Assembly: GCA_030429705.1 (NCBI GenBank)
Contig: JAUIES010000001.1
Location: forward strand, 620,001-684,000
Source: Phycisphaerae bacterium
Lineage (GTDB): Bacteria > Planctomycetota > Phycisphaerae > Phycisphaerales > UBA1924
Reading direction: 5' to 3'
Length of the DNA: 64,000 bases
Shown here: one piece after another, positions 1 to 64,000 of the stretch
How positions within the stretch are numbered: position 1 is the stretch's first letter
Layout: every line of letters starts with the position of its first letter
Notes under the pieces: generated by a model
The model's database searches: none
The model's input: the letters and a program-made list of their open reading frames with translations, nothing else
What the model was told of the DNA's origin: nothing
Made by a program: the position numbers and the translations under genes

Positions 1-1829
1 ACCTCGGCGGTGGTCGGCCAGATGTCTTTGAGGAACACATCCTTGCCATCAGGTGTCTGAGCGATCGGCTCGTTCTGCAGATCAATATCAACCGTACCGG
101 CGATCGCGTACGCAACAACCAGAGGCGGGCTGGCGAGGTAGTTTGCTCGCACCGCCGGGTGCACGCGGCCTTCAAAGTTGCGATTGCCAGAAAGCACCGA
201 GGCACATACAAGGTCGCCGTCTTCGATGCCCTTTTCAATCTCAGGCGGAAGCGGGCCGGAGTTGCCGATACAGGTTGTGCAGCCATAGCCCACGGTGTTG
301 AAGCCGAGCGCTTCGAGGTCTTCGGTCAGGTTGGCTGCGTTGAAATACTCGGTCACCACCTTGGAACCTGGCGCCAGCGAGGTTTTGACCCACGGCTTGC
401 GGTTGAGACCGAGAGCGCGTGCCTTGCGAGCCACCAGGCCGGCGGCAATCATCACATCGGGGTTGCTGGTGTTGGTGCAACTGGTGATCGCTGCGATGAC
501 CACAGAACCCTGAGTGAGCGTGATCTTCTGATCGGTGGTCGCAGGGTGACTGGCTTCACTGAGTGTGACTTCGACCGACGCGTCGGTTCGGTCTGCGGCT
601 GCGCCAAGACCCTGTGGTCCTTGCGGCGCGACCAGTTGCTGCTCGAATGTTGACTTCATGTCTTTCAGTTCGATGCGGTCCTGTGGGCGCTTCGGCCCGG
701 CGAGTGAAGGCTGAATCGAAGCAAGGTCCAGTTCGAGCACGGCTGCAAACTCAGGCTCGGGCGTGTTCGGCTCCCACCAGAAGTGATTGGCCTTCGCGTA
801 GGCTTCGGCGAGTTCGACTTCGCTCTCGTTCTTGGCTGTGAAGCGTAGAAAGTCGATCGTCTTCCGATCGATCGGGAAGAATCCGCATGTCGCACCGTAT
901 TCGGGCGCCATGTTGGCGATGGTCGCGCGATCAGGGATGGACAGTTCGGCCATGCCATCGCCAAAGAACTCGACGAATTTCTCGACCACGCCGTGTTTGC
1001 GGAGCATCTGCGTCACAGTGAGGACGAGGTCGGTCGCGGTCACACCATCACGAAGTCTGCCGTTGAGGCGGACGCCGACCACTTCGGGTGTGAGCATGAA
1101 GACAGGCTGACCGAGCATGACGGCCTCGGCCTCAATCCCCCCCACACCCCAACCAAGTACACCCAACGCATTGATCATGGTCGTGTGTGAATCGGTCCCG
1201 ACGAGGCTGTCGGGGAATACAACCGTTTCGCCGGCCACTTCTTTGGTCATGCAACCGCGCGCCAGGTACTCAAGATTCACCTGATGCACGATGCCGGTTG
1301 CGGGCGGGACGACTCGAAAGTTGTCAAGACTCTCCTGCCCCCACTTGAGGAACACATACCGTTCGTTGTTGCGCTCAAACTCGCGCTGAGCGTTGATGGT
1401 GATCGCGACGCGTGTTGCAAAGTCGTCAACCTGTACAGAGTGGTCAATGACCAGATCACACGGGGCTTCTGGGTTGATCGACTCGGGGTCGCCGCCAAGG
1501 TTCTTCATCGCGTCACGCATCGCAGCCAGGTCAACCACGCAGGGCACGCCGGTGAAGTCCTGCAGAACGACTCGGCCGGGTGTGAATGGGATCTCTGTGC
1601 TGTTGACAGCGGCGGCGTTGTAGTTGGCGAGCCCGGCGACATCATCTTGCGTGACGGTGAACCCGTCCAGATTCCGAAGCATGGACTCGAGCAAAACCCG
1701 AATCGAGAACGGCAGTTTGCTGATGCCGCGACCGATGCCGGCCTGATCAAGAACGCCGAGGTCAAAATAGGTATAAGTTCCCGAAGAGGTTGTGATCGCC
1801 TTCTTCGCGTCAAATGGGTGCGAGGTCAT
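1..1829 (-). CDS. acnA: Aconitate hydratase, 3'-truncated by window edge
   Basis: Aconitase of the TCA cycle: isomerises citrate to isocitrate through a 4Fe-4S cluster in the cytoplasm. Translating the minus strand from the ATG at 1827-1829 gives an open frame of about 609 codons running off the left edge; AcnA-type enzymes are about 890-920 residues, so roughly the last third is missing. Visible family signatures are [19 protein letters not shown] (substrate/cluster region), [11 protein letters not shown] with the first cluster cysteine, and [14 protein letters not shown] with the other two cysteines. An AGGAG-like site lies about 9 bases upstream of the ATG. It is the last visible gene of the set gdhA - unknown protein - acnA, all minus strand with short gaps, so co-transcription is likely. 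The family call is very secure; the C-terminal swivel domain cannot be checked. Confidence 0.96.
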
Positions 1830-1886
1830 ACCGAAATCTCCTTGTGATACTGGAGCATTCGACTTATGCGCCTGAGAATCAACCGT

Positions 1887-2693
1887 TCAGGCTGTGCGCT
1901 CGGCCAGATCGCCCTCTGATTCGACAAAATGAACTGGTAACGGGTCAATTTGCACGGCACGGCGCGGCGGGAGTGTCACCGGACAAACTTGTCCATCAGC
2001 GATCGCAGGCACCAGAATAGGTTGCCCCGAAACCAATCCAAATGCGGTCGGAACAACCAAATCTGACACCGGCCCACCCCGAGCGAAATCGAACTGGCGA
2101 TAGACCTGTCGCTGAGGTACGAGCACCCCAGGGCCAGACTCGCCTCCAATCGCAAGGAAGTCTTCAATCACACCAACCACTTCCCCAACCAAGTCTTCAT
2201 CCCAGTTTGATGGAACGAAGTGAGCACACGGCGATGACTCGAAGACCGCAACGCCGGGTGTTGGGACGAGCAACGAATCGACGACTTCCGCTTCAGCCAA
2301 AGCCAATGCAAGTTCTCCGGGATGGCTTGCCAGGAGTGAAGGAGAGGCGACCGCCCACTCGATGCCGATAGACTGGGCGAGCGCGAGTGCGGATTCGGCA
2401 TCATCACAGATCTCGGCTGCCTCAACCGCGAGAGGCTCGTCGCCCCAGATCGCGTGCATGGCCAACACATCTTCGCGGACTGCGAGTGCTGCCCGATCGA
2501 GCGCAAGTGGTATGTCCGGTAGATCCAGTTCACCGATCTCGCCGAGTGCGTGCGTCACCGCTTGCAATGCAATGACATGCGGCACCGCCTGCTTCCACCG
2601 CCCTTGTTCGCCGAGTTCGGGGAGAGCCAGAGATGCGGCTGCAAAGTCCTTCCATCGACCCAGCAGAATCGCCCATGTCAGCGTATCGGGCAT
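1887..2693 (-). CDS. Conserved-looking protein of unknown function in gdhA-acnA operon
   Basis: A 268-residue protein that I do not recognise. It has no signal peptide or obvious membrane segment and is rich in Ala, Leu, Val, Asp and Glu. The N-terminal half looks helical (stretches such as AVTHALGEIGELDLPDIPLALDRAALAVREDV). The C-terminal half looks beta-rich, with VLVPQRQVYRQFDFARGGP and several VxxP segments. The start is supported by an AAAGGTG sequence about 8 bases upstream of the ATG. It begins about 20 bases after the gdhA stop and ends about 57 bases before the acnA start, on the same strand. This suggests co-expression with glutamate dehydrogenase and aconitase, so a role around glutamate/2-oxoglutarate metabolism is possible. 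That is inference from position only. Confidence 0.75.
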   Translation of the reverse strand: MPDTLTWAILLGRWKDFAAASLALPELGEQGRWKQAVPHVIALQAVTHALGEIGELDLPDIPLALDRAALAVREDVLAMHAIWGDEPLAVEAAEICDDAESALALAQSIGIEWAVASPSLLASHPGELALALAEAEVVDSLLVPTPGVAVFESSPCAHFVPSNWDEDLVGEVVGVIEDFLAIGGESGPGVLVPQRQVYRQFDFARGGPVSDLVVPTAFGLVSGQPILVPAIADGQVCPVTLPPRRAVQIDPLPVHFVESEGDLAERTA

Positions 2694-2712
2694 GGGCGTT
2701 CACCTTTCACGA

Positions 2713-4053
2713 TCAGGGGAAGATGCCACGAACTTTGTAGACATCACCGATGTGATCGAGTGCGGCTGCAAACGCTGCCGTTCGCAAATCACATTTGTAT
2801 TCATTGCGGAATTTGAGTGTGCGGCGTGCTGCAAGCACCATGTGCCGGTTCAGTTCGCGGTCAACTTGTTCGGCGCTCCAAACGACGGATGACTTGTTCT
2901 GCAGCCATTCGAAGTACGAGACCGTCACGCCACCTGCATTGGCGAGAATCGCTGGGATGATCTCAACACCCTTGGCGACGAGAATGCGGTCGCCGCCTGG
3001 TGTCGAGGGTGCATTTGCGGCCTCGGCCATGACTTTGCAATCAAGCCATTCGGCACGCTGCGGCGTAATCATCTGCTCGAGAGCACCGGGGATGAACACA
3101 TCCACCTTGGTGCGATAAAAGTCTTCCTCGGTGCAATCGTCGGCACCGGCAAAACCCTTGACACCACCGGTCGCTTCGGCGTGCTTGGCGAGTGCATTGC
3201 AGTCGATGCCATTTTCGTTGCGGATGAAACCGGTGTGGTCTGCGACGGCTGTCGTCTTGGCACCCATGTCTTGAAGGATTCGACCGGCCCACGAGTTCAC
3301 ATTGCCAAACCCGAGCAGGCTTGCCGTCATGCCTTGCACGGGAATACCGATGCCGGGGAGCATTTCAGCGAGCACATCGGCCACACCCTGCCCGGTGGCT
3401 TTTTCACGGCCGAGCGAGCCGCCAAACTCGACAGGCTTCCCCGTCACAACGCGAATGCCATCGTTGGCATCTTTGCCTTCATTGGACATCATGTAGGTAT
3501 CAGCGAACCACGCCATGATTTGTGCATTGGTTCCCACATCGGGCGCAGGGATGTCATAGTCGGGCCCGATCTCGTTTGCGATCGCTGAGCAATAACGGCG
3601 GGTGACGCGCTGGAGTTCACCTTCAGAGAGTTCGCGCGTGTTGACTTTGACGCCCCCCTTGCCGCCACCGAAAGGGATGCGAACGAGCGCACACTTCATG
3701 GTCATGAGCAGCGCGAGTGACTTGACATCGTCGAGGTGTACATCCGGGTGGAATCGGAAGCCGCCCTTGTAAGGACCAAGTGCGTTGTTGTGTTGGATGC
3801 GGTACCCCTTGAAGAGTTTGTGGTGCCCGTCGTCCATGCGAACGGGGAAGTGCACCATGATCTCGTTCTTGGGCTGCGCGAGAATGATCTGCACACGGTG
3901 CTGCAGACCGAGCAGATCGCATGCACCAAGCATGACTTCAACTGTTTGCAGGTAGAGATTGTCAGGATCCGTCGGAAAACCGAGTTCATCGCAAATGGGG
4001 TGGTGCTTTCCATTGAGTTCGGCGCTTGACTGATTTTCCGTGGCGGTGCTCAT
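2713..4053 (-). CDS. gdhA: Glutamate dehydrogenase (Glu/Leu/Phe/Val dehydrogenase family)
   Basis: Reversible oxidative deamination of glutamate to 2-oxoglutarate and ammonium, linking nitrogen metabolism to the TCA cycle. The 446-residue protein has the whole family layout. The N-terminal substrate domain carries the substrate lysine near residue 120 (MTMKCAL), the catalytic lysine near 132 in PFGGGKGGVKV, and the aspartate of PAPDVGTN near 172. The C-terminal Rossmann domain has the glycine motif LLGFGNVNSWAG near 247-257. Length is normal. It is the first gene of the minus-strand set with the unknown protein at 1887-2693 and acnA. The upstream intergenic region is shared with the divergent pseudo-receiver gene at 4310. 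Leucine dehydrogenases share the fold but are usually shorter (about 360 residues), so glutamate dehydrogenase is preferred. Cofactor preference cannot be read with certainty. Confidence 0.95.
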   Translation of the reverse strand: MSTATENQSSAELNGKHHPICDELGFPTDPDNLYLQTVEVMLGACDLLGLQHRVQIILAQPKNEIMVHFPVRMDDGHHKLFKGYRIQHNNALGPYKGGFRFHPDVHLDDVKSLALLMTMKCALVRIPFGGGKGGVKVNTRELSEGELQRVTRRYCSAIANEIGPDYDIPAPDVGTNAQIMAWFADTYMMSNEGKDANDGIRVVTGKPVEFGGSLGREKATGQGVADVLAEMLPGIGIPVQGMTASLLGFGNVNSWAGRILQDMGAKTTAVADHTGFIRNENGIDCNALAKHAEATGGVKGFAGADDCTEEDFYRTKVDVFIPGALEQMITPQRAEWLDCKVMAEAANAPSTPGGDRILVAKGVEIIPAILANAGGVTVSYFEWLQNKSSVVWSAEQVDRELNRHMVLAARRTLKFRNEYKCDLRTAAFAAALDHIGDVYKVRGIFP

Positions 4054-4201
4054 GCTTTACATCCCTGGTAGATTCGATTCTGCGATCGGCCACACTTTGC
4101 AGTCCGCCACTCGGCCTGTGCAAGGCTTGACGAAACGATCCGTGTGACACGACAAGGCCCCCTCACCATCGTCGGCAGACAGTCCCGACGACCCTCTGAC
4201 A

Positions 4202-4213
4202 AGGGGATCCCCT
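4202..4213. promoter_or_regulatory. 12-base perfect palindrome in divergent promoter region
   Basis: AGGGGATCCCCT is a perfect palindrome lying between the divergent starts of gdhA (4053) and the pseudo-receiver gene (4310). Dyad symmetry in a shared promoter region is compatible with an operator site, but a 12-base palindrome can also occur by chance. No regulator is assigned. Confidence 0.25.
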
Positions 4214-4309
4214 ATTCTTCGCCATGTCCCTACCGATACTCCAGCGGGAAGGTTCGCAATTCTTGCATTCTCAGACGACCGAGAATGTCCACTATTGAGG
4301 TTTTGCCCC

Positions 4310-4666
4310 ATGATTGCGTTTGTTGCTTCTGATCTGATCTGGTCTTCTCGCATCAAGGCGACCGCTGATGCCCTTGGTGTGGGATCCAAGCGTATCTTCA
4401 ATCCGGATGGGCTCGGTGCGTTGGTCGATTCGGGAAAACTGCGTCTGGTGCTCATCGACCTCGAATCTGAAGACGCTGAGGTTATTGTGGACGCACTTCG
4501 GGGTCGGCACGCGACAGAATTGTCAAAAGCAATCCCGACGCTCGCGTGGGCTCCCCATGTCATGGTGGAGAGCATGGAGTCAGCCCGGGCTGCGGGTGTT
4601 GATCGTGTGCTGACGAGAGGCGCTTTTTCTTCAAAGTTGGAAGCAATTGTGGCTGAAGTGGTGTGA
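4310..4666 (+). CDS. Receiver-like (CheY-fold) small protein, probably pseudo-receiver
   Basis: A 118-residue protein with the alternating beta/alpha pattern of a response-regulator receiver domain: IAFVASDLIWSSRI (beta1), LRLVLIDLES (beta3), IPTLAWAPHV (beta4) and VDRVLTRGAFSSKLEAIV (beta5 and last helix). The aspartate of LIDLES sits where the phospho-acceptor would be. The conserved Thr/Ser after beta4 and the Lys-Pro after beta5 are not seen, so normal phospho-switching is doubtful. The ATG at 4310 is preferred over the in-frame TTG at 4295 because GAGG lies just ahead of it. The gene stands alone, divergent from gdhA and upstream of rpsA. No output domain is present. The fold call is by eye from the pattern and is moderately sure. 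Confidence 0.6.
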   Translation: MIAFVASDLIWSSRIKATADALGVGSKRIFNPDGLGALVDSGKLRLVLIDLESEDAEVIVDALRGRHATELSKAIPTLAWAPHVMVESMESARAAGVDRVLTRGAFSSKLEAIVAEVV

Positions 4667-4918
4667 ACAGACCGTGGATTGGCATGTTTCCCAAACTTCG
4701 GGCTGTTCGCAGCCGATCTGATGCACTATCCTATCAGTCCTTACGGTTTGGGAGGCCGACCCGGCGGTGCGTGTGCATGGCCGGGCCAGAACTTGAATCA
4801 TTAGCACGCCCAGTTGGGCCCACGACCGGTATCTCCGAGCGTGGTCACGCCCGCGACAGCGATCATGCCCATTCGGCCGGGCAGTTCACACCGCGAGCGA
4901 ACAGAAGGAACACGGTAC

Positions 4919-6679
4919 ATGATTGACGAAACGCTGATCGCATCCCTTGGGATCGAGGACACCGACGCGCAGGCACTTCTTGATGAGGCGTTCGGTGCCG
5001 ATGGCATGGACATGGATTCTCTCCTGGGTGACCAGGCCGACGATCTTCAGCCAGGCAAACTGATCAAGGGACGCGTCATCGGGTTTAGTGGCGATGATGT
5101 GGTGGTTGAAGTCGGGCTCAAGAGCGAAGGGCTGATCCCGCGTGAAGAGTTCGCGAACATGGTTGACCTCAAGGTCGGTGACACCGTTGATGTGTTGCTC
5201 GAATCTGTCGAGGGTGAGCAAGGGCTCATTCAACTTTCAAAGCGCAAAGCCGACCGCCAGATCGCGTGGCAGCGCATCGTTGATACCACGAAGGAAGGCG
5301 ATGTCGTCGAAGGCACCGTCATGCGCAAGATCAAGGGCGGGCTGCTCGTCGACATCGGCGTGCCCGTCTTCCTGCCCGCATCACAGGTTGACATTCGTCG
5401 TCCGCACGAGATCGGCGACTTCATCGGCCGCATGTGCCGGGCGCGCATCCTCAAGATCGACGAGGAACGACGCAACATCGTCATTTCGCGTCGCAAGTTG
5501 ATCGAAGAGGAACGCGACGATGCCAAGCGTCGTCTGCTCACCACCCTCGACGAGGGTCAGATGGTCACCGGTACCGTCAAGAACATCGCCGACTTTGGTG
5601 CATTCATTGACCTCGGCGGGATCGATGGCCTCCTGCATATCACTGATATGTCCTGGAGCCGCATCAACCACCCGAGCGAAATGCTCAAGGTTGACCAGAA
5701 GATCGAAGTCAAAGTCCTCAACATCGACAAGGACAAGGAAAAGATCGCACTCGGGCTCAAGCAGAAGGAAGAGAGCCCGTGGGAGAAGATCGAAGCCAAG
5801 TTCCCGGTCGGTTCACGCATTACGGGCGAAGTGGTCAACATCATGTCATACGGCGCGTTCATTCGCCTCGACGATGGCATCGAAGGGCTCGTCCACATCT
5901 CTGAAATGTCATGGACCCGTCGCATCAACCACCCGTCAGAAGTGGTCAGCCTCGGCGACGAGATCGAAGTCGTTGTCCTCGACATCGACAAGAACAAGCA
6001 GGAAATCAGCCTCGGTGTCAAGCAGGTTGAAGTCAACCCGTGGGAACTCGTCAGCGAGAAGTACCCCCCCGGTACCATCATCGAGGGTCAGATCCGCAAT
6101 CTCGCCAACTACGGCGCGTTCGTCGAGATCGAACCCGGCATCGACGGCCTGCTGCATATCTCCGATATGTCATGGACCAAGAAAGTCACGCACCCGAACG
6201 AACTCTACAAGAAGGGCGATGTGGTCCGCTGCGTCGTGCTCGAGGTCGAACAGGACAAGCAGCGTGTCAGCCTTGGTGTCAAGCAACTGACCGAGGATCC
6301 GTGGATCAACGCGATTCCCGATGCGTACAAGCCGGGCATGGTTGTGCGCGGGCATGTCACCAAGATCACGAACTTCGGCGTGTTCGTCGAACTCGAAGAC
6401 GATCTGGAAGGCTTGCTGCACATCTCGGAACTCGCCGACCACAAGGTCGAGAATCCGCAGGATGTCGTCAAGGCCAATGACGAGATCGATGTCAAGATTC
6501 TTCGAGTCGATACCTCTGATCGCAAGATCGGACTGAGTCTCAAGCGGGCCCAGTGGGGCGATGCTTCAGGCGGCGAGGGCGGCGAAGGAGACGACGGCAT
6601 GGGTCGCGGACCGGATGCCCCGAGCCGAGGCGGCATGGACGATCACGACGCCATGGGCACCGACAAGATTCAGTTCTGA
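4919..6679 (+). CDS. rpsA: 30S ribosomal protein S1
   Basis: RNA-binding ribosomal protein S1, which helps place mRNA on the 30S subunit. The 586-residue product has six S1 (OB-fold) domains in tandem, opening at PGKLIKGRVIGF, EGDVVEGTVMRK, EGQMVTGTVKNI, VGSRITGEVVNI, PGTIIEGQIRNL and PGMVVRGHVTKI. Domains 3-6 carry the GxFVxL...GLLHISDMSW signature. A Gly/Asp-rich tail follows. The ATG at 4919 is chosen because AAGGA lies about 10 bases upstream; the frame stays open further upstream (to 4814), but that extension looks unlike S1. Helping mRNA binding may matter in this genome, where several genes have poor Shine-Dalgarno sites. The gene is followed at once by a strong terminator and appears monocistronic. 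Confidence 0.96.
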   Translation: MIDETLIASLGIEDTDAQALLDEAFGADGMDMDSLLGDQADDLQPGKLIKGRVIGFSGDDVVVEVGLKSEGLIPREEFANMVDLKVGDTVDVLLESVEGEQGLIQLSKRKADRQIAWQRIVDTTKEGDVVEGTVMRKIKGGLLVDIGVPVFLPASQVDIRRPHEIGDFIGRMCRARILKIDEERRNIVISRRKLIEEERDDAKRRLLTTLDEGQMVTGTVKNIADFGAFIDLGGIDGLLHITDMSWSRINHPSEMLKVDQKIEVKVLNIDKDKEKIALGLKQKEESPWEKIEAKFPVGSRITGEVVNIMSYGAFIRLDDGIEGLVHISEMSWTRRINHPSEVVSLGDEIEVVVLDIDKNKQEISLGVKQVEVNPWELVSEKYPPGTIIEGQIRNLANYGAFVEIEPGIDGLLHISDMSWTKKVTHPNELYKKGDVVRCVVLEVEQDKQRVSLGVKQLTEDPWINAIPDAYKPGMVVRGHVTKITNFGVFVELEDDLEGLLHISELADHKVENPQDVVKANDEIDVKILRVDTSDRKIGLSLKRAQWGDASGGEGGEGDDGMGRGPDAPSRGGMDDHDAMGTDKIQF

Positions 6680-6702
6680 TCTGAACCGATGACAAAAAAC
6701 CT

Positions 6703-6732
6703 GAAGCCCCGGGAGTTTCCCGGGGCTTTTTT
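6703..6732 (+). terminator. Intrinsic terminator of rpsA
   Basis: A GC-rich hairpin with arms AAGCCCCGGGA and TCCCGGGGCTT, separated by a short GTT-type loop and followed by a run of T, begins about 25 bases after the rpsA stop. This is a textbook rho-independent terminator. Confidence 0.92.
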
Positions 6733-6849
6733 CATGCGCGTCAGACAACCGTTCGAGCGGAATGTCCGGATAGCATGTCATGCCGGTCGTTGCAGATCTG
6801 CGATTGCATCGATTGGCGGGCTGGGTGAAAGCCCTTCAACCTCGCAGGC

Positions 6850-6930
6850 TTAGCTCATCGCGATGAACGCGAGGAGAGCGAGCACTGAAACGCGGCGGCC
6901 GACTTCTGAAAGAGTGAAAAGAGTCTTCAT
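6850..6930 (-). CDS. Possible 26-residue membrane micro-protein
   Basis: A very short frame on the minus strand (ATG at 6928-6930, TAA at 6850-6852). It starts MKTLFTLSEVGRR and ends in a hydrophobic stretch VSVLALLAFIAMS, i.e. a basic N-terminus followed by one potential membrane helix. GAGG lies about 9 bases upstream of the ATG. It lies in the roughly 330-base gap between the rpsA terminator and the next plus-strand gene, where no other gene is evident. A weak GGGCT/AGCCC hairpin lies just downstream. A plus-strand frame crosses the same bases but looks non-coding here. Frames this short arise by chance, so this is a candidate only; no function is assigned. Confidence 0.35.
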   Translation of the reverse strand: MKTLFTLSEVGRRVSVLALLAFIAMS

Positions 6931-7066
6931 GATATGTAACCTCGTTCTTTGGTTGAGAGTCTACTTGCAACCCCCATGCCAGGGGAAGCACCAAAACCGA
7001 ACAACCCAGTTCAGAGCCGCGAAATCGCGTTTGCGACGGCTTCTCGGACAATGCACGCCAACCGTG

Positions 7067-8887
7067 ATGTTGCACGCACGCAGCGCGGTGTTGATCTGGG
7101 TGATGCTGCTACTGAACAGCCCCGCCCGCGCGGGTGTTCTCGGACGGGAAGTGCCTGATGCTGCATCAGCAATGCAGGCAGCAATGACCATTCAGGACTG
7201 GGTCCGCGCGTCGGCAGTTGAAGGCGATGGACTTGAGGTCGACGGAGCAGCTGTGTTACTCAGACTGGACCGAAAACTCGTCGGGCAGGGCGAAGCGTTT
7301 TCGGATCCTGCCAAAAACCTGCAACTGGCGACGCAGCGGGCGCTCCTGCGGGCCATGAGCGCCCGAGGTGAACCGGGGGTCCCCGGCGAAGGGTTCGGAC
7401 GCGCTATAGCGATCGAGATCGAACTCGCTGGAGGTCTGATCCCACTCATCGCAGCGGATGATCTTGAACTTGCGCTCGGCGTATCGCCCGGGCTCGATGG
7501 TGTGGCGGTGCGGCTGGGCGAACGGATCGCAGCCCGCTTTCCGAGTCAGATGAGACCAACCGGCCAGAACGCGGCGGAGGTTGTTCGAGGGTTGGTGTCG
7601 GAACTTGCCGGTGACTCGACACGCGGCTTCGATGAACTGACAGCGCTTCGTGAAGCCGGGTATGCGTTCTATCGATTCCGCACCGTCAACCTCGTCCAAC
7701 TGGCACCCGGGACCGGTTTCGTGTTTGCGCATCGCGGTGGACGAATCGTCGAACGCAGTGAAATCGACGCTGGTCGACTCGGACAGATGGCTGAGGGAAT
7801 TGCAAACCACCTCTGTGATCGGCTGTGGCCCGGTATTGAACCGTACGGGTTAATGGGCACCCTCGACCCTGTCACCGGCCGCGTTGAGTCACGAACGGAA
7901 TCGCCCGCCGGTCAGGCGATCGCGGCTTCGGCCCTCGCCCGATGCAGCCAAACCGAAGGGCTTGATCAGGCCGTGCGTGATCGTGCGCGCACGACGGCTG
8001 TCGCGATACTCGATCAACTCGCTCTGGTTGCGGAGCAAGAGATTGAGCCCTGGTCAAATCCTGCGGATGGTGCTGCGACGATCATTGCGCTCACCGAACT
8101 TTCTGATCTGCCCGACTCGCCCGAACGCGACACGATGTTTGACCGATGCGCAGCCAGGGTCATCGCAGCCTACGACCCGGTACCGGCTGTCTTTGCCGAT
8201 GAGGTACCAAGGTCTGCGTGGGGCTTGATGGCACTCGCCATGGTTCGGCTCGCTGCAAACGAGGCTTGTTCGCACGCGACAGCATTAAGCGCGGTTCGGG
8301 CGAGTTTCCGCAATACCCCCCCGGAACAACTGGTGAGCCAGATGCCATGGCTCGGCTGGGCGGAGCAGGAAATCCACCGCGGTGCAGATGCTCTCCCGAG
8401 CGCGCCTGCGCTCATCGAGATGCGTCGGCTGGTGTTTGATCACCAACTGGACCCAACGACACTCGACGCAGATGACCGAGACCTCGCGGGCGGGGTTGTG
8501 TTTACCAGTGGCACGACGCCATTACCAACCTGGAACGCGATTCGCCCGATGCCTTTTCTAGCCGACATGCTCGCGGATGAACGCCTCACGAGTGGCTCCT
8601 TGACGCAGGGCGAAGCGACCGCTTGCCTTGCTGACCTCCTCGACCTGACACGGTTCCTGCATCAACTTTGCGCTGACCCGGTCGCGGGGCATATGTACCG
8701 TCGCGCGGGACGGTCGATGTGGGGTGTTCGGATGGCGCTCTGGGACCAGCGTATAAGCATCGAGGCGTCCTCACTCGGGCTCGAATCCGTGTGTCGATTG
8801 CTTGATGCTGTGCATGCGGTTGCGGATCGCGGACGAGGCACAGACAAGGCAGAATCGGTACCCGGAAACGACGATATTGAGCCTTGA
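7067..8887 (+). CDS. Predicted secreted protein of unknown function
   Basis: A 606-residue protein from the ATG at 7067. The first 25 residues form a signal peptide: a basic start, hydrophobic core LIWVMLLL, and cleavage after a SPARA-type site. The frame is open upstream as far as 6863, but that extension has no signal-like or conserved character, so the later start is preferred; no clear ribosome site is seen. The rest is Ala/Leu/Arg-rich and probably helical, with repeated segments around AASALARCSQTEG, TAVAILDQLALVAEQ and LMALAMVRLAANEA. These could be helical hairpins of an alpha/alpha toroid or similar repeat fold. I do not recognise the family. It lies 90 bases upstream of gyrA on the same strand, which may be coincidental. 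Confidence 0.72.
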   Translation: MLHARSAVLIWVMLLLNSPARAGVLGREVPDAASAMQAAMTIQDWVRASAVEGDGLEVDGAAVLLRLDRKLVGQGEAFSDPAKNLQLATQRALLRAMSARGEPGVPGEGFGRAIAIEIELAGGLIPLIAADDLELALGVSPGLDGVAVRLGERIAARFPSQMRPTGQNAAEVVRGLVSELAGDSTRGFDELTALREAGYAFYRFRTVNLVQLAPGTGFVFAHRGGRIVERSEIDAGRLGQMAEGIANHLCDRLWPGIEPYGLMGTLDPVTGRVESRTESPAGQAIAASALARCSQTEGLDQAVRDRARTTAVAILDQLALVAEQEIEPWSNPADGAATIIALTELSDLPDSPERDTMFDRCAARVIAAYDPVPAVFADEVPRSAWGLMALAMVRLAANEACSHATALSAVRASFRNTPPEQLVSQMPWLGWAEQEIHRGADALPSAPALIEMRRLVFDHQLDPTTLDADDRDLAGGVVFTSGTTPLPTWNAIRPMPFLADMLADERLTSGSLTQGEATACLADLLDLTRFLHQLCADPVAGHMYRRAGRSMWGVRMALWDQRISIEASSLGLESVCRLLDAVHAVADRGRGTDKAESVPGNDDIEP

Positions 8888-8977
8888 ACGGCCTATGATT
8901 TCATGCCGAATTATGCTGTCGATTGATGGCTGGGACGATCGACAACAGTCCTGTATTGCGGCGTGGAGTCTGACCCC

Positions 8978-11773
8978 ATGAGTGATCATGAAATGACGGA
9001 AGAACAGGCAGCTGGTACGCCGCCTGGCGATACTGGTGACGGATCCACAGCGGCTGGTGGGGGCGGCGATCACCACGGCCATATTGTCGATCTTGACATC
9101 GAACACGAACTCAAAGATTCGTACCTTACTTACGCCATGAGCACGATCATGGACCGGGCGCTGCCTGATGTTCGTGACGGGCTCAAACCTAGTCAGCGGC
9201 GCATTCTGGTCGCCATGAATGACCTCGGATTGCGCCCCGGCAAGAAGCACTACAAGTGTGCCAAGATCACCGGCGACACCTCGGGCAACTACCACCCCCA
9301 CGGCGACACCGTGATCTACCCCACACTCGCAGGCATGGCGCAGGCATGGAAGATGCGCGTCCCCCTGATCGACCCACAAGGGAACTTTGGTTCGATCGAT
9401 GGCGACCCTCCGGCTGCGCAGCGGTATACCGAAGCCCGCATGCACCATGCAGCGATGGATATGCTGGTCGATCTCAAACTCGACACCGTGGATTTTCAGC
9501 CAAACTACGATGACCGTCTGACCGAACCAACCGTTCTGCCCGGCAAGTTTCCCAATCTTTTGATCAACGGCGGCATGGGCATTGCCGTGGGCATGGCAAC
9601 CAGCCTTCCCCCCCACAATCCGACCGAGATTCTCGATGCGATCACACGCGTCATCGACGACCCGGACATCTCGCTGATCGACTTGATGACCGACGAAACA
9701 GACGAAGACGGTGTTGTCTCGCGGCTCGGCGTCAAAGGCCCAGACTTCCCGACCGGCGGCATCATCCTTGGGCGCCGCGGCATTCTCGAAGCGTATGACT
9801 CGGGGCGAGGGAAGGTCACGGTTCGGGGCATTTGTCACTTTGAAGAGTTCGGGAAGAACCGCGAACAGATCGTCATCGACCGCATCCCGTATGGCACGGT
9901 GCAAAACAACCTTGTTGAAGAGATCGTCAACGCGATCAAAGACGAACGGCTCAAGGATGTTTCGGATGTGCGAAACGAATCAGGCCGCAACGCTCAGACT
10001 CGCATTGTCCTCGAACTCAAGCGCGGTGCCGACACCGCCGTCGTTGAAAATCAGTTGTACCAGCACACGCAATTGCAGCAGACCTTCAGCATCATCAATG
10101 TTGCGCTGGTCAACCGCCAGCCGCGCACGCTCGGTCTCAAGCAAATCATCGAGTGTCACATCGACCACCGGGTCGAGGTGATTCGTCGCCGTACCGCGTA
10201 CCTGCTTCGCGAGGCCAAGAAGAAGGCCCATGTTCTTGAAGGCATGATCTATGCGGTCGTCGATATCGACGAGATCATCGCACTCATCAAGTCGAGTCAG
10301 ACGCGCGAAGAGGCTATTCGCAAGTTGATGGACCGTCGGTACAACATTCCGATGGATCACCCGGCTGCAGCACTGCTGCCTCAGCGATTGATTGACCGCG
10401 TGCGGGCTGCCGAAGCAGAGGGCGGCGTAAAGTTGACTCGTGTGCAGGCTGAAACCATCGGCGGCATGCGATTGATCCAACTCGTCGGGCTCGAAATCGA
10501 GCGGCTCGTCAATGAGTACAACGCATTGAACGACGAGATTGAAGGGTATGAGTTGATCCTGTCCGAGCATCAGCGTGTGCTCGATATCATCAAGGAAGAC
10601 TGCGCTGAGATGCGCGAACGCTATGGCAGCGATCGCCTCACCAAGATCGAAGACGCTATTGGCGATATCTCGATCGAGTCGTTGATTCAGGTCGAAGACA
10701 TGGCTGTCACAATCAGCCACCTCGGATACGCCAAACGCGTGTCGTCATCGACCTATCAGGCGCAGGGTCGCGGCGGCAAGGGCATTCGTGCTTCCGACAG
10801 CCGAGACGGCGATTTCATTGAACACCTGTTCGTCGCCAGTACGCACGACGACCTGTTGTGTTTCACCGACACCGGACGCGTGTTCAAGTTGAAGGTGTAT
10901 GAACTGCCTGAGATGAGCCGAACCAGTCGAGGCCGACCGATCGTCAACTACATCGAGTTGCGTGAAGGGGAACGGGCCTGCGCCTATCTGGCTATCAAGA
11001 ACTTCGAAGCCGGTAGCAACCATCTGACCTTCGTTTCGCGTGGCGGCATCGTCAAACGAACGCCGCTCAAGGCCTATGCCAATGTCAATCGCTCCGGCTT
11101 GATCGCGGTCGGGCTGAAAGAAGGCGACGCCTTGCTCGATGCACTGCTCACAACCGGGCACGATGACCTCATCTTGGTCACCGCTGAAGGCATGGCTATT
11201 CGGTTCAACGAAGGCGATGTCCGCGACATGGGTCGCAGCGCTGCCGGCGTGAAGGGCATCGATCTCCGTGACGACAACACCGTCATTGGAGCGGTTCGCG
11301 TACCCATGTACATCGACGAAGATGGCGACCTGATGACTTCTTCTGAAGCAACCGAACGCAATCGTTGCCTGCTCACCATCACAGAGCATGGTTACGGCAA
11401 ACGAACGCCCGTCGATGAATACCGTGTTCAACCAGAATCGGGTAAGCCGCGCAGCCAGAGCCGAGGCGGCAAGGGGCGGACGGATATTCGCACCACTGAA
11501 CGCAACGGCCCGGCGGTCGCAGCACTCAGCGTTGAAACCGGCGACGATGTTGTCGTCATCACACGAGGCGGGCAACTTGTCCGGACGAGTGCTGATTCCA
11601 TCCGAGAGACCGGCCGCGCAACGCAAGGCGTCCGCGTTGTCAAACTGAATGCGAACGACACCGTCGTGGCGGCTGCCCGCGTCATCGAAAGGGTCGACGA
11701 AACACCCATTCCGGGTGACGGCGATGATGTCACACCGGCGCGTGAAGACTCTGATACACTGGACGCATCATGA
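8978..11773 (+). CDS. gyrA: DNA gyrase subunit A
   Basis: Cleaves and rejoins DNA during ATP-driven negative supercoiling, as an A2B2 complex with GyrB (not in this window). The 931-residue protein starts its winged-helix/tower region with [20 protein letters not shown]. The catalytic tyrosine is in [10 protein letters not shown] (about residue 150). A C-terminal beta-pinwheel follows, with a GyrA-box-like QAQGRGGKG and a second RGGKG repeat, ending in an acidic tail. The N-terminus has an extra low-complexity Gly/Asp/His segment of about 35 residues before the conserved core. The ATG at 8978 is preferred to the GTG at 8963 because GGAG lies just upstream of it. Its stop overlaps the start of the STAS gene (ATGA), implying translational coupling. 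ParC is the alternative, but the GyrA-box-like motif favours GyrA. Confidence 0.95.
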
Positions 11774-12114
11774 CGACGGACTGGTCTGACAACATTATCC
11801 TTGCTCACCTGAGCGATGAGCCCGCGCTCTCAGAGGAACTCAACAGCATCGCGGACCGCATCGCGAACACCGAGGACACGCAGAAGCCACATGTCGTACT
11901 CGATTTCTCGCGCGTGACCTACATCAACAGTTCGAATGTCTCGCAGTTATTGCGGCTGCGCAAACTACTCGACGCAGCCGGTCACGAACTCCGACTGTGT
12001 GGACTCACCGACGATGTGTGGAGTGTGCTGATTGTGACCGGGCTCGATCGCCTGTTCCGATTTGAACCCGACACACTGACCGCTCTGGCCGGGCTTCAGA
12101 TCGACCGCGAATAA
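11770..12114 (+). CDS. STAS-domain protein (anti-sigma-factor-antagonist type)
   Basis: A 114-residue single-domain STAS protein of the SpoIIAA/RsbV type. These bind and release anti-sigma kinases depending on phosphorylation of a conserved serine. The core is VVLDFSRVTYINSSNVSQLLRLRKLL, where the serine in INSSN is at the usual phospho-acceptor position, followed by LRLCGLTDDVWSVLIVTGLDRLF. Length is normal for a stand-alone STAS domain. The ATG overlaps the gyrA stop codon (ATGA), so the two are probably translated together. That is an odd pairing, since no anti-sigma kinase or sigma factor gene lies nearby. The partner is unknown. The domain call is confident; the regulatory role is inferred from the family. 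Confidence 0.85.
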   Translation: MTTDWSDNIILAHLSDEPALSEELNSIADRIANTEDTQKPHVVLDFSRVTYINSSNVSQLLRLRKLLDAAGHELRLCGLTDDVWSVLIVTGLDRLFRFEPDTLTALAGLQIDRE

Positions 12115-12144
12115 CGCGCGATGCACATCTTGTGTGCGACGCAT

Positions 12145-13179
12145 TCAGTTGAGTTCGTCACCGGCTGAAGTCATATCAGACTGCACCCGCTCTTCGTACG
12201 AGCCCATATTGCGGAATCGCTGATAGCGTTGCTCGATGAGTTCGTCGGTCGGTCTCGCAACGAGGTCGTTCAGCTGATCTTCGACCCAGGCTTGAACTGA
12301 TCGTGCGGTCGATTGGGTGTCTCTGTGAGCAGCACCGGGCGGCTCTTCGATGATGCTGTCGATGAGCCCGTTATCAAGGTTGTTTTGGGCGGTCAGATGC
12401 AGGGCTTTGGCAGCAGCGTTGTTGGTTTGTTCGTTGGCCTGCTTCCAGAGGATCGCTGCGCATCCTTCGGGGCTGATCACCGAATACCAACTGAATCGAA
12501 GCATCGCGACACGATCGGCGACCGCAATACCGAGTGCGCCGCCCGATCCCCCTTCGCCGATGACGACACTAACGATCGGTGTGCGAAGGCGCGACATCTC
12601 TCGAAGGTTGACCGCGATCGCTTCTGCCTGGCCGCGTTGTTCGGCTCCGATACCGGGATAGGCACCGGGTGTGTCGACGAGCGTCACGATCGGGACACCA
12701 AACTTTTCAGCAAGTTTCATTTTGGCGAGTGCTTTGCGATAGCCTTCGGGGTGAGCGCACCCAAAGTGGCAGGCGATTTTTTCCTGCGTTGTCTTGCCCT
12801 TTTGATGCCCCACAATCAGGCACTTGCGCGAGCCGATGCGCCCGAATCCGGTGACGATGGCTGGGTCGTCGCCATAACGACGATCGCCGTGCAACTCGCA
12901 AAAGTCGCGGCACATGGCTGCGATGTAATCGCGGGTCTGAGGTCGATCGGGGTGTCGTGCGACGCGCACGGTGTCCCACGGGCTGAGTCGGCCGTAGAGT
13001 TCGGTCAGTAGTTTTTCGCGCTCCGCTTCAAGTGATGCGCCGTACTGCACTTCACCGGCGACAGATTCCGTGAGACCACCCAGCGCCGGGACTTCGGTCG
13101 CATCGGCGACGGATGTCGCCATGCGGGCTTCGAGGTCGCGCAACGGGCGTTCGAAATCGAGTTGATAAAAAGACGGCAT
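12145..13179 (-). CDS. accA: Acetyl-CoA carboxylase carboxyltransferase subunit alpha
   Basis: Carboxyltransferase alpha subunit of acetyl-CoA carboxylase, making malonyl-CoA for fatty-acid synthesis together with AccD and the biotin parts (not in this window). The 344-residue protein opens with the AccA-type helix FERPLRDLEARM. It then carries GHQKGKTTQEKIACHFGCAH, the conserved VDTPGAYPGIGAEQRGQAEA and IGEGGSGGALGIAVADRV. The start at 13179 is chosen because GGAG lies about 8 bases upstream and MPSFYQLDFERP matches the expected N-terminus. It is convergent with the STAS gene and divergent from proC, with about 98 bases between starts. Confidence 0.95.
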   Translation of the reverse strand: MPSFYQLDFERPLRDLEARMATSVADATEVPALGGLTESVAGEVQYGASLEAEREKLLTELYGRLSPWDTVRVARHPDRPQTRDYIAAMCRDFCELHGDRRYGDDPAIVTGFGRIGSRKCLIVGHQKGKTTQEKIACHFGCAHPEGYRKALAKMKLAEKFGVPIVTLVDTPGAYPGIGAEQRGQAEAIAVNLREMSRLRTPIVSVVIGEGGSGGALGIAVADRVAMLRFSWYSVISPEGCAAILWKQANEQTNNAAAKALHLTAQNNLDNGLIDSIIEEPPGAAHRDTQSTARSVQAWVEDQLNDLVARPTDELIEQRYQRFRNMGSYEERVQSDMTSAGDELN

Positions 13180-13277
13180 GATTGGCTCCGCTTGTCTTCT
13201 TGGGACAATGCCCACAAGTGTATCGTGCTACTGGCGTGAAACGCGAAGGACCGATAGTTCGTGTGAAAGGAGCCCGG

Positions 13278-14120
13278 ATGACAGGACCACTGGCGATCAT
13301 TGGAGGCGGCAACATGGCTCGGGCGATTTTGACCCGTGCAGCCGACGCAGGCATCTTGCCGGGCGGGTTCGTCGTGGCCGATCCGAGTCCCGACTGCCGG
13401 GCTGCATTCCCATCCGCAGTTGAGACCGCCACGGATGCAGTTCGTTGGTTGATTGACCGCGAAGAGTCGCCGGGAGATGGCCGAATCATGCTTGCGGTCA
13501 AGCCACAGGTTCTTCCCGAGATCGCCCGAGAACTTGGTCCCGCGATCGCGCGAGCCAACTGGGGACCATCACGCTGTGTAATCAGCATCCTCGCAGGAGC
13601 GACGCAGGCGACGATCCGCGCAAGTTTTGCGAACAAGGCAAGGGTCGTTCGTGTCATGCCCAACACGCCGGCGTTGGTGGGGCGCGGGATGGCTGCGATC
13701 TGCGCCGCGGACGATGTAGAGGCAGCCGACCGAGTGTTTGCAAAATCACTCTTCGAAGCGGTTGGCACCGTCATCGAGATTGACGAGTCGAACATGGATG
13801 CGTTCACCGCACTCGGTGGCTCAGGACCGGCGTATGTCTTTCTGCTCGCTGAAGCCATGGCAGCCGCAGGAGAACGGGCGGGTCTGTCACCTGAACACGC
13901 ATTGCTTACCGCCCGCGAAACGGTCGCCGGTTCAGGACTCCTGCTCGCCTCTTCAACTGAACTGCCCTCAGAATTGCGAAGTCGTGTGACGAGCAAGGGC
14001 GGCACGACTGCAGCCGGGCTTGCCGTCATGTTGGAAGCAGGGCTGCCCGAGATCGTTGTACAAGGTGTGATCGCTGCCCGAGACCGCGGACAGGAACTCG
14101 CCCGCTTGGCTCAAACCTGA
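13278..14120 (+). CDS. proC: Pyrroline-5-carboxylate reductase
   Basis: Last step of proline synthesis: NAD(P)H-dependent reduction of 1-pyrroline-5-carboxylate. The 280-residue protein begins with the Rossmann glycine motif AIIGGGNMARAI. It continues with VKPQVLPEI, VRVMPNTPALVGRGM and the C-terminal signature GSGPAYVFLLAEAMAAAGERAGL ending near SKGGTTAAGLAVM, which is the ProC helical dimer domain. The start at 13278 has a strong AAAGGAG six bases upstream; an upstream in-frame extension to 13182 is not ProC-like. The next gene (UbiB family) starts about 43 bases after the stop on the same strand, so the two may be co-transcribed, though no functional link is evident. Confidence 0.94.
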   Translation: MTGPLAIIGGGNMARAILTRAADAGILPGGFVVADPSPDCRAAFPSAVETATDAVRWLIDREESPGDGRIMLAVKPQVLPEIARELGPAIARANWGPSRCVISILAGATQATIRASFANKARVVRVMPNTPALVGRGMAAICAADDVEAADRVFAKSLFEAVGTVIEIDESNMDAFTALGGSGPAYVFLLAEAMAAAGERAGLSPEHALLTARETVAGSGLLLASSTELPSELRSRVTSKGGTTAAGLAVMLEAGLPEIVVQGVIAARDRGQELARLAQT

Positions 14121-14163
14121 ACGCTGTTTGAGAACTTTCGTATACTCAGAATCGAATCCACCC

Positions 14164-15867
14164 ATGCTCATGATCCGCCGAATTCCTCAGACATTCCGCA
14201 ACATTCGTCGCGCTCACGATGTCGTCAATGTTCTCATGCGCTACGGGTTCGAAGATATCGTGCAAGAACTCGGGCTCGATGGCCTCGTCCTGCGCGGTCG
14301 TCGAACGCTGCGACTCGTGCGGCGCGATAAGACGCTGCACCGCGAACCCCGTGCGGTGCGTCTGCGCAAAGCGATGGAAGAACTCGGCCCGACCTTCATC
14401 AAACTCGGTCAGATTCTCGCCACGCGACCTGATCTGATTCCGCAGGAATGGGCGGACGAGTTTGCCAATCTGCAGGACAATGTCGCTCCGGTTGCAGGCG
14501 AGACCATCATCGCTGTCATCCATGAAGAACTCGGGTCGCGCGTTGAAGCATTGTTCGATCACATCAATCCCGAGCCTTTGGCAGCCGCCTCGATCGCGCA
14601 GGTCCATCGGGCGCGCCTCAAAGATGGAACCGAAGTGGTGCTCAAAGTCCTTCGGCCCGGGATTCACAAGATCCTCGAAGCGGACATGGAGATCCTCGAA
14701 CTGTTTGCCCAGTTTGTTGAAAAGTATTTTCGCGATCTCGGGTTTAGCCCGGTCGAGACGGTCGATCAGTTTCAGCGTGAGTTACGCCGCGAGACCGATT
14801 ACACGCTCGAGGGCCGGTCGACTGATCGCATGCGGGCTGACTTCGAGAATGATCCGCATATCAACTTTCCCAAGATCTATTGGGAAGCGTCGACCTCAAG
14901 CGTGCTTTGTATTGAGTTCGTCGACGGCCGACTCCTTTCGCGGCGCAAACCCGGTGAGTTTACTGATGAGGAACGAGAAACGATTGTCCGCAATGGAACA
15001 CGCGCGGTGTTTCGACAGTGTCTTGAGTTCGGGTTTTTTCATGCTGACCCCCACCCAGGCAATATCATCGCACTGCGCGACGAAGAAGGTCGCATCGGAC
15101 CGATCTGCTTCATCGATTGCGGTATGACCGCTCATATCGACCCGAGAACCGCGCAGAATCTGGCTGACATCGTTCAGGGCACGATTCAAGGCGAACTCGA
15201 CCGTGTGATCGATGTCGTCATCGCCATGACCGATGCTGATCCGATCATCGCCTCCGATCGCGTCTTCCGGGCAGAGGTCTGGGAGTTCATCAGCCACTTC
15301 CAGAACATTGATTTACAATCGCTGCAGATGGGCACGCTGCTGAGCGAATTTTTTGAAAAGCTGCAGCGCAACAAACTCCGGTGTCCAGCGGACATTGTGT
15401 TTCTCATCAAAGCGATCACGACCATCGAGGGCGTCGGCGAACAACTTTGCCCCGAGTTCGACATCATCGCCGAAGCGCGGCCGAGTATCGAAAAGCTGGT
15501 CAAGCAACGCTACGGCATCCGTGCTTTGCGGTCTCGGTTGCAGAATGGCATGCTTGCCTACGCCGAAATGGCCGAGACCGTGCCTCGCGAGGTGGATTGG
15601 CTGCTCACCTCAATTCGTCGTCAGAAACTGGCAATCAACCTCGAGCACCGCGGGCTGCATGATGTCACGCGATCTGTTGAACACGCCAGCCGCAATGTGT
15701 CGCGGGCGCTCGTCACGACGGCATTGCTCGTGACATCATCGGTGCTGGTGCTCGCAAACAGCGCTGCACCGACGCAGAGCGTGATTCTCTCGGTTGGCGC
15801 GATCTGCGGGTTCGTGGGCGCTGGTGCGCTGGCATTCTGGTCGGTTACGATGGGGAAAATTCGGTAG
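14164..15867 (+). CDS. ABC1/UbiB (AarF) family atypical kinase
   Basis: Member of the ABC1/ADCK/UbiB family of atypical protein kinase-like ATPases, best known in ubiquinone synthesis; members in quinone-diverse bacteria are often of unknown target. The 567-residue protein has the N-terminal KxGQ signature ([22 protein letters not shown]) near residue 80 and the Ala-rich nucleotide loop [13 protein letters not shown]. The family form of the ATP-binding lysine is in VVLKVLRPG, the catalytic loop in [11 protein letters not shown] and the metal-binding motif in FIDCGM. Two hydrophobic C-terminal helices (about the last 60 residues) suggest membrane anchoring. The ATG at 14164 is preferred to an upstream TTG. 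Because mqnE in this window indicates menaquinone, a role in ubiquinone itself is unlikely; the substrate is unknown. Confidence 0.9.
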
Positions 15868-15917
15868 AGCGAATTGCTTTCCGGTCTGTTGATCACGCGA
15901 AGTTATCGCGTTTTCAA

Positions 15918-16562
15918 CTAGTCCTTTTTGCTGTCCGGCTTGCCGCTGATGGCATCACCAACGCCATCGAGCACGCCCCCCACCGCCTGAAACAGTGAGC
16001 CGACCGCTCGACGAGACACACCGGCTGCGACTGATGCGGTGTCCTTGGCAAGTTTGAGTGGATTCGCCTCGGCCGCTTCAATGGCCGACGAAATCGCCGG
16101 CTGCATGCCCTGGCTCGCTCGCTTGGTGTGCGAGATCAAGTCGCTGGCCTGAGTCGCGGTTAGCGAAACGCCTGACTTGATCATGCCTCCGATTCGATCA
16201 ACGAGCAGTTGTTCGAGTGTGCGCATGTCGCTGATGGTGCCCTTGATTTCGTCGCTCGCAAACTGCTGACCGCGCGTCTGGGCTTCTTCGACCGTCAACT
16301 TGACCGCTTCGGCGCCCTTGGCGAGTCCCTCGGTGAGGCCATCAACAACATCACGCAGAACATCGGCCTGACGCTCTTTCGCGACGCGGTCAACGCCCGC
16401 GTGTGCGCCAGCGAGAATGCGCTCGACAGCTTGCGGGAATCGCCCGACCGCATCGCCGCCGCTGCGCAACACATCGACCACCAGATCACGCGTTTTTGCG
16501 CGTACATCCTGTGCGTCTCGAACGATGTCTTCGGCCCTGTTTTTGACTTCTGATGCGTTCAT
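15918..16562 (-). CDS. Helical phasin-like protein of unknown function
   Basis: A 214-residue protein, almost entirely predicted amphipathic helix, with no signal peptide. The N-terminal part (EVKNRAEDIVRDAQDVRAKT) and the middle (EGLAKGAEAVKLTVEEAQTRG) have the Ala/Glu/Lys/Val pattern of phasins and other granule-surface or coiled-coil proteins. The C-terminal third is Gly/Val/Ala-rich (SLFQAVGGVLDGVGDAI), followed by a charged tail. The ATG at 16562 follows AAAGGAAGG at good spacing. It stands alone between a UbiB-family gene and the persulfide dioxygenase gene. Alternatives are a stress-related LEA-like protein or a generic coiled-coil protein. No polyhydroxyalkanoate genes are in the window, so phasin is only a description of appearance. 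Confidence 0.7.
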   Translation of the reverse strand: MNASEVKNRAEDIVRDAQDVRAKTRDLVVDVLRSGGDAVGRFPQAVERILAGAHAGVDRVAKERQADVLRDVVDGLTEGLAKGAEAVKLTVEEAQTRGQQFASDEIKGTISDMRTLEQLLVDRIGGMIKSGVSLTATQASDLISHTKRASQGMQPAISSAIEAAEANPLKLAKDTASVAAGVSRRAVGSLFQAVGGVLDGVGDAISGKPDSKKD

Positions 16563-16724
16563 CACAGACCTTCCTTTCGCGGGCTACACCGGATACACGC
16601 GTTGCAGCCTCAGGTGCTTCTTTTGGAATCGTATTCGAGAATTCCGGCCGAACCTCGTGCCCATGACGAATTCGACGAAGCGAGGCCCTAAAATCTTCGG
16701 GAACGCCAAGGCAGGAGTGCATCC

Positions 16725-18164
16725 ATGTTTATGCGGATGATCTATGACGAACGGCTCGCGCAGGCAGCGTATCTGATCGGTTGCCAGAAGACTGGTGAAG
16801 CCATCGTCTTCGACCCCGAACGCGATGTCGATCGGTATGTTGAACTGGCTGAAGAAAATGATCTACGGATCGTGGCGACGGCTGAAACACATATTCACGC
16901 CGATTTTCTGTCAGGCTCGCGCGAACTCGCCGAACTCACCGGCGCAACGGTGTATGTCTCTGATGAAGGCGATGCCGACTGGAAATATCAGTGGCTTGAC
17001 AAGAAAACCGACGGCGGCTCGTACGAACACCAACTGCTCAAACACGGCGACTCGTTTTCCATCGGCAACATCGAGTTTCAGGTCGTGCACACACCGGGTC
17101 ACACGCCCGAACACATCGCGTTTCTCGTGATCGACCACGGCAGCGGGGCGAACGAACCGATGGGTATGATCACTGGCGATTTCATCTTTGTCGGCGACCT
17201 GGGCAGACCGGACCTGCTCGAGACGGCTGCCGGCCAGGTTGGAGCGATGGAGCCATCGGCACGAACACTCTTCAAGACTGTTCAGTCGCTCGGCGCATTG
17301 CCCGATTTTGTTCAGGTGTGGCCCGCGCATGGTGCTGGCAGCGCCTGCGGCAAGTCGCTTGGCGCGATTCCCTCAAGCACGATTGGGTATGAACGACGAT
17401 TCAACCCGGCGATTCGGGCTGCAAGCGACGAAGGGTCTTTTATCGATTTCATACTCGCCGGTCAGCCTGAACCCCCCCTCTACTTCGCCAATATGAAGCG
17501 AGACAACAAGGTCGGTCCGGCTGTCCTTGGCGGCCTGCCAAACCCGCCGCAGATCTCTGTCGACGAACTGAGACAACTGGATACGAGCGTGGCAGCCATG
17601 GTCGACACTCGCCCTTGGGACCACTTCAGCGCAGGACATGTACCCGGTGCGCTGTCGCTGCCACTGATTCGGTCGTTTTGCGCGGATGCGGGTTCATTGG
17701 TCAATGAATCGGAGGAGATCTATCTGGTGGTTTCGCCTGACGAACTCGACGAGGCGATTCGGCTTCTCATTCGCATTGGCTTTGACAAGATCGCAGGCTG
17801 GTTTGATGCGACTCAGATCGGTGCGTATCAAACCGAGTTCCAGCGTTTCGCGACGATCGATTCAATCGAGCCGAGCGCAGTGTCCGATTGTATTGTTCAG
17901 CCCAACTGCGGTGTGCTTGATGTTCGGCGAGCGACCGAATATGACGAAGGGCACATCGAAGGCGCGATCAACATCGCCCACACGCGTTTGGCAAGCAGGC
18001 TCGATGAGTTGCCAACTGATACATCGCTGATCGTGCACTGTCGAAGCGGCGTTCGGTCGGCCCGAGCGAGCTCGTTCCTGCAACGACGCGGATTCAAAGT
18101 CGCAAACCTCACGGGCGGCTACCTGGCATGGGCAGCAAGCCAAAGCAATGAGCCCGTCACATAA
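16725..18164 (+). CDS. CstB-like persulfide dioxygenase with two rhodanese domains
   Basis: Probable sulfide/persulfide detoxification enzyme. The N-terminal metallo-beta-lactamase-fold persulfide dioxygenase (about residues 1-250) shows AETHIHADFLSG, HTPGHTPEH and MITGDFIFVGDLGRPDL, i.e. the mononuclear iron site of the ETHE1 class. It is followed by a rhodanese-like domain (about 285-375) that has lost the active cysteine (YLVVSPDEL). A second rhodanese domain (about 385-475) has an intact loop HCRSGVRS with its cysteine near residue 439. The order dioxygenase - dead rhodanese - active rhodanese matches CstB of Gram-positive sulfide-resistance operons. The ATG at 16725 has AGGAG eight bases upstream. 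The next gene, 45 bases on, is another rhodanese, making a two-gene sulfur-handling unit. The domain call is firm; the exact substrate is inferred. Confidence 0.88.
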   Translation: MFMRMIYDERLAQAAYLIGCQKTGEAIVFDPERDVDRYVELAEENDLRIVATAETHIHADFLSGSRELAELTGATVYVSDEGDADWKYQWLDKKTDGGSYEHQLLKHGDSFSIGNIEFQVVHTPGHTPEHIAFLVIDHGSGANEPMGMITGDFIFVGDLGRPDLLETAAGQVGAMEPSARTLFKTVQSLGALPDFVQVWPAHGAGSACGKSLGAIPSSTIGYERRFNPAIRAASDEGSFIDFILAGQPEPPLYFANMKRDNKVGPAVLGGLPNPPQISVDELRQLDTSVAAMVDTRPWDHFSAGHVPGALSLPLIRSFCADAGSLVNESEEIYLVVSPDELDEAIRLLIRIGFDKIAGWFDATQIGAYQTEFQRFATIDSIEPSAVSDCIVQPNCGVLDVRRATEYDEGHIEGAINIAHTRLASRLDELPTDTSLIVHCRSGVRSARASSFLQRRGFKVANLTGGYLAWAASQSNEPVT

Positions 18165-18209
18165 CATTTTTCAAGTCGATTGTCCCTCGCGCGACAGAAG
18201 GAGCATCCC

Positions 18210-18785
18210 GTGGCAGAGAGCAATATCACCGTCATCAACCTCAATCCGGATCAACTCGCAACGCGCATGAAGAACGGCGAGATCGCTCTGGTTGATGTGC
18301 GAGAAGACTTTGAGTACGGCGCCGAACACATTCGCGGCGCTACACACATCCCGCTCGGACGGGTGACGCGTGAATCCGTACAGAGCGCTGTGGGTGACAC
18401 GCCTGTTGTGTTTCAGTGCCGATCGGGGAAGCGATCGGTCGATGCTGCGCACCAGTTTGGTATCGAGGGCGAAAGCATCTTTCACCTCGCTGGCGGCATC
18501 AACGCGTGGAAGGAACAAGGACACCCCGTCGTCAAACCCGATGGCGGTCCGAAGTTGGATGTCATGCGACAGGTTCAGGTCACAGCCGGTTCGCTCGTGC
18601 TAATCGGTGTGCTGCTCGGCGCTTTCTTGAATCCGTGGTTCCTCATTTTGAGCGGTTTTGTCGGGAGCGGGCTCATGTTCGCTGGTTTGAGTGGCTGGTG
18701 TGGCATGGCCAAGTTGCTTGGCAACATGCCCTGGAACAAACGAAGCACCATATCGAATCATCAGTCAGCGCCGGCAACCACATAG
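18210..18785 (+). CDS. Membrane-anchored rhodanese (rhodanese plus DUF2892-like tail)
   Basis: A 191-residue sulfurtransferase. The rhodanese domain (about residues 10-110) starts LVDVREDFEYGAEHIRGATHIPLG and has its active loop QCRSGKRS with cysteine near residue 70. The last 65 residues hold two hydrophobic helices (SLVLIGVLLGAFL and LSGFVGSGLMFAGLSG) ending in a Cys/Gly/Met-rich segment like the DUF2892 membrane domain of YgaP. The topology therefore suggests an inner-membrane protein with a cytoplasmic rhodanese. GTG at 18210 is chosen as start because AAGGAG lies seven bases upstream. It directly follows the CstB-like dioxygenase and probably relays or scavenges persulfide sulfur with it. 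YgaP-like function is inferred from architecture. Confidence 0.87.
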   Translation: MAESNITVINLNPDQLATRMKNGEIALVDVREDFEYGAEHIRGATHIPLGRVTRESVQSAVGDTPVVFQCRSGKRSVDAAHQFGIEGESIFHLAGGINAWKEQGHPVVKPDGGPKLDVMRQVQVTAGSLVLIGVLLGAFLNPWFLILSGFVGSGLMFAGLSGWCGMAKLLGNMPWNKRSTISNHQSAPATT

Positions 18786-18827
18786 GCTCGACACCAAGGA
18801 CCCCCACTGCAAACTGTGAGCATTCAC

Positions 18828-19655
18828 ATGCCTAGCGTTGTAGGCATGGGCTCGACCTTCCGCCAACTTCGTCGACGGTATCTACCAAACGCGCTACGCG
18901 GAAAGCCACTGCGGCGGCTTCAACGCGAGGTCGCGCAGCGTATCTATCATCACCCCCACCGCAATCTCTTGGTCATCGGCCAGCAGAAGTCCGGGAGCAC
19001 CTGGCTTGAACGCATGCTGTGCGATGTGCCGGGGTATGTGCGATGGGTTCCGAACACCATCAAGTTTGGTCAAGCCGATCTGCAACGGGCCGACTTTGAC
19101 CCGCCGCCGCCAGGCTACACGGTGACCAAAGTCCACACAACGCCCTCCGATGAGAACCTGCGCGTTGTTCATGCGCTCGATCGGCCGTATGTCATCCTGA
19201 CGCGCGATCTGCGCGACATTGCGGTGAGTTGGTCATTCTACATATTGAATACACCAGATCACCACCGATACCCGGACATAGCCGGCAAACCGGTTGAACG
19301 AGTGTTCGACTACTTCATCGAACATCGGCTGCCCGAGTACGCGTGGTGGCAGGCTGCGTGGACCGAGCATCTTGACGCGCGACTCGGGCTGCTCGTGCGA
19401 TACGAAGACCTGCTTGCGGACACATCGGTAGCGTTCAGTCAGGTTGTTGCTCATTTTGGAATCCGAATGCCAGCCGATCGGCGGCAGTCGATTGTTGATC
19501 GGCACGCGTTTGCCCGCGTGACAGGTCGAGCACGCGGCGAGGCTGACAACAGCAGTTTTCACCGCAAAGGCGTGGCTGGAGACTGGCAAAACCACCTGTC
19601 ACCATCGCAGGTTGCAGCCTTCGAAGCGATTTTGCCTGCGTCTTCTCAGCGATGA
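18828..19655 (+). CDS. Sulfotransferase domain protein
   Basis: Cytosolic-type sulfotransferase transferring sulfate from PAPS to an unknown acceptor. The 275-residue protein carries the 5'-phosphosulfate loop in LLVIGQQKSGSTWLERML (about residues 45-62) and the 3'-phosphate-binding region in YVILTRDLRDIAVSWSF. It ends with the family-typical late segment SSFHRKGVAGDWQNHLSPSQ, which resembles the RKGxxGDWKNxFT motif of eukaryote-like sulfotransferases. The start is uncertain: ATG 18828 is chosen, but GTG 18816 and ATG 18846 are possible and none has a clear ribosome site. It lies about 40 bases downstream of the membrane rhodanese. It is one of three sulfotransferases in the window. Confidence 0.88.
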   Translation: MPSVVGMGSTFRQLRRRYLPNALRGKPLRRLQREVAQRIYHHPHRNLLVIGQQKSGSTWLERMLCDVPGYVRWVPNTIKFGQADLQRADFDPPPPGYTVTKVHTTPSDENLRVVHALDRPYVILTRDLRDIAVSWSFYILNTPDHHRYPDIAGKPVERVFDYFIEHRLPEYAWWQAAWTEHLDARLGLLVRYEDLLADTSVAFSQVVAHFGIRMPADRRQSIVDRHAFARVTGRARGEADNSSFHRKGVAGDWQNHLSPSQVAAFEAILPASSQR

Positions 19656-19743
19656 ATGATCGTTCTTGAAATTTGCGTCTTGCCATGCGTGCCCAGACCT
19701 GCTCAAATGCTCGTTGAAGCACAGTTTGGCCGATGAAGGGACC

Positions 19744-22700
19744 ATGATGACTTTGATTCACACCGTTGTTGCTGCACTCACGCTGATTCTGCTTGTTTCG
19801 AGACCGCTTGCCCAGACCGATCCGCAAGCGCCGGTGACCAAGGCCGAAACCACCGACTTTACCGAGACAATGACTTATGACGAAGTTGTTGCCTTTCTCG
19901 GCGACCTTGCGGATCAGTCAGACCGCGTGCGGCTCGACACACTCGGCGTGACCAATGAAGGCCGCGACATTCCGCTGGTGATGCTTGCCGATCCACCTGT
20001 CGCGTCGCCAGAGGATGTCGGCAAGCGCACGGTGGTCTTTCTCTTTGGCAATATTCACGCGGGTGAGGTCTGTGGCAAGGAAGCGCTGTGCATGCTTGCC
20101 CGTGAACTCGCGATGGGCGAAACTGATCTCCTCAAAGAGATCGTGGTCTGTATCGCACCAATCTACAACGCAGATGGCAACGAGCAGTTTGCACCGGACA
20201 ATCGTCCCGGTCAGAACGGACCTGTTGAGATGGGACAACGAGCCAACGCACAAGGGCTCGACCTCAATCGTGACTACATTAAACTCGAAGCTCCGGAAAC
20301 TCGCGCTCTTGTTCGGTTCATGAACCGATGGGATCCGGCGGTCATCGTCGACACGCACACCACCAACGGCTCGCATCATCGCTATACGGTGACATACCAA
20401 GGTCCGAAGAACCCGGCGGGCGACAGCGAAGTCTTGACCTTTGTCCGCGACACGATGCTGCCGGCAGTCGGTCAGTCGTTCAAAGAGAGCACCGGGTATG
20501 AGTCGTTTTTCTACGGCTATTTCGGCCGGGGGGGCCAGGACCACGCAAACTGGGTGACTTATCCCGATTGGCCTCGCTATGGCACGCCATACCGGGGCAT
20601 GCGCAATCGAGTTGCAATTCTCAGCGAGGCCTATTCATACGCCTCTTTCGAGGATCGCGTACTGGGCACTCTCGGCTTTTGCAACGCCATTCTCGAGTTC
20701 ACCAACGATCACCTGAAGGAGATCCGAACCCTCATCGCCGAAGCCGATGCACGGACGATCAAGGCTGGTCAGAACCCAAGCACCGAAGACACAGTGGTTT
20801 TGCGAACGCGGGTTGTGCCGTTCGATGACAAGGTGACCATCCTTGGCTATGAAGAACTGCGTGAAGAGGGTCAACCGGTCGTGCTCGGCGACGAAACCGT
20901 GTATGAAGCAACGCTGCACAACAACTTTGAAAGTTCGCTCGAGGTGCTGCTGCCGTATGCGTACGCCTATCCCGCATCGCTCACCTGGCTGACGACGCAC
21001 CTGCAGCGACACGGCATCAAAGTCGAAGTCTTGCGAGAAGACATCGAACTCGATGTCGAAACCTACACGATCGAGCGATTTGATCAGGCAGAGAGAGCAT
21101 TCGAAGGGCACAGACTCATCTCGAATGTGCGCACGAGTCCGATTCCAACCGGTCGCCGTGCGTCGGCAGGGACCATGATCGTGCGCACGGGTCAGAAGCT
21201 CGGCACCCTGGCTGCCTACATGCTTGAGCCTCAAGCCGAGGACGGGCTGGTTGCGTGGAACTTTTTCGATGACCATTTGTCATCTGACTCCGTGTTTCCC
21301 GTCGTGCGCGTGCCCGAACCGACACCATTGACCTTGCGATCTGCCCCCCCTTTGCCCGAAGATCGGGAGAGTGGTCGGCGTTTAACCTATGACAATGTGT
21401 ACGGCAGCGATCGTGTCGATCTGGACGGTCAGGCGGTCTCAGGCTTGCGATGGGATGACGCACGCCACTACACGCAATCAAAGAGCGGCAAGCGCTATCT
21501 CATTGACGCCGTGTCAGGACGCGGTGAGGTCCTTGCATCCAATACCGATCAGGTCGCTGAGCAACTCGCGACATTGCCCACGATTGATGCCGAACAAGCC
21601 AATCGCATCGCCAGTCGGAACTTTGCGCAACCAAACGATCGTGGTGCCGTGTTCACGCACGAAGGCGATCTGTACTTTGCTCGTGCGGATGGCTCGGGTG
21701 CAATACGGCTGACAGCCTCACCCGACCGCGAAGAACTTGCCGAACTTTCGCCCGACGGCGCTTTTGTCGCATTCGTTCGGAACGACGACCTCTGGGTCGT
21801 CGATGTTGCAACCGCAACCGAACGGGCGCTATCGACCGGCGGCACGGACACGCTTCGACATGGCAAGCACGCCTGGGTCTACTTTGAAGAGTTGTACGGT
21901 CGAGGGTGGAAGGCCTACTGGTGGAGCCCGGACTCCAAACACATCGCGTTTTTCACGACCGATTCGTCGATGGTACCCGAATATGAACTCATCAACGATG
22001 TGCCCAGAACAGGACGACTCGAAGTCGAACGCTACCCGAGGCCTGGCGAACCAAACCCGGTGGTGCAACTCTCCGTTGTCTCGGCTGCTGGAGGCACGCC
22101 ACAAACGGTCGATCTGTCTGCGTATGACGATGGCGCGTTTCTGATTTCATGGGTCGGCTGGTCAAAAGGCACAGGCAAACTGCGATTCGCCGTCCAGAAC
22201 CGCGTGCAGACCTGGCTTGACTTGATGGAGGTCTCCGCGGGCTCATCGACCGCCAAGCGGCTGATGCGCGAAACGACCGAAGCATGGGTTGACCCCCAAG
22301 GTTCACCCCACGAACTGGAAGACGGCTCGTTCATACTGGCATCTGAGCGCGACGGGTACAAGCATCTGTACCGATTCAAGAAAGATGGATCACTGATGTC
22401 ACGCATCACCGAAGGCGCGTGGGAGGTGCGATCAGTCGAGCATATCAATGAAGATACTGACTGGATCTATTTCACGGGCACTGTTGATGCCTCGATCGCC
22501 ACAAATCTGTATCGGATTCACCTCGATGGCACAGGCCTCGAACGACTCACCCGTGAACCGGGCAACCATCGCGTCAGTCTGAGTGAAGACGGCCGCATGT
22601 TCATTGACACTTGGTCGTCGTTGAACGAACCCCCCCGAGTGGCGTTGCGATCGTCCGATGGCACGCTGATTCGCATGATCGATACAAACCCGGTGTACGA

Positions 22701-23577
22701 ACTGGACGACTGGACACTGGGCGAAACTGAACTGGTGCAGATACCCTCAGAAAAAGGTGTTACGCTCGAAGGATTGATCGTGTATCCGCCAGATTTTGAC
22801 GAATCGAAGGTCTATCCCGTGTGGTTCATGACATATGGCGGGCCGCACGCGCCGACGATTCGCGATGACTTCAGCCGAGCTCGATTGGGCGATCGCCTGC
22901 TCGCCGAACAAGGCATCATCGTATTTCGCGCCGATCCCTACCCGGCCAGCGGCAAGGGTGTGAAGTCAACCTGGACCACTTATCAACGGATGGGTGTGCG
23001 CGAACTCGAAGATGTCGAAGAGGCGATAAACTGGCTGACAGCGAACCCGTGGGCCGACGCATCACGCGTCGGCATGAGCGGCCATTCATTCGGTGGCTAT
23101 CTCACCGCGTACGCCATGACCCATTCAAAGGTGTTCAGCGCTGGCATCGCCGGTGCCCCCCCAACCGATTGGCGGGACTATGATACGATCTACACCGAAC
23201 GCTACATGCGCACGCCGCAAGACAACCCTGATGGCTATAAGGAAACAAGCATCGTCGAAGGAGCCAAAGATCTCCACGGCCGGCTGCTACTCATCCATGG
23301 CATGATCGACGACAATGTGCATCCACAGAACTCGGTCAGGCTCATCGACGCTCTCGTCAAAGCAAACAAGCAGTTCGACATGTTCATGTACCCCGGCAGA
23401 CGGCACGGCGTGCGGAACAGCCAATACAGCCGCATGACATATAATTTCATCCTTGAACACATGGCTCCTGATGCTGAACAAACTTCTGCAGATCCTGAGC
23501 CTGTGGAATCGCCTGGCAAGTCGGAATCTGATGCAGAGGTTGCCCCCGTCGGGCCACACGCGGATGACTCGCAATAA
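19744..23577 (+). CDS. Secreted fusion of M14 carboxypeptidase and S9 (DPP IV-like) peptidase
   Basis: A 1277-residue predicted exported double peptidase. After a signal peptide (LTLILLVSRPLAQ, cleavage near residue 24) comes an M14 zinc carboxypeptidase-like domain (about 35-340). Its zinc ligands are in NIHAGEVCG (His near 105, Glu near 108) and DTHTTNG, with a possible catalytic Glu in ILSEAYSY. A linking region (about 340-560) follows, then a DPP IV-type beta-propeller (about 560-1010) with ELSPDGAFVAFVRNDDLWVVD-type blades. The S9 hydrolase (about 1020-1240) has serine near 1115 in GMSGHSFGGY, aspartate near 1189 in GMIDDNVHP and histidine near 1221 in RRHGVR. All catalytic residues of both halves appear intact. 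ATG 19744 follows AAGGGA. The frame runs without a break, so this is a true fusion. It likely degrades peptides in the periplasm. Confidence 0.9.
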   Translation: MMTLIHTVVAALTLILLVSRPLAQTDPQAPVTKAETTDFTETMTYDEVVAFLGDLADQSDRVRLDTLGVTNEGRDIPLVMLADPPVASPEDVGKRTVVFLFGNIHAGEVCGKEALCMLARELAMGETDLLKEIVVCIAPIYNADGNEQFAPDNRPGQNGPVEMGQRANAQGLDLNRDYIKLEAPETRALVRFMNRWDPAVIVDTHTTNGSHHRYTVTYQGPKNPAGDSEVLTFVRDTMLPAVGQSFKESTGYESFFYGYFGRGGQDHANWVTYPDWPRYGTPYRGMRNRVAILSEAYSYASFEDRVLGTLGFCNAILEFTNDHLKEIRTLIAEADARTIKAGQNPSTEDTVVLRTRVVPFDDKVTILGYEELREEGQPVVLGDETVYEATLHNNFESSLEVLLPYAYAYPASLTWLTTHLQRHGIKVEVLREDIELDVETYTIERFDQAERAFEGHRLISNVRTSPIPTGRRASAGTMIVRTGQKLGTLAAYMLEPQAEDGLVAWNFFDDHLSSDSVFPVVRVPEPTPLTLRSAPPLPEDRESGRRLTYDNVYGSDRVDLDGQAVSGLRWDDARHYTQSKSGKRYLIDAVSGRGEVLASNTDQVAEQLATLPTIDAEQANRIASRNFAQPNDRGAVFTHEGDLYFARADGSGAIRLTASPDREELAELSPDGAFVAFVRNDDLWVVDVATATERALSTGGTDTLRHGKHAWVYFEELYGRGWKAYWWSPDSKHIAFFTTDSSMVPEYELINDVPRTGRLEVERYPRPGEPNPVVQLSVVSAAGGTPQTVDLSAYDDGAFLISWVGWSKGTGKLRFAVQNRVQTWLDLMEVSAGSSTAKRLMRETTEAWVDPQGSPHELEDGSFILASERDGYKHLYRFKKDGSLMSRITEGAWEVRSVEHINEDTDWIYFTGTVDASIATNLYRIHLDGTGLERLTREPGNHRVSLSEDGRMFIDTWSSLNEPPRVALRSSDGTLIRMIDTNPVYELDDWTLGETELVQIPSEKGVTLEGLIVYPPDFDESKVYPVWFMTYGGPHAPTIRDDFSRARLGDRLLAEQGIIVFRADPYPASGKGVKSTWTTYQRMGVRELEDVEEAINWLTANPWADASRVGMSGHSFGGYLTAYAMTHSKVFSAGIAGAPPTDWRDYDTIYTERYMRTPQDNPDGYKETSIVEGAKDLHGRLLLIHGMIDDNVHPQNSVRLIDALVKANKQFDMFMYPGRRHGVRNSQYSRMTYNFILEHMAPDAEQTSADPEPVESPGKSESDAEVAPVGPHADDSQ

Positions 23578-23607
23578 CAATTTTGCCTCTTTGACGAGGA
23601 GAATCAC

Positions 23608-25155
23608 ATGTTGCAGATCGCGCTCCTTTGCACGCTGACTTTTCCGGTTTGCGCTGCATCGCACAGAACGCAGCCTGAACAATCGCTCGCGCCAACCGCT
23701 GGTGAAATAGAGAACCCGGCGATTCTGCAGTTTGCCATTCTCAATGAGCAAGGCCGCCCCGCCCCCGGGCGATTGTCATTTGTCGAGACAAACGGCGAAC
23801 GCCCTGAGTTGTTCCCCGGTGTCGAAGCAGACCCGGACAATCTCGCAGTACGACGCAATGTGATCTACACACTCTCTGGCGACGGCATGATCACTGTTCC
23901 GCCAGGGCGATACACGGTCTATGCATCACGCGGGCTCGAATGGAGCATCGACAGCATCGCGCTCGATCTCGCACCCGGTCAACGAGCGGAATGGTCGCCG
24001 ACACTGCGCCGTGAGATCGACACAGCGGGCTGGGTCTCCGGCGATTATCACTTGCACACGCTCACACATTCAGGGCATGGCGACGCGAACATGAACGAAC
24101 GCATCATCTCGCTTATCGGCGAGGGTGTCGAGTTTGCAGTCGCAACAGACCACAACCACAACACGGACTACGGCCCGACCATCGACGGACTTGGCGCAGT
24201 CGGACAGATCAGTGCTGTCGTCGGTAACGAAGTCTCAACACCCATCGGCCACTTCAACGCCTTCCCGCTCGAGGCGTCAGCAACCGTTCTTGACGCTGAA
24301 CAATCCGATGCCCACAAGTTGTTCTCGTTGATCCGCGCTGAGCAGAACGAATGGGGTGTCGTGCCGATCGTTCAGGTGAATCACCCGCGATGGGACGGCA
24401 TCGACTACTTCAACTTGAGAGGCCTCGAACCGACCACCGGTACCACACGAGATGCCCTGTTCTCATTCGGTTTTGATTCGATCGAAGTCTTCAATGAGAA
24501 TGCCGGGTGGGGGTACTATGACCCGGCGACGACCGATCTTGAAACCGGCGATGAAACACACAGCGTGCTCAACGACTGGTTCAACTTGCTCAATAGAGGC
24601 TATCGACCGGCTGCGGTCGGGAACTCAGACAGTCACTCGGTCGAAGCGAATGCACCTGGGTTTCCTCGCAACTTTACCAGCAGCCCGACCGATGATGCCG
24701 GCCGCATCTCACCCGTTGATGTTGCCAACAGCATTCGCAGCGGTGCCGTCTTCACGACCTTTGGTCCGTTTGCGACTTTTTCAGTCAATGGCGCACCAAT
24801 GGGCAGCACCGTCCCCGCACGATTCGATAACGCCGGAAGGACCGCGGCATTTGTCTCGATCCATGTGCAGGCAGCCTCATGGATCGACTGCGACCGGGTC
24901 AAGGTTTTCGTTAATGGTGAACTGAGAGAGACAATTCCGGTCCCCGATTCGCGCGGACGCGTCCGACTCGACACCACGCAGATCATTGTGCTCGAACGAG
25001 ATTCATGGATCGCACTGTGTATCGAAGGCGACGACCCGCTCGCACCAATCGTCAACAGCAAGCGACCCGTGCTGCCTCTGGCAATCTTGAACCCGATCTG
25101 GGTTGATGCCGATGGCGATGGCGTGTGGACGCCGCCGGTGAGCGAAAACAAGTAA
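23608..25155 (+). CDS. CehA/McbA-type PHP-fold metallohydrolase, secreted
   Basis: A 515-residue predicted exported metal-dependent hydrolase of the PHP superfamily, CehA/McbA-like group. A signal peptide (MLQIALLCTLTFPVCA) is followed by a beta-rich region (about 30-135) and then the metal centre: GDYHLHTLTHSGHGD, AVATDHNHNTDYG, VGNEVSTPIGHFNAF and VGNSDSHSVE supply the His/Asp/Glu ligands expected of PHP enzymes. A C-terminal beta domain ends in a calcium-loop-like DADGDGVW. GAGGAGA seven bases before the ATG supports the start. It follows the double peptidase by 30 bases on the same strand, so the two secreted enzymes may form an operon. The natural substrate of this group (phosphoester or carbamate) cannot be decided here. 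Confidence 0.85.
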   Translation: MLQIALLCTLTFPVCAASHRTQPEQSLAPTAGEIENPAILQFAILNEQGRPAPGRLSFVETNGERPELFPGVEADPDNLAVRRNVIYTLSGDGMITVPPGRYTVYASRGLEWSIDSIALDLAPGQRAEWSPTLRREIDTAGWVSGDYHLHTLTHSGHGDANMNERIISLIGEGVEFAVATDHNHNTDYGPTIDGLGAVGQISAVVGNEVSTPIGHFNAFPLEASATVLDAEQSDAHKLFSLIRAEQNEWGVVPIVQVNHPRWDGIDYFNLRGLEPTTGTTRDALFSFGFDSIEVFNENAGWGYYDPATTDLETGDETHSVLNDWFNLLNRGYRPAAVGNSDSHSVEANAPGFPRNFTSSPTDDAGRISPVDVANSIRSGAVFTTFGPFATFSVNGAPMGSTVPARFDNAGRTAAFVSIHVQAASWIDCDRVKVFVNGELRETIPVPDSRGRVRLDTTQIIVLERDSWIALCIEGDDPLAPIVNSKRPVLPLAILNPIWVDADGDGVWTPPVSENK

Positions 25156-25161
25156 CACGCG

Positions 25162-26436
25162 TCAATCCGAAAGAACGCGCCATTCTCTCCCATTGCGCTC
25201 TACGCGACGGTACAGCGTGTCCCGCTCCACCGGCTTAAAACCCGCTTCGCGGATGGCCCGTTGCAAATCCCAGACTGTGGTTTCCTGGTGGGTGGTTGAG
25301 CCGCCGACCTTGGTGATGTCATACCAGACGACGGTGCCGTCGATGTCGTCCGCCCCGCACTGGAGCATGGTCTGGGCCATCCCCAGCGTCTGCATGATCC
25401 AGAACGATTTGGCGTGTGGGAAGTTGTCGAGCATGAGTCGAGCAACAGCAAGTGTGCGCAGGTTCTCAAGCCCCGTCGGTCCGGGCAAGTGTTCGAGCGC
25501 CGAGCCATCCGGAAAGAACGGCAGCGGAATAATCGTCTGGTAATACCCCTGTTCAAGTTCGGGCGTTGGCATTCGCGCACCCTCACCCGTCAGCGTGATC
25601 TCAGGAGCGTCCGCGACATCGTCGGTCGGCACATCGCGCCCGTCATACCCGAGTCGCGCGAGTGCCTGGTCTTGCATCCGCCGCAGAATGTGCATGTGTT
25701 TGAGTCGTTCCTCGCGGCTGTCAACATGGCCGTACAACATCGTAGCGTTCGTATTGAGACCGAGTTCGTGGGCCACCATATGGACATCGAGCCATTCGTC
25801 GGAACCGATCTTGCCCTTAAACGCTTCCTTGTGGACACGATCGTCAAAGACTTCCGCCCCACCACCAGGCAGCGATTGCAACCCGGCTTCGATGAGGCGT
25901 TCGAGCACCCACCGCATCGATGCACGCCGATCCGCCCGCTTGTAGACCTTGGCAATGCGCGCGAGATGCACGACCTCGACCGCTGTGAACGCTTTGAGGT
26001 GTACTTTCGGAGCAACCTCCTTGAGCGCGCGCAGCATGTCGGTGTAATATTCGAACGGGAGATACGGGTTCAGCCCCCCCACAATGTGCATCTCGGTCGC
26101 GCCGAGTTCAACCGCTTTGGCGCCTTCCGCCCGAATCTCGTCGAGTTGACGGGTGTATTCGCCGGCATCGCCTTTCTTGCGCGCAAACTCACAGAACTTG
26201 CATGACAAGGCACACACATTTGAGTAGTTCATGTGCCGATTGATGTTGTAGTACGCGATATCGCCGTGAAGCCGCGTTCGGATCGCGTGAGCCAGTTCGC
26301 AAACACTCCACACATCAGCGGTCGAATAGAGCACCCGCCCGTCATCGATTGTGAGTCGTTCGCCAGCCAGCGCTCGCTCGCGAATGGACTCCAGTCTCGG
26401 ATCGGTCAGGCATGGGGATTCAAGCGTTGCAGGCAT
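25162..26436 (-). CDS. mqnE: Aminofutalosine synthase (radical SAM)
   Basis: Radical SAM enzyme of the futalosine route to menaquinone; it joins the enolpyruvyl product of MqnA to SAM-derived adenosine. The 424-residue protein has the 4Fe-4S motif CALSCKFC (cysteines near 75, 79 and 82) just after INRHMNYSNV. It then has GATEMHIVGGLNPYLPFEYY, KAFTAVEVVHLARI, LPGGGAEVFDDRVH and NTNATMLYGHVDSREERLKHM. Together these match MqnE more closely than MqnC, which shares the fold. It is convergent with the PHP hydrolase (6 bases between stops) and divergent from the sulfotransferase at 26551. No other mqn genes are in the window. This indicates menaquinone respiration by the futalosine pathway. Confidence 0.93.
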   Translation of the reverse strand: MPATLESPCLTDPRLESIRERALAGERLTIDDGRVLYSTADVWSVCELAHAIRTRLHGDIAYYNINRHMNYSNVCALSCKFCEFARKKGDAGEYTRQLDEIRAEGAKAVELGATEMHIVGGLNPYLPFEYYTDMLRALKEVAPKVHLKAFTAVEVVHLARIAKVYKRADRRASMRWVLERLIEAGLQSLPGGGAEVFDDRVHKEAFKGKIGSDEWLDVHMVAHELGLNTNATMLYGHVDSREERLKHMHILRRMQDQALARLGYDGRDVPTDDVADAPEITLTGEGARMPTPELEQGYYQTIIPLPFFPDGSALEHLPGPTGLENLRTLAVARLMLDNFPHAKSFWIMQTLGMAQTMLQCGADDIDGTVVWYDITKVGGSTTHQETTVWDLQRAIREAGFKPVERDTLYRRVERNGREWRVLSD

Positions 26437-26550
26437 GTGTATTCATATGCGTTCACCGGGTCTATTTTCAATGTATTTTGAAAGTGTTGATGACTCGGTG
26501 ATGCAACTTCGATACAACCGGGCTTCGTTGGCTCTACACTGACCGCCCTG

Positions 26551-28134
26551 ATGCCGGACACTGAGCACAAACCATCCTGGATCCCCATGCCTCATTTCAT
26601 GGCGTTGGCCCCTCTGGATGTTTGGGTGCGCCTGTTGGGCCGAAAAATCATCGCGCCGCGTCCTCGCTATATCCCTCGCATGGTGCTCGGGCTCGCGACC
26701 TCGATCGTGGGCACCTGTGCAACCCTGCCCGAACGGTTGATCCTTGGGCCGTACCTGTGGGCGCGTTTCTCCAAGCCTCAGCCAACCATTGATCATGAGC
26801 CGGGTGTCCTCGTCATCACGGGTTACTACCGCTCGGGGACAACGCATCTGCACTATCTGTTGAGTTGCGACCCCGGCATGACCACGCCGCGATGGGCGCA
26901 GGTCTCGGCGCCACATGGGTTCTTGTTCTCATGGTTGTTGATACGCATTTTCATGGTGCCGTTCGTCTCCAACAGCAGGCCACAAGACGATGTCGCGTTC
27001 GGCCCGGAGTGGCCGAGTGAAGATGATTTCGCCCACAACAATGCTGCCCTCGTGTCGAGCCTGCCGGGCCGATTCATCGTGCCGAGTCAGTACGAACATT
27101 ACGAGCGATTCAACAGCCTCGAACGCCTGAACGACGCTGAACGCCGACGGTGGCGCTTTCATCATGCTGCCTTCTGCTGGAAGTTGCTCGCTCTTGCGCC
27201 GCGCAAGCGCCTGTTGCTCAAGACCCCGAGCCACACGGCACGTTTGCGGGAGTTGCACGCGATGTTCGGTGATCGGCTGCGCGTCATTCATATCAGCCGC
27301 GATCCTGATGCTGTTGTGCGATCGAATGTGCGCATGGCGGGGAATCTCGAACCCTACTGTCTCGAACCGATCCCCCCCGCAGCGACGACCCGATCGCGCG
27401 TCGTCAAAGAGTATGTCGAGTCAGAAGCGCTCCATACAGCCGAAGCAGAACGACTCGGACCCGGGGTTGTCGCTTCGATTCGGTTTGAAGATTTGATCGC
27501 AGACCCACTCGGGCAACTGCGACGCTGCTATGACCAACTCAGTATCCCCTGGACGGACGGTGCCGAGATCCGCTTTCGGCGGTACCTCGGTGCGGTACGC
27601 GACTACAAGCCTCGACACGGCACCAAGCAAGAGCAGCCCGAACTCGAACCGGAACTCGCCGCTCTTGCCACGCAGTTCGGGCATGATCAACCTCCGATCG
27701 AACCGGTTGAAATCGACCACCCGCCGGTGGAAGTGACGCGTGAGAAACGAGCGATTCTGGTCACCTGGTTGTCGGCATGCGGGCTCGCTGCGTTCTGGCT
27801 CGCCTGGGCTGCTGTCCTCAAAGACCGCACGGACCCGATGATGTGGATCTTCGGCATCGTGCTCGGCCTGATCGCGGTGCGAACCGCAGGGCGGGGCAGT
27901 TTCAGACTTGGTGTATCTACGGTTTTGGCGCAGTTGCTCCTCGTGACCTTGACCATCGTTCCAGTGACCTATCTGGCGTACGGCCACACCTGGGAGAGTG
28001 AGCAATGGATGCGTGCGTTCAGAGCTGCGCGCGAAAGCATGACCGCGATGAACAACGCTCTGTTTTTCATCTTCGGGCTGGTGAGTGCCTATCGGGTTGC
28101 GACCCGGATCCATGTCAGACCGCCCGGTACCTAG
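26551..28134 (+). CDS. Sulfotransferase family protein with C-terminal membrane domain
   Basis: A 527-residue protein. The catalytic domain (about residues 80-380) resembles the large bacterial sulfotransferase family: the PAPS loop is in VLVITGYYRSGTTHLHYLLS and the 3'-phosphate region in LRVIHISRDPDAVVRSNVRM. The last 135 residues hold about four hydrophobic helices (WLSACGLAAFWLAWAAV, MMWIFGIVLGLIAV, TVLAQLLLVTLTIVPVTYL and NNALFFIFGLVSAY). This is an unusual tail for a sulfotransferase and should anchor it in the membrane. The start at 26551 (ATG) has no strong ribosome site. Its acceptor is unknown; a membrane lipid or envelope glycan would fit the anchoring. A short CCTGCC/GGCAGG hairpin lies just after the stop. 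Confidence 0.82.
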   Translation: MPDTEHKPSWIPMPHFMALAPLDVWVRLLGRKIIAPRPRYIPRMVLGLATSIVGTCATLPERLILGPYLWARFSKPQPTIDHEPGVLVITGYYRSGTTHLHYLLSCDPGMTTPRWAQVSAPHGFLFSWLLIRIFMVPFVSNSRPQDDVAFGPEWPSEDDFAHNNAALVSSLPGRFIVPSQYEHYERFNSLERLNDAERRRWRFHHAAFCWKLLALAPRKRLLLKTPSHTARLRELHAMFGDRLRVIHISRDPDAVVRSNVRMAGNLEPYCLEPIPPAATTRSRVVKEYVESEALHTAEAERLGPGVVASIRFEDLIADPLGQLRRCYDQLSIPWTDGAEIRFRRYLGAVRDYKPRHGTKQEQPELEPELAALATQFGHDQPPIEPVEIDHPPVEVTREKRAILVTWLSACGLAAFWLAWAAVLKDRTDPMMWIFGIVLGLIAVRTAGRGSFRLGVSTVLAQLLLVTLTIVPVTYLAYGHTWESEQWMRAFRAARESMTAMNNALFFIFGLVSAYRVATRIHVRPPGT

Positions 28135-28328
28135 CCCTGCCAGATCGGCAGGAGCCTGTTCTCGAATCGACCCATTTGACGCTTCGTGCTGTCGAGTCGA
28201 TCTCAAAAAGCCCGTTTTATGGCTACCAAGGCCCAATTGTGCCTTGCATCACGCTCAAATTGGTGCTCGCTGGGTCTGGCATTGCCTTTGCAACGTGAAG
28301 ATCAGCATTCGCCACGGGACCTGTTTGA

Positions 28329-30272
<1,944 letters not shown>

Positions 30273-30303
30273 TCATTCACTTCGAAAGCGACCGTTAAGA
30301 ACA

Positions 30304-30339
30304 GACTCTCGGGCCTCGACGGCTCGGGAGTTTTTTTTT
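30304..30339 (+). terminator. Intrinsic terminator of dnaK
   Basis: An 11-base-pair hairpin (ACTCTCGGGCC and GGCTCGGGAGT around a TCGAC loop; one wobble/mismatch) is followed by nine T residues about 30 bases after the dnaK stop. Strong rho-independent terminator. Confidence 0.93.
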
Positions 30340-30443
30340 CGACCATGCCACAATCGAATCGTGCTTGCACCCGAGCACCCAGAATTTGGTTGGCGAGTCT
30401 TCAATCGCGTTGTACCTTGTTCAGGGGGCGATGGAGATGCACG

Positions 30444-31121
30444 ATGTCTGTGAAGCACGGGGAGACAACTCTGGCTATTGCGACGGTTATTGCTGCCGGT
30501 ACTTGCGCATATAGCGATGTTGTAAGGCATGAGAATGACGGTTCATTCCGGTTCGGTCAGCAGATGCTCGACATCACCCTGCGAGCTCGCGACCAAGTGA
30601 GTTTCCACACCGCGGCAGAGCATGCGATCGAACTTTCAACCCATATTGACAAGTACTTTACAACAACCGCTCTTGCCGATCGTGTCGAACCGGGCGACCT
30701 TGGGGCGGTCGAATTCTGGTCCGGTCCGGGTACCGGGCTCAGTGTCAGTCCCATCGAATCGGGAGATTTGATCGGCCCGGATCTCACGAACGGGCGATGG
30801 CTAGGAATCTCCAACTTCGTTCGGGTCGAGTACCCGAGTGATTATTACGGGGAAGGGGGGACTTTTTCTCCGCTTGACGCAGGCGAGCCCGCCTACATCG
30901 GATTACGAGTCGACCTGGCGTACGGAGACGGGTTTCGATACGGATGGGTGGGGGTCATCTGGGACCCCGATTCGACAGACGGTGCGAACTTTCTCGATGT
31001 ATTTGCATGGGGGTATGAGACGGATGCAGGTGAATCGGTCGGTGCCGGTGTCCCCTCGCCAGGGGGTTTGGCGTTGCTTGCATTCGGGGCTGTTGGCGCA
31101 ATGTCGACGCGTCGACGCTAG
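30444..31121 (+). CDS. Exported protein with PEP-CTERM-like sorting tail
   Basis: A 225-residue predicted surface or exported protein. It begins with a signal peptide (TTLAIATVIAAGTCAYS). The body is beta-rich and Gly/Asp/Tyr-rich, with GEPAYIGLRVDLAYGDGFRYGWVGVIWD. The end has the tripartite sorting signal VPSPGGLALLAFGAVGAMS followed by RRR: a Pro-Ser-Pro motif, a hydrophobic helix and a basic end, similar to PEP-CTERM exosortase substrates in the form common in Phycisphaerae. The ATG at 30444 follows GGAG. The body family is not recognised. Its stop codon overlaps the stop codon of the convergent rdgB gene. No exosortase gene is in the window. Confidence 0.8.
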   Translation: MSVKHGETTLAIATVIAAGTCAYSDVVRHENDGSFRFGQQMLDITLRARDQVSFHTAAEHAIELSTHIDKYFTTTALADRVEPGDLGAVEFWSGPGTGLSVSPIESGDLIGPDLTNGRWLGISNFVRVEYPSDYYGEGGTFSPLDAGEPAYIGLRVDLAYGDGFRYGWVGVIWDPDSTDGANFLDVFAWGYETDAGESVGAGVPSPGGLALLAFGAVGAMSTRRR

Positions 31122-31861
31122 TCGATCTGAGAGTTGATCGTATTCTGCAAATATTCGATCATTGAGTGCAGCGCCCGGGCCCGATGACTCACCGCGTTTT
31201 TCTCGCTCGGCAACAACTCTGCGCTGGTACGGGCATGGTCCGGTCCGGCCAAAAATACGGGGTCGTAGCCAAATCCATTGCACCCCGCCGGCACTCGGGG
31301 AGGCAGACCGATTCGGCCTTCAAAAGTCGCGCGGGCTGTAGCGAGCAATCGAGCGGTATATTTGGAATCAGTGCCTGAGTCAGCGTCTAACTGATCTTGC
31401 AAACTCGGGAAATCCGTCATACGGATCGGCGCGGCGAGCGCCATGCAACAGACGAATCGTGCGGAGCGTTGTGCCGCTGGAACACCTTCCAACTCGGCCA
31501 TCACCCGCTCGATGTTCCGGGGATCGCGGATTTCGCGCGGGACGGCCTTGGCCTGGGATTCTGTTTCATACGCATACCACGCACTGTCAACACCCGGCCT
31601 GCCTTGCAGTGCGTCGATCTCCAGACCCGAATCATCCGCCAGACACATGCGCCCGGTGAGATCGGCATACGCCATCGCTTTAAGAGCAGCGTTTGCTTCA
31701 AACGTCCGTCCGGTTTCAGGTGGCTCGTCGAACGGTCCGCCAGCATCGTCGAGCCCTATGACCCGGACCGGTACGGCCGCCAACAACGCACGAATCTCAG
31801 CGATCTTGCCAGGATTCTGCGTTGCGATCACAAGTTCGGCCTGGTCAGTGGGCGTGTTCAT
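31118..31861 (-). CDS. rdgB: Non-canonical purine NTP pyrophosphatase (RdgB/HAM1)
   Basis: Hydrolyses ITP, dITP and XTP to monophosphates, keeping deaminated purines out of nucleic acids. The 247-residue protein opens with VIATQNPGKIAEIRALLA, then has MCLADDSGLEIDALQGRPGVDSAWYA, GCNGFGYDPVFLAG and KNAVSHRARAL, the four family signatures in order. It is longer than the usual 195-205 residues because of an insert of about 30 residues between FVCCMALA and FEGRIG. The ATG at 31861 fits the usual N-terminus; the frame is open further upstream, but that stretch overlaps the divergent PfkB gene. The starts of the two divergent genes are only 25 bases apart. Confidence 0.93.
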   Translation of the reverse strand: MNTPTDQAELVIATQNPGKIAEIRALLAAVPVRVIGLDDAGGPFDEPPETGRTFEANAALKAMAYADLTGRMCLADDSGLEIDALQGRPGVDSAWYAYETESQAKAVPREIRDPRNIERVMAELEGVPAAQRSARFVCCMALAAPIRMTDFPSLQDQLDADSGTDSKYTARLLATARATFEGRIGLPPRVPAGCNGFGYDPVFLAGPDHARTSAELLPSEKNAVSHRARALHSMIEYLQNTINSQID

Positions 31862-31885
31862 TGCAACGAGGGTATTCTTCCGCCT

Positions 31886-33067
31886 GTGAGCCAGATCAAT
31901 CGACAACGAGAAGAGATCACCAGTACGACCGCCAGCGCCCTCAATGCTTCGATTGCCACGCTCGAAGAACGGCAAGCATTTGTTGGATTCGACGGCTTCA
32001 TTGATGTCATTATGCGCGTTGTCGATCAGCGACGCACGATGGTGTATGAAGACTACGAGCCGATACGAACCATCGAGGCGTTTGCGGCACGATCAGCGGC
32101 AGCAGCCGGTCGTAGCGCGAACATGGAGTTCGTCACGCGTGAACGGCGATTTGGTGGCAACGGCCCGCTGCTGGCAGGCGCGCTCGGACGGCTCGGGCTC
32201 GGCGTTGACTATGTGGGTGCGGTTGGGTGCGACCACGATCACCGCGAACTGGACCCGGTCTTCGAGCCATTTGCAAAGCGGTGCAATCGGGTCATCCCAA
32301 TTGCACCCCCATGCATCACAGAGGCGTGTGAGTTTGATGACGGCAAACTGATGTTCGGACATACGCTGAATGCGTCACAAATCACCTGGGACAGATTGCT
32401 CGAACTGATCGGGCTCGATGAACTTCGAACCATGGTTGATCAGTCAAGTTTGATCGGTATGGTGAACTGGACAATCGTCGGCGGGCTTGAGCGCATCTGG
32501 CAAGGGCTATGCGAAGATGTTTTTCCTTCACTCAGCCCGCGCGATCGTCGTGTGTTCATCGACCTATCTGACCCTGCAAAACGGACCGATGCGGATCTCG
32601 GGAAGGGGCTCGGCACGATCTCGGAGATCAGCACCTTCATACCGCTCACGCTTGGGTTGAATCTGGCCGAATCACAACGCGTCGCGCGGGTCCTCGATTT
32701 GCAACCAGCGAGAAGCGGCGAAATGCCGGGAACCGGCGACGAAGTTTCGCGGGCGGCTGCCGACATTCGCGCATCACTGGCGGTTGACCGTGTGGTGATT
32801 CATCGGCGCGATGGCGCAGGTGCCGCGGATGCGGATGGTCACGCAACCTGGTTTGACGGGCCGTTCACACGCAACCCGTTGCTCTCAACCGGGGCGGGCG
32901 ATCACTTCAACGCGGGGTTTGCCGCAGCAGAGCAACTCGGTTTCGATATCGATTCGTGCCTGGCAATGGCGTGTGCGACGAGCGGGCTGTATGTGCGCGA
33001 AGGACAGAGCCCGACAGCCGCTCGGGTCGCTTCATTTCTCGAAGCGCTACCTTCACCAGAGCGATAG
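31886..33067 (+). CDS. PfkB-family (ribokinase-like) carbohydrate kinase
   Basis: A 393-residue ATP-dependent sugar or nucleoside kinase of the PfkB/ribokinase family. Near the N-terminus FVGFDGFIDVIMRVVD replaces the usual sugar-binding GGxxxD strand, and RRFGGNGPLLAGALGRLG is the first family signature. The C-terminal signature LSTGAGDHFNAGFAAA holds the catalytic aspartate and anion hole. The proposed GTG start at 31886 lies just after the divergent rdgB start, and the encoded MSQINRQREEI leads into the conserved core; no good ribosome site is seen, so the start is moderately sure. The following TPR-sulfotransferase starts 28 bases after the stop, so they may be co-transcribed. The substrate cannot be assigned. 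Confidence 0.85.
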   Translation: MSQINRQREEITSTTASALNASIATLEERQAFVGFDGFIDVIMRVVDQRRTMVYEDYEPIRTIEAFAARSAAAAGRSANMEFVTRERRFGGNGPLLAGALGRLGLGVDYVGAVGCDHDHRELDPVFEPFAKRCNRVIPIAPPCITEACEFDDGKLMFGHTLNASQITWDRLLELIGLDELRTMVDQSSLIGMVNWTIVGGLERIWQGLCEDVFPSLSPRDRRVFIDLSDPAKRTDADLGKGLGTISEISTFIPLTLGLNLAESQRVARVLDLQPARSGEMPGTGDEVSRAAADIRASLAVDRVVIHRRDGAGAADADGHATWFDGPFTRNPLLSTGAGDHFNAGFAAAEQLGFDIDSCLAMACATSGLYVREGQSPTAARVASFLEALPSPER

Positions 33068-33095
33068 CATCGAACTGTCACGGAGCGACGCACCG

Positions 33096-34577
33096 ATGGC
33101 CAAAAATCAGAATCTCATCGGGCTCGCAGATGAACGCATGAAAGCGGGCGACATCAATGGCACCATCAACGCGTTCTCGCAGTTCCTGCGTCAATCGCCG
33201 AGTGATCCGCGGGTGAATGCTGTTCGCGGACGACTCGGTGAATTGTATCTCAGTGTCGGACGCCTCGATGAAGCGGAAAGAGAGCTGTCGCGAGCTCTGG
33301 AAAACGATCCCGAATCGCAGAACTTAATGTATCGTCTCGCACAGGTGCACAGTTATCGTGGCGCCACTGATGCTGCGTTTGACTTGCTCGATCGACTCTT
33401 GAACAAGTATCCCAGCGATGATCGTGGTCTCGCCCGGCGCGCCGCGCTCCTGCAATACATCGGTCGTGTGGAAGATGCAGCAACCGTCATTGACGAGGCT
33501 TATGCCAAGGGACTCGACACCGTTCATCTGGCACACGCATTTGCGGGAATCGCGCACAGCGTCAATCGCCGCGATGAAGCGATCGCTCGTCTGACCCCCT
33601 ACGCAGATGACCGCACCCAACCCAACAAGACGCGGGCCGAAATGAACTTCACACTCGCCCGGCTGTACGACCGTCAGGGCGACTTCGAAAACGCATGGGC
33701 ACGCTATGAAACCGGCAACCTGCTCACCAAACCATTGACTGATCCGGATCGGCTCGAAGCAAGCACCGACGAAATCATCGCGACTTATACTCGGGCTGCA
33801 ATCGAAAAACTCGAACGCAGCGATCGAAGTGCCGAACGGGCGGTGCTGATCGTCGGCATGCCACGATCTGGGACGACGCTCATCGAGCAGATTCTCGGTG
33901 CGCATCCGCAGGTCGAATCGGGCGGCGAACTGCGAGCGTTGCCGGCGATGGCTGAGAAGATCCCCGGAACGCGCATTGGACTCGCTTACCCCCCTCTCAA
34001 CCGTGTTCGCGGCAACGCACTTCGGCGTGCGGCCGCTGGCTATCACGAGGCACTCGATGGAGTGAGTCCCACAGCCGATCGCGTGACCGACAAGATGCCA
34101 ACCAACTTTCGGTTCCTCGGTCTGGTGCCCAGCCTGCTGCCCGGCGCCCGCGTGATTCACTGCATGCGTAACCCGATGGATGTCTGCCTCTCGTGCTACT
34201 TCCGCAATTTTATCGGCGAACACACCTTCCTCACTGATCTGACCTGGATCGGCAGGTACTACCAGTGTTATGCCAGACTGATGCGACATTGGACCGAAGC
34301 GCTGAACGGCCTCGTCGAAATCACAGACGCGCCATACGAATCAGCAGTGCGAGAACTCGACGGTGAAGCGAGGCGTCTGGTCAGTTTCATCGACCTCCCG
34401 TTTGACGACGCATGCCTGCGGTTTGATCAACGCCGCAAAATGGCGCCGACCCTAGAGCCTGATCAAGCCGGTCAACATGTGTACGACAGTTCCATCGGTC
34501 GATGGCGCAACTACGAGAAACACCTCAAGCCACTCATCGAAGCGCTCGGGCCATGTTTCAACTCGGCTGACGCGTAA
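33096..34577 (+). CDS. TPR-sulfotransferase fusion
   Basis: A 493-residue protein. The first half (about residues 1-220) is a tetratricopeptide-repeat domain of about five or six repeats, e.g. GRLDEAERELSRALENDPES, GATDAAFDLLDRLLNKYPSD and GRVEDAATVIDEAYAKG. The second half (about 245-480) is a sulfotransferase domain with the PAPS loop VLIVGMPRSGTTLIEQILGAHP and the 3'-phosphate-binding VIHCMRNPMDVCLSCYF. It ends in the WRNYEKHLKPLIEAL segment typical of TPR-linked bacterial sulfotransferases. The protein is probably cytoplasmic since no signal peptide is seen. ATG 33096 has GGAG about 11 bases upstream. The acceptor is unknown, perhaps a protein bound by the TPR region. Confidence 0.9.
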   Translation: MAKNQNLIGLADERMKAGDINGTINAFSQFLRQSPSDPRVNAVRGRLGELYLSVGRLDEAERELSRALENDPESQNLMYRLAQVHSYRGATDAAFDLLDRLLNKYPSDDRGLARRAALLQYIGRVEDAATVIDEAYAKGLDTVHLAHAFAGIAHSVNRRDEAIARLTPYADDRTQPNKTRAEMNFTLARLYDRQGDFENAWARYETGNLLTKPLTDPDRLEASTDEIIATYTRAAIEKLERSDRSAERAVLIVGMPRSGTTLIEQILGAHPQVESGGELRALPAMAEKIPGTRIGLAYPPLNRVRGNALRRAAAGYHEALDGVSPTADRVTDKMPTNFRFLGLVPSLLPGARVIHCMRNPMDVCLSCYFRNFIGEHTFLTDLTWIGRYYQCYARLMRHWTEALNGLVEITDAPYESAVRELDGEARRLVSFIDLPFDDACLRFDQRRKMAPTLEPDQAGQHVYDSSIGRWRNYEKHLKPLIEALGPCFNSADA

Positions 34578-34616
34578 CAGCACGCCTTCGAGTGGCCGAC
34601 GGGCGTAGAGTTGCCC

Positions 34617-36164
34617 ATGGCCCATCAACTCCTTGAAACACTCGGTCTTGCTGACGACCCGCGCGTCGTTGCAAATGTCGCCTCCAATGCTTCCGTCGCT
34701 GATGGTGTGATCGCGTCCATGAGCCCGACAACCGGCGAACCGATTGCTGGTGTGAGACTGGACAACGCAGACGACTACGAACGAATAGTCGCGGAGGCAG
34801 CCGAAGCGTTCAAACAGTGGCGTGAAGTTCCTGCCCCCCAGCGTGGACAGGTCGTCCGCGCGATCGGTGACGCATTGCGTGAAAACCTCGAACCACTCGG
34901 CGAACTGGTCGCACTCGAAGTCGGCAAGATTCGTGCGGAAGGGATCGGCGAGGTTCAGGAGACCGTTGATATCGCTGACTTCGCAGTCGGTTTAAGTCGA
35001 CAACTGCACGGTATCACCATGCCGAGTGAACGCCCGAAACACCGGATGTACGAGCAGTGGCTCCCAGTGGGGCTCGTCGGCATCATTACCGCATTCAACT
35101 TTCCGAATGCGGTGTGGGGCTGGAACGCGATGCTTGGCGCCGTGAGCGGTGATGTTTGCGTGTGGAAACCGAGCCTGATGGCGCCTCTGACAGCGATTGC
35201 GACGAACGCCATTGCATCGAAGACTGCAGATGCTATGGGGCACCCCGGCATTTTTCGTCTGGTGATCGGTGCTGACGATGTGGTTGGCGAACGGATGATT
35301 GCCGACCGACGATTCCCATTGATTTCAGCGACGGGATCGTGTCGCATGGGTCGACATGTCGGGCAGGTGGTCGCCGGTCGACTGGGCAGGACCTTGCTCG
35401 AGCTTGGCGGCAATAACGGCATCATCGTTGAGCCTGACGCAGACCTGGATCTGGCCGCCAAGTCGGTTGTGTTCGGGTCGGTGGGTACTTGCGGCCAACG
35501 ATGCACTTCGACACGCCGCCTGATTGTGCATGAGTCGATTGCCGATCAGTTTACAGACAAACTCGTCGCAGCCTATCGGACGATCACCATTGGCGATCCA
35601 CTCGAAGACGGTGTTTTGGTGGGGCCGCTGATCAATGAAGCATCGGTCCAAAACTTTGAATCGTCGATCGAGGCCGCCAAGTCGCAGGGCGGCGAGGTGC
35701 TCGTCGGCGGCGAACGGGTCCCTGCGAGCGAACTTCCAGAGCGATTGCGCGGTGGACATTTCGTTCGGCCTACGATTGTTCGCGCCGGAAGCCAGAACCT
35801 TCCGATCGCGATGGAAGAGACCTTTGCACCGATCTTGTATGTGTTCTCCTACAAGACGCTCGATGAAGCGATTGAGATGCACAACAGCGTCGATCAAGGT
35901 TTGAGTTCTGCGATTTTCTCTCGGTCACTCTGTTCCGGAGAGCGATTCACAACGCCATCAGGAGCCGGCAGCGATTGCGGCTTGGTCTATGTGAATCAGG
36001 GAACAAGTGGCGCCGAGATTGGTGGAGCCTTCGGTGGGGAGAAAGACACCGGAGGCGGTCGAGAATCTGGTTCGGATGCCTGGAAGGCATATATGCGACG
36101 CCAGACCGTGACCGTCAACTTTGGAGATGAGTTTGCTTTGGCACAAGGGATCCGTTTTGAGTGA
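34617..36164 (+). CDS. Aldehyde dehydrogenase, ALDH7 type (aminoadipate-semialdehyde dehydrogenase-like)
   Basis: A 515-residue NAD(P)-dependent aldehyde dehydrogenase. The overall sequence matches the ALDH7/antiquitin group, which oxidises alpha-aminoadipate semialdehyde in lysine breakdown. Visible are the cofactor-binding GLVGIITAFNFPNAVWGWN, the ELGGNNGIIVEPDADLDLA segment with the catalytic glutamate, the nucleophile cysteine in GTCGQRCTSTRRL, and the late MEETFAPILYVF with the coenzyme-binding glutamate. The end GGAFGGEKDTGGGRESGSDAWKAYMRRQT is very like ALDH7. ATG 34617 is preferred to a TTG two codons earlier. The stop overlaps the proposed TTG start of rpiA. Other lysine-catabolic genes are not present, so the substrate is inferred from the subfamily. 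Confidence 0.9.
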   Translation: MAHQLLETLGLADDPRVVANVASNASVADGVIASMSPTTGEPIAGVRLDNADDYERIVAEAAEAFKQWREVPAPQRGQVVRAIGDALRENLEPLGELVALEVGKIRAEGIGEVQETVDIADFAVGLSRQLHGITMPSERPKHRMYEQWLPVGLVGIITAFNFPNAVWGWNAMLGAVSGDVCVWKPSLMAPLTAIATNAIASKTADAMGHPGIFRLVIGADDVVGERMIADRRFPLISATGSCRMGRHVGQVVAGRLGRTLLELGGNNGIIVEPDADLDLAAKSVVFGSVGTCGQRCTSTRRLIVHESIADQFTDKLVAAYRTITIGDPLEDGVLVGPLINEASVQNFESSIEAAKSQGGEVLVGGERVPASELPERLRGGHFVRPTIVRAGSQNLPIAMEETFAPILYVFSYKTLDEAIEMHNSVDQGLSSAIFSRSLCSGERFTTPSGAGSDCGLVYVNQGTSGAEIGGAFGGEKDTGGGRESGSDAWKAYMRRQTVTVNFGDEFALAQGIRFE

Positions 36165-36843
36165 GCCGCACACCGCCGACCAGTTAGCGCAGGCTGCCCT
36201 CGCGCATGTCACCTCCGGAATGCTTGTCGGACTTGGTGCCGGCAGGACCGCTGCACGCGGACTTCGTGCCCTCGCCGATCGAGTGCGCGAAGAAAACCTC
36301 GATATCAAGTGTGTGGCTGCGAGTGAAGGAACCGAACAACTCGCCAAAGAACTTGGTTTGACAGTGGCGGAATTCGCTTCTGTTGAACAGATCGACCTGC
36401 TCATCGATGGGGCAGACGAAGTTGACACGCAGATGCGCGTCATGAAGGGCAGCCGCGGTGCCATGACCCGTGAACGCATCCTCGCCTGGGCGAGCCAGCG
36501 TCGAATTTTCATGGTCAATGCTGACAAGGCCACAGACAAAATCGGAACGCACACACCGCTCCCGGTAGCTGTCATGGCATTCGGACTGACATCCACCCGT
36601 CGCGGTATTCGTGAACTTGGCCTGCGCGGCGTGTGCCGCCGGCAGATGGATGGCGACTTCTTTATCACCGATAATGGAAACCTCGTCATCGACATCGAAT
36701 TGTCGGGCAGCGAAGACCTGTCCGTCCTCGCAGGACAACTCAACGATCTTCCCGGTGTGATCGATCACGGCCTGTTTCTCAACGAAGCAGATCTGATCCT
36801 CGTTGATCGCGGTGGCGAAATCGAAGTACTTGAGCGAGAATGA
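36157..36843 (+). CDS. rpiA: Ribose-5-phosphate isomerase A
   Basis: Interconverts ribose 5-phosphate and ribulose 5-phosphate in the pentose phosphate pathway. The 228-residue protein has the RpiA layout: GMLVGLGAGRTA (phosphate loop, normally GLGTGSTA), DLLIDGADEVDTQ with the catalytic-region aspartates, KGSRGAMTRERI (normally KGGGGALLREK) and FITDNGNLVIDI. The two altered glycine loops make it a divergent member. The preferred start is TTG at 36157, eight bases inside the end of the ALDH gene, because AAGGGA lies about 8 bases upstream and the N-terminus then matches the family. An ATG at 36127 is possible. The overlap implies translational coupling with the dehydrogenase. Confidence 0.88.
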   Translation: MSEPHTADQLAQAALAHVTSGMLVGLGAGRTAARGLRALADRVREENLDIKCVAASEGTEQLAKELGLTVAEFASVEQIDLLIDGADEVDTQMRVMKGSRGAMTRERILAWASQRRIFMVNADKATDKIGTHTPLPVAVMAFGLTSTRRGIRELGLRGVCRRQMDGDFFITDNGNLVIDIELSGSEDLSVLAGQLNDLPGVIDHGLFLNEADLILVDRGGEIEVLERE

Positions 36844-36922
36844 TTCCACCAGCCTCGACGCGCATTCTCATCGCCGCACAAATCAATGCTGACGATCTCA
36901 CTGCGATTGGCTAGCATCGCCC

Positions 36923-38797
36923 ATGATCGATTTACTCAATCGGCGCGGTTGCATGATTTTTGTTGTCGGTGTGCTGACAGCGATTATCTCGATCGGGCAC
37001 GCGCAAGACACCCCGACACCTGATCCAACAACTCCATCATCGACAGAATCAACCTCGCCAGAGGTTGATCCTCGGTACGCGTCGCCGGAAGAGACGATGT
37101 TTACCTATCTCGATGCGATCAGCACCTATCAAAAGACCGGAGATGCCGCTGATCTTGAAACCGCGCTTGGTGCTTTCGATTTCTCCGGGGTCGATCTGCT
37201 CGAAACCAAGCGTGATACAGCCGCCAATCTGCTGAACATCCTCAATCGCATCAATACTGTTGAATCGTGGCACTTTGCGGATCCTGAGAGCGACCGCTAT
37301 GTGTACTTCCCGCAGGACTGGATTCTGTCGCACAAGTCTGTTGCAGCGTTGGTGCCCGACGCGGAAATAGCATTCGCCAAACAGCCTGACGGTTCTTGGC
37401 GTTTCAGCAAAGACACGGTCGAACGCGTACCTGATTTCTATCGACATGTCGAACGCCTCAAAGCCCAGTTCGGTGACGGCGAAATCACACTGACCTCGGC
37501 CATGATCATCCGACATCGCATGCCGGAGAGCCTGCGCCAGGGCGAACTGCTCGGGGTTGAATACTGGCAGTGGATCGGCCTGGCGTTCCTTGTGTTCTTC
37601 GGGCTGGTCGTCGATCTCATTGTGCGGGCGGTCCTTCGCAAAATCTGGCGTCGCATTGCTCACCGGCGCGGGCAGGAAGCGAGCCGTGACCTGCTGAACA
37701 AAGCGGTGCGGCCGTTCGGGCTCTTTGCCGCGGCGGTCCTCTGGTTGCTGCTGCTTCCGCTTCTTGGTCTCCCCCCTTCAGCCGTGAGCGTGCTCCTGAT
37801 CGCGATCCGTGTTGTGCTGATGCTCAGCGGCGTCTGGGCGGCGTATCGGGTGACTGATCTCCTTGCTGATTTCCTCGAACGACAGGCTGGCAAGACGCGC
37901 ACCAAGCTCGATGACCTGCTCATCCCGCTTGGCAGAAAAACCGGCAAGGTCATCGTGACCGCCTTCGGGCTGATCTACATCGCAGAGAGTTTTGATGTTC
38001 AGATCCTCCCACTGCTTACGGGCCTCGGCATCGGGGGCCTGGCGTTTGCGTTCGCAGCCAAAGACACAATCGAGAACTTCTTTGGGTCGGTCGCCGTGAT
38101 TCTCGATCAACCGTTTGAAGTCGGCGACTGGGTCGTGATCGATGGCACGGAAGGGACCGTCGAAGAACTCGGGCTGCGGTCAACACGCATTCGTACTTTC
38201 TACGACTCACAAATCACGATTCCGAATGCAACGCTTGTGCGCGCACGCGTTGACAACTACGGCCGACGCAAGAACCGACGATTCAAAGCCACGCTCGGCG
38301 TCACCTATGACACGACACCCGAGCAGATTGAAGCGTTTTGCGAGGGTATCCGCGAAATCGTGCGCATGCACCCGTTCACGCGCAAGGACTACTTTCATGT
38401 CTACCTCAACAGCTGGGGTGACTTCTCGCTCAACATACTCCTGTATGTGTTTTTCCAGTGTCCGGATTGGTCCATCGAGTTGCGTGAGAAGCAACGGCTG
38501 ATGCTTGACATCATGCGACTTGCCAATCGACTTGGTGTCTCGTTCGCATTCCCGACACAAACACTTGAAATGAAGCGTGCTGAAAGCACACCCCTGCCAT
38601 CCGAGGTCAGCAACCTAGCCGGCGACAAGGCTGAGGTGGAAGCACAACGGGTTGGCATTCAAACAACAAGAGACATGTTCAAGAATGCGCCTTGGAAACA
38701 TGCAAAACCGGGTCCGGTCGTGTTTCGAGCGGGCGGCACCAACACACCTGAAACGAGTATCTGTGAACTCGACGAGGGCTCGGGAGGCGGCGAGTAA
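36923..38797 (+). CDS. MscS-family mechanosensitive ion channel with N-terminal extension
   Basis: A 624-residue inner-membrane channel protein of the small-conductance mechanosensitive family, likely opening under hypo-osmotic stress. A signal peptide (IFVVGVLTAIISIGHAQ) is followed by a region of about 170 residues that should be periplasmic. About five membrane helices follow (e.g. WIGLAFLVFFGLVVDLIV, LFAAAVLWLLLLPLLGL, VLLIAIRVVLMLSGVWAAY). The pore helix is GLGIGGLAFAFAAKDTIENFFGSV. The MscS beta domain is VGDWVVIDGTEGTVEELGLRSTRIRTFYDSQITIPNA, and the C-terminal alpha/beta domain ends near SFAFPTQTLEM. A charged tail of about 65 residues follows. The next gene is convergent and the ssb-side terminator lies between them. 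Confidence 0.92.
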   Translation: MIDLLNRRGCMIFVVGVLTAIISIGHAQDTPTPDPTTPSSTESTSPEVDPRYASPEETMFTYLDAISTYQKTGDAADLETALGAFDFSGVDLLETKRDTAANLLNILNRINTVESWHFADPESDRYVYFPQDWILSHKSVAALVPDAEIAFAKQPDGSWRFSKDTVERVPDFYRHVERLKAQFGDGEITLTSAMIIRHRMPESLRQGELLGVEYWQWIGLAFLVFFGLVVDLIVRAVLRKIWRRIAHRRGQEASRDLLNKAVRPFGLFAAAVLWLLLLPLLGLPPSAVSVLLIAIRVVLMLSGVWAAYRVTDLLADFLERQAGKTRTKLDDLLIPLGRKTGKVIVTAFGLIYIAESFDVQILPLLTGLGIGGLAFAFAAKDTIENFFGSVAVILDQPFEVGDWVVIDGTEGTVEELGLRSTRIRTFYDSQITIPNATLVRARVDNYGRRKNRRFKATLGVTYDTTPEQIEAFCEGIREIVRMHPFTRKDYFHVYLNSWGDFSLNILLYVFFQCPDWSIELREKQRLMLDIMRLANRLGVSFAFPTQTLEMKRAESTPLPSEVSNLAGDKAEVEAQRVGIQTTRDMFKNAPWKHAKPGPVVFRAGGTNTPETSICELDEGSGGGE

Positions 38798-38835
38798 ACG
38801 CTGTCGATGCTCTCGGATAGAAAGAGAACTCACAA

Positions 38836-38868
38836 GAAAAAGCCGCCCGACTCGTGCCGGGCGGCTTG
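38836..38868 (-). terminator. Intrinsic terminator of the glmU-prs-rplY-pth-rpsF-ssb operon
   Basis: On the minus strand, a hairpin with arms AAGCCGCCCG and CGGGCGGCTT and a short CACGAGT loop is followed by TTTTTC, about 30 bases after the ssb stop. The plus strand lacks a T-run, so it serves the minus-strand operon. Confidence 0.9.
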
Positions 38869-38896
38869 AACGAAGTTTGTGCCTTCTGACCCTTGG

Positions 38897-39367
38897 TCAG
38901 AATGGAATATCGTCATCAGCCGGATCAACGCTGCCGCTGTTGTAGCCGGTGTCTGTCGAAGCAGATCCGCCCCCACCCGAGCGTGAGCCTGCGTAGTTCC
39001 CGCCGCCGCCGCCCGAACTACCGCCGCTATCGCGTGAATCGATAAACTGGAAAGTTTCAATAACAACGCGCATCTTGGAGCGATTGGATCCGTCGTTCTT
39101 ATCCTGCCAGGTATCGAGTTTCAGTCGGCCTTCCACGAACACCGGACGACCCTTCTGCAGATACTTGGCCATGTTCTCTGCGGTTCGGCCCCACACTTCA
39201 CAGTCGACAAAGGTGACTTCTTCTCGCCATTCGCCATCGCCTGCCTTGAACTTCCTGTTGACCGCCAAGCCGAAGTTACCAACAGCCTGGTTGCTCGAGG
39301 TGTGCTTCAACTCGATATCACGAGTCAGGTTGCCCATCAATAGGACCTTGTTGTAACTTCCGGCCAT
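38897..39367 (-). CDS. ssb: Single-stranded DNA-binding protein
   Basis: SSB coats single-stranded DNA in replication, repair and recombination. The 156-residue protein starts YNKVLLMGNLTRDIELKHT, continues with an OB fold (about 1-110) including FVDCEVWGRTAENMAKYLQKGRPVFVEGRL, then a Gly/Ser-rich linker (GGSSGGGGGNYAGSRSGGGG). It ends in the acidic tip DDDIPF used to recruit partner proteins. Length is usual. The gene follows rpsF by about 60 bases, the common rpsF-ssb pairing; rplI, often next in line, is instead at 59304. It is the last gene before the operon terminator. Confidence 0.97.
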   Translation of the reverse strand: MAGSYNKVLLMGNLTRDIELKHTSSNQAVGNFGLAVNRKFKAGDGEWREEVTFVDCEVWGRTAENMAKYLQKGRPVFVEGRLKLDTWQDKNDGSNRSKMRVVIETFQFIDSRDSGGSSGGGGGNYAGSRSGGGGSASTDTGYNSGSVDPADDDIPF

Positions 39368-39426
39368 GGTCGATCCCTTTCAATGTGTGCCTGTACGGCA
39401 CTGCAGTGTACCAGAAAAACGGCACT

Positions 39427-39960
39427 TTACGCTGAAGTTTCTTCAGCCGTCTCGCCAGCTTCTGCTTCAGCAGTGGCCGGTTCTGCAGGTTCGCTCGCTT
39501 CTTCGGCGACTGGGGCCGGTGCGGCCTCTTCCTTGGGCGGAGCGCCAAGTGTGGCCGATGTCTTGCTCTGCTCGGCTTCCTCACGGGCAGTGTCTGCACG
39601 CAACTTCGCTTCGACTGCCAGTTCGTCACGCTGATCGAACGCCTGCGCCTCTTCAACCGTCATGTGATCGGCACGAAGAACAATCACGCGCATGATCTCT
39701 TCTGACAAGTTGCAGTCACGCTCGAAACTGGCAATGTTGCCAGGCTCAGTCTGCACATACGAGAGCAGATACACGCCGCGCTTCTGCTTGTCGATCTCGT
39801 ACGCCATGCGACGCTCGTCCCACTTTTGCATTGCCACCACTTCAAACTCGGACCGCTCGAAGAGTGTGTTGATGTGATCGAGGACTTCTGCCAGTCGAGC
39901 GGCGGTGCCTTGCCCGATGAGGAACATGATTTCATAAAGGTTGCTGGTTGCTGTTGTCAT
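39427..39960 (-). CDS. rpsF: 30S ribosomal protein S6 with long acidic tail
   Basis: Ribosomal protein S6 of the 30S platform. The first about 105 residues are the S6 fold: YEIMFLIGQ, FERSEFEVVAMQKWDERRMAYEIDKQKRGVYLLSYV and EEIMRVIVLRADHM. The remaining 70 or so residues form a Lys/Glu then Ala/Pro/Glu-rich tail (EEAAPAPVAEEASEPAEPATAEAEAGETAEETSA region). Typical S6 is 95-135 residues, so the tail is an extension, probably disordered. The ATG at 39960 is preceded by GGAG. It sits between pth and ssb in the minus-strand housekeeping operon. Confidence 0.95.
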   Translation of the reverse strand: MTTATSNLYEIMFLIGQGTAARLAEVLDHINTLFERSEFEVVAMQKWDERRMAYEIDKQKRGVYLLSYVQTEPGNIASFERDCNLSEEIMRVIVLRADHMTVEEAQAFDQRDELAVEAKLRADTAREEAEQSKTSATLGAPPKEEAAPAPVAEEASEPAEPATAEAEAGETAEETSA

Positions 39961-40056
39961 TTTCACTCCAAATCTCGTTCGGCCGAGTCTTGCCCGGCAT
40001 TGTTATCTGATGTCCGGCTGCATCGATGCGTGTGCACCGGCTGCAACCGATGATTC

Positions 40057-40629
40057 CTACTCTTTCCGATTGAACCGATTCATGGCTGTATCAACGCCAT
40101 CGCTCACGATACTCTCCACGGCCCCGACGGCATCGACCAATCCGCTCTCCAGGTCGGTCGCCTCTTCCTTCATAAAACGGCTCAAGACCCAGTCAGCGCG
40201 ATCCATGTACTGCGGGACAGCCCCGACACCAACGCGTACGCGAGTGTAAGGTTCCCCCCCGAGTACCCGATCAATATCTGTCAGCCCGTTGTGCCCGCCC
40301 GATGACCCTTGCGCACGCACACGGATCGTTCCGACCTCAAAGGCGATGTCATCGACAATGACCAAGAGGTCATCGCTCGGGCTGAGTTTGAAGAAGCGGA
40401 TCGCTTCGCCCACACTCTGACCGGAGCGGTTCATGAATGTCATCGGCTTGAGAAGCACACATTTTTCGCCGCCCATGTTGGCTTGCAAAGTCACACCACT
40501 GAACTGGGAGCGCGGCACACCGCCGCTCGCGTGCTTTGACGCGAGACGATCGAGCACCATAAACCCGGCATTGTGCCGCGTCTTCTGATACTGAGCGCCG
40601 GGATTTCCGAGTCCAACAATCAACTTCAC
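40057..40629 (-). CDS. pth: Peptidyl-tRNA hydrolase
   Basis: Frees tRNA from peptidyl-tRNA that drops off ribosomes. The 190-residue protein starts with the family's LIVGLGNPGAQYQKTRHNAGFMVLD (containing the catalytic His and substrate Asn), followed by LLKPMTFMNRSGQSV, LLVIVDDIAFEVGTIRVR and GSSGGHNGLTDI. GTG at 40629 is chosen because the following MKLIVGLGNPG is the standard start of the family; the frame is open to a TTG at 40671 that overlaps the rplY stop. The position after rplY/ctc matches the classical glmU-prs-ctc-pth order. Confidence 0.95.
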   Translation of the reverse strand: MKLIVGLGNPGAQYQKTRHNAGFMVLDRLASKHASGGVPRSQFSGVTLQANMGGEKCVLLKPMTFMNRSGQSVGEAIRFFKLSPSDDLLVIVDDIAFEVGTIRVRAQGSSGGHNGLTDIDRVLGGEPYTRVRVGVGAVPQYMDRADWVLSRFMKEEATDLESGLVDAVGAVESIVSDGVDTAMNRFNRKE

Positions 40630-40667
40630 ACGCAATCCTGGGCTTTGGTCCAGGCCTCCTGTTGAGA

Positions 40668-41333
40668 TCAACTGTCCCCGTGGCTGTCGTCGTCAGTTTT
40701 CTTGCCAACAACCTCAGGCTCGGCTCCAGTTGCACCAACTTCGGCTTCTTCGCCTTCGGCTTCTGCTTCGGCCTGCACCACAATCTGTGCGATGATCGCT
40801 TCGGGATCGGTCATCAGAACCATGGTGTCAAGCGGCAACTTCACATCACTGGCGTGCAAGATATCGCCGACATCCATGCCGGAAACATCAACATCAATGT
40901 GCTCGGGCATGTTGGTGATCAGGCATTCAATCTCAAGGACTTCAAGCGGGTGCATCATAATCGCACCTGCCGAACCAAGTCCCTTCGCATCGCCGATGTA
41001 GTGCAGCGCCACGCGCGTCTCAACACGCTCGTTCAAATCAACGCGCGCAAAATCGCAATGCACGATGTTGGTCCCCAAGTGGTCGTACTGAAGGTCTTTG
41101 AGCAAGACATACTGCTCGCCGTCGGCCTTGACACCTTCTACTTCAAGCTGGAAGAGCTTGTGACCTTTGTGGAACTCTCGAATCGTCGAGTGCGCGTCCA
41201 CCTGAATGGGAAGTGGCGTTTCGCCGTGACCGTACACGATCGCGGGCAGGCCGCCCGCATCCCGAACCCGTCGGCTATAGCGTGAACCCAGTCGTTCACG
41301 AACCGTTGCTTGCAACTTTGCTTGATCTGTCAT
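40668..41333 (-). CDS. rplY: 50S ribosomal protein L25 / general stress protein Ctc
   Basis: 5S rRNA-binding ribosomal protein of the long Ctc (TL5) type. The 221-residue protein has the N-terminal L25 domain (about 1-95: RERLGSRYSRRVRDAGGLPAIVYGHG and DLQYDHLGTNIVHCDFARVD). It then has the C-terminal Ctc beta domain (about 100-190: LEIECLITNMPEHIDVDVSGMDVGDILHASDV), and ends in an acidic tail. The ATG at 41333 is preceded by GAGGATG. It follows prs by about 45 bases; the stop touches the pth region. The symbol ctc would be equally correct. Confidence 0.94.
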   Translation of the reverse strand: MTDQAKLQATVRERLGSRYSRRVRDAGGLPAIVYGHGETPLPIQVDAHSTIREFHKGHKLFQLEVEGVKADGEQYVLLKDLQYDHLGTNIVHCDFARVDLNERVETRVALHYIGDAKGLGSAGAIMMHPLEVLEIECLITNMPEHIDVDVSGMDVGDILHASDVKLPLDTMVLMTDPEAIIAQIVVQAEAEAEGEEAEVGATGAEPEVVGKKTDDDSHGDS

Positions 41334-41377
41334 TGGGTACATCCTCTTTCGAATAAACTCTGTCGTTTGTAAATGAA

Positions 41378-42361
41378 CTAGCGTTTCATACCAGCGGTGC
41401 GACGGAACAACGCGCTCACCGATTGGTTCTCATGGATTCGTCGAATGGCTTCTGACAACATCGGACCGACCGAAAGTTGAATCAGCCGATCTTGGATCGG
41501 GGCAAGCCGTTGGCCGGTTGGAATGGTGTCTGTCACAACGATACGACTGATCGGGCTATCTTCGATGCGCTTCATCGCATCGCCGACAAACACGGCGTGC
41601 GTGCATGCCGCCATGACATCGGCAGCACCATGCTCCATCACGAGCTTGGCCGCCGAGCAGATGGTCCCGGCGGTCGAAATCATGTCGTCAAACATCAGGA
41701 CGGTCTTACCCTCGACCGATCCGATGAGATTACCCACAGCCACTTCTGAGCCGCTCAATCTTTGCTTGTTGATGATCGCTAGGTCTCCGCGTAACAAGTT
41801 CGCTAGCCCTTCAGCGACTTTGACATTACCGACATCAGGACTGACCAGGCACAAGTCACCGAGCTCGTCACGGATGCTCTCGAAGTAGTCAAGAAACACC
41901 GGCGTTGCAGACAAATGATCGAGCGGGATATCAAAGAAACCCTGAATCTGAGCCGCATGGAGATCAATCGCCAGAACGCGATCAGCACGAGCAGCGGTCA
42001 CGAGATTCGCGACCAGTTTCGCGGTGATGGGCACACGCCCTTCATCCTTGCGGTCCTGACGGCCGTAGCCGAAGTATGGCATGACCAGTGTCACACGTCG
42101 AGCTGAGGCGCGGCGGAGACAATCGGTGAACACCAACAACTCCATCAAGTTGTCGTTGACCGGCTGACAGGTCGATGCGATGACATAGCAATCGCGCCCG
42201 CGGACATCCTCTTCCAGTTTGACAAGCAACTCGCCATCAGGAAAGACGATTGTTTTTGCATCGCCAAGTGGCAGACCGAGGTGTTCGCACACGTGTGAAG
42301 AAAGAGCCTTGCAGTGCCGACCCGAAAAAACGAGCAACCCGCTTCCGTTCGGTTGTATCAT
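41378..42361 (-). CDS. prs: Ribose-phosphate pyrophosphokinase
   Basis: Makes PRPP from ribose 5-phosphate and ATP, feeding nucleotide, His and Trp synthesis. The 327-residue protein has the class I layout: GLPLGDAKTIVFPDGELLVKL (PRTase-like N-domain), MPYFGYGRQDRKDEGRVPITAKL (ATP-binding flexible loop), ADRVLAIDLHAAQIQGFF (catalytic region) and VLMFDDMISTAGTI (PRPP loop). The ATG at 42361 is used because it overlaps the glmU TGA (TGATG), implying translational coupling; a GTG one codon earlier is also in frame. Length is usual (about 310-325). Confidence 0.96.
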   Translation of the reverse strand: MIQPNGSGLLVFSGRHCKALSSHVCEHLGLPLGDAKTIVFPDGELLVKLEEDVRGRDCYVIASTCQPVNDNLMELLVFTDCLRRASARRVTLVMPYFGYGRQDRKDEGRVPITAKLVANLVTAARADRVLAIDLHAAQIQGFFDIPLDHLSATPVFLDYFESIRDELGDLCLVSPDVGNVKVAEGLANLLRGDLAIINKQRLSGSEVAVGNLIGSVEGKTVLMFDDMISTAGTICSAAKLVMEHGAADVMAACTHAVFVGDAMKRIEDSPISRIVVTDTIPTGQRLAPIQDRLIQLSVGPMLSEAIRRIHENQSVSALFRRTAGMKR

Positions 42362-43140
42362 CACGCATCCCCCCCAATGACTGACTGACGATTCCGAAAC
42401 ACACGGTCGACTTCAGCAAGATTCTCTGGTGTGTTGATGCTCAACACATCTTGCGGTGGTACCGCTTCGATCACTTCAACCACAGCCCCTGCCGCCTGCA
42501 GCAGGCTTGGCACCGGTGTCAGGTAGTATTCACCAGAAGCCGCATCGCGCTCAACCTGGTTGAGCGTGTCGAACATCGACTTGCAATCGAAGCAGTAGTA
42601 ACTCGGATTCACCTCACGAACGGCCAATTGTTCTGCCGATGCGTTCTTCTGCTCAACAATGCTTGAGAATCGTCCGCTGTCATCGCGCACGATTCGGCCG
42701 TAACCGTCAGGATCTGGTATCACGCTCGTGGCAAGTGTTGCGGCTGCCCTCGCCGAGCGATGTGTATCGAGCACAGACTGCAGGGTTTGCGCACGAATCA
42801 AAGGTCCATCGCCGCACAGCACAAACACCTCGTGCCGCTCGGCTGACGACTGCTCATCCTGGAAATGGTCGGCTGCACACTGAACGGCATGACCCGTTCC
42901 GTGCTGTTCGTCCTGCACTGCGAAACTCACCCGATCGCCATACCCCGCGACCGCTTCACGGACGAGGTCTTGCCGGTACCCGACCACAAGTACGACTTTT
43001 TCACACCCGACTTCGAAGCACGCATCGACGACAGCACACACCATCGGTCGACCACCGACGGGGTGACAAACCTTTGGCAGGTCCGAGTTCATGCGGGTGC
43101 CTTTGCCCGCAGCCAGGATGATCGCAGAAGGGTTCTTCAA
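42361..43140 (-). CDS. glmU: UDP-GlcNAc pyrophosphorylase-type uridylyltransferase (GlmU N-domain only)
   Basis: Nucleotidyltransferase making UDP-GlcNAc-type sugar nucleotides for peptidoglycan and LPS. The 259-residue protein is the N-terminal half of GlmU only. AIILAAGKGTRMNSDLPKVCHPVGGRPM holds the nucleotide loop and uridine-binding residues, QHGTGHAVQCA the uracil-binding loop, and FVLCGDGPLI the metal aspartate. The left-handed-helix acetyltransferase domain of the usual 450-residue enzyme is absent, and the frame ends cleanly in a stop coupled to prs. The start is a TTG at 43140 without a clear ribosome site; no better start exists. Acetylation of GlcN-1-P must then come from another gene. 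Gene order glmU-prs-ctc-pth supports the name. Confidence 0.85.
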   Translation of the reverse strand: MKNPSAIILAAGKGTRMNSDLPKVCHPVGGRPMVCAVVDACFEVGCEKVVLVVGYRQDLVREAVAGYGDRVSFAVQDEQHGTGHAVQCAADHFQDEQSSAERHEVFVLCGDGPLIRAQTLQSVLDTHRSARAAATLATSVIPDPDGYGRIVRDDSGRFSSIVEQKNASAEQLAVREVNPSYYCFDCKSMFDTLNQVERDAASGEYYLTPVPSLLQAAGAVVEVIEAVPPQDVLSINTPENLAEVDRVFRNRQSVIGGDA

Positions 43141-43185
43141 TGGACTACACGAAGTCGATTCATCGGGTGCTGGGCATCGAGGAAA

Positions 43186-43256
43186 TTACCCCGCCTAGAT
43201 TCGAACTAGGACTAGATGTACCAAAAACACCGGTGCTACCATTACACCACGGGGTA
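43186..43256 (-). tRNA. tRNA-Gln (anticodon UUG)
   Basis: On the minus strand a cloverleaf folds from TACCCCG (acceptor), through a D-arm GTGTAATGGTAGCAC, an anticodon arm GGTGT-TTTTGGT-ACATC with UUG at positions 34-36, and a T-arm CCTAG-TTCGAAT-CTAGG, to CGGGGTA plus discriminator A. CCA is not encoded. It lies about 45 bases upstream of glmU on the same strand and may be processed from the same transcript. Confidence 0.95.
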
Positions 43257-43581
43257 GAAAAATCGAGCAAAAACCGCTCGCATCCACGCCTGAACCCGAT
43301 CTCGACCACGACCTCCGCCTGGGACCCTGCATTTCAACGCATGAGGGTCAAACTGTCGAACCGCCCTGTCGCGGTCCAAGCACAGGCTCAGCCGCAGCAC
43401 CAATCGCCCGAAAACGGGCTTGGAACTCGAACCTTCCGTGGCCGCACGCCCCGAAAGACGCATGGGAAGACTCCTGGTGAGGCCTCAGCGTGCAATGCTC
43501 AAAGCACCCGACACACATCCGTCATCACCGGTTCCGCGAGACGCAGCAATCGTAGATCCCAAAGCCGCCGGGTCAATCCGG
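43257..43581. other. Intergenic region without a supported gene
   Basis: About 325 bases between tRNA-Gln and the SWIM-protein gene. Short frames cross it on both strands but none has a ribosome site and convincing composition, and one runs into the tRNA. A CGCCCG-AAAA-CGGGC stem is present near 43408. It presumably holds the promoter of the tRNA-Gln/glmU operon; I could not place -35/-10 boxes. Confidence 0.5.
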
Positions 43582-44739
43582 TCAAGAATCATCAGTCTCA
43601 TCGTTCGATTCTTCTGTGTGTTCGTCGTCGAGGTCGTCGCTGCCGTCCGCTTCGCGGCGGGCATGCTCACTCGTCAACTCGTAACAGGTCGCCATGAGCC
43701 CAACCAACGGGAATCGACTCTCGGTAAATGGACTGGGTCCGAGACGACGCAAGAGCACATGGCTCACCTCGGGCTCTGCTAACGGTGCGTCGATCTCATC
43801 AAGTTGCCCGCCAGGCTCCCAGAAATTGTCCAGATCAGTGGCGATCTCACTCGGTGCACGATCGCTCACCCCCGGAATCTGCGGCTGATACACCAGCGTC
43901 GGACCTGGACCCTGGTTGCTTAGTGCCCGACGATCGCTCAACATCGCAATGAAATGCTCAATCGATTGGCCGCGCAGTTCAAATATGGACAACGGCTCGC
44001 GACCGAGTTTGTGAGCGGCCAAAATCGCTGCACAAACAGCGTGCTTGCACCAAGGCTTGGGCTCCTTGCAGTTACAACTGGTCTCAATCTCATCCGGCTC
44101 GGACGGAAACAACTTGAGATCAAGCGGCGCAAACAGGTCCTCAATATTGGCGGGGACCTCACGAGCAAGCAGTTTCGCTGCGTACAGCGCCTGATCGGCC
44201 ATGGACTCAATAATCCGATCCCGATCCTCGGCTGAAAAGTGCTTCAACCGAAGCGTCACGGGATATGGGCGACTCATGCGACCTTGCACTGAAGCCTCGG
44301 CAGCACCGTTCTCAAACTCGATGCGACGCGTTTGACCCAGGCGGGCGTACTCGAGCCCTTCGGCGTAGACCTCAGCGCTCACCGCTCGCTCGACCAAACG
44401 ACGAACTCGATCGGTGACCCAATGCGGCGTTTCTTTCTCATCTTGCGGTCGCAGTCGTACGCCACCTCGGACACGCCGCGGATTGAGCGGAAGTGGACGA
44501 CGAATTTGATCGGGCGTCGGACGAGGAGGCGTGGGCGCATGTGGGTCTGGAGCGTGTGGTACTGTCGGCGCTGTGGGCGCATCGTCGACCGACCCCTTCG
44601 GCGCGGTCGCCGGAGGTTGTGGGTTCTGGTCTGCGGTCGGCTCGCTGTTCTCCAAGTCCACTCCTGTCTTGGTCACTGCTGAATCTGCTGGAATCAAAAG
44701 GGTTGGCTCGTCCGGTCTCAAAGTCGAGCGTGATCTCAC
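43582..44739 (-). CDS. SWIM zinc-finger protein, partner of SNF2 helicase
   Basis: A 385-residue protein with a Pro/Ala/Thr-rich N-terminus (about residues 25-90), probably disordered, then a globular part. The SWIM zinc-finger signature CNCKEPKPWCKHAVCAAILAAH (CxC...CxH spacing) lies near residues 222-243. The preceding region (YAEGLEYARLGQTRRIEFENGAAEASVQG) is the helical/beta segment that usually leads into SWIM domains. The end is acidic (DDLDDEHTEESNDETDDS). SWIM domains bind DNA or proteins and in bacteria often sit beside SNF2 helicases. Here the gene follows the SNF2 gene by about 23 bases on the same strand, so the two likely act together on DNA or chromatin-like targets. The GTG start is tentative. 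Confidence 0.85.
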   Translation of the reverse strand: MRSRSTLRPDEPTLLIPADSAVTKTGVDLENSEPTADQNPQPPATAPKGSVDDAPTAPTVPHAPDPHAPTPPRPTPDQIRRPLPLNPRRVRGGVRLRPQDEKETPHWVTDRVRRLVERAVSAEVYAEGLEYARLGQTRRIEFENGAAEASVQGRMSRPYPVTLRLKHFSAEDRDRIIESMADQALYAAKLLAREVPANIEDLFAPLDLKLFPSEPDEIETSCNCKEPKPWCKHAVCAAILAAHKLGREPLSIFELRGQSIEHFIAMLSDRRALSNQGPGPTLVYQPQIPGVSDRAPSEIATDLDNFWEPGGQLDEIDAPLAEPEVSHVLLRRLGPSPFTESRFPLVGLMATCYELTSEHARREADGSDDLDDEHTEESNDETDDS

Positions 44740-44762
44740 AAACGCCGGAAAACAACCGCTTT

Positions 44763-47700
44763 CTAGTCATCAATATCGATGGCGTCCGTCCGAAGCGTCA
44801 GGATGTCACGCAGTTGATCTGTATCGAGTTCGGTCAGCCAACGCTCGCCCGAGCCGATGATCTGCTCGGCGAGTTCGGTCTTTGACTCGATCATCTCGTC
44901 GATGCGTTCTTCCAGCGTGCCACGCACGACATACTTGTGGACCTGCACCGTTCGCGTTTGTCCGATTCGATAGGCGCGGTCTGTCGCCTGATTTTCGACA
45001 GCCGGATTCCACCAGCGGTCGAAATGGAACACATGCGTCGCCGCGGTCAGGTTGAGACCCACGCCACCAGCCTTGAGGCTGAGAATCAAGATCGGTCGTT
45101 TGCCCGTCGCTTCCTGGAAGGTCTCGACCAGTTTTTGACGCTGGGCCTGTGGCGTGCCGCCGTGAAGGAACAGAATCTCGCGGTCGAGTTGATGCTCAAG
45201 CATCGCGGCGAGCAAGTGCCCCATCTGCCGGAACTGGGTGAAGATGAGCGCCTGATCGCCTTCCGCAAGCACCTCTTCGACCATCTCCATGAGTCGTAGG
45301 CACTTGCCACTGCGCGACGGGTCTGGCGCGTGGCCGGAGTCGTAGTCGTGGTCTTTGAGGAACTGCGACGGGTGATTGCAGATCTGCTTGAGGCGAATGA
45401 GTGCTGCCAGCACAACGCCGCGTCGGCTGATACCTTCGCTCTGTTCGACTTCGCTCAACATGCGTTTCACGCATGATTCGTACAACTTGCCCTGCTCGTT
45501 GGTGAGGTGGCAATATTCGCGGCTCTCGATCTTCTCGGGAAGATCGGCAACCACCGCCGGATCGCTTTTCACACGCCTGAGTATGAACGGCTGAACCAAC
45601 CCACGCAGTTGTTCGGCGCGGAGTTGATCGCGGTAGCGTTCGATCGGCACGCTGAAGCGTTTGCGGAAGTTGCCACTGGTCCCGAGATACCCCGGGTTCA
45701 GGAAATCCATGATCGACCAGAGTTCGCTCAGTCGATTCTCAACCGGCGTACCGGTCAGTGCCACGCGTCGATCGGCCGAGAAAGACCGAACCGCCTGCGA
45801 TTGCTTCGAGGCCGGGTTCTTGATGTACTGCGCCTCATCCAACGCAATGCGGCCCCACACCACACGCTCGAGCGTTTCACGATCACGGTGCGCCAGTGCA
45901 TAGGTTGTGAGCAGCATGTCACAGTTTTCTGCCGCATCGACCAACTCGTCGCCGGAGAGCCGCTCGAGGCCGTGGTGAATCATGACCTTGAGATTTGGCG
46001 CAAACCGCTTGGTTTCGTGAATCCAGTTGCCAAGCACGGACATCGGCGCGACGAGCAAGGTTGGTTGTACTGGCGTTTTGCCCGCGACTTTGCGTTCGTT
46101 GAGCATGAGCGCCAGCAACTGAATCGTCTTCCCAAGCCCCATGTCGTCAGCCAGGCAGGCACCAAGACCGAACCGCTCGAGGAACGCGAGCCAACTCAGG
46201 CCGCGCTGTTGGTAAGGACGCAGCGTGCCAAGGAAGTCTTCCGGCGGATCGATGAGCGGAATCTTCTCGGCTGCCATGGCGCCATCGCCGCCCGCTCCGA
46301 GCATGTCAGCCACCCACCCGGTGGCTTCAAGCCCGACAACCGGAATGCCTGTCTTCTTCGCATCGGTTCCAAATGCCAGACGCATGGCATCGCTCAGGCG
46401 CATCTCGCCGCCCGGGTTTTCCCGGATGAAACCGATCGCTGCCTGCACATCCTCCGGGCGGATCTCGACCCAGCGCCCACCAATGCGCACGAGCGGCGCA
46501 TCACGCGATGCGAACTGCTCAAACTCATTGAGGCTGAGTGTCGCGTCGCCGATCGCGATCTCCCAGTGATAGGAAATCAAGGCAGAAAGCCCGATCTGCG
46601 AACTCCCAGTACCCGCAGCACCGTCCTGACTCTCGAGTACCGATTCGAGTGAATCGCTTGATACCCGCATCCGGGCGCCGAGTCTGCCCGAAGGTGAGTC
46701 CCACCAACTTGGTGCTTCGACTGCAACGCCTTGCTCGATCAGGATCGGCCGATACTGCCGCAGGAAGTCATACGCTTTCTTCGTCTTGAGCCCGATGAGG
46801 GTCGGCTCTGTCTCGTCCAGCACTGATTCGAGCGCTGGGAACAACCTCGATGCCCGCGCGAGTTCGCCAAGCAACAGGTCTTGTGGCGACTCAAGCGTTT
46901 TCCCCGAGAGCGTCAGGCTATCGCCTTTGAGCATCCACACTTCGTCGGCATCGACGACAAACGCTCCAGATTCGACATCCTGCAGGTGAAACGAAATCGC
47001 CCATTCGAGATCTGCATCGGCATCGTCTTCGCCTGCACCGATCGGTTCATGGACGCGAAGCAGCAAACGCCACTCGGTGCTCTCACCGCGTTCTTCCAGT
47101 GAGCCGATCCAGCCGCGCACGCGCCGAACAATTTCGGTCCTTTGAACAGCCGGGACCGGGACCGCTGTCTCGGAACTGAGCAACCCGTGCAGCCAGGCGA
47201 TCTGCATATCGCCGACCGGATCACGATCGCTCACGGTGTCAAACATGTCGGCTTCACGCAGCGCGGCTTTGGCTTGCGAATTCACCATGGACCCGAGGAA
47301 TCGCTCGACCACACGGGCAGCATCGTGTTGATGTTCGTCGACGGCTGCCCGGGCGGCAGGCGGCATGGCATCGACCAGTTTGGCAAATCGATTGGCAGTC
47401 GCTTCGTCGTTCAGCCACGGGTGCCAACTCGCTTGCAACTCGCCGCTTGGCAATTGCCACAGCGTCGGAACGAATCGCTGCTGGGCGAGAATGTGACGCG
47501 CCACACGACCGGCGGTCATGAAAAACCGAACGGATGAACCGATGGCAAGATCCTCGCGCTCACGCATGTCATCAATCGCATCGAGAACATCGAGTGTTTG
47601 TGCGGGGTCGATCGCAATCGCCGGCGTCGGAAACACACCCAGGCCGCGCTGCACACCTTCGAGATCGACTAAACCGACGATCCGCGCCAGGCTATCGCTG

Positions 47701-47942
47701 GGCGAAGGCATTGATCCGTTCATCGGAATGCGTACAGAAATCTGTGACGATTTGACCTTGATATCAGCGCGAACCGACAGGATCGAAATCAGTCGTTCTG
47801 CAGAAGCCGCGAAAGGATGGGTGCTTTCGTCGCTTGTGCGATTCGCCCACTGTGTGGATTCCTCCGCCCACAGATGCAGACGGTCGCCAACGAGACATGC
47901 ATGAACAACCAATACGCCGAGCGTCGGAGTCGTACTCACCAC
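44763..47942 (-). CDS. SNF2/HepA-family DEAD/DEAH helicase-like ATPase
   Basis: A 1059-residue SNF2-type double-stranded DNA translocase. The N-terminal half (about 1-560) is the SNF2-associated bacterial region. The ATPase core begins at LRPYQQRGLSWLAFLERFGLGACLADDMGLGKTIQLL, with Walker A near residues 600-608. Motif II is DEAQ (ALDEAQYIKNP, near 700), motif III LTGTPVENRLSELWSIMDFL, and the C-terminal helicase domain includes ALIFTQFRQMGHLL, SLKAGGVGLNLTAATHVFHFDRWWNPAVE and motif VI QATDRAYRIGQT. All motifs look intact. It leads a two-gene unit with the SWIM protein. The start (GTG at 47942) is tentative. The role, whether repair, transcription recycling or defence, is not settled by sequence. 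Confidence 0.92.
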   Translation of the reverse strand: MVSTTPTLGVLVVHACLVGDRLHLWAEESTQWANRTSDESTHPFAASAERLISILSVRADIKVKSSQISVRIPMNGSMPSPSDSLARIVGLVDLEGVQRGLGVFPTPAIAIDPAQTLDVLDAIDDMREREDLAIGSSVRFFMTAGRVARHILAQQRFVPTLWQLPSGELQASWHPWLNDEATANRFAKLVDAMPPAARAAVDEHQHDAARVVERFLGSMVNSQAKAALREADMFDTVSDRDPVGDMQIAWLHGLLSSETAVPVPAVQRTEIVRRVRGWIGSLEERGESTEWRLLLRVHEPIGAGEDDADADLEWAISFHLQDVESGAFVVDADEVWMLKGDSLTLSGKTLESPQDLLLGELARASRLFPALESVLDETEPTLIGLKTKKAYDFLRQYRPILIEQGVAVEAPSWWDSPSGRLGARMRVSSDSLESVLESQDGAAGTGSSQIGLSALISYHWEIAIGDATLSLNEFEQFASRDAPLVRIGGRWVEIRPEDVQAAIGFIRENPGGEMRLSDAMRLAFGTDAKKTGIPVVGLEATGWVADMLGAGGDGAMAAEKIPLIDPPEDFLGTLRPYQQRGLSWLAFLERFGLGACLADDMGLGKTIQLLALMLNERKVAGKTPVQPTLLVAPMSVLGNWIHETKRFAPNLKVMIHHGLERLSGDELVDAAENCDMLLTTYALAHRDRETLERVVWGRIALDEAQYIKNPASKQSQAVRSFSADRRVALTGTPVENRLSELWSIMDFLNPGYLGTSGNFRKRFSVPIERYRDQLRAEQLRGLVQPFILRRVKSDPAVVADLPEKIESREYCHLTNEQGKLYESCVKRMLSEVEQSEGISRRGVVLAALIRLKQICNHPSQFLKDHDYDSGHAPDPSRSGKCLRLMEMVEEVLAEGDQALIFTQFRQMGHLLAAMLEHQLDREILFLHGGTPQAQRQKLVETFQEATGKRPILILSLKAGGVGLNLTAATHVFHFDRWWNPAVENQATDRAYRIGQTRTVQVHKYVVRGTLEERIDEMIESKTELAEQIIGSGERWLTELDTDQLRDILTLRTDAIDIDD

Positions 47943-47991
47943 AGTGCGGTCTCTCCCCGGGACGCCACCGCGAGCGTCGCGATATTGAAAA

Positions 47992-48064
47992 TGAGGGCGC
48001 AGGGACTCGAACCCTGAACCTCCGGATTAAAAGTCCGCTGCTCTACCAATTGAGCTACGCCCTC
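47992..48064 (-). tRNA. tRNA-Lys (anticodon UUU)
   Basis: On the minus strand GAGGGCG...CGCCCTC forms the acceptor stem. TAGCTCAATTGGTAGAGCA is the D-arm, the loop CTTTTAA carries UUU, and CAGGG-TTCGAGT-CCCTG is the T-arm; discriminator A. CCA is not encoded. It lies between the SNF2 and kdtA genes. Confidence 0.96.
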
Positions 48065-48092
48065 GTTCCGAGACAACCCGATGGTAGTCGCC

Positions 48093-49337
48093 CTAAAGAG
48101 CCCTGGTTTTGTTCTCAGCCAGTTCTCTCAGGATTGCCGCATGACGAGCGCTTGCACCTTGTTCTCGCTGTACGCACGCGAGTCCGGCTGCGACCAGCCG
48201 AGATCGTGCAGGTTCGTCTGCACACAACCCCGCAAGTGCCTCGGTCAGCCCCGCGGCCTGTGTCTGGACGATCGCACCAGCCGACTTGAGCGTTTCGACA
48301 ATGGACGCGAAGTGTTCGACCGACGGGCCGATGACGACGGGCTTACCCAGGGCAATCGGCTCCGTCGGGTCTGACCCACCCAGTAGTGTGAACGATCGAC
48401 CGATGACGACGACATCCGCCAGTTCATAGACCGCACCGAGTTCGCCAATCGAATCGAGCAGGAATCGACCTGCCGATCGATCACCTGACCCCGGCGCGGA
48501 CCTTCGGACGCAACCCGGCATTGCGTCAGCTGCCTCGTCAAACCGTTCAGGCTTGCGCGGAGCGCACACGAGTTGCACGCCTTGCGGGCAGGCGCGATGT
48601 AACAACGCCTCTTCTTCATCAGCGGTGCTGCCAGCAACAACCACCATCCTGTGCAGATCGATCCCAAGCGACGCAGCGATGTCACGCGCCTCGTCGCTGA
48701 CACCGGCTGCTGCTCGGTCAAGATCAACAGCATCCCATTTCATTGACCCAGTCGCCACGCACTGACTCTCCGCCACGCCCATGTCGATGAATCGTGATTG
48801 ATAGACCTCGTCTTGCGCAGCAACGATCGACAGCGATGCAAAGGTCTTGCGCAGGAGCGGCCTCAAACGCCGATACCCACGAAACGACTTGGCACTCAAT
48901 CGACCATTGATGACCGCAACAGGAATGTGCCGCCGATTCGCTTCTCGGATGAAGTTCGGCCAGACCTCGAGTTCGACGAGGGCAACCGCATCCGGTTCAA
49001 CAGCGTCGAGGAATCGCCGTGTGCAGCGTGAAAAATCGAGTGGGTACCGAACCACCGTGCACACATCTGCATACAGCGACTGGGCGCGTGCAATGCCCGT
49101 ATCGGTACCAACAGATACAACAACTTCGGCTTGTTCAGTCAGCAGTGGAATGAGACTACGAAGCGCACTGACTTCACCCACGGAGACCGCATGAAGCATG
49201 ATTCTCGGCTTTCTGGACTTGGGTGGGAGGGGAGGTGTGTGCCCGAGTCGTTCGCGGCGGCCTGACCGCTTCTTCCGCATCCACCACGGAGCAGCAACCA
49301 CCATCACCACCCCGTATATGACATCGAGGAAGTTCAC
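48093..49337 (-). CDS. waaA: 3-deoxy-D-manno-octulosonic acid (Kdo) transferase
   Basis: Transfers Kdo from CMP-Kdo to lipid A precursor at the inner membrane. The 414-residue protein has a hydrophobic N-terminal anchor (DVIYGVVMVVAAPWWMRKK), then LHAVSVGEVSALRSLIPLL (with the family's catalytic-base glutamate), VVSVGTDTGIARA, ALVELEVWPNFIREANRRHIPVAVINGRLSAKS, and in the C-terminal GT-B half VVVAGSTADEEE, VCAPRKPERFDE and FTLLGGSDPTEPIALGKPVVIG. GTG at 49337 is chosen since MNFLDVIYG is the usual family start; the frame is open to a GTG at 49370. KdtA implies a lipid A-type outer membrane, in line with current views of planctomycetes. Confidence 0.93.
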   Translation of the reverse strand: MNFLDVIYGVVMVVAAPWWMRKKRSGRRERLGHTPPLPPKSRKPRIMLHAVSVGEVSALRSLIPLLTEQAEVVVSVGTDTGIARAQSLYADVCTVVRYPLDFSRCTRRFLDAVEPDAVALVELEVWPNFIREANRRHIPVAVINGRLSAKSFRGYRRLRPLLRKTFASLSIVAAQDEVYQSRFIDMGVAESQCVATGSMKWDAVDLDRAAAGVSDEARDIAASLGIDLHRMVVVAGSTADEEEALLHRACPQGVQLVCAPRKPERFDEAADAMPGCVRRSAPGSGDRSAGRFLLDSIGELGAVYELADVVVIGRSFTLLGGSDPTEPIALGKPVVIGPSVEHFASIVETLKSAGAIVQTQAAGLTEALAGLCADEPARSRLVAAGLACVQREQGASARHAAILRELAENKTRAL

Positions 49338-49406
49338 AGCCTCGGCACCCTCCAAAGATCCATGATACACCAGGATTCATCAACCCGACATCAGTCACAC
49401 TCCAAC

Positions 49407-49853
49407 ATGATTGAGAAGAACCGTCATCCAAAGATTGTGATTCGGCGCACGCGCGTTCTGGCGGCTGTTCTTGCGGCTGTCACATTGTGCACTGGTGTCG
49501 TCGTGCGGACGGGTGGGCTTCCGATGTTCTGGGCAAAATACGCCGGTGTTGCGCTTTGGTCCGTGCTGGTGTACTGGATCGTGGTGTTTGTCGCACCGCG
49601 ATGGTCGCCGTGGCGCGTTGGTGTCACCGCTCTCGGGATCGGGTGGTTGGTCGAGTTTGCACAACTCTCGCCCGCGCCAGCCTGGCTCGCTTCGGTGATT
49701 CCATTGGCGCGATGGGTGTTTGGGACGACCTATAACGCGCCCGACTTGATTGGGTATCTGGTCGGCGCGATTGTCGCGACTGGTGCACACTGGGTGTCAC
49801 GACCGTTGCAAATGGGCAGGCCGGGGCTCGAACCCGGGACCTCTCGCATGTAA
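49407..49853 (+). CDS. DUF2809/VanZ-like small membrane protein ending inside antisense tRNA
   Basis: A 148-residue membrane protein with about four hydrophobic helices: VLAAVLAAVTLCTGVVVR, YAGVALWSVLVYWIVVFVA, GVTALGIGWLVEFAQL and DLIGYLVGAIVATGAHWVS. The conserved-looking WLVEFAQLSPAPAW and NAPDLIGYLVGA suggest the DUF2809 (VanZ-related) family, function unknown. ATG 49407 is used; an in-frame ATG at 49362 is possible. The last 13 residues (MGRPGLEPGTSRM) are encoded by the complement of tRNA-Val at 49813-49886, and the stop codon lies within that tRNA. The natural end of the protein is therefore either this read-in or has been displaced. The membrane call is firm, the family call moderate. 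Confidence 0.75.
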   Translation: MIEKNRHPKIVIRRTRVLAAVLAAVTLCTGVVVRTGGLPMFWAKYAGVALWSVLVYWIVVFVAPRWSPWRVGVTALGIGWLVEFAQLSPAPAWLASVIPLARWVFGTTYNAPDLIGYLVGAIVATGAHWVSRPLQMGRPGLEPGTSRM

Positions 49854-49886
49854 AACGAGCGCTCTAGCCAACTGAGCTACCCGCCC
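49813..49886 (-). tRNA. tRNA-Val (anticodon UAC)
   Basis: On the minus strand GGGCGGG pairs with CCTGCCC in the acceptor stem (with one wobble/mismatch). TAGCTCAGTTGGCTAGAGCG is the D-arm, CTCGT-TTTACAT-GCGAG the anticodon arm with UAC, and CCGGG-TTCGAGC-CCCGG the T-arm; discriminator A. CCA is not encoded. The 3' end of the plus-strand DUF2809-like gene overlaps it. Confidence 0.95.
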
Positions 49887-49970
49887 TTGCCGATGAGTTT
49901 ATCCATCACCCCCGGTTCAATCTTGGTGTCCTGTTTGACACGCATCCTAAACTGACGGCAGAGGAGCGGT

Positions 49971-52913
49971 ATGCACAGCGATCAAGACATTGAAACCCGC
50001 GCAACGCAGATCATCGATCATGCGCAAACCCTCAAACCAGCAGAACGCGATGACTATCTTGAAGCCCAGTATCAGCACGATCCGATCCTTCGCGCACGCG
50101 TTCAGGCAAGACTCGCTCGTCACCCGGCGAGCAAAAACGAATGCCAGAATCCTGATGGCTTGCAATCTGCAATCGCGAACGGCGATTTACCTTCGAGGCC
50201 CTTGCAGCGAGACATGATCGAAGAAGGTACGGCCATCGGGCCGTACACCGTCGAGTGTTTGCTCGGGTCGGGCGGCTTTGGAGCGGTGTACCTGGCGCAG
50301 CAAGAGGAACCGATTCGTCGACAGGTCGCGCTCAAGATCCTCAAAGTCGGCATGGACACCGCGGAGATTGTCCAGCGATTCGAAGCCGAAGAACAAGCAC
50401 TCGCCTTGATGAGCCACCCGGGAATCGCCAGCGTTTTTGATGTTGGCATGACTGAACGAGGTCGGCCTTACTTCGCGATGGAGTATGTGCCCGGTGTCAG
50501 CCTCGGTCGATTCTGCGATCGTGAACGATTGAACACCAACGATCGTGTGAGGTTGTTCATCGATGTGTGCAACGCGATGCAGCACGCTCACCAGAAGGGC
50601 ATCATTCACCGCGACCTCAAGCCGTCAAACATCATGGTCATGATGCAGGATGGACGCCCGCAGCCCAAGATCATCGACTTCGGCATCGCCAAAGCGGTGT
50701 TTTCTCCACTGACCGACCATTCCATGGTGACCGATGCCGGGCACGCGATCGGGACACCCGAATATATGAGCCCCGAGCAGGCGCAGACGAACAGCGATGA
50801 TGTCGACACGCGCGCCGATGTGTACTCACTCGGCATGGTCTTGTATGAACTGTTGACCGGCGCTATGCCGCACACTTTGATGCGCGATCGTCGGCCGAGT
50901 GTGCTCGAACTTCGAGACTGGGTGCTCAACGGCGAAACGATTCGTCTCTCCACGCGGATCGCCATGCTTGGCGATGAGGCTGCCGAACTGGCGGACAAAC
51001 GAAGATCAACACCGACGACGCTGCGCAAGCAATTGCGCGGCGAACTGGAGTGGATCACCCTCAAATCGCTCGAACGCGATCGCAATCGCCGATACGGATC
51101 TGTCTATGAGTTTGGCGCCGATCTGCAACGATACCTCAACGACGAGCCGGTCATTGCAGGTCCACCGACGACAGCCTACCGGGCGCAGAAGTTCATCGCT
51201 CGGCATCGCGGGGGGGTCTTTGCGGGTGTTGCGATGTCGGCAGCCCTGCTCGCCGGAATTGCTATCGCAACGGTTGGTTTCGTTTCAGCGAACGAGGCTG
51301 CCAATGACGCGAGGCGAGCCGAACAGGCGACCAAATCAGCGATGGCGCGAGTCGTGGAAGAACGAACGAATGCCGAGACCGCCCGAATCCTCGCGGAACA
51401 GGACGCAATCCGAGCCCACGAAGTCAGTCGTTTCCTTGAGCGTGTGCTGACATCGGTTGACCCCGGCATCGCCGGGCCGACCGTGCGGATGCTCGATGTC
51501 CTGCAACAGGCAGAGGCCGATCTTGCTCATGACGAGTTTTCTGACCCGATCACCGGAGCCACAGTCCGCGGTGCGATCGGCGAGTCGTACCGAGCGCTCG
51601 CCGAGTACGACGACGCAACCGAGCATCTCAAAGCCAGAGCAACGCAGTTTGAACTGCTCTTCGGACCGGACGATGTGCGAACACTCCAGGCGCGCTTGGC
51701 GGTTGGAGGCAATCTGCGAAGCCTTGGTCACTACGACGAGGCCCGCACCTTACTCGAGTCAGTGCGAAGCGCACTGGAATCACAACAAGGACCGAGCGGA
51801 CCGGACACGCTGACAGCACTTGGTCATCTCGGTCGATTGGAACTGGAAACAGGCAACCTCGAAGCAGCCGAAACACTGTTCCGCGAGGTGCTCGATCGAA
51901 CCATCGCGCTGAACCCTTCACCAGCCGAACTGGCCCGGGCGCGAGCAGACTTTGGCTGGGCGCTGATGGATCAGCACAAACTCGCCGAAGCCGAGCAATA
52001 CTTGCGAATGGCAAGTGACACGCTGCTCGAAGCGGAGGGTCCGACTCACCCCACCACGCTCCGGGTGCGTGATTCACTCGCGGTCACGCTACAGAACCTC
52101 GGGCGGCGCGATGAAGCCATCGAAATCTATGACGAGATTCTCGCGATCCGGCGCGAGCAGATGGGCGAGAGCAATCCGCTCACACTCTGGGCGATGAACA
52201 ACCTGGGCACGGCGCTGAGTGAGACACCAAGTCGTGTGGACGAAGGCCGCGTGATGATGGAACGCGTGCTCGAACTGCAACGCGAACGCTACGGCAATGC
52301 GCACCTGTACTCGATCACGACGATGAACAACCTCGCGTCGATCTACCGCAAACTCGGGCGCAAGGACGAAGCCGAGGTACTGTGGTCCGAAGCAACCACG
52401 CACGGCGAAGCGCTGTGGGGGCCGACACACCCGCGCACACTGGGCACCATCACCAACCGCGCCGGACTGATTTCGGAAATGGGCCGATGGGACGAAGCAC
52501 GCGAACGGTTCGAGTACGCCTTGCCATTGATGGAAAAAACGCTGGGCAAGTCACATGGCATGTGGCTCACCGCCAAGCACGGGCTCGGCGTGACGCTGGT
52601 CCGTATGGAGTTGTTCGACGATGCGCTGGCGTGCTTTGGCGAACTCATGACCGAGGCCGAAGCCGTTCTGCCCGAGGGGCATTGGTATCTGCATCAGTTC
52701 CGCAGTTGGCGCGGGATCGCGCTGACCGGGCTCGAGCGCTATGACGAAGCCGAGACGGTCCTGCGGGCCTCGATGGACGGACTCATTACCCAGTTCGGTC
52801 AGGATCACGACCGATCGCTGGGCGTACGCAGCAAACTCGTCGAGCTCTATGAGATCACCGGCAACGCTGACGCTCTCGCAGCACTGCGGGCGGAATACCC
52901 GGATCCTGAGTAA
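49971..52913 (+). CDS. Ser/Thr protein kinase with transmembrane helix and TPR array
   Basis: A 980-residue Hanks-type kinase of the PknB-TPR kind that is expanded in planctomycetes. After about 85 N-terminal residues comes the kinase domain (about 88-400): the P-loop LLGSGGFGAVYLAQ near 97-110, the ATP lysine in VALKILKVG near 122, the catalytic loop IIHRDLKPSNIMVM near 212-225, DFGIAKA near 235, and GTPEYMSPEQ in the activation segment. One transmembrane helix follows (about 413-437, GVFAGVAMSAALLAGIAIATVGFV). The rest is an array of about ten TPR/TPR_10-like repeats (e.g. GRRDEAIEIYDEILAIRREQMG) that would lie outside the cytoplasm. ATG 49971 has GAGGAG upstream. The target is unknown. Confidence 0.95.
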   Translation: MHSDQDIETRATQIIDHAQTLKPAERDDYLEAQYQHDPILRARVQARLARHPASKNECQNPDGLQSAIANGDLPSRPLQRDMIEEGTAIGPYTVECLLGSGGFGAVYLAQQEEPIRRQVALKILKVGMDTAEIVQRFEAEEQALALMSHPGIASVFDVGMTERGRPYFAMEYVPGVSLGRFCDRERLNTNDRVRLFIDVCNAMQHAHQKGIIHRDLKPSNIMVMMQDGRPQPKIIDFGIAKAVFSPLTDHSMVTDAGHAIGTPEYMSPEQAQTNSDDVDTRADVYSLGMVLYELLTGAMPHTLMRDRRPSVLELRDWVLNGETIRLSTRIAMLGDEAAELADKRRSTPTTLRKQLRGELEWITLKSLERDRNRRYGSVYEFGADLQRYLNDEPVIAGPPTTAYRAQKFIARHRGGVFAGVAMSAALLAGIAIATVGFVSANEAANDARRAEQATKSAMARVVEERTNAETARILAEQDAIRAHEVSRFLERVLTSVDPGIAGPTVRMLDVLQQAEADLAHDEFSDPITGATVRGAIGESYRALAEYDDATEHLKARATQFELLFGPDDVRTLQARLAVGGNLRSLGHYDEARTLLESVRSALESQQGPSGPDTLTALGHLGRLELETGNLEAAETLFREVLDRTIALNPSPAELARARADFGWALMDQHKLAEAEQYLRMASDTLLEAEGPTHPTTLRVRDSLAVTLQNLGRRDEAIEIYDEILAIRREQMGESNPLTLWAMNNLGTALSETPSRVDEGRVMMERVLELQRERYGNAHLYSITTMNNLASIYRKLGRKDEAEVLWSEATTHGEALWGPTHPRTLGTITNRAGLISEMGRWDEARERFEYALPLMEKTLGKSHGMWLTAKHGLGVTLVRMELFDDALACFGELMTEAEAVLPEGHWYLHQFRSWRGIALTGLERYDEAETVLRASMDGLITQFGQDHDRSLGVRSKLVELYEITGNADALAALRAEYPDPE

Positions 52914-52951
52914 CGCCGGGTTGCACCGTCAAATGTGACACTTTTGCATTA

Positions 52952-53027
52952 AACGAGCCCCGACCGTGAGGGAGGGGGCGATGCGTGCACGAACGCCTGG
53001 CCCCCTCCCTCACGGTCGGGGCTCGTT
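52952..53027. repeat. Large perfect inverted repeat, QRAPTVREG-type palindromic element
   Basis: Two arms, 52952-52979 and 53000-53027, are perfect reverse complements over 28 bases. The right arm core reads CCCTCCCTCACGGTCGGGGC and ends GCTCGTT followed by GAG. The 20-base loop contains a further GCGT/ACGC stem. The element lies between the convergent kinase and glyS genes and would form a very stable RNA hairpin on either strand, so it may also stop transcription. The same arm sequence recurs at 55177-55203 and, less exactly, at 55216-55242 inside ispH, marking it as a dispersed repeat. Confidence 0.93.
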
Positions 53028-53044
53028 GAGGCTTGTTTTCACAC

Positions 53045-54772
53045 TCACACGCCGAGTTTGCCCGCCAGAAAGTCCCCCACCTGGTCGATCGCAAGGCGGC
53101 TCTGCTCGAGCGTGTCGCGATCGCGGACAGTGACGGTCTGGTCGGTCAGGGTTTCGCTATCAATGGTGAAGCAGAACGGGCAGCCGGCTTCGTCCATACG
53201 GGCGTAGCGCTTGCCGATCGACTGCTTCTCGTCATATTCGATCGTGCCGAGGTGCCCGAAGCGTTTACGCAGTTCCGCGAACAATGGCTCGGCGATCTCG
53301 GGCATGCCGTCCTTCTTGACCAACGGAAACACCGCTGCCTTGATCGGCGAAATACGCGGGTGGAACTTCATGTAGACGCCCGACGCCCGGTCAGGATCAG
53401 GCGTGTATGCCTCGCACAGGATCGCGAGCACGCCGCGATCGAGGCCGGCGGATGGCTCGATGACATGGGGCAGATACCACTCGCCCTTGGGTTGGCCGTT
53501 CTTTGCCAGTTCGCCCCGGGTCTTGTCGTGATACTCCATCTTCTTCTTGGAGTGTTCCTGATGCTGCTTCAGGTCGAAATCAGTTCGATCCGCGATGCCC
53601 TCGAGTTCGCCATAGCCGGGCGCGGTGAACGGGAACTTGTATTCGATATCGCTCGTCCCCGCCCCTTCCTTGGCGTAGTGGGCGAGTTCGCCCTCGTCGT
53701 GCTCACGGAGGATGAGATTTTCGCCTTCGAGCCCGATCCCCTGCCACCACGCCATGCGCCAATCGCGCCAGAAGACATACCACGCCTTCGAATCATCGGG
53801 ATGGCAGAAAAACTCGATTTCCATCTGCTCGAACTCGCGGCTACGGAAGGTGAAGTTGCGAGGCGTGACCTCGTTGCGGAAAGCCTTGCCGGTCTGGGCG
53901 ATGCCGAAGGGGAGCGCGACGCGCGTCGAGTCGACGACATTCTTAAAGTTGATGAAGATGCCCTGGGCGGTCTCGGGGCGGAGGTAGACTTTGTTGTCTT
54001 CATTGAAGACGGCACCGGTAAATGTATGATTCATTAGGTTGAAAGCACGAGGTTCCGACAAACCACCGATTTTACCTGTGAAAGGTGAGGGGACTAGATC
54101 AGGATAAAACCTGAGCGCAAGGTTTGTAGTAGTAATCAATGCTTTCTCGGGTCCTTTCCCGAAATCAGCCATCACGAGCACTCCGAACTGATAACCCTCC
54201 GAATATCCAGTCTTCCCGATCGATTTGATCCCGACAATCTTCTGCAGAGATTTGTCCGATTCCAGTAAAGAGACGGCCTCATCTGGTCCGGAGGCGATGA
54301 CCGTCGCATTTGGTATGGCCACTTCGGAGTGCATTTTGAGGGTTGGTTCGCCACCGGCGGTGTCGATCGTGTCAGTGGTTCGCTTGAGCGGATCGGAATA
54401 TCGATAGATTCCTTGAAGGTGATCCGCGCGAAATCTTCGACCATCGGGTGTCGATTTGTCTGTAACCATCGGATCGTTGAACCCGCCGACATGCCCCGAC
54501 GCTTCCCACACCTTCGGGTTTTGGATGATGCATGAATCCAGCGGCACGATCTCGACGGGCTTGCCATCCGGGCCCATCTGTCCGCCCGCGCCGAGCATGA
54601 CCACATCGGTCCACCACGCATCGCGGAGGTTTTTCTTGAGTTGAGCGCCGAGCGGGCCGTAGTCCCAGAAGCCGTTGATCCCGCCGTAGATTTCGGATGC
54701 CTGAAAGATGAACCCGCGTCTTTTGCACAGGGCCATGATGTCGTCCATTGATTTCGTCGCGTTGTCCGCCAT
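53045..54772 (-). CDS. glyS: Glycyl-tRNA synthetase, single-chain (alpha2) type
   Basis: Class II synthetase charging tRNA-Gly. The 575-residue protein starts MDDIMALCKRRGFIFQASEIYGGINGFWDYGPLGAQLKKNL, contains motif 2/3 landmarks YLRPETAQGIFINFKNV, PFGIAQTGKAFRNEVTPRNFTFRSREFEQMEIEFF and VIEPSAGLDRGVLAILCEAY, and ends with the anticodon-binding domain (YARMDEAGCPFCFTIDSETLTDQTVTVRDRDTLEQ). The cysteines of the usual zinc-like insert around the RADHL motif are missing. In their place is a segment of over 100 residues (about 125-255) whose codons are noticeably less GC-rich than the rest. ispH starts about 1.2 kb upstream on the same strand, with its 3' end close by (78 bases). Confidence 0.95.
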   Translation of the reverse strand: MADNATKSMDDIMALCKRRGFIFQASEIYGGINGFWDYGPLGAQLKKNLRDAWWTDVVMLGAGGQMGPDGKPVEIVPLDSCIIQNPKVWEASGHVGGFNDPMVTDKSTPDGRRFRADHLQGIYRYSDPLKRTTDTIDTAGGEPTLKMHSEVAIPNATVIASGPDEAVSLLESDKSLQKIVGIKSIGKTGYSEGYQFGVLVMADFGKGPEKALITTTNLALRFYPDLVPSPFTGKIGGLSEPRAFNLMNHTFTGAVFNEDNKVYLRPETAQGIFINFKNVVDSTRVALPFGIAQTGKAFRNEVTPRNFTFRSREFEQMEIEFFCHPDDSKAWYVFWRDWRMAWWQGIGLEGENLILREHDEGELAHYAKEGAGTSDIEYKFPFTAPGYGELEGIADRTDFDLKQHQEHSKKKMEYHDKTRGELAKNGQPKGEWYLPHVIEPSAGLDRGVLAILCEAYTPDPDRASGVYMKFHPRISPIKAAVFPLVKKDGMPEIAEPLFAELRKRFGHLGTIEYDEKQSIGKRYARMDEAGCPFCFTIDSETLTDQTVTVRDRDTLEQSRLAIDQVGDFLAGKLGV

Positions 54773-54850
54773 TGCTCGCTCCGGGTCGTGAAAAGTCGTG
54801 TGGGGGTGAGTCTAGGTGAGTGGTCTGCCCAGATGGCAGGTGATTTGGCA

Positions 54851-56017
54851 TCACTGGTCCGACAGCCCCTCGATCGTGAGCGGCACCGCGTCGCGGCCAT
54901 AGGTCGCTTTGACGATGCTCGGACTCTCGACACGGATGCGGCGGGCTTCGGGGTCGATGCCGCGCTCGCGCATCGCCCGCTTGAGCGTCACCGGCAGCCC
55001 AAACTCGACGGCTTCTTCGATCACATCGCCCGTGAACAACTCGGCGTGGTGCTCATCGACGAGCAGACGGCAGATCTCGGCGACGAGGTCTTCGGGAGCG
55101 CTAGCACCAGCGGTGAGCAGGATGGTCTGGGTGGGTTCCACGCTCGCGCTTCGGGCTTGTTGAGATGTTGAAGAAACCCCCTCCCTCACGGTCGGGGCTC
55201 GTTGAGGCGTGGGAGACCCCTCCCTTACGGCTGGGGCTCGTTGAGACGAACCGATGAACCACGCCGGGTCAATCTGGCTGGCATCGTCGATCAGTTTGGC
55301 CCGCGTCCCGACATTTTCAGCGATCTCGGTCAGCCGTTGCGAGTTACTCGAGTTGGTCGAGCCGACCACCAGCACCAGGTCGCACTGGGGTGCGAGCGTG
55401 CGGACCGCGTGCTGCCGGTTGGTGGTCGCATAGCAGATGTCTTCACTGGGGGGGGCCTTGATGGCTGGAAACGCCTGCCGAAGGGCGTCGATGATCACGC
55501 CCGCGTCGTCGGTCGAGAGCGTGGTCTGAGTGAGATAGACAAGTCGGCTCGGGTCGTCGATTGTGAGGCCCGCAATATCCTCGGGCGATTCGACCACCTG
55601 GATCGCGCCAGGTGCCTCACCTTGTGTGCCGATGACTTCCTGATGATCGCGGTGCCCCACCAGCAGGATCTGGTACCCCTGCCGGGCGTACCGAATGGCT
55701 TCCGAATGCACCTTGGTCACGAGCGGGCAGGTCGCATCAATCGCGGTCAGGCCTCGTGCCTCGGCTGCCTGGCGCACAGCGGGGCTGATGCCATGGGCGC
55801 TGAACACCACAATCGCTCCCGGGGGCACCTCGTCGATGGATTCGACAAACACCACGCCTCGGTCCTTGAACCGGGTGACGACATGCTTGTTGTGCACGAT
55901 TTCGTGATAGACATAGATCGTCTGGCCGGTGAACACATCGAGAACCTGGTCCACCACATCGATCGCCATGCGAACGCCGGCACAAAAACCCCGTGGATTG
56001 ACCAGAATGACCTGCAT
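54851..56017 (-). CDS. ispH: 4-hydroxy-3-methylbut-2-enyl diphosphate reductase with repeat insertion
   Basis: Last enzyme of the MEP isoprenoid pathway, a 4Fe-4S reductase (also LytB). The 388-residue protein has the three cluster cysteines in NPRGFCAGV (residue 12), DATCPLVTKV and EDICYATTNRQ. It also has VYHEIVHNKHVV, VFSAHGISPAV, VVGSTNSSNSQRL and the late LLTAGASAPEDL. The start at 56017 gives the standard N-terminus MQVILVNPRGFCAGV. It is about 70 residues longer than usual: an insert of about 32 residues (near 259-290, containing QRAPAVREG and QRAPTVREG) lies just before the LLTAGAS strand, and there is a C-terminal tail of about 40. The insert is the in-frame translation of the palindromic repeat found at 52952-53027. 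Confidence 0.95.
   Translation of the reverse strand: MQVILVNPRGFCAGVRMAIDVVDQVLDVFTGQTIYVYHEIVHNKHVVTRFKDRGVVFVESIDEVPPGAIVVFSAHGISPAVRQAAEARGLTAIDATCPLVTKVHSEAIRYARQGYQILLVGHRDHQEVIGTQGEAPGAIQVVESPEDIAGLTIDDPSRLVYLTQTTLSTDDAGVIIDALRQAFPAIKAPPSEDICYATTNRQHAVRTLAPQCDLVLVVGSTNSSNSQRLTEIAENVGTRAKLIDDASQIDPAWFIGSSQRAPAVREGSPTPQRAPTVREGVSSTSQQARSASVEPTQTILLTAGASAPEDLVAEICRLLVDEHHAELFTGDVIEEAVEFGLPVTLKRAMRERGIDPEARRIRVESPSIVKATYGRDAVPLTIEGLSDQ
55177..55203. repeat. Copy of the palindromic-element arm inside ispH (exact)
   Basis: These 27 bases are identical to the right arm of the hairpin at 53001-53027 and continue identically for several more bases (GAGGC). On the ispH coding strand they read QRAPTVREG in frame. 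Confidence 0.93.
55216..55242. repeat. Second, diverged copy of the element arm inside ispH
   Basis: Aligned to the copy at 55177 with a 39-base (13-codon) offset; four of 27 bases differ, and GAG follows as in the other copies. It encodes QRAPAVREG in ispH. The multiple-of-three spacing keeps the reading frame open. Confidence 0.88.
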
Positions 56018-56159
56018 CGTGTGCTCCGTGAACCGAGCCTGTGGTCCGAGAAGTGCCGCCCTTTGCATCGATCCACGCTGTCCCGCTTGGCGCGTGGCCT
56101 TGCAAACCCTACGCTGATAGGACCGCCCCGGATCGTAGGGGATCGGGAAGGAGATACCG

Positions 56160-57296
56160 ATGGTATTCAGGCCTGCGCTTTCTGCCGTGTTGTGCTCGAT
56201 GGTGATACTCGCGTCATGCGAGAAGAAACCCGAAACGCCGGACGGCGACAACACCGGATCAAACCTCCCGGCGAACAACCCGGACCCCGCACTTGGCACG
56301 AATACGCCTGAAGATCCGCCCACGGTTGAGATCGACCAGAGCGACTTCATCCGCTTTGGCGTGAAAAAAGCCCCGCCGATCGGAGCCGGGCTCATTCGCG
56401 TTGCGTCGTACAACATCGAGAATCTCTTTGATGACATCGACGATCCGACGCTAAGCGATCGATACGAAGACATCGACGACACCAAGCCGATCCACGAACT
56501 CGAAGGCGTCTCGAAAGCGATCCATGACCTCGATGCCGATGTACTCGCAGTGCAGGAGGTCGAATCGCTCGACGCGCTCCTGGCGTTCCGCGACGAGTAT
56601 CTCTCTGATATGGGCTACCAGCATGTGGTGTCACTCGATGCGGGTGACGAACGCGGCATCGAACAGGCTGTCCTCAGCCGATTCCCGGTCATCGAGACTG
56701 AGCAATGGGTGCACGGCGACCTCGGCGGGACACACCCCGAGTTGTACGGCTCGCAGCCGAACTGGCACGCGGGCAAGCCGATTGTGTTCCATCGTTCGCC
56801 ATTGATGGTGACGGTCGAGGTGCCCGCAGCCGCAACCGGAGGCACGCCCTACCACCTGTCACTGATCGTCCTGCATCACAAGTCCGGGCAGCACTCCGGG
56901 TACTGGCGTGAACGCGAAGCGGCTGGTGTGATGGAGATCGTCGAAGCGTACAAGCACGCCGACCCAAGTCGAAACCTGCTCGTGCTCGGCGATTTCAACG
57001 CACTCACGACCGACGCAAGTGTGCAGACCTATCTGAACGGCGGGCTGCGCGACGTGTTCGCGGATCGCACCGGTGATGAGATCGTCACGCATTCGTCCGG
57101 CCGACGGATCGACCTGATCCTGGCGAATGAAGCAGCGATGGGCGAGATCCGCCTCGACTCGGCGTTTGTCCTCGGGACAACCGCTGCTCCGGAGGGTGTC
57201 AATTGGGACGATGCTCGACTTCTTCCCGGGTATGGGTCAGACCATTATCCGGTGGCAGTGGATATCGATCCCAAGGAACGCCCGACGGGCGGCTGA
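56160..57296 (+). CDS. Endonuclease/exonuclease/phosphatase-family lipoprotein
   Basis: A 378-residue predicted lipoprotein: signal peptide with lipobox LASC (cysteine near residue 20), then a Pro/Asn/Asp-rich linker to about residue 75. The EEP-fold hydrolase follows: IRVASYNIENLFDD, DADVLAVQEVES (metal-binding glutamate), LHHKSGQ, NLLVLGDFNALTTD (catalytic Asp/Asn) and YGSDHYPVAVDI (catalytic histidine). This fold covers nucleases, phosphodiesterases and phosphatases. Extracellular nuclease is a reasonable guess because a lipoprotein lies outside the cytoplasm, but the substrate is unknown. AAGGAG seven bases before the ATG supports the start. It is divergent from ispH with about 140 bases between. 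Confidence 0.9.
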   Translation: MVFRPALSAVLCSMVILASCEKKPETPDGDNTGSNLPANNPDPALGTNTPEDPPTVEIDQSDFIRFGVKKAPPIGAGLIRVASYNIENLFDDIDDPTLSDRYEDIDDTKPIHELEGVSKAIHDLDADVLAVQEVESLDALLAFRDEYLSDMGYQHVVSLDAGDERGIEQAVLSRFPVIETEQWVHGDLGGTHPELYGSQPNWHAGKPIVFHRSPLMVTVEVPAAATGGTPYHLSLIVLHHKSGQHSGYWREREAAGVMEIVEAYKHADPSRNLLVLGDFNALTTDASVQTYLNGGLRDVFADRTGDEIVTHSSGRRIDLILANEAAMGEIRLDSAFVLGTTAAPEGVNWDDARLLPGYGSDHYPVAVDIDPKERPTGG

Positions 57297-57299
57297 TAT

Positions 57300-57319
57300 C
57301 AATCAATTTAGATTGATTG
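57300..57319. repeat. AT-rich inverted repeat after the EEP gene
   Basis: CAATCAAT and ATTGATTG form a perfect 8-base-pair stem with a TTAG loop, three bases after the EEP stop codon, in an AT-rich patch unlike the surrounding DNA. It could be a weak terminator or a protein site; no T-run follows. Confidence 0.45.
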
Positions 57320-57565
57320 TTGAATATCAGTTAAATATAGCGAATTTATGCCTTGCTGTTCGTCATCTTCGATTGCTGAAGATGTGCGCGTGTGCTCGTC
57401 GTCCGTCGCTGCGTGAAACTTGAATTTTTGGAGAAGGTTTTGTGGAAGGGTTGGCGCAAGGCTATCTTTCCGGCCCTGTTCGGGTAAACTTGGTTGTGGT
57501 GGGACATGTGTGCAACGGCTTGTGCGGGTTCTCCGTACAAGATTGATCGATTCGGGAGACTGGGT

Positions 57566-57940
57566 ATGGACGGCGTCAAGCCCTGGCAACTGGTTGTGAT
57601 CGCGGTCGGACTGCTCGGCGGACTTGGGCTGCTGGGATGGCAGTTATTCGGCGGCAAGGCGATCAACCCACCGGACAGTCTCATGCTGATCGATGTCACC
57701 ACGGGCCAGCGGTTCATTGCTGATATCGGTGGCAAGAAAACCGTCATTCTGCCGGAAAAGAATCCGGAAACCGGCGAATACACATTGCTCCCTATCAGCA
57801 AGGGCGACCAGGGCAAGTGGTATGTCAAGCGACTCAATGAAGTGTCATCTATACCGCCAGAAAATTTGAAGGGTGTAGCAAATATGGAAACCGGGCTCGC
57901 AGCCCCGAGTGATGCATCACCCATCCGATTGAAGAAGTAA
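57566..57940 (+). CDS. Small single-pass membrane protein next to pilin-like gene
   Basis: A 124-residue protein with one membrane helix near the N-terminus ([20 protein letters not shown]) and a polar C-terminal part containing [17 protein letters not shown] and [20 protein letters not shown] do not recognise a named family. The start is ATG 57566 with GGAG seven bases upstream; the frame is open to 57494, but that part is unlike the rest. The pilin-like gene begins about 48 bases later on the same strand, so the two are probably co-transcribed and may belong to one pseudopilin/secretion assembly. Confidence 0.72.
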
Positions 57941-57987
57941 TTCTCGCGTGTCATCATCCGACTGAATTTGTCAGAAAGATTTCGATC

Positions 57988-59070
57988 ATGAAGAACAGCA
58001 CACCCCGCATGCTCACTCGGTCAGCGTTTACGCTCATCGAACTCCTGGTTGTGATTGCGATCATCGCGCTTCTGATTGGAATCTTGCTGCCCGCGCTCGG
58101 AAAAGCGCGCAGCACAGCCCAAGGTCTGGTTTGCTCAGCAAACATGCGCAGTATTGGTCAGTTTCAGTCGATCTACATGAATAACAATCGCGACTTTTTT
58201 GCTACGCCGAACACATCAAGTTTGCCGTATATCGAGCGCACGCCGGTCGGACTCGTGAATCACGGAACGACGCGAACATTGCTTGAGGGTTACACCACGC
58301 CGACAACCCCAGTGTCGACGCGCGACTGGATGAGCCCCATCATGGGTGATGCCGTTGAGTTTTCTGGTGATCGCGGCGAGCGAACTGCACAACTGTTCAA
58401 CGACATGGGGTGCGCGTCGACACGATCAGTTTTCAATAGTTCCATTTTCGGTCTCGGCAGCGCTGGGGATCGGGAACTGTTTGAAAATGTTCTGAACTCT
58501 GGTCGCGGATATAACATGGTCAGCTACCTGATGCCGACTTCTTGGTATACACAGAACACGATCGATTTCACCCAAGCCGTCGCAGCACGCAACCCGAATG
58601 GCGTCATGCCGATCCGTGACCCACTCAGTTGTGTGACCCAACCTCGCGGATATTCACCGAGGCTCGATCGTGTTGGTGTCCAACTCAGTGAAAAGATCAT
58701 GTTCGCGGACGGGACACGATATTTTTCAACAGATGGATTGGACTTCGATTGCGACGCTTCACCGTCATCGTTTGGTTCTTTCGGTGCGAACAACCCGATC
58801 ACGGAAGGGTCGACTGCCTATGGACGCAACCCCTTCTCCACGGCGGTTTCTTCACCTGATAATCTCGCTGCATCCTTCCGCCACAACTCGGGGATCAATG
58901 CGGCCTACTTCGATGGTCATGTCGCTTATATGAATCAACAAGACGCTTATACAGACCCTACACCGTGGTTTGCGTCAGGGGCTGTCTGGACAGGCAACAG
59001 CGCCACGCCTGAGTCGATCCAGTACATGGCCGATCGCAACAACGGGACCGGCACTCAACTCATCGACTAG
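57988..59070 (+). CDS. Type IV pilin-like (pseudopilin) protein with H-X9-DG tail
   Basis: A 360-residue protein with a class III prepilin leader: a short basic start ([12 protein letters not shown]), cleavage site before [24 protein letters not shown], and the glutamate at mature position 5. This is the N-terminal cleavage/methylation domain of pseudopilins. The body ([18 protein letters not shown] onwards) and the late [14 protein letters not shown], which fits H-X9-DG, place it in the large planctomycete group often annotated DUF1559 or H-X9-DG-CTERM. These are probably assembled or exported by a type II secretion/type IV pilus-like machine; no machinery genes are in the window. It follows the small membrane protein at 57566. 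Confidence 0.9.
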
Positions 59071-59255
59071 TTTTTTGATTGGTTGCACTGACTCAGGTCA
59101 GGATAGAGAAGCCTACACTTGCAGCCCGCCAGACATATGACGCTGGGGCGTTCCGAAGGCGGGTCGGACGCTCCTTAACTCGGGTATGAACCCAAAGTGC
59201 ACGCGATGAACTTTTGGGAGCCGCGTGCTCCCTCGCGTGCGATTCGGGTTCGTGC

Positions 59256-59274
59256 ATCGGTTCGGAGAACCGAT
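59256..59274 (+). promoter_or_regulatory. Hairpin in the rplI leader
   Basis: ATCGGTTC and GAACCGAT form an 8-base-pair stem with a three-base loop, about 30 bases upstream of the rplI start codon. A possible leader structure; no T-run follows, so not a terminator. Its function is unknown. Confidence 0.4.
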
Positions 59275-59303
59275 CTACCCCAAGGACAGCGAAAGGTTTT
59301 CAA

Positions 59304-59867
59304 ATGGCACGATCTGTGAAACTGCTTCTGACCGACAATGTCGACAACCTCGGCATCGTGGGGGATGTTGTCAATGTCAAACTCGGGTACGCCCGAAACT
59401 TCCTGTTGCCGCGAGGCCTTGCGACCACACCGAGTGATGAGTTGCTCGCGGGTCTGGCTGAGAAGCGCAAGCAGGCTGAAAAAGAAGTGGCAGCACTCCG
59501 CAAGGAGCGTGAAGCGCTTATTGCCCGCCTCGAAGGCATCGAGATCACCATGGCTCGAGCGTGTAATGACCAGGGTCAGTTGTACGGCTCGGTCTCGCAG
59601 CATGACCTTGCAGAAGCGCTGACCGATCTCGGGTTCCCGGTCAAAGCCCGCGAAGTTCGCCTGTCGCACACCATCAAACGCCTCGATGTCCACGAAGTGC
59701 TTGTCCGATTCGACTCCGATCTGGAATCAACGATCAAGGTGCATGTCATCGCTGACCGCGCGATGGAAGCCGACGACAAGGACGAAATGGAGTTTGACAG
59801 CGAAGGCGAGTTGATCGAAAAACCCGCGAAGGGCAAGTCATCGAAAAGTGGCAACTCGAACGCCTGA
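59304..59867 (+). CDS. rplI: 50S ribosomal protein L9
   Basis: Large-subunit protein L9, binding 23S rRNA near the L1 stalk. The 187-residue protein has the N-terminal domain VKLLLTDNVDNLGIVGDVVNVKLGYARNFLLPRGLA, the long connecting helix (ELLAGLAEKRKQAEKEVAALRKEREAL region) and the C-terminal domain (GQLYGSVSQHDLAEALTDLG). A charged Lys/Glu/Ser tail of about 35 residues makes it longer than the usual 148-150. ATG 59304 follows AAAGG. In many bacteria rplI follows rpsF and ssb; here it stands alone about 20 kb away with its own leader and terminator. Confidence 0.96.
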   Translation: MARSVKLLLTDNVDNLGIVGDVVNVKLGYARNFLLPRGLATTPSDELLAGLAEKRKQAEKEVAALRKEREALIARLEGIEITMARACNDQGQLYGSVSQHDLAEALTDLGFPVKAREVRLSHTIKRLDVHEVLVRFDSDLESTIKVHVIADRAMEADDKDEMEFDSEGELIEKPAKGKSSKSGNSNA

Positions 59868-59900
59868 TTGAGGGATTCAAAACAACCGGCTGCAGATTCA

Positions 59901-59925
59901 AGAGCCCCAACCGGGGCTCTTTTTC
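59901..59925 (+). terminator. Intrinsic terminator of rplI
   Basis: AGAGCCCC and GGGGCTCT form an 8-base-pair stem with a four-base AACC loop, followed by TTTTTC, about 33 bases after the rplI stop. Strong rho-independent terminator. Confidence 0.93.
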
Positions 59926-60052
59926 GAATCGCGTGATGGACTTTGCCAAGCATGGTGAAACTGCTATTGTGCACCGCGTGGCGGCGAATCAAGATTGTGC
60001 GATCGATGATCCGAAGTTGCAATATGGGCACCGTCATTTTGGAGACAGACAC

Positions 60053-61153
60053 ATGAACCGTTGCTTTCTCTTCGCGATGCTGATGGTCGTACCAGCGGGT
60101 ATTGTGAACGGTCAGTCTGTCGAGCCGGCTGAAGAATCTGAGGTCGTCGAACCGGCCGATGATGCGATTGAACACGAATCGCCGACGGTGCGTGCGAAGT
60201 TGGGGCTTGCTCGCATCCCGGCGGAACCGGTGCCGATTTCGCCCGTTGTCAAGCAGGCACTTGAGCCTGTTGCACCGGGGTTGACAGCGGGCCAGGATTG
60301 GCTTGCGGGCCTCGCGGTCGGTGTGACCGGATTGCCCGAGCCGAGTCTACTCCCGGAGGGGATGGTGCTGCGTGAGCGGGTTGGTTCGATTTGGCCGGGG
60401 CGCGAGAACCTGTGGGTGTTTTTGCCGAGCGAGGCCGACCGCAGGCCGGGCGAAGGCGCGATGCTCATCGCTCCGAACGGTGCCCGCGATCGGATGACCG
60501 CGATGCTCGAAGGGCAACCCGACGGGCAGACAGTCGTGGTGAGCGGTCAGGTATTGCTGTATCACGATCACAACTACCTGCTCATCTCGTCGTACCGCAG
60601 AGCGGTCGCGAGTGATCAGCCGTCGACTGATGTTGATTTGCCGAACCCGCCTGAACCAGTCGAACCCGTGTCTGACCAGCCGACACCAGCGGTCGACAAC
60701 ACACCCCCACCTGAGGTCGATGCACTCATTCGCGATCTCGAGGGCGCGTCGCGATCTGGCGTGCGCCGCGACGACTCCATTCGAGAGAGGCTGTTGGCAG
60801 CGGAACGAGACCGAGCCAATCAAGGCGGTGCGCCCGCCAGTAGCGGCGGCTCGACTTTTGCCCCCCCGCTGCTCGCCGATGGTTCATACCTGGCACAGCG
60901 ACGCACGCGGCTTGTGCGCCGAGGTCATGGAGCCTGGGTGCTGCAGTTTGATGGGGACACCGCCAAACTTGGCGATGGTTCGCTGATTGTCATACCTGGA
61001 CGCGTGCTGATGCTTATGGAGCGACGAGCGGGTATCGCGCCTGAAACACCAATGACCGTCAGTGGACGCGTCTATACCTCGCAGGGCAAAGGCTATTTTC
61101 TGCCGACGGTGTTTCGGCTGGAACAGCGCGGCGATATAAGCCCGATTCAGTAA
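60053..61153 (+). CDS. Secreted protein of unknown function with duplicated module
   Basis: A 366-residue predicted exported protein: signal peptide (RCFLFAMLMVVPAGIVNGQ). I do not recognise the family. Two similar beta-rich modules are visible. One is around residues 115-185 (LWVFLPSEADRRPGEGAMLIAPN to VVVSGQVLLYHDHNYLLIS). The other is around 300-360 (AWVLQFDGDTAKLGDGSLIVIPG to MTVSGRVYTSQGKGYFLPT). Both end in V-S-G-x-V followed by Y and a leucine/phenylalanine-rich strand. The two are joined by a Pro/Asp-rich, then charged, linker. The ATG at 60053 is supported by GGAG eight bases upstream. It follows the rplI terminator and is convergent with the next gene. Confidence 0.72.
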   Translation: MNRCFLFAMLMVVPAGIVNGQSVEPAEESEVVEPADDAIEHESPTVRAKLGLARIPAEPVPISPVVKQALEPVAPGLTAGQDWLAGLAVGVTGLPEPSLLPEGMVLRERVGSIWPGRENLWVFLPSEADRRPGEGAMLIAPNGARDRMTAMLEGQPDGQTVVVSGQVLLYHDHNYLLISSYRRAVASDQPSTDVDLPNPPEPVEPVSDQPTPAVDNTPPPEVDALIRDLEGASRSGVRRDDSIRERLLAAERDRANQGGAPASSGGSTFAPPLLADGSYLAQRRTRLVRRGHGAWVLQFDGDTAKLGDGSLIVIPGRVLMLMERRAGIAPETPMTVSGRVYTSQGKGYFLPTVFRLEQRGDISPIQ

Positions 61154-61173
61154 GCGACTCGATGGATGACGAC

Positions 61174-61959
61174 TCAGTCGCCGGGATCGGCCGGATCACG
61201 CGCGATTTCTTCGACACCCTCGGGCAGGACTTCGACTTCGACATGAAAGTGGATCGGTTCGAGAAATGTGCCCGGTATCGCGCGTTGCCACGGATCGCGC
61301 AGATGCTTGAGCAGTGCGTACGGAAATGATGCCCGGATGGTGATCGAGCCGTCATCTTCGACCTTTGTTGTCACACGCCCATCGGTGGGTTTTTTCCCTG
61401 ACAGACTTCCCGGGCGTGTGTCGTAGTCTGGTCTGGCGCGCCCTTTGAGCGTTTCCATCGGATCGACCGTGTTGTACAGGCTCCAGGCGTTGGATGGGAT
61501 GCGGCACGACACCAGCGCTTCACGAGCGAACTTGAGATGCTGAATGACGGTGCGGTGAATTGGTCGAGCAGGCTGATTAAATCGAACGCCTTTCATTTCA
61601 ACGACGATCATGCTCTCTGCCCCAATATCTGCGAAGAAGGAAAGATCTGGATCAATCTTGTAAAACCCGAATCGGATGACCGAGCCTTTGGGGTGGCCTG
61701 CACCGTTGGTCAGTCGAAGACCGCCGGCGGCGGCGTACGCAGCGATGTTGGCTCCGATCGGGGTTCGATCTGCGTCAGCGCCCCAAGCGCGATCACCTTC
61801 GTAGTGATGCATCTCACCTGCTGCAGTTGTCCACTTTATACTTATGTGCGGATTATGATCGGATTGAACAAGCAATATTGGTAGCTTCTCATCGTTGGCT
61901 TGTTGCAACCCAATGGCGTTTGCAACGAACAGAGAAAGCCAGAGGAGAAGGGTGTGCAT
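61174..61959 (-). CDS. Secreted protein of unknown function
   Basis: A 261-residue predicted exported protein with a signal peptide (LLLWLSLFVANAIG). The body contains ISIKWTTAAGEMHHYEGDRAWG, RLTNGAGHPKGSVIRFGFYKIDPDLSFFADIG and MIVVEMKGVRFNQPARPIHRTVIQHLKF, a beta-rich pattern with several His and Asp residues, and a charged end. No family is recognised. AGGA lies a few bases upstream of the ATG at 61959. It is convergent with the gene at 60053 (20 bases between stops) and divergent from the LVIVD protein (116 bases between starts). Confidence 0.72.
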   Translation of the reverse strand: MHTLLLWLSLFVANAIGLQQANDEKLPILLVQSDHNPHISIKWTTAAGEMHHYEGDRAWGADADRTPIGANIAAYAAAGGLRLTNGAGHPKGSVIRFGFYKIDPDLSFFADIGAESMIVVEMKGVRFNQPARPIHRTVIQHLKFAREALVSCRIPSNAWSLYNTVDPMETLKGRARPDYDTRPGSLSGKKPTDGRVTTKVEDDGSITIRASFPYALLKHLRDPWQRAIPGTFLEPIHFHVEVEVLPEGVEEIARDPADPGD

Positions 61960-62075
61960 ATCGGTCCTGTTTCGTGGTCATGTGTTGGAGCTGCATCTGG
62001 ACGATAGACACAGGTCAGGGCTGCTTGATATGCTTCGGGCCTGACGAACCGAGGGTTTCGTAGAGAAGGGGAACA

Positions 62076-64000
62076 ATGATGGACTTTCGTACTGGGCTCA
62101 TGGCCTCGGTTTTGGTCACGACAGCGGGCGCGGCGATGGCCGACGAAGATTACCGCAAACTTCTTGATCTTCAGCCACCGGTTCTCGGACCGATCTGGCA
62201 CGAAGGTGATGTGTTCGCTCGCAACACCGGATTCCCCGCGAGCGGCGTTTCGCTGCTGTCGTGGGTCCCAATCAACAACTTCGGCGGTAATCACTCATCC
62301 GCCAATGATTGCTGGGGTTATGTGTCGCCGAGTGGGCGCGAATATGCGATCCTGGGTCTCGAACGAGGATTCGGGTTTGTCGAGGTGACCGACCCGGCGA
62401 ACCCGGTCGTTATTGAAACGATTTCCGGACCGACGAGCCTTTGGCATGATGTCAAGGTGATCGGGTCGTACGCCTATGGCGTGTCGGAAGGTGGGTCCGG
62501 CATTCAGGTCATGGATATGTCTGATATTGACAACGGCAATGTCACGCATGTGCGTAATTGGCAGTCGAGCGGGCACTCATCAACCCACAATATTGTTGCG
62601 AACCCTGACGCCGGCACGCTGTATCTCGTCGGTGCGAATATCGGGAATGGCGGATTGATCAATTTGGATCTTTCCGATCCGACGCGCCCAACAGTCGACA
62701 ACGGCTGGACGGACATGTATATCCATGATGCGTGCGTCGTGTCTTACACCGAAGGGCCGTATGCCGGACGCGATATTGCGTTCTGTTGTTCGGGATTCAG
62801 CGGCGGGTTTAGTTCAACTGGATTGCGAATTGTTGATGTCACCGACAAGAACAACATGTTCACCATCGCGACCTTCTTCTATACCACGCCTTCGTATAGC
62901 CACCAAGTCTGGGTTTCCGATGATTTGCAGTATGCCTATCTCAATGACGAACTTGATGAGCAGGACGGCCTCGTCTCGGTGACCACGACGCGTGTCATCG
63001 ATATTTCGGACCTGAGCAATCCGTTCCAGGCTGGTACTTTTACCAGCGGCTCATCATCGATCGACCACAACCTGTACTTCAAAGACGGGTATATTTACGA
63101 GTCAAACTACACCAGCGGCCTGCGGGTGTTTGATGCGGCCGACCCGGTGAATCCGACACAGATCGCGTACTTTGACACGGTGCCAACGAATGACAACGCA
63201 GTGTTTCAAGGCACCTGGAGCGTGTACCCATACTTCCCGTCAGGCACCGTGATTCTCAGCGACATGTCGCAGGGGCTATTCGTGGTTCGTGTTGATGCGA
63301 TCAACAACGATCGTATTGATGTGCAGATTGCGGGTTCGGCACCTTCAACAGTCGATCCAGCGGGGGGGACTGAGATTCGAGTCAATGTAACGCCGTACGG
63401 TGACGCGAGTGTCGTTGACGGTTCGGTCATGTTGTTCATGGATGATGGCAACGGCGGCAACTTCGAAGTCACCGGCATTGAGGAATCTCCGGGCCAGTTC
63501 CTGTTCAACACGCCTCCAATCGCGTGCGGCTCAACCGTGTCGTATTACATCAGCGCCGATTCAGACCTTGGCGAGACATTTGTGTCTCCGGTCGGTGCGC
63601 CGAGCTCGACCTACACCGCTGCGGTCGCCAGCAGTGAAGCCATCGCGTTTGACGACAACTTTGAATCGAACATGGGGTGGACGACCTCGTCCAATGCAAG
63701 TGATGGGCAATGGGGACGCGGCGTACCGGCCGGAAATGCCGACCGTGGCGATCCGGGTGCCGACTTTGATGGCTCGGGCCGATGCTATCTCACGGACAAT
63801 GTCGCAGGGAACTCCGATGTTGATGACGGGACAGTGACGCTGACTTCTCCGATGATGGATGCCCGTGGCACCGAGTCATATATCAACTATGCACGGTGGT
63901 ATTCAAATACCGCAGGCAATGCGCCACAGGCCGATGTGTTCATCGTTGAAGTGTCGAACAATGGCGGGTCATCATGGACCAATCTAGAGACCGTGGGACC
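62076..64000 (+). CDS. LVIVD-repeat / choice-of-anchor B family protein, 3'-truncated by window edge
   Basis: An exported protein of which 641 codons are in the window; the end is cut off. A signal peptide (LMASVLVTTAGAAMA) is followed by beta-propeller-like LVIVD repeats (about 60-410) with phrases such as VEVTDPANPVVIETI, INLDLSDPTRPTVDNGW, LRIVDVTDKNN, VIDISDLSNPFQAGTF and LRVFDAADPVNPTQIAYF. This is the choice-of-anchor B pattern seen in bacterial surface proteins. Then comes a beta-sandwich region (about 410-520), and from about 525 a lectin/MAM-like segment begins (FDDNFESNMGWTTSSNASDGQWGRG). ATG 62076 (ATGATG) follows AAGGGG. A sorting tail such as PEP-CTERM would be expected at its missing C-terminus. 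Confidence 0.88.
   Translation, partial: MMDFRTGLMASVLVTTAGAAMADEDYRKLLDLQPPVLGPIWHEGDVFARNTGFPASGVSLLSWVPINNFGGNHSSANDCWGYVSPSGREYAILGLERGFGFVEVTDPANPVVIETISGPTSLWHDVKVIGSYAYGVSEGGSGIQVMDMSDIDNGNVTHVRNWQSSGHSSTHNIVANPDAGTLYLVGANIGNGGLINLDLSDPTRPTVDNGWTDMYIHDACVVSYTEGPYAGRDIAFCCSGFSGGFSSTGLRIVDVTDKNNMFTIATFFYTTPSYSHQVWVSDDLQYAYLNDELDEQDGLVSVTTTRVIDISDLSNPFQAGTFTSGSSSIDHNLYFKDGYIYESNYTSGLRVFDAADPVNPTQIAYFDTVPTNDNAVFQGTWSVYPYFPSGTVILSDMSQGLFVVRVDAINNDRIDVQIAGSAPSTVDPAGGTEIRVNVTPYGDASVVDGSVMLFMDDGNGGNFEVTGIEESPGQFLFNTPPIACGSTVSYYISADSDLGETFVSPVGAPSSTYTAAVASSEAIAFDDNFESNMGWTTSSNASDGQWGRGVPAGNADRGDPGADFDGSGRCYLTDNVAGNSDVDDGTVTLTSPMMDARGTESYINYARWYSNTAGNAPQADVFIVEVSNNGGSSWTNLETVG

Follow-up and report, generated by a model that had tools for sequence, protein, structure and literature searches.

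Between the convergent genes for a Ser/Thr kinase and glycine--tRNA ligase (glyS) of a Phycisphaerae bacterium lies a hairpin with perfect arms of 28 bases. The question is what kind of element this is and what put it there. We followed it through the surrounding stretch of 64,000 nucleotides (the window), the host genome and genomes of relatives. The hairpin is very probably a REPIN-like doublet of a 26-nt repeat that belongs with the TnpA-Y1 class 3 elements.

The hairpin and its repeat unit

Sequence and ORF map agree with the initial annotation that the arms match without mismatch between convergent genes (Table 1). The arms can be extended to 35 nt at 94%, the loop then being 6 nt. As an entity the hairpin described initially is real, with the nuance that the repeating entity is a smaller imperfect hairpin unit within each arm. 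This unit, 26 nt long, reads AACGA-GCCCC-GA-CC-GTGA-GG-GA-GGGG and folds alone, as a foot (AACGA) followed by a small imperfect hairpin with a tandem G.A mismatch and a GNNA loop. The window hairpin is a head-out (REPIN-like) doublet of it, and pairing continues perfectly for 2 nt more per side beyond the units, which gives the 28-nt arms. As RNA, the 91-nt stretch has a folding energy of -79.8 kcal/mol (z -12.0), and as DNA one of -45.9 kcal/mol (z -10.7); 0 of 200 shuffles come as low in either case. No T-run follows the stem, as had been noted, and 0 intrinsic-terminator-like sites were found in 52700-53300; the matches of an Rfam scan of the window were three tRNAs only. The host is a Phycisphaerales MAG, and the closest named relatives of glyS are also from Phycisphaerales MAGs, at up to 87% identity.

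Table 1. Positions in the window of the hairpin, its units, the adjoining genes and further copies of the unit
Feature	Position	Strand	Remark
Ser/Thr kinase with TPR repeats	49971..52913	+	stop 38 nt before doublet
Left arm, AACGAGCCCCGACCGTGAGGGAGGGGGC	52952-52979		28 nt, perfect
Left unit of doublet	52952..52977	+	foot AACGA outward
Spacer between both 26-nt units	52978..53001	none	24 nt
Right arm, exact reverse complement of left arm	53000-53027		20-nt loop between 28-nt arms
Right unit of doublet	53002..53027	-	same sequence as left unit, foot outward
glyS, glycine--tRNA ligase	53045..54772	-	convergent with kinase gene, stop 17 nt from doublet
ispH ORF (TIGR00216)	54851..56485	-	host of in-frame insertion at about aa 412-453
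ispH third unit	55136..55161	-	decayed, second subfamily
ispH unit	55178..55203	-	in-frame reading QRAPTVREG
ispH unit	55217..55242	-	in-frame reading QRAPAVREG
Single unit	59229..59254	-	diverged, second subfamily

The 18-nt core of the hairpin arm matches four times in the window, where 0.11 matches would be expected. In the host genome (G000; assembly of 3.49 Mb in 8 contigs, 96% complete) this core has 29 copies at up to 2 mismatches (0 for the reversed control), and a degenerate unit pattern at up to 2 mismatches finds 55 units (2 for the reversed pattern). The idea of a REP-like element, raised initially, is supported by about 55 dispersed units, by head-out doublets, by presence and absence among relatives and by transposases of relatives that have this repeat in their flanks. 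Two subfamilies are seen, GCCCC-GA-CC-GTGA-GG-GA-GGGG and GCCC-GAA-GC-GCAA-GC-GA-GGG. Of the 25 host units listed, 15 have an inner stem of CC (once CT) opposite GG, and 10 one of GC (or a TC variant) opposite GC. In two copies in the genome, both sides of the outer pair are altered (CCGC/GCGG).

A pattern that sets no letters for the loop gave 112 units from three genomes (3 of 115 matches, all from G010 and of another length, were dropped). A GNNA loop is present in 107 of them, and in 25 of these 107 loop position 3 is a pyrimidine; these copies, like those in the stem counts, are related by descent and hence are non-independent events. A GNRA RNA loop would exclude a pyrimidine at position 3, and cGNNAg is a stable DNA tetraloop. 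Since the loop is GNNA and not GNRA, the unit may be shaped as single-stranded DNA and not as RNA. Literature searches on GNNA DNA loops gave nothing usable, and one for the sequence of the repeat gave 0 papers.

Arrangement was analysed on 52 host units with at most 6/26 mismatches. Among pairs within 70 nt there are 10 head-out (one unit enters two of these), 0 head-in and 11 tandem. Perfect arms had initially been read as a sign of recent formation or active maintenance. This is weakly supported: 2 of 10 doublets, the window doublet among them, have identical units, and units inside doublets differ at a mean of 4.2/26 positions and re-paired units at 4.07 (permutation P 0.65). As the two arms of a doublet resemble each other no more than chance would give, active maintenance is not supported, and on the same comparison we rejected concerted arms, whose identity would be kept by hairpin repair or copying.

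Class 3 transposases in relatives and RAYT genes in the host

The repeats that flank TnpA-Y1 class 3 genes have been described in a passage of a 2018 paper (PMC6006769) as atypical hairpins around Y1 transposases with the signatures NHVH, W[TA] and Y----Q; the same passage gives Planctomycetes among the hosts, a possible multicopy state and a foot CnGA. Our first screen took 58 Y1 loci (L101-L158) from 11 genomes searched with NF047646 and applied a strict unit pattern to them. The pattern matched at 5 of the 58, with units on both sides at three (L147, L148, L157) and on one side at L123 and L155. The three two-sided loci define a divergent Y1/HuH transposase clade, for which a search of 101 genomes gave a match in 55; the relatives searched are all from other genera than the host. 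A looser pattern, ACGAGCCSN{11,14}GAGSG, gave whole-genome counts that for the majority of the 101 genomes lie too near those of its reversed form, and is unfit for copy numbers.

The flanks of the 30 class 3 loci returned were analysed by regular expression and de novo, with four contig-edge loci handled separately. Inverted hairpins of the general unit kind stand on both sides at 24 of the 30, a count that takes in loci with more loosely related units (L162, L168, L175, L188) and two loci judged by regular-expression hits (L160, L187); the six without a matching hairpin pair are L174, L182, L183, L184, L185 and L186. In G035, CCGAGCCCCGACCGTGAGGGAGGG adjoins the class 3 gene, and its core equals the window core letter for letter. 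Units of the form ACGAGCCGCG[AC]CCGT...AGCGG, which differs from the window unit by a single compensating change of C:G to G:C, occur at seven loci (L163, L167, L171, L173, L178, L179, L180). The foot beside class 3 genes is CCGA in G035, G027 and G059 and ACGA in seven other loci. The window foot is also ACGA, against the published CnGA, which looks too narrow because ACGA adjoins class 3 genes in those seven loci. Beside the class 3 gene of G035 (C86, L148 / L160), a tandem array at 775-1436 joins two different unit types into heterodoublets that recur about every 170 nt.

All 21 intact class 3 proteins aligned match Pfam Y1_Tnp and carry HuH, W and Y----Q signatures, with H100, H102, W139, Y160 and Q165 invariant and T, A or S following the W. 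Among solved structures, weak sequence matches to them fall mainly on small transposases (the best being 2f4f, E 0.0058), and several class 3 genes of relatives have in-frame stops. By these sequence features the clade fits the published TnpA-Y1 class 3.

The host genome gave no match in a class 3 search at E<=0.001, nor at E<=10, with a 3-row or a 21-row query; the positive genomes G052 and G074 score about 241 bits with the 21-row query. A class 3 gene may lie in the 4% missing from the assembly. G003, with 10 units, has no class 3 match either. G009 has 56 units, and its best class 3-like gene (L314) is flanked by another palindrome; this palindrome (GCGAGCCGGGGCG..., on C25) is unlike the 56-copy family of that genome. 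Since no class 3 gene was found in the host, the repeat is linked to class 3 through relatives only.

A REP-associated tyrosine transposase (RAYT) gene, suggested initially as a partner, is in fact present twice. The two Y1_Tnp genes of the host are both RAYTs above the NCBIfam cut-off (NF047646), of class 2, and both sit between their own inverted repeats, which are unrelated to the window unit; the cognate class 3 enzyme was not found. Around one (L062; G000 C4, about 1.845 Mb) these are 41-nt perfect inverted repeats (2480-2520 and 3211-3251). This gene is placed between repeated ORFs, presumably Rhs/YD-like from their appearance, and pieces similar to its 41-nt repeat come after class 3-type units in L014 and L022. 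The other (L063) has 85-nt inverted repeats of 84% (2908-2992 and 3707-3791), with more direct copies nearby. The RAYT1 repeat was searched for in the window and not found. A RAYT as the evident cognate was rejected on these other inverted repeats. That one of the two class 2 RAYTs moved the family in trans is unlikely: their presence, and a class 3 gene not being found, speak for it, but their repeats are unrelated and the class 3 link is specific, with all the two-sided units of the 58-locus screen at class 3 loci. As the class 3 gene was not found and both RAYTs go with unrelated repeats, we therefore regard the family as orphan class 3-type REP elements.

Copies behind stop codons and inside enzyme genes

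On a crude longest-ORF map of the 52 units, 35 are intergenic (19 with convergent, 14 with co-oriented and 2 with divergent neighbours) and 17 lie in ORFs. Ten of the latter are in five recognised core genes; the other seven are in ORFs of no assigned identity, and two of these that were scanned had no Pfam match. The excess of convergent over divergent neighbours would also suit a bidirectional 3'-end element, in which the hairpin ends or protects the kinase and glyS mRNAs and the family is kept for that. The convergent position close to both stops and the highly stable RNA fold point the same way, but there is neither a T-run nor a terminator-like site, numerous units are single, 17 of the 52 mapped are in called ORFs, in relatives the unit is not conserved after glyS, and the purging of harmful insertions would by itself lead to the same distribution. 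We consider such an element quite unlikely, and the bidirectional terminator proposed initially is not supported as the main explanation, there being no T-run and many copies that are single or in genes. A secondary effect of the hairpin on mRNA stability is possible.

The region 3' of glyS was examined at 27 Phycisphaerales-type loci (of 80 relative loci), of which 26 were readable, and a unit is found behind glyS at one. At this locus (L202, of Phycisphaerales bacterium NORP244) one unit of the sister type follows the glyS stop directly (just behind 1614). It hints at repeated use of that place and is no empty-site proof. Gene order 3' of glyS differs among relatives, and when the 27 loci were searched by tblastn for the kinase and for IspH, neither gave a match. 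Because gene order there is not conserved, ispH and purB were used for the empty-site comparison.

That the arm sequence also occurs within ispH, as annotated initially, holds for its 18-nt core, which is found at 55179-55196 with 0 mismatches, and again at 55218-55235 with 3. An ispH insertion of about 40 residues (about 55130-55249) consists nearly wholly of the three tandem units. It is missing in 24 of 24 relatives, and in the IspH of solved structure, likewise without it, the chain continues from 266 to 270. In purB the doublet falls within the stretch 197-242, which the solved enzyme lacks, and the insert is missing in 5 of 6 relatives read. In G013 (L328 1747), the best match over the C-terminal part of PurB, the same place holds an insert of lesser length, in which there is a decayed unit (5 mismatches); it may go back to an older insertion common to both genomes or to a second event. 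PurB has a second long variable stretch (aa 418-490; L070 2092-4323), of differing length among relatives, in which no unit was found. The carB unit coincides with a 12-residue insertion, and the lipA unit is at an alignment break (275-307). A doublet in top6B is at another break (271-327), with a third unit in the C-terminal part, beyond the alignment. The product of top6B (L066 1317-3578), DNA topoisomerase VI subunit B, is found mostly in archaea but is encoded here in a bacterial genome.

Some REP clusters are binding sites for gyrase, nucleoid or other host proteins, and the family might be such a site, spread by recombination and not by transposition. This precedent is set against the in-frame insertions into enzymes, which are hard to explain in that way, and against the flanking of class 3 genes and the foot-plus-hairpin anatomy, which would be unexpected. 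We judge a host-factor site very improbable, and the nucleoid-protein site considered initially is not supported as the main explanation for a family with many copies single or inside genes.

Under the class 3 reading, a HuH transposase of class 3 would have recognised the foot and hairpin of the unit while the DNA was in single-stranded form, for instance at replication forks, and would have moved doublets or single units to new places. Copies would have survived mostly just 3' of stop codons, or within genes when in frame at a tolerant position. Mobility and recognition of the unit as a single strand we infer from the family, and single-stranded transposition and the enzyme responsible would follow the same model. 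The class 3 enzyme, found in relatives only, probably spreads such repeats; in this genome movement would have stopped or would depend on enzyme supplied in trans. A wider reading is tentative, and we rather doubt it: an orphan class 3-type REPIN population, its unit shaped as single-stranded DNA, may persist for longer than its transposase and go on altering the proteome, with in-frame insertions in at least five core enzymes (IspH, PurB, CarB, LipA and Top6B).

Relation to described repeats

A literature search for class 3 TnpA-Y1 elements found one short paragraph in one paper. The likeness to the repeats in that paragraph (PMC6006769) lies in hairpins that flank class 3 genes, here in relatives only; the foot differs, no class 3 gene was found here, and the doublets and in-gene copies seen here are not mentioned in its class 3 passages. 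Like REPINs, as the relevant parts of PMC3116915 present them, the family forms inverted doublets of a short palindrome, dispersed and mostly extragenic, but it has no GTAG/GTGG foot and, in this genome, no cognate RAYT adjoining any copy. For TnpAREP, assays of binding, cleavage and strand transfer have been done (PMC8266576). With GTAG and CGTC REPs, as given in part of PMC3733652, it shares small tagged palindromes behind stop codons and in reading frames. The CGTC families too are described there without a dedicated transposase; the tag here is different, and a transposase does exist in relatives of this host. Rickettsia palindromic elements, treated in the same source, are also palindromic repeats inserted into protein genes; host and length differ, and the likeness is one of description.

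The REP-like element proposed initially is thus right in kind, and the family would behave like a REPIN, although its foot ACGA and its missing partner set it apart from the classical GTAG REPs. We place it among the class 3-associated repeats, as an orphan member that forms doublets; the kind is already known, if scarcely described, and the mechanism is not new. New for class 3 elements is the repeat anatomy (foot, tandem G.A, GNNA loop and head-out doublets), together with the occurrence of repeats where the enzyme was not found and in-frame insertion into core enzymes. The family offers a testable case of how small elements of single-stranded DNA may spread, become orphans and lengthen proteins by new peptide segments. 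Sister-type units are also seen on two contigs listed as viral in IMG/VR (L326 5456-5535 and L327 6400-6424), one of them as a full doublet.

Follow-up and report, generated by a model that had tools for sequence, protein, structure and literature searches.

In-frame insertion of a REP-like hairpin repeat in ispH of a Phycisphaerae bacterium, and of transposases in aminoacyl-tRNA synthetases of its relatives

The ispH gene in the window (the whole stretch of 64,000 nucleotides of Phycisphaerae bacterium DNA that was analysed) carries an in-frame insert composed of three short palindromic repeats. Very probably this insert arose by transposition of repetitive extragenic palindrome (REP) elements into a permissive loop and was filtered for its reading frame by selection; in itself it is probably functionless. 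The phenomenon is wider than the original prediction for this gene had noted, since it extends to four other genes of the same genome and to whole transposases in the aminoacyl-tRNA synthetases of relatives. The features in the window are the following:

54851-56017, minus strand: ispH, open frame of 388 aa (TIGR00216 at 310 bits; matches to E. coli IspH chains)
55136-55252, minus strand: whole ispH insert, about 39 aa (residues ~256-294), delimited by alignments with relatives
55217-55242, minus strand: REP copy 1, family A, three mismatches, read QRAPAVREG
55178-55203, minus strand: REP copy 2, family A, exact, read QRAPTVREG
55136-55161, minus strand: REP copy 3, sister family B (AACAAGCCCGAAGCGCGAGCGTGGAA), four mismatches, read QQARSASVE
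52952-53027, no strand assigned: REPIN-like pair of inverted family A copies, arms 52952-52977 and 53002-53027 exact, in the intergenic space between a convergent kinase gene and glyS
59230-59253, minus strand: further copy of family B, three mismatches

A search of the whole genome found a single copy of ispH, and the gene was found in all 61 genomes searched. The E. coli IspH chains align to residues 1-254 and weakly to residues 297-351, and the three cluster cysteines (GFCAG, DATCP and DICYAT) are unbroken in the translation, as had been claimed. The position of the insert was taken from this alignment, which places it after a helix that ends near residue 254 and before the TAGASAPEDL strand, about 10 residues upstream of the strand with E. 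coli Ser269, a residue with a role in the enzyme; an AlphaFold model (single sequence, pLDDT 46) was too poor for loop placement and was not used. The original prediction described two copies 39 bases apart, adding about 32 residues and matching the arm of the intergenic hairpin: both copies, their spacing, their translation in one frame and the match to the hairpin arm all stand, but the third copy had been overlooked, lies a further 42 nt along, and brings the insert to about 39 residues. The three copies run head-to-tail (starts at 55242, 55203 and 55161) in one shared frame, which is open along the entire insert, and combine two different families (A, A, B) in a single tandem row, which forms no long hairpin (fold z -0.3). 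Copies 1 and 3 deviate from their consensus in amino acids as well. An intein was also considered; a repeat-coded insert of 39 aa would be too short to hold such a domain, which splices itself out of the protein.

Family A corresponds to the 26-mer AACGAGCCCCGACCGTGAGGGAGGGG, present in 31 copies (up to 3 mismatches) in the genome searched (3.49 Mb in 8 contigs, 96% complete), and its sister family B to ACGAGCCCGAAGCGCAAGCGAGGG, present in 14 copies; the reversed pattern gave 0 matches for each family. The window alone holds four family A matches (up to 3 mismatches) versus 0.00 expected in shuffles. These counts bear out the proposal of a dispersed palindrome able to enter a housekeeping gene in frame, for which further genomic copies had been called for. 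The unit is an imperfect hairpin of 26 nt with an unpaired foot (fold CCNC-GA-CC-GTGA-GG-GA-GNGG). Its foot reads (A/C)CGAG, its two stems are CCNC/GNGG and CC/GG, its internal loop is GA/GA and its hairpin loop GTGA; variants keep the same fold. The stability of the lone hairpin is close to that of shuffles (z -0.85), and the intergenic pair at 52952-53027 folds into one long hairpin (z -12). A search of public genomes, with both stem positions 9 and 24 left open, returned 139 copies, nearly all from Planctomycetota, in which these positions were G-C in 110, G-T in 15, C-G in 6, A-T in 3 and unpaired in 5; the two positions covary, indicating that stem pairing is conserved. Inverted pairs are frequent among the copies, several of them 48-82 nt long. 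The family thus has two features of REP/REPIN elements, an imperfect palindrome of 20-40 nt with a conserved unpaired foot, and many dispersed copies often in inverted pairs. The foot reads ACGAG or CCGAG, outside the GTAG and CGTC REP superfamilies.

The head-to-tail order and near-constant spacing of the ispH copies could also be produced by a local tandem duplication, or by an assembly artefact, merely resembling a dispersed repeat; this is hardly credible given the exact 26-nt identity with dispersed copies, the mixture of two families in the array and a frame that stays open throughout. Under the preferred reading, REP transposition, part of the array may still be a tandem duplication, given that same order. 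The 39-nt spacing recurs in the valS of a relative (G047), which has five in-frame copies at this interval. Another tandem array of G047, outside valS, has its copies 45-46 nt apart, a difference expected if selection retains multiples of three.

The comparison with relatives shows that the insert is not an ordinary conserved loop: 28 of the 29 aligned relatives lack it, their loop between WF and TAGASAPEDL being short or modestly longer, and a DNA alignment of ispH with three relatives gives a clean empty site. In the 29th relative (G028) this loop is extended by an insert comparable in length, which holds an inverted pair of an unrelated REP, GGTGGCACGCCTCTCCGAG (23-nt arms, 91%), which also occurs as a perfect inverted pair in frame in the valS of G028. 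The IspH loop has therefore been entered twice, by different REP families. In a close relative (G032; L255, C14:51277-51341) a family A pair lies just upstream of the ispH start, with none within the gene.

These data bear on the possibility that the REP-coded peptides have been recruited and now serve IspH, for instance in redox partner binding or regulation, with their sequence under selection. The single frame shared by the three copies and the closeness of the insert to the Ser269 strand would be in keeping with recruitment; we nevertheless judge it unlikely, as the IspH of relatives does without the insert, copies 1 and 3 have diverged at the amino acid level, the loop of G028 is occupied by an unrelated REP, and the ispH elements also lie in unrelated proteins, in several reading frames and on both strands.

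The four other genes with in-frame copies in this genome encode unrelated proteins. In purB there is an in-frame inverted pair (read QRTPTVREG and PLPDGRGS) that is absent from ten aligned relatives, with a clean empty site in G005; carB has a copy read STSPDHEGGG, in a loop that varies among relatives too and is a less clean case than purB; topoisomerase VI B has three copies; and one lies in a radical SAM gene of the RimO/MiaB-like kind. With ispH, the in-frame copies total ten, of which nine belong to the set of 45 that have up to 3 mismatches. Several further candidates were dropped: at L014, L019, L067 and L075 the open frame enclosing the copy is probably spurious, and in L017, L023 and L028 the copy precedes the likely start codon. 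In this coding-dense genome copies appear rarer in genes than expected by chance, which points to genes being avoided and not preferred.

The original prediction likened the repeat to the Rickettsia palindromic elements (RPEs), that is, to a kind adapted to or favouring protein-coding genes, and in-frame insertion in five housekeeping protein genes of one genome is a feature shared with them. Among the RPEs, the larger families measure about 100-150 nt, and they belong to Rickettsiales. Public records that carry the ispH repeat place the present host in Phycisphaerales. Here the unit is 26 nt, relatives link it to a REP-type HUH transposase, and 9 of the 45 copies lie in identified genes, the others being intergenic or in doubtful frames. 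Membership of the RPEs was set aside on unit length and associated transposase, and we consider it very improbable; a short REP/REPIN, tied in relatives to a HUH (RAYT-like) transposase, fits instead.

The family and the genes it enters appear to be undescribed, as had been supposed, but the phenomenon itself is known, and ispH is a fresh case of it. Di Nocera et al. 2013 (PMC3733652) report GTAG- and CGTC-tagged REPs that lie in frame within housekeeping genes, among them genes for repair and for tRNA synthetases; these intragenic REPs are single, paired or grouped, code for 20 to 82 residues and are thought to be tolerated in loops or linkers, and RPE-4 and RPE-6 are classed there with the CGTC REPs. 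The ispH family is likewise a short tagged hairpin found in frame in housekeeping genes, but its foot contains CGAG instead of GTAG or CGTC, and its lineage and genes differ from those in the main text of that study. Also known is a planctomycete class of transposase, TnpA(Y1) class 3, an HUH enzyme with NHVH and YV..EQ motifs found mainly in Planctomycetes, whose genes are flanked by several many-copy hairpins with a CnGA foot (PMC6006769). The CCGA of G043 and G047 fits this foot, whereas the ACGA of the Phycisphaerae bacterium is no exact fit. As in REPINs and BIMEs with their RAYT (PMC3116915, PMC2817692), there are dispersed inverted REP pairs and, in relatives, a HUH transposase flanked by its REP; unlike in those systems, the copies number in the tens and not the hundreds, a cognate transposase was not found in this genome, and the ispH order is head-to-tail.

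A profile search of the genome for class 3 transposases (alignment A1) gave no match; a weak class 3 protein match at C4:567727 was rejected as a chance hit in another coding region. The genome has two Y1 (RAYT-like) genes, L031 (C4:1845448) and L032 (C8:265589), each flanked by inverted repeats of its own (41 nt exact and 85 nt at 84%, respectively) that are unlike the ispH REP. Given these differing palindromes, and with no family A REP within 1.5 kb of either gene, both were ruled out as the source of the REP. The L031 repeat resembles the palindrome adjoining the family A copies at L012 and L025, indicating that the genome holds further REP families. A candidate cognate transposase, not found in this genome, occurs in the relatives: family-A-like REPs lie on both sides at seven of the eight best class 3 loci, compared with any such REP at one of 24 IS200-like control loci. 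The NHVH and YV..EQ motifs of these REP-flanked transposases fit TnpA class 3 (PMC6006769).

The mobility of the REPs is inferred from their distribution. An HUH (Y1) transposase, probably of the TnpA class 3 kind, would move them in the form of single-stranded DNA, and one element would have inserted into the permissive IspH loop and been multiplied to three there, either by renewed insertion or by tandem duplication. Purifying selection on IspH would then have spared only arrays that keep the frame and are free of stops; the consensus in the frame beginning AAC GAG carries a TGA stop, and the copies that use this frame in the valS of G036 have TCA. The insert is presumably translated and tolerated, and we assume it to be neutral. 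Several points count against this model: the lack of a class 3 gene in this genome, the other palindromes that flank its two Y1 genes, the near-shuffle stability of the single hairpin, the less clean carB case, and the head-to-tail ispH order, which departs from the usual inverted pairs. The family may be an orphan here, having moved before its transposase was lost, or the gene may lie in the few percent missing from the assembly.

Complete transposase domains were found within aminoacyl-tRNA synthetases of the relatives. Among the 58 genomes whose valS frame could be read, 12 have a complete HUH (Y1) domain in frame in this gene, in every case within the loop that precedes RYAKTFE.WHDNIRDWCISRQLWWGH. 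Four genomes have an in-frame Y1 domain in leuS, immediately ahead of the editing domain. The loci and genomes are:

valS fusion loci: L259, L260, L261, L262, L265, L267, L269, L270, L271, L275, L293, L315
valS fusion genomes: G036, G047, G002, G044, G016, G007, G043, G017, G039, G003, G024, G051
leuS fusion loci: L264, L266, L268, L272
leuS fusion genomes: G033, G012, G028, G024

Two kinds of transposase occupy the ValRS loop, one of class 3 and one of a different Y1 type, and REP-coded peptides surround them; in the valS of G036 a class 3 domain in frame has such peptides on both sides. Of 11 embedded ValRS domains that were checked, all keep the HUH motif and 10 keep the Y motif, and the five class 3-like domains have NHVH, NHIH or DHVH together with Y....Q. 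In a ValRS tree of 52 genomes the well-supported branches force at least eight changes, which fits repeated insertion, losses and gains not being distinguishable. Public records hold more valS fusions, and they also show REPs lying in frame in uvrB and in the gene for class II ribonucleotide reductase.

Some further observations were made on these genes. In one public Planctomycetota record (L185) the valS-embedded class 3 transposase itself holds an in-frame REP, and a REP pair follows later in ValRS. Two genomes (L145 and L184) have an in-frame REP at the identical position of their class II ribonucleotide reductase, suggesting an old, inherited insertion. In G040 (L263) a Y1 match lies within a frame of 1401 aa. 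In the window, glyS (575 aa) has a long stretch (53960-54440) ahead of its Pfam core, to which the match begins at residue 258; GC is about 50% in this region versus 60% around it.

In the literature searched we found no report of Y1 transposase fusions in ValRS or LeuRS; the class 3 study (PMC6006769), which reports no synthetase insertion, removed proteins that were longer than expected, treating them as fusions or faulty annotations. As far as this literature goes, what is new is the presence of the family in ispH, purB and carB and, above all, of whole transposases in essential synthetases. One tentative reading, which we hold to be possible but doubtful, is that the REP/transposase system of the Phycisphaerales shelters in loops of essential enzymes: the transposase would be translated within ValRS or LeuRS, with an essential gene driving its expression and protecting it from loss, would retain its catalytic residues and would function in fused form, and the ispH array would represent the non-autonomous side of the system.

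A family of hairpins thus repeatedly passes the strictest filter, insertion into indispensable enzymes, apparently under the rule of a permissive loop, a length that is a multiple of three and no stop. The in-frame transposases of ValRS and LeuRS, with no fewer than eight changes on the ValRS tree, would make up a type of host-transposase fusion about which little is known, and the synthetase fusions offer a direct test bed for the activity of REP transposases, for their cost and for the loops that accept whole domains.
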